Program-made: the position numbers and the translations under genes
Notes under the pieces: model-generated
Seen by the model: only the letters and a program-made list of their open reading frames with translations
What the model was told of the DNA's origin: nothing
Database searches by the model: none
NCBI GenBank assembly: GCA_022545875.1
Contig: JAKEIF010000220.1
Coordinates: 1 to 15,025 of the forward strand
Length of the DNA: 15,025 nt
Reading direction: 5' to 3'
Source of the DNA: Nitrososphaera sp.
GTDB lineage: Archaea > Thermoproteota > Nitrososphaeria > Nitrososphaerales > Nitrososphaeraceae
Shown: in pieces, positions 1 through 15,025 of the stretch
How the letters are laid out: the number at the start of each line of letters is the position of its first letter
How positions within the stretch are numbered: position 1 is the stretch's first letter

Positions 1-73
1 AAACAAGCGGAACAGCTATCAAAAGCAGAGCAAAGACTCCTGCGGCAAATTTTATAGAACTTTGTTCCCGCAT
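1..73 (-). CDS. N-terminus of a secreted or membrane protein, cut by the left edge
   Basis: Only the first 24 codons are inside the window. An ATG at 73-71 opens a frame with no stop to the edge. It begins MREQSSIKFAAGVFALLLIA, a polar start, then a lysine, then an uninterrupted hydrophobic stretch. This is what a signal peptide or signal anchor looks like. A TATA-like TTTAATAA (97-104, read on the minus strand) is centred about 27 bases before the ATG, and GGTGA lies a few bases upstream, so both a leaderless and a Shine-Dalgarno reading support this start. The function cannot be told from the fragment. Confidence 0.6.
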   Translation of the reverse strand, partial: MREQSSIKFAAGVFALLLIAVPLV

Positions 74-96
74 TTCACCGTCAAGCCGGCAGGATG

Positions 97-104
97 TTAT
101 TAAA
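97..104 (-). promoter_or_regulatory. TATA-like box for the left-edge gene
   Basis: TTTAATAA on the minus strand is centred about 27 bases before the ATG at 73, the usual archaeal TATA-to-transcription-start distance. It implies a leaderless or nearly leaderless mRNA. Confidence 0.5.
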
Positions 105-123
105 CATTAGTGACAGTCAAAAA

Positions 124-177
124 TGTAGAGGGTCTACAGTAAGATAAGCGCCCTTGGGCGCAAACGGATTGAAAAAA
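124..177 (-). terminator. Hairpin and T-tract terminator region of the lysine-rich protein gene
   Basis: Just after the minus-strand stop at 179 there is a T6 tract (172-177). A perfect hairpin GCGCCC-TT-GGGCGC (148-161) follows, then a second perfect hairpin TGTAGA-GGG-TCTACA (124-138). Two stacked hairpins plus a T-tract between two minus-strand genes suggest transcription ends here. The order (T-tract before hairpins) differs from a classical bacterial intrinsic terminator. Confidence 0.5.
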
Positions 178-178
178 C

Positions 179-505
179 CTACATGCTAGACGAGCTGCTT
201 TCAGTCTCGTTTATTTCGCTATAGCTTGTTTCTTCCGGCCCTGGCGACTCGTCCGCCATAGAACGTTCCTGAGCTGCTTCGGTCGCAAACGTCGGCACTT
301 CTGGCGATGTGTCAGTCATGTACGTCGGAACTGGCTTTGGAGCTGATACTCTTCTTGGAGCGCTTCTTTTCCGGGGGGCCGCCTTTTTCTTGGCGCTTCC
401 CTTGCGCGCTTTGGATTTTGTCGCCCTCGCCTTCTTCTTTCCCTTTGAGAGCTTTGCCTGCTTCCCCTTTTTCTTGCCCTTGCTTTTGGCTTTGGCCTTT
501 GCCAT
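179..505 (-). CDS. Lysine-rich/acidic two-part small protein (possible nucleic-acid-binding protein)
   Basis: This 108-residue protein has two opposite halves. Residues 1-57 are almost only Lys, Ala, Arg, Ser and Gly (MAKAKAKSKGKKKGKQAKLS...), like a histone H1 C-terminal tail, with no hydrophobic core. Residues 58-108 are acidic and rich in Ser, Thr, Glu and Pro, ending in five serines and a methionine. It has no signal peptide, no cysteine and no recognisable fold, so it is probably disordered. Binding of DNA or RNA by the basic half is an inference from charge. The ATG at 505 is the only good start, with a CTTAAGAA TATA-like element about 29 bases upstream (531-538). Overlapping open frames here come from the skewed codon content and are not genes. 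Confidence 0.7.
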   Translation of the reverse strand: MAKAKAKSKGKKKGKQAKLSKGKKKARATKSKARKGSAKKKAAPRKRSAPRRVSAPKPVPTYMTDTSPEVPTFATEAAQERSMADESPGPEETSYSEINETESSSSSM

Positions 506-589
506 ACATTTAGGAATACGAAAGCACTAGTTCTTAAGCTTGTTCTTTTGTGAAATGCAGAAATGCATTCTGGCAAACTTGTGAAATAA

Positions 590-603
590 TATCGCTAGCG
601 ATA
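590..603. repeat. Perfect 14-bp palindrome, possible operator
   Basis: TATCGCTAGCGATA is its own reverse complement. It lies in the 158-bp gap between the zinc-ribbon gene (3' end at 664) and the lysine-rich protein gene (start at 505), about 50 bp upstream of the latter's TATA-like element. The position fits a dimeric regulator site or a small hairpin after the upstream gene. Function is not shown. Confidence 0.35.
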
Positions 604-663
604 CATATCCTTGAACTATCTCACGTTCCGCAAAACTGTCGGCACATTTCTTCGGTGGCAATA

Positions 664-1014
664 CTAGCCGTTCGGACTTTGTCTCTTGAAACTCGATCCA
701 TTGACCTCTGCTTCCTTCCACCTTCTATACAACACAACAAGAACTACGGCCGCTACGATAATTGGCACATAAAATGCTGCTAATGCAATAACAGATAACC
801 CGATCAATGCGAATGCAATTCCAACTAGGATTATCACTATGATTTTTACGATCTGCCAGCCTTTCTTTCCATGTTCTTTCGCTAATTCAAAAGCCGTAGG
901 CAATTCGGAAAATCCGCAGGCAGAACAGGTTATTTCACTTGAAGTATCAACGTTTCCTTCCTCGTACGCGTCTTGATGCCTGCATTGAGGACAGACCAGA
1001 TGAACGATTGTCAT
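664..1014 (-). CDS. Membrane-anchored zinc-ribbon protein
   Basis: This is a 116-residue protein. Its N-terminus carries two CxxC knuckles (Cys8-P-Q-Cys11 and Cys30-S-A-Cys33), a small zinc ribbon preceded by TIVHLV. Two hydrophobic segments follow, at about residues 53-75 and 78-98, joined by a very short turn, then a charged tail (YRRWKEAEVNGS). The expected arrangement is a cytosolic zinc ribbon tethered by a helical hairpin. No specific family is recognised, and similar zinc-ribbon plus membrane-helix proteins are common hypotheticals in archaea. The ATG at 1014 has a weak TATA-like CTATTTGC at about -27. It is apparently transcribed alone. Confidence 0.75.
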   Translation of the reverse strand: MTIVHLVCPQCRHQDAYEEGNVDTSSEITCSACGFSELPTAFELAKEHGKKGWQIVKIIVIILVGIAFALIGLSVIALAAFYVPIIVAAVVLVVLYRRWKEAEVNGSSFKRQSPNG

Positions 1015-1165
1015 TTCTCAATTTTCCTTGCAGATGGCAAATAGCAAGTCCAGCTGTAATTAAGCGCCTTGTACGCAGATAAGGTTTTGTAATAATGCAA
1101 AGTACGCCGCGCTCTGTCCGAATTTGCTCACCGTTAGCAGTATAACTCGACTGGAAATCAAGGGG

Positions 1166-1192
1166 TTAGCTCTAGCTAACTAGTAGAGCTAA
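1166..1192. repeat. 9-bp inverted repeat in the 1015-1300 gap
   Basis: TTAGCTCTA (1166-1174) and TAGAGCTAA (1184-1192) are perfect complements around a 9-base loop GCTAACTAG. An alternative shorter hairpin (TTAGCT/AGCTAA, 1166-1179) overlaps the left arm. Apart from this element, 1015-1300 shows no convincing gene. It holds the promoter of the zinc-ribbon gene next to 1014, a 23-codon GTG frame at 1060-1131 that I do not accept, and an imperfect hairpin near 1258-1283. Confidence 0.4.
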
Positions 1193-1300
1193 AGCTACAG
1201 GGCAAAAGTATACGGGGCGAAATCAACGACGTCAAAGAGTTCAAGGATTCAATTGGCCGGCAGACAGAAATGATAACTGTCGGACAAAGATGAAATAGAT

Positions 1301-1426
1301 TTAATGACTACGAAGCGCGGCCCAGCAACAACATTCTTTCAAAGTGCAACTGGGGCATTCTATCGGCGACTCGCTTGTCCTGCACTCATAAGGGAGACAA
1401 CCACAGTCGGCACATCCTATTTCCAC
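1301..1426 (-). CDS. 41-residue cysteine-rich protein, GTG start, probable zinc or metal binder
   Basis: A short frame from GTG at 1426 to TAA at 1301 encodes 41 residues, nine of them cysteines: Cys5, 8, 10, 15, 24, 27, 32, 33 and 34. The order is CxxCxC, then CPSC, then a CCC run, ending in WAALRSH. Paired CxxC knuckles suggest a mini zinc ribbon or metallothionein-like metal binder. The minus-strand box GATATTTATC (1449-1458) is centred 27-28 bases before the GTG, exactly right for a leaderless transcript. An in-frame TAA lies just upstream of the GTG, so no longer form is possible. It follows the terminator-like tract of the DUF1259 gene, so it probably has its own transcript. I know of no named family. 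Confidence 0.55.
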   Translation of the reverse strand: MEIGCADCGCLPYECRTSESPIECPSCTLKECCCWAALRSH

Positions 1427-1448
1427 AGATCGGCAAGAGCATTATTGA

Positions 1449-1458
1449 GATAAATATC
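1449..1458 (-). promoter_or_regulatory. TATA box of the Cys-rich small gene
   Basis: GATATTTATC on the minus strand is centred 27-28 bases before the GTG at 1426. It is one of the best TATA boxes in the window and is the main support for the 41-residue gene. Confidence 0.6.
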
Positions 1459-1482
1459 TTTGAGAATAATGGGATAAGGAAT

Positions 1483-1511
1483 AAAAAAAAGATGGCCAAG
1501 CGTTAATGCTT
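1483..1511 (-). terminator. Hairpin plus T8 after the DUF1259 gene
   Basis: On the minus strand, a small hairpin AAGC-ATTAAC-GCTT (1498-1511) overlaps the stop codon. A T8 run (1483-1490) follows a few bases later, then the promoter of the next small gene. It fits T-tract termination. Confidence 0.5.
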
Positions 1512-2103
1512 AGCCCTTTATTGATGTCTCTGCAAATGCGTCATTCGCTTGGTCTACTATCTCGTTAATATCGCCCATTGCTTCCCAGTGCATAAATGAA
1601 GTCTTTGGTTCTTCGTTGATCATGTGGTTGTGAATGCCGGTTACTGTCCAGTTATTGCCCGTTACTACTCCAAGAACGTCGTTCATTTCTGTTTCAAGTA
1701 GTGCAAAGTCACCCATTACATACACATGATTTGTAGAGTTGCCGTCGCTTGTTGAGGTATCGTTCGCTGGCATCACAAGGAACTCAATCACGCTATTCAT
1801 TAACGTGAACTGGTTGAGGTTAAGTCCACTATCTCCTGTGATCTGTGGTGTTTGGCGGACTACAACTACATCACAAACGTCACCGCTTGGCACTCCTATT
1901 CCTCCGAGTTCGGTTGCTATTGCTTGGCAGTCAAGGGTTCCATTCTCCATGATAAGTTGTGTCGTGCTTGTGGTTGTCGTTGCGTTATCATTTAGCAGCA
2001 GCGCGGTGTCATGCTCATCAGCAATGACTGCTTGAAAGACTGCAGCCAAACTGAAGACAGCCGCAACCGCTACCGTCGCCGGTAACAAGATGCTTCGATT
2101 CAT
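1510..2103 (-). CDS. Exported LppY/LpqO-type (DUF1259) protein
   Basis: This 197-residue protein begins MNRSILLPATVAVAAVFSLA, a signal peptide or anchor over residues 4-27. An Asp/Thr/Asn-rich linker follows, then a globular domain. The end of that domain carries the hallmarks of the DUF1259 (LppY/LpqO) family: VMGDFALLETEMN near 129-141, WTVTGIHNHMINEEP near 152-166 with His158 and His160, and MHWEAMGD near 171-178. The family's biochemical role is not established. Cys59 and Cys77 could form a disulfide outside the cell. The open frame extends upstream to 2250, but the ATG at 2103 is preferred because the signal peptide begins there and TTAATAAAA (2124-2132) lies about 25 bases upstream. It is divergent from the DnaJ-ferredoxin gene. 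Confidence 0.85.
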   Translation of the reverse strand: MNRSILLPATVAVAAVFSLAAVFQAVIADEHDTALLLNDNATTTTSTTQLIMENGTLDCQAIATELGGIGVPSGDVCDVVVVRQTPQITGDSGLNLNQFTLMNSVIEFLVMPANDTSTSDGNSTNHVYVMGDFALLETEMNDVLGVVTGNNWTVTGIHNHMINEEPKTSFMHWEAMGDINEIVDQANDAFAETSIKG

Positions 2104-2412
2104 CAGCGGTGCGCTACCCTCTATTTTATTAATGGATTTTCCACCTTTCGGTACGAACAAGATCCAGAGTCTATCATCAGAAATCGTCGGTAGAACTATG
2201 TACCCATTACTCGGAGCCACCTCTGACGAGAACAATCGAATATGCAACAAGTCTGCCTTGCAATTGTTGTGTGTTCGGTTGGCCGGTTGCTAATTGACAG
2301 GAACGTAAATGCGAGCCAATACCGGGCTTTGGGTTTCATCGCCGTTCCAACATATAGAAGTACACTCAGAACAAGACATAATAGCTGTACCAGTTCAATC
2401 TACCTTAGATTC
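2104..2412. promoter_or_regulatory. Divergent intergenic region with two promoters
   Basis: This 309-bp stretch has no gene I can support. At the left is the minus-strand TATA-like TTAATAAAA (2124-2132) for the DUF1259 gene. At the right is the plus-strand ACATAATA (2376-2383), about 33 bases before the TTG of the DnaJ-ferredoxin gene. The middle has no repeats or structure that I consider significant. Confidence 0.45.
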
Positions 2413-2982
2413 TTGACTGATAGCAAGGGCTATTATGCCATCCTTCGGGTACCGGAAAAAGCGCCCTATCAAGAGATCAAGCACTCTTACAGAAAGCTTG
2501 CCAGAAAGTACCACCCCGACAGGAATAGGTCTGCCTTTGCTGAAGACATGATCAAGAGGATAAATGCGGCATTTGAAGTCCTCTCTGATGAACAAAAGAG
2601 GGCCGAATATGACAAGACCGGCTTTGCTTATGAAGTCATTGAACCAGAGCCTGAACCCTACGTCCATGTAGACGTTGCTCAACCCAGTCAGCAGGCAGAG
2701 ACTGTATTTGCGGACTTTTTTGGAGGCCCGTATTTGCTTGATACGCCAAAGGGCAGGTTTCACATCATTGTCGAGCCGTCGCTCTGCATGGCATTTGGCA
2801 GCTGCGAGACTTTGGCTCCAAAGGTCTTTTCAGTTGAAAAAAACAAGAGGGTGAACCCAAAAGCAAAAGTCGAATGCGAGACATGCGCCGAGTACGAAAA
2901 AATCTACGCGGCTGCCGCAACCTGCCCGACAAAGGCGATCAAGATTATCGACAGGTACACCGGCGAACCGATGTACCCGTAG
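2413..2982 (+). CDS. DnaJ-ferredoxin fusion protein (DnaJ-Fer)
   Basis: This is a 189-residue fusion. Residues 6-70 form a J-domain (YYAILRVPEKAPYQEIKHSY..., His34-Pro35-Asp36 motif, KRINAAFEVLSDEQKRAEYD), which stimulates Hsp70/DnaK ATPase. After a Pro/Glu linker, residues 115-189 form a small ferredoxin: Cys125-x5-Cys131 and Cys171-Pro, with Phe128 where a further ligand would sit. Extra Cys155 and Cys158 lie in between. This fits a single Fe-S cluster, either [3Fe-4S] or [4Fe-4S] using one of the extra cysteines. J-domain/ferredoxin fusions are known from chloroplasts and Thaumarchaeota, and a published study (Petitjean and co-workers) argued for transfer from a plant-type source. I start at TTG 2413, right before the J-domain; upstream in-frame sequence is unlike any J-protein. 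cobI follows 40 bases later. Confidence 0.88.
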   Translation: MTDSKGYYAILRVPEKAPYQEIKHSYRKLARKYHPDRNRSAFAEDMIKRINAAFEVLSDEQKRAEYDKTGFAYEVIEPEPEPYVHVDVAQPSQQAETVFADFFGGPYLLDTPKGRFHIIVEPSLCMAFGSCETLAPKVFSVEKNKRVNPKAKVECETCAEYEKIYAAAATCPTKAIKIIDRYTGEPMYP

Positions 2983-2983
2983 T

Positions 2984-2993
2984 AAATTTAAAT
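2984..2993 (+). promoter_or_regulatory. TATA-like box before cobI
   Basis: AAATTTAAAT follows the DnaJ-Fer stop codon directly and is centred about 34 bases before the proposed cobI TTG (3023). It could give cobI its own short-leader transcript, although read-through from DnaJ-Fer is also possible. Confidence 0.4.
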
Positions 2994-3022
2994 TGCTGTT
3001 GAAATCTGCCGGTAAGCGTAAA

Positions 3023-3748
3023 TTGAAACTCTACTGCGTGGGCTGCGGGCCCGGAGACCCCGAGCTCGTCACCGTCAAAGCTGCCAACACCATAATGGCA
3101 GCTGAAGTTGTTTTTGCGCCTACTGCAAGGGAGGGCAAGCCTAGCATCGCACTTTCAGTAGTTGAGCGGTATGTAGACAAGTCTGCCAAAACTTTCAGCC
3201 TTGTATTTCCGATGGTAAAGGACAAAGAATCGCTAAAGGACTACTGGAGAAAGAACGCGCAGGAAATTGCCGACGCTGTAAGGACTGGCAAGAGAGTAGT
3301 CTACCTAACCGTAGGCGACCCTGCGCTCTATAGCACTTGGATCTATATCCACCGCGAACTCCAGAATAGCCACAAGGATATTGAAGTTGAAATTATTCCC
3401 GGCATTGCGTCAATGTTTGCCATTGCGGCAAGGGCCAAGGTCAGCCTAGCCGAAGGAGAGGAGACGCTTGCCATAGTCCCGGCCTGCTACGACATAGAGC
3501 GCGTAAGAAAGGCCTCAGAGGCATGCGACACTGTAATTTTCCTCAAAGACGGCCGATACTTTGACAGGACGATAGAGACCCTCGGGCTGTCGGGCTTTCC
3601 GAAAAACGCGCCGATCGCTATTGCGCAGGATGTCTCTGAGGAAAAAGAAATACTCGAAGTGAAAACCCTTTCAGAGTATCTCGGCAAAAAGGGACCCGCG
3701 GAAAAATACTTTTCAATAATGGTGGCGAAAAAAAATATCCGAGAGTAA
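3023..3748 (+). CDS. cobI/cbiL: Precorrin-2/cobalt-factor II C20-methyltransferase
   Basis: This enzyme transfers a methyl group from S-adenosylmethionine to C20 of precorrin-2 or cobalt-factor II in corrin ring synthesis. The 241-residue protein has the tetrapyrrole-methylase landmarks in order: N-terminal CVGCGPGDPELVT (residues 5-17), LTVGDPALYSTW (95-106) and EIIPGIASMFAIAA (123-136). The long segment between the first two, with FPMVKDKESL, is typical of CobI/CbiL, and the length fits the family. I chose TTG 3023 because it gives the classic MKLY(C/G)VG start; upstream TTG codons at 2993 and 2999 would add up to ten residues. The gene ends in MVAKKNIRE after an A8 run, and the next gene (cobM) begins in another frame across this stop. 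Confidence 0.9.
   Translation: MKLYCVGCGPGDPELVTVKAANTIMAAEVVFAPTAREGKPSIALSVVERYVDKSAKTFSLVFPMVKDKESLKDYWRKNAQEIADAVRTGKRVVYLTVGDPALYSTWIYIHRELQNSHKDIEVEIIPGIASMFAIAARAKVSLAEGEETLAIVPACYDIERVRKASEACDTVIFLKDGRYFDRTIETLGLSGFPKNAPIAIAQDVSEEKEILEVKTLSEYLGKKGPAEKYFSIMVAKKNIRE
3728..3735 (+). other. A8 homopolymer at the cobI/cobM junction (possible slippery site)
   Basis: Eight consecutive A bases lie inside the last codons of cobI. Reading through with seven A instead of eight bypasses the cobI stop at 3746 and continues straight into the cobM frame. The product would be a 500-residue CobI-CobM fusion with junction MVAKKISESKTVYFVG. With eight A, cobI stops and cobM has no standard start codon. 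Confidence 0.6.
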
Positions 3749-4526
3749 GACCGTCTATTTCGTAGGGTCCGGCCCCGGAGACCCCGAGCTTATCACGCTC
3801 AAGGCAAAGAGGCTCGTTGAAACTGCAGATGTCATAATTTACTCCGGCTCGCTCCTCAACCCACAGATCCTAAAATATGCAAGAAGGGACGCAGAGCTCT
3901 ACGACGCAGCTGTCATTGACAGGATAAAGATTTACGAGGTCTTGCGCGATACTGCAAAGCAGGGCAAGCTAGGGATAAGGTTCCATGATGGTGATCCTGC
4001 ACTTTTCAGCACAATCAGGGAGCAGATCGACCAACTCGAAGCAGAAGGAATACGCTGCCTAGTCGTGCCTGGCGTCACCGCGATTTTAGGCGCAGCTGCC
4101 GACCTAAAGCTAGAGCTCACGCTTCCTGGAGTGACTCAGTCGCTTATCATCACTAGGGCGGAATTCCGGACTCCCGTCCCTCCAAGGGAGTCAATTGCGG
4201 AGCTTGCCCGGCATGGCTGTACCATGGCGTTTTACCTCAGTGTCCACCTTGTCGGGGACGTGGTCGCCGAGCTCTTGAAGGGCGGCGCATACACTGACAA
4301 AACGCCTGCCGCAGTAGTCTACAGGGCTACCTGGGATGACGAGAAAGTAATCAAGGGCACGTTAGGCGACATTGAGAAAAAGACCAAGGAAGCGAAAATA
4401 ATCAAGACTGCTCTGATAATTGTAGGCGACGTTATCGCGCCGACAAAGTACGAGTATTCAAAAGTTTACGACGCAGCATTTACGCATGGTTATAGAAGAG
4501 CAGTAAAAAAAGAAGAAAAGGGGTAG
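3735..4526 (+). CDS. cobM/cbiF: Precorrin-4/cobalt-precorrin-4 C11-methyltransferase; start codon abnormal
   Basis: The protein methylates C11 of precorrin-4 or cobalt-precorrin-4 in cobalamin synthesis. Motifs in order are FVGSGPGDPELITLKAKRL, VIIYSGSLLNP, FHDGDPALFSTIREQ, VVPGVTAILGAAADL, ELTLPGVTQSLIITR, RTPVPPRES, PAAVVYRATWDDE, and ALIIVG near the end. All are typical of CobM/CbiF, and the length (about 263) is right. The frame is open from 3720, just after an in-frame TAA. It has no ATG, GTG or TTG before TTG 3942, which would remove the first 69 residues, including the SAM-binding GxGPGDP loop. I list ATA 3735 only as a nominal boundary. Possible explanations are a rare ATA start, slippage on the cobI A8 run (3728-3735) giving a fusion or a protein starting MVAKKISESK, or a one-base assembly error. 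Confidence 0.85.
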   Translation: MSESKTVYFVGSGPGDPELITLKAKRLVETADVIIYSGSLLNPQILKYARRDAELYDAAVIDRIKIYEVLRDTAKQGKLGIRFHDGDPALFSTIREQIDQLEAEGIRCLVVPGVTAILGAAADLKLELTLPGVTQSLIITRAEFRTPVPPRESIAELARHGCTMAFYLSVHLVGDVVAELLKGGAYTDKTPAAVVYRATWDDEKVIKGTLGDIEKKTKEAKIIKTALIIVGDVIAPTKYEYSKVYDAAFTHGYRRAVKKEEKG

Positions 4527-4530
4527 GGTT

Positions 4531-4734
4531 TTACGCTCGTCTCGCCCACATGCTTACTACCGTAGTGCTGATGCCAGCGCCTGCGGCACCGCTAATCGTC
4601 GCAAAGACGATGGCCTGATCCAGTACTATGGTCGGTAGCCAAGCTGCTATCAACGGCGAGGCTAGGAACGCCAGGAACCCTATTGCAAATCCTACCGTTC
4701 CAAAGATTGCCAGTATTGTTGTTCTTGTTGCCAT
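4531..4734 (-). CDS. Small two-helix membrane protein in operon with cdvB
   Basis: A 67-residue protein, MATRTTILAIFGTVGFAIGF..., with two long hydrophobic segments (about residues 6-33 and 41-62), a short middle turn with one Asp, and a positive end (WARRA). It has no motif I recognise and no cysteine. It starts nine bases after the cdvB stop, with GTGAT just before the ATG, so it is almost surely co-transcribed with cdvB. A link to membrane remodelling is an inference from position only. It could serve as a membrane partner for CdvB or be an unrelated passenger. Its 3' end is four bases from the convergent cobM stop. Confidence 0.7.
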   Translation of the reverse strand: MATRTTILAIFGTVGFAIGFLAFLASPLIAAWLPTIVLDQAIVFATISGAAGAGISTTVVSMWARRA

Positions 4735-4743
4735 TTTCTATCA

Positions 4744-5394
4744 CTACTGCTGACTTTCCGAGTCGGAGATCCTTACTCCGCCGGAACCGGGTATTGACGG
4801 GAACCTGTCAGTCACTTTCTGTTCTGCTACCGCTGATGCTTCCATCATTATCTGGTCAATGTCGCCGCCTGAACCGGTGTTGACTTCTACTCCTAGTCCG
4901 CTGCTCTGCAATGATTCTGTCATTATTCCGCCCAGCAGGTTCTGCATGTTATTGATTTCAGCGTCTGCGCCGGGCACGAACCTTCCAAGGCTCGGCTTTA
5001 GGTTCCTCATAGTCGACATTGCGGGCCCAAGTGCAACCATTGCGTCTCCAAGCTCGTGTATCGTTGATAGCCTCATTGATACCTGCTCTAGCGCCATCTT
5101 GGCTTGACCGAGAGTTTTCGATATCTTGCGCACCTCTGCAAGCTCGTTTGAGAGCACCTTGGCGCTGTCAGCGTCATGCCTCTGCATTGAATCGACCACT
5201 CTGCGGAAGAGAGACGCGTCCCTCTCGTTCAGCTTTGTAATCATGGTATCTAACTTTGAAGTCTGCAACTGTAGCTTGTTAACCGCCGTCTCGAGCCGTG
5301 GTTTTAGCGGGCCCTGGGGAGCGAGTGCTTCCTTGAGCTTGTCGCTAGCGCCGGATCGGCTCTGGTTGCTCCAGTTCTTGTCAAAACCGGTCAT
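4744..5394 (-). CDS. cdvB: CdvB-type ESCRT-III-like cell division protein
   Basis: CdvB proteins polymerise at the membrane and constrict it during archaeal division or vesicle budding, remodelled by the AAA ATPase CdvC. This 216-residue protein is mostly charged helices, as expected for the ESCRT-III core: PRLETAVNKLQLQTSKLDTM, KLNERDASLFRRVVDSM, AKVLSNELAEVRKISKTLGQ and KMALEQVSMRLSTIHELGD. A C-terminal part follows with MQNLLGGIMTESLQ and a short proline motif near RFPSIP, which may act as a CdvC-binding MIM-like element. There is no obvious winged-helix domain at the C-terminus, so it may be one of several thaumarchaeal CdvB paralogues. Two ATGs (5400, 5394) are possible; I prefer 5394 because AATTAATA (5417-5424) is centred 26-27 bases upstream. 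Confidence 0.85.
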   Translation of the reverse strand: MTGFDKNWSNQSRSGASDKLKEALAPQGPLKPRLETAVNKLQLQTSKLDTMITKLNERDASLFRRVVDSMQRHDADSAKVLSNELAEVRKISKTLGQAKMALEQVSMRLSTIHELGDAMVALGPAMSTMRNLKPSLGRFVPGADAEINNMQNLLGGIMTESLQSSGLGVEVNTGSGGDIDQIMMEASAVAEQKVTDRFPSIPGSGGVRISDSESQQ

Positions 5395-5416
5395 GCGCAT
5401 GTCTGCATAGATTCGC

Positions 5417-5424
5417 TATTAATT
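5417..5424 (-). promoter_or_regulatory. TATA box of the cdvB operon
   Basis: AATTAATA on the minus strand is centred 26-27 bases before the second ATG (5394) of cdvB, and only about 20 before the first (5400). The geometry favours a leaderless start at 5394. Confidence 0.5.
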
Positions 5425-5478
5425 GCGGGTGTGCAAACCAGTAAACTATGGTGTAAACAATTGAGCTGCCCTGTAGCC

Positions 5479-5778
5479 TCACTTTAGCGGCAGGCGCATC
5501 AGTTCCTTCATGGCGACGGTCCCCCAAGCACCCATTCCCCGGCCTCCCTCGCCGGTCGTGTTTGGCCCAGTTATCTCGCTTACCACAATCTCAGTCGGAG
5601 CCATCGGCGGCCATATCATGGCGACGTACTCGCCTGTCTCGCCGGCCTTCTCAAGCGACGCGGGCAACATGTTCTCCTTGCTGAATTTTGAGGCAAGCTT
5701 GTCCTTGACCGTGTCCATCAGCTGGCGCTGTCCGTGAACAATGAGATAGATCTTTTTAGTGGAATCGATTTGAGACAT
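5479..5778 (-). CDS. Conserved-looking hypothetical protein, about 99 residues
   Basis: The protein starts MSQIDSTKKIYLIVHGQRQL and is soluble, with alternating charged and hydrophobic stretches. It has a Gly-rich loop near the end (TGEGGRGMGAWG) and a Pro/Met patch (MIWPPMAPTEIVVSEITGP). There is no signal peptide and no cysteine. I recognise no family. An alternative ATG at 5790 adds MLDV. The ATG at 5778 is preferred because the ATTTATC box (5805-5811) is centred about 30 bases before it but only 18 before 5790. It is divergent from the gene at 5850, sharing a short promoter region of about 70 bases, and lies upstream of cdvB on the same strand but with cdvB's own promoter between. Confidence 0.65.
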   Translation of the reverse strand: MSQIDSTKKIYLIVHGQRQLMDTVKDKLASKFSKENMLPASLEKAGETGEYVAMIWPPMAPTEIVVSEITGPNTTGEGGRGMGAWGTVAMKELMRLPLK

Positions 5779-5804
5779 GACATCAAGCATAGGGCTTTAA
5801 GGTC

Positions 5805-5811
5805 GATAAAT
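5805..5811. promoter_or_regulatory. TATA-like element between divergent genes
   Basis: GATAAAT (plus strand), ATTTATC (minus strand). It is centred about 30 bases before the ATG at 5778 (minus). It is 21 and 42 bases before the TTG 5829 and ATG 5850 candidates on the plus strand. It is the only clear TATA-like box in this gap, so it may serve both directions. Confidence 0.4.
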
Positions 5812-5849
5812 GTCTTGTTGTCCGGCCGTTGATAGTCGCCGACTCGTAC

Positions 5850-6407
5850 ATGGCAATGGTCCTCCCAGACGATATTTCCGAAAGGATTTCTAGGTTCATT
5901 TCTGGCAAGCAAAGCTTTCCGTTTGTCGGCAGGGACGATTTGATGTGCCTGATGTATCTCTACGGCAAGGAAGGCAAGGTGCAGGAAAACGAAATTGAGG
6001 AAGCATCAGGGCTTGCCCAGACGACAGCGACCCAGCTGGGCCAAGAGATTGACATATACCAAAACAGTTCCGCCGGCAAGCTTGACCCGGAATACATCCG
6101 GAGCAAATACGTAAACAGGCAGCTGCAGCTGGCAGTTGAGAAAAAAGACCCTGCGAGAATATCTGGAGACCCAGCGGTCATCTCTGACTGCTTTGCCCAG
6201 CACGTAGCGTACCACAAGCAGGATTATTTTTTTGAGCTCTATGGGCCGCTGAAGGAACAAGAGCTCACTTCTGATATCCGCCCAGCGCTGCTAGGAAGGA
6301 TGGTAATGGTGTGCTACAACAGGAAAGCGTTGTCAGATACTGGGCTATCCCACCCGCTGATTCCTGCATACGTGTGGTTCAGGGATCAGGCGGGGGCAAA
6401 GCCGTGA
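5850..6407 (+). CDS. Hypothetical protein, about 185 residues
   Basis: The protein begins MAMVLPDDISERISRFISGK. A helical region DDLMCLMYLYGKEGKVQENE...ASGLAQTTATQLGQ could be a winged-helix-like fold, but no clear family is seen. Other segments are YIRSKYVNRQLQLAVEKKD, SDCFAQHVAYHKQDYFFELY and a C-terminal LSHPLIPAYVWFRDQAG. It is soluble, with no signal peptide. An upstream in-frame TTG at 5829 would add seven residues (MIVADSY). I chose ATG 5850, which allows a short leader after the TATA-like box at 5805. Its last 22 bases overlap the end of the convergent VOC protein gene. Confidence 0.7.
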   Translation: MAMVLPDDISERISRFISGKQSFPFVGRDDLMCLMYLYGKEGKVQENEIEEASGLAQTTATQLGQEIDIYQNSSAGKLDPEYIRSKYVNRQLQLAVEKKDPARISGDPAVISDCFAQHVAYHKQDYFFELYGPLKEQELTSDIRPALLGRMVMVCYNRKALSDTGLSHPLIPAYVWFRDQAGAKP

Positions 6408-6781
6408 TAGTACGGCACCTGCGAAGTATCTTCCTGCGGCATCTGCATTATTGATATCAGGTGCCCGTCAGGGTCTTGAATTATTGCGTGCTTGCCAAAT
6501 GGCTCCTGCTTCGGCTTTTTGGCGAACTTGACCTTTTTCTTTTTCAGCCCGCTGCACACATCGTCAAAGTCGCTGACGCTAAAGCCGACAAGCATGCTGT
6601 TGTTCTTTGGGAACCTCTTCTTTTTTGCAGGATGTAGTGCAATAACGGTTCCCCTGTCGGAGAATTCGACCCAGTCCTTCGATCTTTCCCTGAGCGGCAT
6701 CTTGAGCACATCGCGGTAAAATTTCACAGACCTATTCATGTCCGAGACAAGGAGGATTACCGCCCCTATTCGGCTGAACAT
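6386..6781 (-). CDS. VOC (glyoxalase/bleomycin-resistance fold) protein
   Basis: This 131-residue protein has the single-module vicinal-oxygen-chelate pattern. An N-terminal strand and helix (GAVILLVSDMNRSVKFYRDV) lead to LKMPL, a middle strand EFSDRGTVIALHP, a second half opening SMLVGFSVSDFDDVCSGLKK, and the typical C-terminal motif HAIIQDPDGHLISIMQM. Members include glyoxalase I, dioxygenases and antibiotic-binding proteins. The substrate cannot be told here. The usual first metal ligand position in strand one is Val rather than His, so metal binding is doubtful. A TATA box GTTATATTC (6803-6811) is centred about 26 bases before the ATG. The 3' end overlaps the convergent gene by 22 bases. 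Confidence 0.85.
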   Translation of the reverse strand: MFSRIGAVILLVSDMNRSVKFYRDVLKMPLRERSKDWVEFSDRGTVIALHPAKKKRFPKNNSMLVGFSVSDFDDVCSGLKKKKVKFAKKPKQEPFGKHAIIQDPDGHLISIMQMPQEDTSQVPYYHGFAPA

Positions 6782-6859
6782 ACTGTGATAGGCGCACAGG
6801 CAGAATATAACAACTGCTGCATCGACTGTGGCTTTGAGTAGTTCTCAAGAGGCAAGAAT

Positions 6860-6867
6860 GTTTATCT
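6860..6867 (+). promoter_or_regulatory. TATA-like box of the large metallopeptidase-like gene
   Basis: GTTTATCT is centred about 34 bases before the TTG at 6898. This would leave a 5' leader of only a few bases. Confidence 0.45.
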
Positions 6868-6897
6868 ATTCCCTTCCTAACCAACGAACTGACCCCG

Positions 6898-9800
6898 TTG
6901 CACCGAAAGCTGGCTTGCCTTGCATTTGCGGCAATCCTTGTTCTTCCCCTTATCCCAATGCCTGCGAGTGATGCTCAAGGTGTTGGTACCAGATGGAGTG
7001 TAGAGCTGACAACTGATGTACGATCAATTTTTTACGACCTGTCCGAGAGAATCACCGGCCAGGTAGAGGTGGTTCAGGACCCGGCTTCCGGAGCCCTGGC
7101 ACTCAATGGTACCGGCGAGGGAAGGTGGACGTACAGGCATCATGAGAAGGAGGACCAATGCCCAGCACTCAGTGGTGATGGCACGTTTGAAGTCACTTTC
7201 TCCGGCAGCCTGCAGCCAAGCACTTTTGGGAGCAGCCAATCTGTATTCGTGATGCTCCTTGCTGCGCCAGGCGGAGACCGGTTTGGGGGCGAAATAGGCA
7301 AATACGTCAGATCTGAAAGCGTCACCTGCCACGAGTTCGACAATACATGGGAGGAACCAAGAATCCTGGCTCCTCTCATAATCGGGCCTCTCGGCAAGAA
7401 CTTAGACGAGTTTATGGAGGGCGTGACAATTAATGATGGCGCAGCCCCAGCTTTTAACATGGCGTCTGTAACTACTACGGCAAAGATAATGGCGCCAGAC
7501 GATCAATATCGGATACATGGCAAGGTCTTTTCGTTCAAAGGTTCTTCACCCCTGTTTGAATCCAAAGTGATGCTTGGTGACTATGCCAAGATTGGTGACC
7601 ACGGACTTGCGATCGATAAACTTTCCGATTCTATGCCGAATTTTGAAGATGACACAACTACCACCGACGCTGGAGACGCCCGATACGAGTTTGAGATCGA
7701 ACGACCGGCAAACAAGCCATTGCGAGCGCTTGTGGTTTCCTTACTGTGGTACGAAGGACAGAGTCAGTTTGGCGTAACAAGCGGTAAGGAGGTGAACGGC
7801 AGATACATTCCAATCTACCAGGTCGCCTGTGTAGACCACTACGACGACGGTTGCATAAAGTGGGAAAAAGTTGACGGGGGCTATGAGGCCGAAGTTGACT
7901 TTCAGTACGGACACTCGAGCTCTGATCAGCACAGAAATGTCATGGATATCGAAGCGTGGAATATGGACCATAACAACGTGGGCACCCGGATGAATGACGC
8001 GGCGTGGATGTACGCCAACAGCTACAAGGCGATGAAATATTTTGAATCGATGAAAGGGACGTTAGGCAATCCGCTGAATCCCGTCATGATCGATATTTAT
8101 GATTCGCATCTGGCTGGATGCAAGAACAACGACGGAACGGATAAGAACAGTGCTTTCTTTGATTACCAGGCCAGAGGCTCTTTTGGTGGGCTGGGCGCCG
8201 GTCTCGAGCATGAAGAAGCAGTCGGCGGCACCGTTACCATCTGCTCTAAATCCAGCACTGGGTCTCAACCGGATGCGCCGATCAATAGGGAGTATCATGA
8301 ATTGGCACACTACTTGCAGAATGACATGTATTATCCATCTTCAAATCTTGTTGCTGGAAGAGGCACACCACACGCTGGATACAAGAACAGCAGCACGAAC
8401 GACTCATTCGTGGAGGGATTTGCAAGCTTTGCAGCTATGCTTATCGCGGAGCGTTATGGGGAACTCAATGGGGGCGCACTTTACCCTATTGGCGGAGGCA
8501 ACAAGAACATGGAGGCTGACTATAAAGCTTGGGATAACGTGGTAAGCGTCACCACGCACGACAACGGCACCGTTGTGTCCACATACAATCCAAATTTACA
8601 TAATGACGAGGACTTTGCTGCAGCTGGTCTGCTTTGGGATCTTCATGACGGGGGCCAGGAATCTCATACCAACCATATAGTAGGAGGCGACGATGCTAGT
8701 CTCTCGTTCCTATGGGCTCCGATATCACGACTATATAATACGACCAAGGACAGCCTGGCGCTCTCTGGCGAGCGCATCTTGGACAGTATTGCCTCGAGCA
8801 AGCCGATGAACCTGATTGATCTACACGGTGCATTGGCCGGCGGGCTTTCGGCTCAAGACCTAGACATGATATTCATCAACCATGGAGCCTTTGGAGATGT
8901 GTTAACGCGAGACCTTGTCCATGATTCCGGAGAATCTGTGGGTCCAACTGGCTCCGCAGCGTCTCCCGTAAGGCTTGTAAGGTCAAGTCCACAGCCCGAG
9001 ATAAACGGCTCGTACGTTACCTCGGAGAGTGACTCAGTCTTTGAAGTGAAGTTTACTCACATCGAACCTTTCTCGTTCTACGACTTCTCGTACATCCTAA
9101 ACATGACCAAGGGCGTGCCCGCCTATTTTGAAATGCCGCCTTCACACTTTCCGTCCGTCGCCAAATTTATCAGGATTACGCCAGATGGCAAGTTATCGAG
9201 TGAGAGCAGCTTGACAATCAACAGCACGGAATACTGGAAATACATTAATTCGAATCCCAATGAAGACGCAGTATTCAAGACAGTCGGAATTGATGAGGGG
9301 CAAGAACCAATCGTCCCCGTCTCACAGTCCGGCGAATCAACCGGCGCAACATCCTCTCAACCAAGTGGCTGCCTGATAGCCACTGCGGCATTTGGATCAG
9401 AACTTGCCCCTCAAGTCCAACTATTGAGAAATTTCAGAGACAACCACATCCTCTCCACTGCGTCCGGCTCAAGTTTCATGAATGTCTTTAACGCATGGTA
9501 CTATTCGTTCAGCCCGCAGGTGGCTGACTATGAGCGAGAGCAACCATGGCTCCAGCAAACTGTCAGAGTCGGCATTTATCCACTCCTGGGCATCCTTCAG
9601 ACAGCTGAAAAAGCGTACGCCATTCTGCCGGGCGAATTTGGATCCATGTCAGCCGGACTTGTTGCAAGCTCTTTGATAGGCGCAGTGTACTTCTCCCCAG
9701 TTGCGCTGTCGATAAAGCGGGTGAGAAGAAACAGGCTTGATTATAGAATTGCAATCCTAATCATTGCCGCGGTCTCTGTCTCGGTAATTGTGGCGCTTTT

Positions 9801-9921
9801 GGCAGGCAATTCAGAAGCATTGATGGCGACTACTGCGCTGCTGGTAGTGTCCACTGTAGGTATTTCCGCGGTATATGCCTCAAAGGCGATCTGGAAGCTC
9901 TTCCAAGTTTGGAAAAGATAA
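6898..9921 (+). CDS. Exported HExxH metallopeptidase-like protein with CFI-box-like C-terminal region and membrane anchor
   Basis: The 1007-residue protein starts at a TTG with a clear signal peptide (LACLAFAAILVLPLIPMPAS, cleavage likely before DAQG). A β-rich N-terminal region follows to about residue 340. The middle has a gluzincin-like active site: His467-Glu-Leu-Ala-His471 (REYHELAHYLQND) and Glu506 in NDSFVEGFASF, 35 residues later, as the likely third zinc ligand. Near 822-870 comes SGCLIATAAFGSELAPQVQL and LLRNFRDN, close to the CFI-box C-terminal motif of archaeal secreted proteins (here C-L-I, Cys825). The C-terminus has three membrane helices at about 917-939, 951-970 and 975-997, split by an Arg-rich loop. 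The expected arrangement is an extracellular peptidase domain anchored at the C-terminus. The substrate is unknown. It is transcribed alone. Confidence 0.85.
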   Translation: MHRKLACLAFAAILVLPLIPMPASDAQGVGTRWSVELTTDVRSIFYDLSERITGQVEVVQDPASGALALNGTGEGRWTYRHHEKEDQCPALSGDGTFEVTFSGSLQPSTFGSSQSVFVMLLAAPGGDRFGGEIGKYVRSESVTCHEFDNTWEEPRILAPLIIGPLGKNLDEFMEGVTINDGAAPAFNMASVTTTAKIMAPDDQYRIHGKVFSFKGSSPLFESKVMLGDYAKIGDHGLAIDKLSDSMPNFEDDTTTTDAGDARYEFEIERPANKPLRALVVSLLWYEGQSQFGVTSGKEVNGRYIPIYQVACVDHYDDGCIKWEKVDGGYEAEVDFQYGHSSSDQHRNVMDIEAWNMDHNNVGTRMNDAAWMYANSYKAMKYFESMKGTLGNPLNPVMIDIYDSHLAGCKNNDGTDKNSAFFDYQARGSFGGLGAGLEHEEAVGGTVTICSKSSTGSQPDAPINREYHELAHYLQNDMYYPSSNLVAGRGTPHAGYKNSSTNDSFVEGFASFAAMLIAERYGELNGGALYPIGGGNKNMEADYKAWDNVVSVTTHDNGTVVSTYNPNLHNDEDFAAAGLLWDLHDGGQESHTNHIVGGDDASLSFLWAPISRLYNTTKDSLALSGERILDSIASSKPMNLIDLHGALAGGLSAQDLDMIFINHGAFGDVLTRDLVHDSGESVGPTGSAASPVRLVRSSPQPEINGSYVTSESDSVFEVKFTHIEPFSFYDFSYILNMTKGVPAYFEMPPSHFPSVAKFIRITPDGKLSSESSLTINSTEYWKYINSNPNEDAVFKTVGIDEGQEPIVPVSQSGESTGATSSQPSGCLIATAAFGSELAPQVQLLRNFRDNHILSTASGSSFMNVFNAWYYSFSPQVADYEREQPWLQQTVRVGIYPLLGILQTAEKAYAILPGEFGSMSAGLVASSLIGAVYFSPVALSIKRVRRNRLDYRIAILIIAAVSVSVIVALLAGNSEALMATTALLVVSTVGISAVYASKAIWKLFQVWKR

Positions 9922-9964
9922 TCCTCTGTCTTTGAAAACAAACGTCTAGCTGAAACTGCCAACA

Positions 9965-9972
9965 TAAAAATA
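9965..9972 (+). promoter_or_regulatory. TATA-like box of the 152-residue hypothetical gene
   Basis: TAAAAATA is centred about 29 bases before TTG 9998 and only about 17 before TTG 9986. This favours the shorter start. Confidence 0.45.
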
Positions 9973-9997
9973 TCCAGAGAAGGCATTGCAGTTCCGG

Positions 9998-10456
9998 TTG
10001 CAGTCGGCTCCTATCGTGCGGTTTTCCGAGTTCCTTGGGATAGGATACTTTGGTGACCCAAAGCAACATGTAGTCGCCCCCATCTTTGACCAGCGCGGCA
10101 ACGCAGATAACGCATGGGCAAAAGTTACAGATAGCCAGCACCAAAAGATTCCTGCTTTTCACGTGGTTTTCATTGAACACCCGGCAAAGTACGAGTTTGT
10201 AGCATACCCTGTGGAGCTTGCGCCAGAGCGGATCAATTACGCCCTGTTCAGGTCATTTTCCAGCCTAGACAGCATGCGCAAGTTCCGAGACAGCCACGGC
10301 GGCAAGACGTACATAAAGTTCGGCTGGCACGACCTGACCCGGCCGCAAAAATTCGATGTCCTTGCCGAGTACGCCCTGGTCGATTCTGTGGAATTCGTAA
10401 CGGCAAGTGATGTCGCCCCGGGCACCATAGTCGACCGGATTAGAAAAAACCAGTAG
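9998..10456 (+). CDS. Hypothetical soluble protein, about 152 residues
   Basis: The protein begins MQSAPIVRFSEFLGIGYFGD from TTG 9998. TTG 9986 would add four residues but sits too close to the TATA-like box. It is a mixed α/β protein with no signal peptide, membrane helix or cysteine. Recognisable stretches are VVAPIFDQRGN, FHVVFIEHPAKYEFVAYPVE, GGKTYIKFGWHDLTRPQKFD and ASDVAPGTIVDRIRKNQ. I do not recognise a family and see no catalytic motif. It ends two bases before the stop of the convergent 90-residue gene, and both proteins end in Gln followed by TAG within one inverted repeat. Confidence 0.65.
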   Translation: MQSAPIVRFSEFLGIGYFGDPKQHVVAPIFDQRGNADNAWAKVTDSQHQKIPAFHVVFIEHPAKYEFVAYPVELAPERINYALFRSFSSLDSMRKFRDSHGGKTYIKFGWHDLTRPQKFDVLAEYALVDSVEFVTASDVAPGTIVDRIRKNQ

Positions 10457-10464
10457 GTCTACTG
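10451..10464. repeat. Inverted repeat spanning two convergent stop codons
   Basis: CAGTAG-GT-CTACTG: each arm holds the Gln codon and TAG stop of one of the two convergent genes (ends at 10456 and 10459). The short stem may mark a shared end of transcription, or may simply result from both genes ending in CAG TAG. Confidence 0.35.
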
Positions 10465-10731
10465 CGGCCTAATCCTAACTGAAATCTCTATTCTACGAAG
10501 TATGTTTTCAAATCCGCGGATTGGGTTTGTAACGCTCCTAAATGCGCTGACGATTCTGTCGTACACGCGCTCTACCGGGTTTCTGTACCTGTTTCCCAGC
10601 GCGTTGTGAGGACGCTCGAATTGCTGATGTAGCCTGTCGTACGTGAGCCCTTTGACATAGTGCGGAGCCAGCCCAATGCTTCTTACGCGGCCGACGTTGT
10701 GGACGATGTTTATCTGACCTAGAAGTGACAT
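10459..10731 (-). CDS. Hypothetical basic protein, 90 residues
   Basis: The protein begins MSLLGQINIVHNVGRVRSIG and is rich in Arg, Asn and His (YDRLHQQFERPHNALGNRYR, NPVERVYDRIV, FENILRRIEISVRIRPQ). There is no signal peptide, membrane helix or cysteine. No family is recognised; the basic character and predicted helices would allow nucleic-acid binding, but nothing proves it. The ATG at 10731 has a TACAATAA-type box (10753-10760) centred about 25 bases upstream, fitting a leaderless mRNA. Two copies of a near-identical 11-base direct repeat lie further upstream. Confidence 0.6.
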   Translation of the reverse strand: MSLLGQINIVHNVGRVRSIGLAPHYVKGLTYDRLHQQFERPHNALGNRYRNPVERVYDRIVSAFRSVTNPIRGFENILRRIEISVRIRPQ

Positions 10732-10766
10732 TTCCAAAAATCGCGCTAGCGGTTATTGTAAGGGCA

Positions 10767-10798
10767 AGCTTAACTTTGCGATCGTACAGCTCAACTTT
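10767..10798 (+). repeat. Direct repeat, 11 bases twice with 21-base period
   Basis: AGCTTAACTTT (10767-10777) and AGCTCAACTTT (10788-10798) differ at one base and are 21 bases apart, two helical turns. They lie upstream of the TATA-like box of the 10731 gene and downstream of the 10800 gene's stop. A regulator site is possible. Confidence 0.3.
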
Positions 10799-10799
10799 T

Positions 10800-11120
10800 T
10801 CAGGGGGAACTGCCGCCTGCCCTGACCTTCTTTACAACCGCCTCAAAGTTGTTGAGAGGTACTATCTTGACAGTGCTTGTAGACGAGATGCCGACTTCAA
10901 TGCAGAATGTCTCAATGTCGTGCGCGGCTTCGGCCTCTAGTATTATCACCCACTCATGCTCAAGAACGGACATGTAGAATCCGTGGATCTTTGAGATGCG
11001 ACGGCTTGAAGGGGAACTCTTGAGTTTGTCTTCCATCGCAATGAACTTTTCCCTGGCTGCTGAGTTGTTCATGGGGCACGACTCTGGGCTGTGGATTGCG
11101 AATACTCCGAATAATGGCAT
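10800..11120 (-). CDS. Small α/β hypothetical protein (possible ferredoxin-like-fold, DUF3303/GYD-type)
   Basis: This 106-residue protein begins MPLFGVFAIHSPESCPMNNS. It shows a strand, helix (REKFIAMEDKL), strand (SKIHGFYMSVLEHEWVIILE), helix (AAHDIETFCIEVG), strand (STSTVKIVPLNN) and helix (FEAVVKKV) order. That βαββαβ arrangement resembles small dimeric α+β barrel proteins such as DUF3303, but this rests on pattern only. It is soluble, with two cysteines. A strong TATA-like stretch TTTTAATA (11143-11150) is centred about 26 bases before the ATG, giving a leaderless transcript. Confidence 0.65.
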   Translation of the reverse strand: MPLFGVFAIHSPESCPMNNSAAREKFIAMEDKLKSSPSSRRISKIHGFYMSVLEHEWVIILEAEAAHDIETFCIEVGISSTSTVKIVPLNNFEAVVKKVRAGGSSP

Positions 11121-11142
11121 ACACTGGGAGAGTAGAAATACG

Positions 11143-11150
11143 TATTAAAA
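11143..11150 (-). promoter_or_regulatory. TATA box of the 106-residue gene
   Basis: TTTTAATA (minus strand), inside a longer AT-rich stretch, is centred about 26 bases before the ATG at 11120. Confidence 0.5.
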
Positions 11151-11163
11151 TATAGTGATGAGT

Positions 11164-11358
11164 CTAGTCGCGTTTGTGCTTTTTGAGAAACTCCAAAAAA
11201 TCAAGGTAAGTCTCAAACCGGAAGTACTTCATGAGGCCATCGATCTCCCCGTCGCTGTATTCCGGATGGCAGTACTTGACCCGTTCCGTATTTTTTATCA
11301 AGTGCACATCGAAATAACTTGCATCACTAAAAAGACCTAGTGTGTAGGAATTTTGCAC
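11164..11358 (-). CDS. Small hypothetical protein, up to 64 residues
   Basis: The frame begins at GTG 11358 directly after two in-frame stops and encodes MQNSYTLGLFSDASYFDVHL, then IKNTERVKYCHPEYSDGEID and a helical end (MKYFRFETYLDFLEFLKKHK). A later GTG at 11307 would give 47 residues and has a weak TTTTTA box about 26 bases before it. The acidic/aromatic composition and terminal amphipathic helix look like a real protein, more so than the opposite-strand frame over the same bases. No family is recognised. Confidence 0.5.
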   Translation of the reverse strand: MQNSYTLGLFSDASYFDVHLIKNTERVKYCHPEYSDGEIDGLMKYFRFETYLDFLEFLKKHKRD

Positions 11359-11403
11359 TTGTTATCAACAGTCTTGTGAGATTGTTCCACCATCGTCGAA
11401 GGA

Positions 11404-11478
11404 TCAGGCGAAAATGCGCACGAGGGCGGCCACCAGTGCAATACCGCTGGCGACAATCACGGCTGCTTTGATACTCAA
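11404..11478 (-). CDS. Possible 24-residue membrane peptide
   Basis: A TTG at 11478 opens a frame ending in TGA at 11404. It encodes MSIKAAVIVASGIALVAALV and then RIFA, a single membrane-helix-length hydrophobic segment with a positive charge on each side. A CTTAAG element lies about 30 bases upstream. The next in-frame stop upstream is only 11 codons away, so no larger gene is possible. It sits in an otherwise gene-free 248-base gap (11359-11606), which also holds the promoter of the racemase homologue. Chance occurrence cannot be excluded. Confidence 0.35.
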   Translation of the reverse strand: MSIKAAVIVASGIALVAALVRIFA

Positions 11479-11574
11479 TCTCCCACGCTTGACATGAAGC
11501 CTCTCTTAAGTGTTGCACTTCAAGTTTTGCCAAACTTATTGTCGGAAAACTGCACAAAATTCAAGAACGTGTAC

Positions 11575-11584
11575 ATTTATTTTA
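11575..11584 (+). promoter_or_regulatory. TATA box and Shine-Dalgarno element of the racemase homologue
   Basis: ATTTATTTTA is centred 27 bases before TTG 11607, placing the transcription start at or next to the start codon. A GGTGAT (11596-11601), complementary to the 3' end of archaeal 16S rRNA, lies five bases before the TTG. The mRNA may therefore start either upstream or at the TTG. Confidence 0.5.
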
Positions 11585-11606
11585 CATCTAATGCAGGTGA
11601 TACTAG

Positions 11607-12407
11607 TTGACCAGCAACCCCGTCGCCGTGTTTGATTCAGGCATTGGATCGCTCTCGATAATACGTGAACTCCGGAGGGAGATTCCAGCCGAGGACCTGC
11701 TGTACTTTGCGGACAGGGTCCATTTTCCGTATGGCGGCAAGTCGCACGGCGAGCTCAGGGAAATTATAGTCAACACGATAAACTACCTGAAGCGCTACAA
11801 GCCAAAGGTAGTAGTCGTTGCTTCAAACACTCCGTCGGTGCAGGTTCTGGAGGAAGTCAAGAAAGCAGTAGAGGACGTATCCATAATTGGCGTCAGGCCG
11901 CCGCTCAAAGAGGCGGCGCGGCTGACTCGGAAAAAACACATTGGCATAATGGCGACCGGAGGCACGATCCGAAGCAAAGAGCTGGAAAACCAGATTCGAA
12001 GGGAGGTTCCGCAGCACATCCTGGTAACAAAGTTTGACGCTTCTCCAATTATCGACTTGATAGAGAATGGCGTCCACCTTGAAAATGAGCGCAGGACATT
12101 TGACGTAATTTCCCGAGTGCTTGGAGACAATGTCGACGAAAAAATAGACGTGATAACCCTGTCGAGCACCCACCTGCCGTTTGTCAAGAAATACCTAAAC
12201 GCGCTCTTGCCGACCGTCCGGTTTGTCGATCCGGCGCAGACGGTGTCCCGTGATGTTCGCAAGTTTCTCGCATTTTACAGGATGGCCAAAAAGAGCGGGA
12301 CGGGCAGGCTACAGATACTGGTGTCCGACGGCAAGCGGGAGTTTGAAAAATCCGTGCGGGCGATGGGCGTCAGGGAGCCAATTGAAGAGGTATTCCTGAC
12401 TTTTTAA
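11607..12407 (+). CDS. Glutamate racemase (MurI) family homologue lacking both catalytic cysteines
   Basis: This 266-residue protein has the length and motif order of MurI. It has FDSGIGSLSIIRELRREIP (Asp10 kept), DRVHFPYGGKS, then VVASNTPSVQVLEEV where MurI has VACNT, then IIGVRPPLKEA, FDASPIIDLIENG (Glu153 kept; MurI often has a Cys-Pro here), and TLSSTHLPF where MurI has GCTH. Both catalytic cysteines are Ser (Ser73, Ser187) while His189 remains. The whole protein contains no cysteine. A normal two-base cysteine racemisation is therefore not possible, so it is either a pseudo-enzyme or a different isomerase, lyase or binding activity. Thaumarchaeota have no murein, so a wall role is not expected. 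It lies 80 bases upstream of uppS, which has its own TATA box. Confidence 0.88.
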   Translation: MTSNPVAVFDSGIGSLSIIRELRREIPAEDLLYFADRVHFPYGGKSHGELREIIVNTINYLKRYKPKVVVVASNTPSVQVLEEVKKAVEDVSIIGVRPPLKEAARLTRKKHIGIMATGGTIRSKELENQIRREVPQHILVTKFDASPIIDLIENGVHLENERRTFDVISRVLGDNVDEKIDVITLSSTHLPFVKKYLNALLPTVRFVDPAQTVSRDVRKFLAFYRMAKKSGTGRLQILVSDGKREFEKSVRAMGVREPIEEVFLTF

Positions 12408-12437
12408 GTGGGGCAGCATAACTCAAGTGACACATTC

Positions 12438-12446
12438 TAAATATAT
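12438..12446 (+). promoter_or_regulatory. TATA box of uppS
   Basis: TAAATATAT is centred about 46 bases before the uppS ATG. The predicted transcript start is near 12469, leaving a leader of about 19 bases. An inverted repeat covers the predicted start. Confidence 0.5.
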
Positions 12447-12454
12447 GGATAGTC

Positions 12455-12486
12455 TGGTATCCGGTACCTACGCGTAGCTGATACCA
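12455..12486. repeat. Inverted repeat at the uppS transcription start
   Basis: TGGTATC (12455-12461) pairs perfectly with GATACCA (12480-12486). Between them is a 10-base palindrome CTACGCGTAG (12468-12477). It spans the predicted start of transcription and reaches the base before the ATG's last upstream position, so it could be an operator or a structured leader. Confidence 0.4.
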
Positions 12487-12487
12487 T

Positions 12488-13309
12488 ATGGGACTCCAGA
12501 CAAACATTGACAGGGGAGGCAAGGCCCTTATGGAAACCTTCCTCCAGCTGAGCAAAATTTATTCCTTCTATGAAAGGCACCTAGAGTCCGAAATAGTAAA
12601 GCAGCCGCTTCCAAGCCACGTTGCAATAGTCCTTGACGGCAACAGGAGGTGGGCAAAGTATAACCTCTTTGACGTAGGGCGTGGCCACACCCATGGCGCG
12701 GACAAGGCTGAAGAACTCCTCAACTGGATTCATGACGTCGGGATCAAGATAACTACCCTATACGTATTGTCCACCGAGAATCTGGAGAGAAAAGACGAGG
12801 AGCTTGAGAACATATACAAGCTGTTGCAGGTAAAGCTTGAGAGGCTCTACGACGATCAGCGCGTCCACAAACGCAAGATGAAGATAAAGGCCATAGGCGA
12901 CACGCAACTGCTGCCGCAGAAATTGCAAGAAATACTGACAAAACTGGAAGAGTCGACCGCGGAATATGACACGATGTTCCTAAACATCGCAATCGCCTAC
13001 GGCGGCCAGAAGGAGCTGGTCGACGCAGTCAGAAAGATTGCGCAGCAAGTCAAGCAGGGGGAGATAAAGGTGGAGGAAATCGATGGCAAGACCATAGAAT
13101 CCCACTTATACACCTCCCATCTGCCGCAGCCGTCGCCGGATCTCATACTGAGGACATCGGGCGAAAAAAGGCTGAGCGGATTTTTGATTTGGCAGAGCGC
13201 CTACTCTGAACTGATGTTTATGGACGTATTCTGGCCCGAGTTCCGAAAAATAGATCTGATGCGGGCAATCAGGACGTATCAGCGCAGGGTCCGAAGGTAC
13301 GGGAAATGA
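12488..13309 (+). CDS. uppS: Cis-prenyltransferase (polyprenyl/undecaprenyl-type diphosphate synthase)
   Basis: This enzyme adds isopentenyl diphosphate units in cis to an allylic diphosphate, making the long polyprenyl (dolichol-type) carrier lipid used for glycosylation at the archaeal membrane. The 273-residue protein carries the family motifs: HVAIVLDGNRRWAK (catalytic Asp50, Asn52, Arg53, Arg54), the RGHTHGADKAEELLNWI helix, LYVLSTENLER (93-101), LNIAIAYGGQKELVDA, and the C-terminal diphosphate-binding block DLILRTSGEKRLSGF...WQSAYSELMF (Arg222, Arg228, Ser230, Glu241). The first 40 residues are an extra helical N-terminus. The ATG at 12488 follows a TATA box and inverted repeat. It ends exactly where the next, convergent gene ends (TGATCA). 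Confidence 0.95.
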   Translation: MGLQTNIDRGGKALMETFLQLSKIYSFYERHLESEIVKQPLPSHVAIVLDGNRRWAKYNLFDVGRGHTHGADKAEELLNWIHDVGIKITTLYVLSTENLERKDEELENIYKLLQVKLERLYDDQRVHKRKMKIKAIGDTQLLPQKLQEILTKLEESTAEYDTMFLNIAIAYGGQKELVDAVRKIAQQVKQGEIKVEEIDGKTIESHLYTSHLPQPSPDLILRTSGEKRLSGFLIWQSAYSELMFMDVFWPEFRKIDLMRAIRTYQRRVRRYGK

Positions 13310-13507
13310 TCAGCTTTTTCTCATGCGCGCCTTGAGCCTGGTATTGTGGGGCTTTGTCCTTAGCACCTGCCGGCAGCAGGGGCACTTTGCTCCCGGCCAC
13401 GCCAAGAACAGCTCGCATTCGTTACAGCGCTTGTGGCCGTTGCCGTAGTGGCCTCCGCGCTCTTCCCTGGCAGCTTTGTACTTTATGCAGATACCTCTGC
13501 AAGGCAC
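13310..13507 (-). CDS. Small zinc-finger protein, 65 residues
   Basis: The protein starts at a GTG (13507): MPCRGICIKYKAAREERGGH. It carries cysteines in pairs: Cys3/Cys7, Cys28-x2-Cys31 (RCNECELFLAW) and Cys42-x-Cys44-Cys45 (GAKCPCCRQVL), plus His20 and His25. The end is strongly basic (RTKPHNTRLKARMRKS). It looks like one or two small zinc knuckles with an RNA/DNA-binding tail; this role is inferred from composition. An AATACTA-type box lies about 24 bases upstream. The stop codon is directly next to the uppS stop, with no bases between. Confidence 0.7.
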   Translation of the reverse strand: MPCRGICIKYKAAREERGGHYGNGHKRCNECELFLAWPGAKCPCCRQVLRTKPHNTRLKARMRKS

Positions 13508-13555
13508 ATTCCAGAATTATTGTGGTAGTATTTTCCTTTTTCTGTGTTATAGGCA

Positions 13556-13598
13556 GGAGGGAAAAAAGAGAAAAAGAGCGTCGCCAAAAAAATTGGCG
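13556..13598 (-). terminator. Hairpin plus T-rich tract after the acidic repeat gene
   Basis: On the minus strand, after the stop at 13607, a perfect stem CGCCAA/TTGGCG (13582-13598) with a T5 loop is followed by two T-rich tracts (T5 and T6 within 13556-13576). The stop codon itself lies in an 11-base palindrome CTAGGTCCTAG (13600-13610). Confidence 0.6.
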
Positions 13599-13606
13599 TC
13601 TAGGTC

Positions 13607-15025
13607 CTAGTCTGCTTCAACGGTTCCTTCAAGCTCTAGGTTCCATGCGCTAAAGGAGTTCCTTGCAGGGCCGCTGTTTCCTTCAAAGGTCATGTCGATG
13701 GATTCGCCTGATGCCATCGGGAATTCAGCGTCTTCGGCTGTCGCAGTTCCCCTGAGCTTTAGCTTGTAGATGTTGCCGTCCTCGTCGCTGACAAATGCGC
13801 CTATTCTCATTGCGTCATGGTTTACAGAGTACAGCGCATAGCCTAGCTCAACGGTGTAGGTTTCGCCATCTACCACGACAGTGCCATCAAGTACGCTCAG
13901 CAGGACAAGTGCCCTGTTTGACTTCCACACGCCCATATCGATTTCGACTTCAACGTCTCCGTCTCCCACGACCTGTAGGGTTGAATTCGTACCAGTTGGA
14001 TTCACCGAGCTTTCGATGGCGTCATCATCCATGCGTGCTGTGGCGGTGCCTTCTGCGGTCAGGGTGTAGTTCCATCTCGGCTCATAGTCGCCTGTGCTTG
14101 CAGGGTTGGCGTTGAGGCGTCGCCTGTGCTCATCTGCCGCGTTGATCCTAGAGACAATTTCCTTTCTCTTTTCCTTGCGCTTTTCTTCGACATCATTGTC
14201 TCCATCATCGTCGTCATCATCCGCACGGACGACAAAGGTCTCAAGTTCTGCTATCAGCTCGTCGCCTGACTCTAGCTTGCACCCTTCGTAAGTGCCTGCG
14301 GCAAGTTCGATTTCTGCTTCAAACTCGGCCTCGCCGTCTTCCACTTCAAGCGAGTCCTCGATTGTCATGTCAACTGTCGGCTCTTCGCAGGTAAGGACCA
14401 CATCATAGGTGCCGGCTGTCATGTTTGTGTCCATTTCAACCTCGAGCTCTACGGTGCCATCATCACTCTCCAGCTTTGCCTTGAATTCGTGGATCCTTTC
14501 CCTTATTTCTTGGCCGTTATTCTCGTCATCATCGTGACCTCTGCCATTTTCGCGCTCCTTCTTGTCGTCATCGTAGTCGTCATCATCTCCTCCCGCTACA
14601 ACGGTAAAGTTTGGAATGTCGACAACAAGATCGCCTATGGCTATTTCGCATCCCTCATACGCTGTTCCGTTTACCAGAGTAAACTCGGTCTTGAATTTGC
14701 CTTCATCGTCTTCAATTTCAAGCGAGTCGGCAAATGTCATTTCCATGTCTGGCGTCTCACAACTCATCGAAACTTCGTAATCGCCTTCCGGCAGATCGCC
14801 ATCCTCGGCCTCGATCTCTAATTCAGCCTCGACAGAGCCTGTATTGTTGTCTTCAATTTCATCGTCGACTTCCAGCTCTACGCTGCTGCTATCGCCGAAC
14901 GTGGCGTGAACGGCATGTTCATCATCGCTATTGTCCGATTCATGGCGATAAGAATCGTCATGGTCCCCCTCTTCATTTTCGGAGGATCCGCTATTATCCC
15001 TGTCGTCATCCTCGTCGTCGTCAGC
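13607..15025 (-). CDS. Highly acidic tandem-repeat exported-type protein, 5' part cut by the right edge
   Basis: The frame is open from the right edge to TAG 13607: 472 residues, with the start outside the window. It contains repeats of about 124 residues. Each has an acidic β-type module with two cysteines (SCETP...EGCEI and TCEEP...EGCKL, with DSLEIED/DSLEVED and AGTYEG/NGTAYEG in common) and a spacer of Asp runs (DDDDYDDD; DDDDDDGDND) followed by a charged helix. Another Asp-rich spacer at the edge suggests at least one further repeat upstream. The last 160 residues form a different β-rich, Asn/Thr-rich domain (WNYTLTAEGTATARMDD to SAWNLELEGTVEAD). Paired cysteines and the very acidic surface suggest an extracellular, perhaps cation-binding, protein. 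No family is recognised. A terminator-like hairpin follows. Confidence 0.8.
   Translation of the reverse strand, partial: ADDDEDDDRDNSGSSENEEGDHDDSYRHESDNSDDEHAVHATFGDSSSVELEVDDEIEDNNTGSVEAELEIEAEDGDLPEGDYEVSMSCETPDMEMTFADSLEIEDDEGKFKTEFTLVNGTAYEGCEIAIGDLVVDIPNFTVVAGGDDDDYDDDKKERENGRGHDDDENNGQEIRERIHEFKAKLESDDGTVELEVEMDTNMTAGTYDVVLTCEEPTVDMTIEDSLEVEDGEAEFEAEIELAAGTYEGCKLESGDELIAELETFVVRADDDDDDGDNDVEEKRKEKRKEIVSRINAADEHRRRLNANPASTGDYEPRWNYTLTAEGTATARMDDDAIESSVNPTGTNSTLQVVGDGDVEVEIDMGVWKSNRALVLLSVLDGTVVVDGETYTVELGYALYSVNHDAMRIGAFVSDEDGNIYKLKLRGTATAEDAEFPMASGESIDMTFEGNSGPARNSFSAWNLELEGTVEAD

Follow-up and report, generated by a model that had tools for sequence, protein, structure and literature searches.

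The locus described here raises the question of where a gene begins when its reading frame holds no standard start codon ahead of the first conserved motif. The window, that is, the whole stretch of DNA analyzed, is a complete contig of 15,025 bases (G000:C215) belonging to a MAG that is 72% complete and divided among 284 contigs. In the following, G000 denotes the window's own genome, from a soil archaeon, G011 a genus-mate, and P numbers the listed relative proteins. The family in question, the Nitrososphaeraceae, comprises ammonia-oxidizing archaea. The reading frame under study is that of cobM/cbiF, a gene of vitamin B12 synthesis encoding precorrin-4 C11-methyltransferase, on the forward strand. 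It opens at 3720, directly after a TAA at 3717-3719, with the codons TGG TGG CGA AAA AAA ATA TCC GAG AGT AAG. As the sequence-only reading had noted, and as the ORF reading bears out, the frame contains no ATG, GTG, or TTG until the TTG at 3942..3944 (forward strand). The gene caller placed the cobM start at this TTG, which yields an ORF of 194 amino acids (3942-4526); we judge that placement to be a mis-call.

The protein translated from 3720 matches the TIGR01465 model (cobM_cbiF) with a score of 306.9 bits, above the curated cut-off of 259.65, and it is accordingly a member of the CobM/CbiF precorrin-4 C11-methyltransferases. The alignment covers profile positions 1-247 of 247. Since the match spans the entire model, a start at 3942 would drop the GSGPGDPE loop, in keeping with the earlier statement that the GxGPGDP loop is lost from the shorter product. 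From the upstream stop to this motif there is a single codon of the type ATA, ATT, ATC, or CTG, namely the ATA at 3735..3737 (forward strand), which is the start codon proposed here. Measured from this ATA, cobM extends over 3735..4526 (forward strand) and encodes 263 amino acids.

The upstream gene is cobI/cbiL (3023..3748, forward strand), encoding precorrin-2 C20-methyltransferase, with a score of 220.4 bits against TIGR01467 (cut-off 163.25). Its start is probably the TTG at 3023, with 2993 also possible; several of the closest CobI proteins begin with MKLYCVGCG or LKLYCVGCG, and others begin a few residues later with VGCG or MGCG. The close relatives P0122 and P0131 are likewise listed with an initial leucine. 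The cobI stop codon, TAA at 3746-3748, lies within the cobM frame such that the two genes overlap by 14 nt (3735..3748, forward strand), and the third base of the cobM ATA is the first base of the cobI codon ATC (Ile). One further CobI relative, P0147, from an ENA source, is 416 amino acids long and contains two similar CobI-like stretches in tandem.

A CobM match was observed in 81 of the 101 genomes searched, and the DNA of the cobI/cobM junction was read at 30 cut-out loci, consisting of the window and 29 relatives, all within the family of the window. In all 29 relatives cobM possesses a start of its own within the cobI overlap, ATG in 27 cases and GTG in two (G014 and G021). In 21 relatives with ATG and one with GTG the start lies exactly 30 nt before the GxGPGD motif, as does the window ATA; in the other seven the distance is 27-60 nt. 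The junction reads ..AAAAAATATCCGAG.. in the window and, for example, ..AAGAAAAATGCCAGAG.. in genus relatives, with ATA replacing ATG. The start site has thus changed by substitution within an unaltered layout, and no indel is seen in the comparison with the 29 relatives. The spacing between the end of the cobI stop codon and the CobM motif is 16 nt in the window and in 12 of the 29 relatives, 19-26 nt in 16, and 49 nt in one. At these family loci, the overlap of the stop and start regions is conserved, as in a translationally coupled pair. An overlapping ATG at the same place in a relative had been named beforehand as the sign of a local mutation; it was found, and it indicates a local change from ATG to ATA.

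The protein sequences are in agreement with this placement. Where the window reads ISESKTV, the closest CobM proteins read MSES[NRK]TV or similar. Of the 120 CobM proteins among the matches listed, 114 begin 11-25 residues before GPGD, four are extended upstream, and two begin downstream. The listed P0120 begins with VGSGPGD, and further short CobM entries are P0244-P0247 and P0249, three of which are labeled as partial. In the window, therefore, no standard codon lies upstream of the conserved region, and an ATA occupies the homologous start site.

On the basis of these comparisons, cobM is best regarded as a separate gene that overlaps cobI by 14 nt and has a working ATA start at 3735-3737, a reading to which we assign a probability of roughly 0.84. 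An ATA start had been among the options listed by the sequence-only reading, and it is supported by the presence of ATA at the homologous start with the layout intact. The standard start would have been lost when the final G of a former ATG changed to A, with both frames left intact; in cobI, the same substitution would have changed a valine or alanine to isoleucine. The ATA would then be read by the normal initiator tRNA with an A.C mismatch at the third position. Initiation would be assisted by a GGTG sequence 10 nt upstream of the ATA, and ribosomes terminating on cobI inside the overlap may also help. We infer that initiation most likely takes place at the cobM ATA; its efficiency and the contributions made by the GGTG and by coupling are likewise inferred.

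The GGTG (3721..3724, forward strand), a possible Shine-Dalgarno core, lies within the codons for the Met-Val-Ala of cobI. The 16S 3' tail of G011 ends in ..GGATCACCTCCT, the CACC of which is complementary to GGTG. All 12 genus loci retain the cobM GGTG, as do nine of 17 other family loci, with eight of these 17 lacking it; as part of the cobI coding sequence it is also under constraint. An initiator-like anticodon arm, GGGCTCATAACCC (CAU), which we take to be the mark of the initiator tRNA, has an exact match in 22 of 41 genomes, including G000 and G011; for the other genomes the count means no more than that no exact match occurs. An initiator tRNA with an altered anticodon was also considered and set aside, given that the CAU arm is found in both G000 and G011 such that no change is needed there.

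The overlap provides a second means of following the start base, for the last base of the cobM start codon also opens a codon of cobI, and the CobI tail consequently reports it. Given the Asn codon AAT and the same layout, Val, Ala, or Asp at this place corresponds to G (ATG), and Ile or Thr to A (ATA). The CobI protein set consisted of 120 listed of 3,034 matched. Four of the 120 (P0122, P0125, P0126, and P0133; 89-93% identity), from JGI and ENA sources, have the window-like tail ..AKKNIRE. One more, P0145 (81% identity), ends in ..AKKNTRD, which, given the same layout, would imply a separate further ATA cobM start. On the CobI tree, the Ile-tailed proteins fall in three places among those with Val, with modest support.

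Among the CobM proteins, P0242 and P0243 (97% identical, 194 amino acids) begin at the TTG mis-start of the window, and P0034 (90% identical) begins downstream at LKAK. That these three relatives were called truncated is expected if their start codon is non-standard. The source of P0242 and P0243 is given as "-", as for the window's own protein, and the two may not be independent of the window data. P0034 and the Ile-tailed P0133 probably reside on one contig, both showing a longest contig of 12,169. In the pairs P0127/P0006, P0134/P0008, and P0128/P0003, matched likewise and with Val or Ala tails, the CobM protein begins with Met at the usual place. Judging from the protein tails and the gene-caller truncations, the change from ATG to ATA seems to recur in other metagenomes. 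Within the genus, the pattern of a KKN tail followed by A was observed in two of 18 genomes, the window's own and G008, the latter having a shifted ATG; the ATA allele was not found in the other genus genomes examined (18 including the window's own).

The sequence-only reading had drawn attention to a run of eight A bases at 3728..3735 (forward strand), which was proposed to fuse or recode cobI and cobM. According to this explanation, slippage during transcription, or a +1 frameshift of the ribosome, at the run would give rise to a CobI-CobM fusion or to a CobM beginning at the ATG at 3719. Dropping one A does join the two frames arithmetically, and the run coincides with the loss of the ATG. 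Furthermore, the relatives that imply an ATA are known as proteins, so an A8 may occur in their genes. The junction comparison nevertheless speaks against it. Of what might have been met in close relatives, a normal start was present in 29 of 29, and both fusion and conservation of the A8 in none; the longest A run at their junctions is 4-7. A conserved slippery run joining the frames, as expected of programmed slippage or frameshifting, is thus absent from the 29 relatives read as DNA. Such runs are, in addition, common in G000, with 22 A or T runs of at least 8 in the 407 kb read (about one per 18 kb), two of them within the window; lysine AAA is common as well, with 50 AAA against 72 AAG codons in five window ORFs. 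The start position shared by the 114 listed CobM proteins also argues against a slippage product. Because cobI and cobM are separate genes, the stop distance is shared with 12 of the 29 relatives, and the change is a substitution rather than an indel, the proposed fusion is unsupported; we judge the run to be incidental and the explanation very improbable. Two related suggestions fail on the same evidence, a recent frameshift in a fused gene, since no fusion exists in the 29 relatives and the change is not an indel, and a homopolymer assembly indel, of which the junctions show no trace.

About equally improbable is a cobM that was recently inactivated and is starting to decay, or that survives as a non-functional stub from the TTG at 3942. 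The standard start is indeed lost, and the G000 assembly contains no second copy of similar score. A second cobM copy was sought and rejected, the best other match among those listed having 76 bits and 29% identity. The full-length frame, however, is free of stop codons. Comparison of the CobM coding sequence with those of four relatives reveals 17-21 differences at second codon positions and 128-139 at third positions over 252-253 codons, by which measure cobM is under purifying selection. The implied ATA allele is present, moreover, in proteins that have diverged by 3-11% from those of the window. Least probable of all is an assembly or base error with a true G at 3737: although the MAG is fragmented and incomplete and the allele is confined to it among the genus genomes examined, the same base is implied by the tails of four CobI proteins of JGI and ENA origin, and gene callers shortened three of the CobM relatives.

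A census of start codons was carried out with 64 contigs of G000 (407 kb, window included) and 1.6 Mb of G011. It provided 167 non-overlapping, 5'-closed orthologue pairs, among which some antisense shadow frames remain. In seven of the 167, at least one of the two genomes offers no standard start as far as 20 codons inside the conserved part. Two of the seven, GDE_C and aIF1A, are taken to be real genes, and both genomes lack a standard start in each. Four others look by eye like antisense shadow frames and were set aside; one of them, L129, has no standard codon in either genome. The seventh pair is a small gene with an ATG in G000 (L061:2534-2998); in its G011 copy, near 1459152, neither the first 20 aligned codons nor the frame ahead of them contain a standard start. 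In G000, both aIF1A and GDE_C have ATA at the start position with no standard codon back to the in-frame upstream stop.

GDE_C, an amylo-1,6-glucosidase gene, is located at L104:967-3651 on the forward strand (G000:C35; relatives L202-L211). Some match to it is present in 18 of 41 genomes, nearly full-length in 14, and the start was read in 12 of these 14. It is ATA in five of the 12 (G000, G011, G005, G017, and G004), ATG in six, and GTG in one. In each of the five ATA genomes, 1-5 codons, none of them standard, separate the in-frame stop from the ATA, and a GGTG lies exactly 8 nt before it.

The gene encoding aIF1A (PF01176) is located at L048:3844-4188 on the reverse strand (G000:C2; relatives L192-L201 and L212-L231), and matches to it occur in 33 family genomes; the comparison covers 25 Nitrososphaeraceae sequences from 22 of them. 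Nine of the 25 have ATA as the codon preceding the conserved GK[RK][KR]VL, and the other 16 have TTA. Seven other families in the order, each represented by one genome, have ATG (three), TTG (three), or ATC (one) there. Upstream of the first Gly codon, all 25 sequences share TA at bases -2 and -1, and the base preceding them varies. Over the 12 codons that follow, the pairwise differences number 679, 469, and 1824 at the first, second, and third codon positions, an excess at the third. Hardly any variation is seen at position -9, counted from the same Gly codon. These 25 sequences display, at the start of an initiation factor gene, a conserved non-standard codon.

In 16 of the 25 aIF1A sequences, including the TTA copy G014b, an in-frame stop lies upstream with no standard codon between. 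Of the others, five have an upstream stop together with a more distant TTG or GTG, and four have no stop within the fetched stretch, one of which (G009) contains an in-frame ATG and TTG. In total, a standard codon is found further upstream in six of the 25, and in five of these six there is a TTG at -15. For the best archaeal solved aIF1A chains, query residue 14 aligns to chain residue 6-7, which places the solved N-termini no more than a few residues away from the proposed start. A start at a downstream Met would remove conserved residues. The TTA start on aIF1A, suggested by conservation, is harder to accept than ATA, for it would form two mismatches with the initiator anticodon.

Given GDE_C and aIF1A, the cobM ATA is in line with ATA starts being used more widely across the family. 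A broader and tentative reading, whose chances we put at somewhat below even, is that start codons ending in A (ATA, TTA) are tolerated in the Nitrososphaeraceae, that a weak start has been fixed on aIF1A as a feedback device resembling that of infC/IF3, and that cobM and GDE_C, both of which toggle between ATG and ATA among relatives, would be read according to an aIF1A-dependent stringency. To our knowledge, aIF1A is not a homologue of IF3. The infC start, as excerpted from PMC5472188, is AUU in E. coli or AUC in Streptomyces, and IF3 represses its own synthesis through it. The likeness to this loop lies in a non-standard start kept by selection and in the fact that aIF1A is a factor acting in start-codon choice. 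The aIF1A case differs, however, in being archaeal and in employing AUA or UUA rather than AUU or AUC, and feedback on aIF1A would be by analogy; cobM, for its part, encodes no initiation factor.

With regard to coupling, termination-reinitiation at overlapping genes was shown in Haloferax volcanii in 2019, according to an excerpt of PMC6728339. As there, cobI and cobM are an overlapping pair on the same strand with a possible Shine-Dalgarno sequence inside the upstream gene; unlike the overlaps of 1 or 4 nt in that excerpt (PMC6728339), theirs is 14 nt, the restart codon is ATA, and the coupling is putative. The archaeal start codons named in the excerpted part of a review are AUG, GUG, and UUG (PMC7531240). 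The scheme proposed here resembles the standard one of that excerpt in being led by a Shine-Dalgarno sequence and in employing a CAU initiator tRNA, and differs from it in that ATA and TTA lie outside the three codons (PMC7531240). According to the available part of PMC6237735, aIF1 serves fidelity by acting against non-AUG starts; that of PMC11834397 mentions an ATG-to-ATA start mutation of nadA in an engineered Halobacterium strain. Among the matches listed from the open-licence PMC literature, no title or displayed abstract mentions a start at ATA or TTA, be it in Nitrososphaera or for aIF1A, which is weak evidence of absence.

The ORF lister considers only ATG, GTG, and TTG, and the gene callers behind P0242, P0243, and P0034 were evidently limited to these codons too. 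With such callers, an archaeal gene that starts with ATA is truncated, as was cobM to 194 amino acids without its GSGPGDPE loop. If the ATA and TTA starts are real, the start-codon rules for the Nitrososphaeraceae will have to be revised, and aIF1A would be a candidate for an archaeal equivalent of the infC feedback, one that can be tested in a cultured species. Most surprising to a specialist would be family-wide use of ATA and TTA together with fixation on aIF1A, which would widen the known set of archaeal starts. In G011, aIF1 (SUI1), the second factor acting in start selection, occurs at two places, and the one that was read begins with an ordinary ATG.
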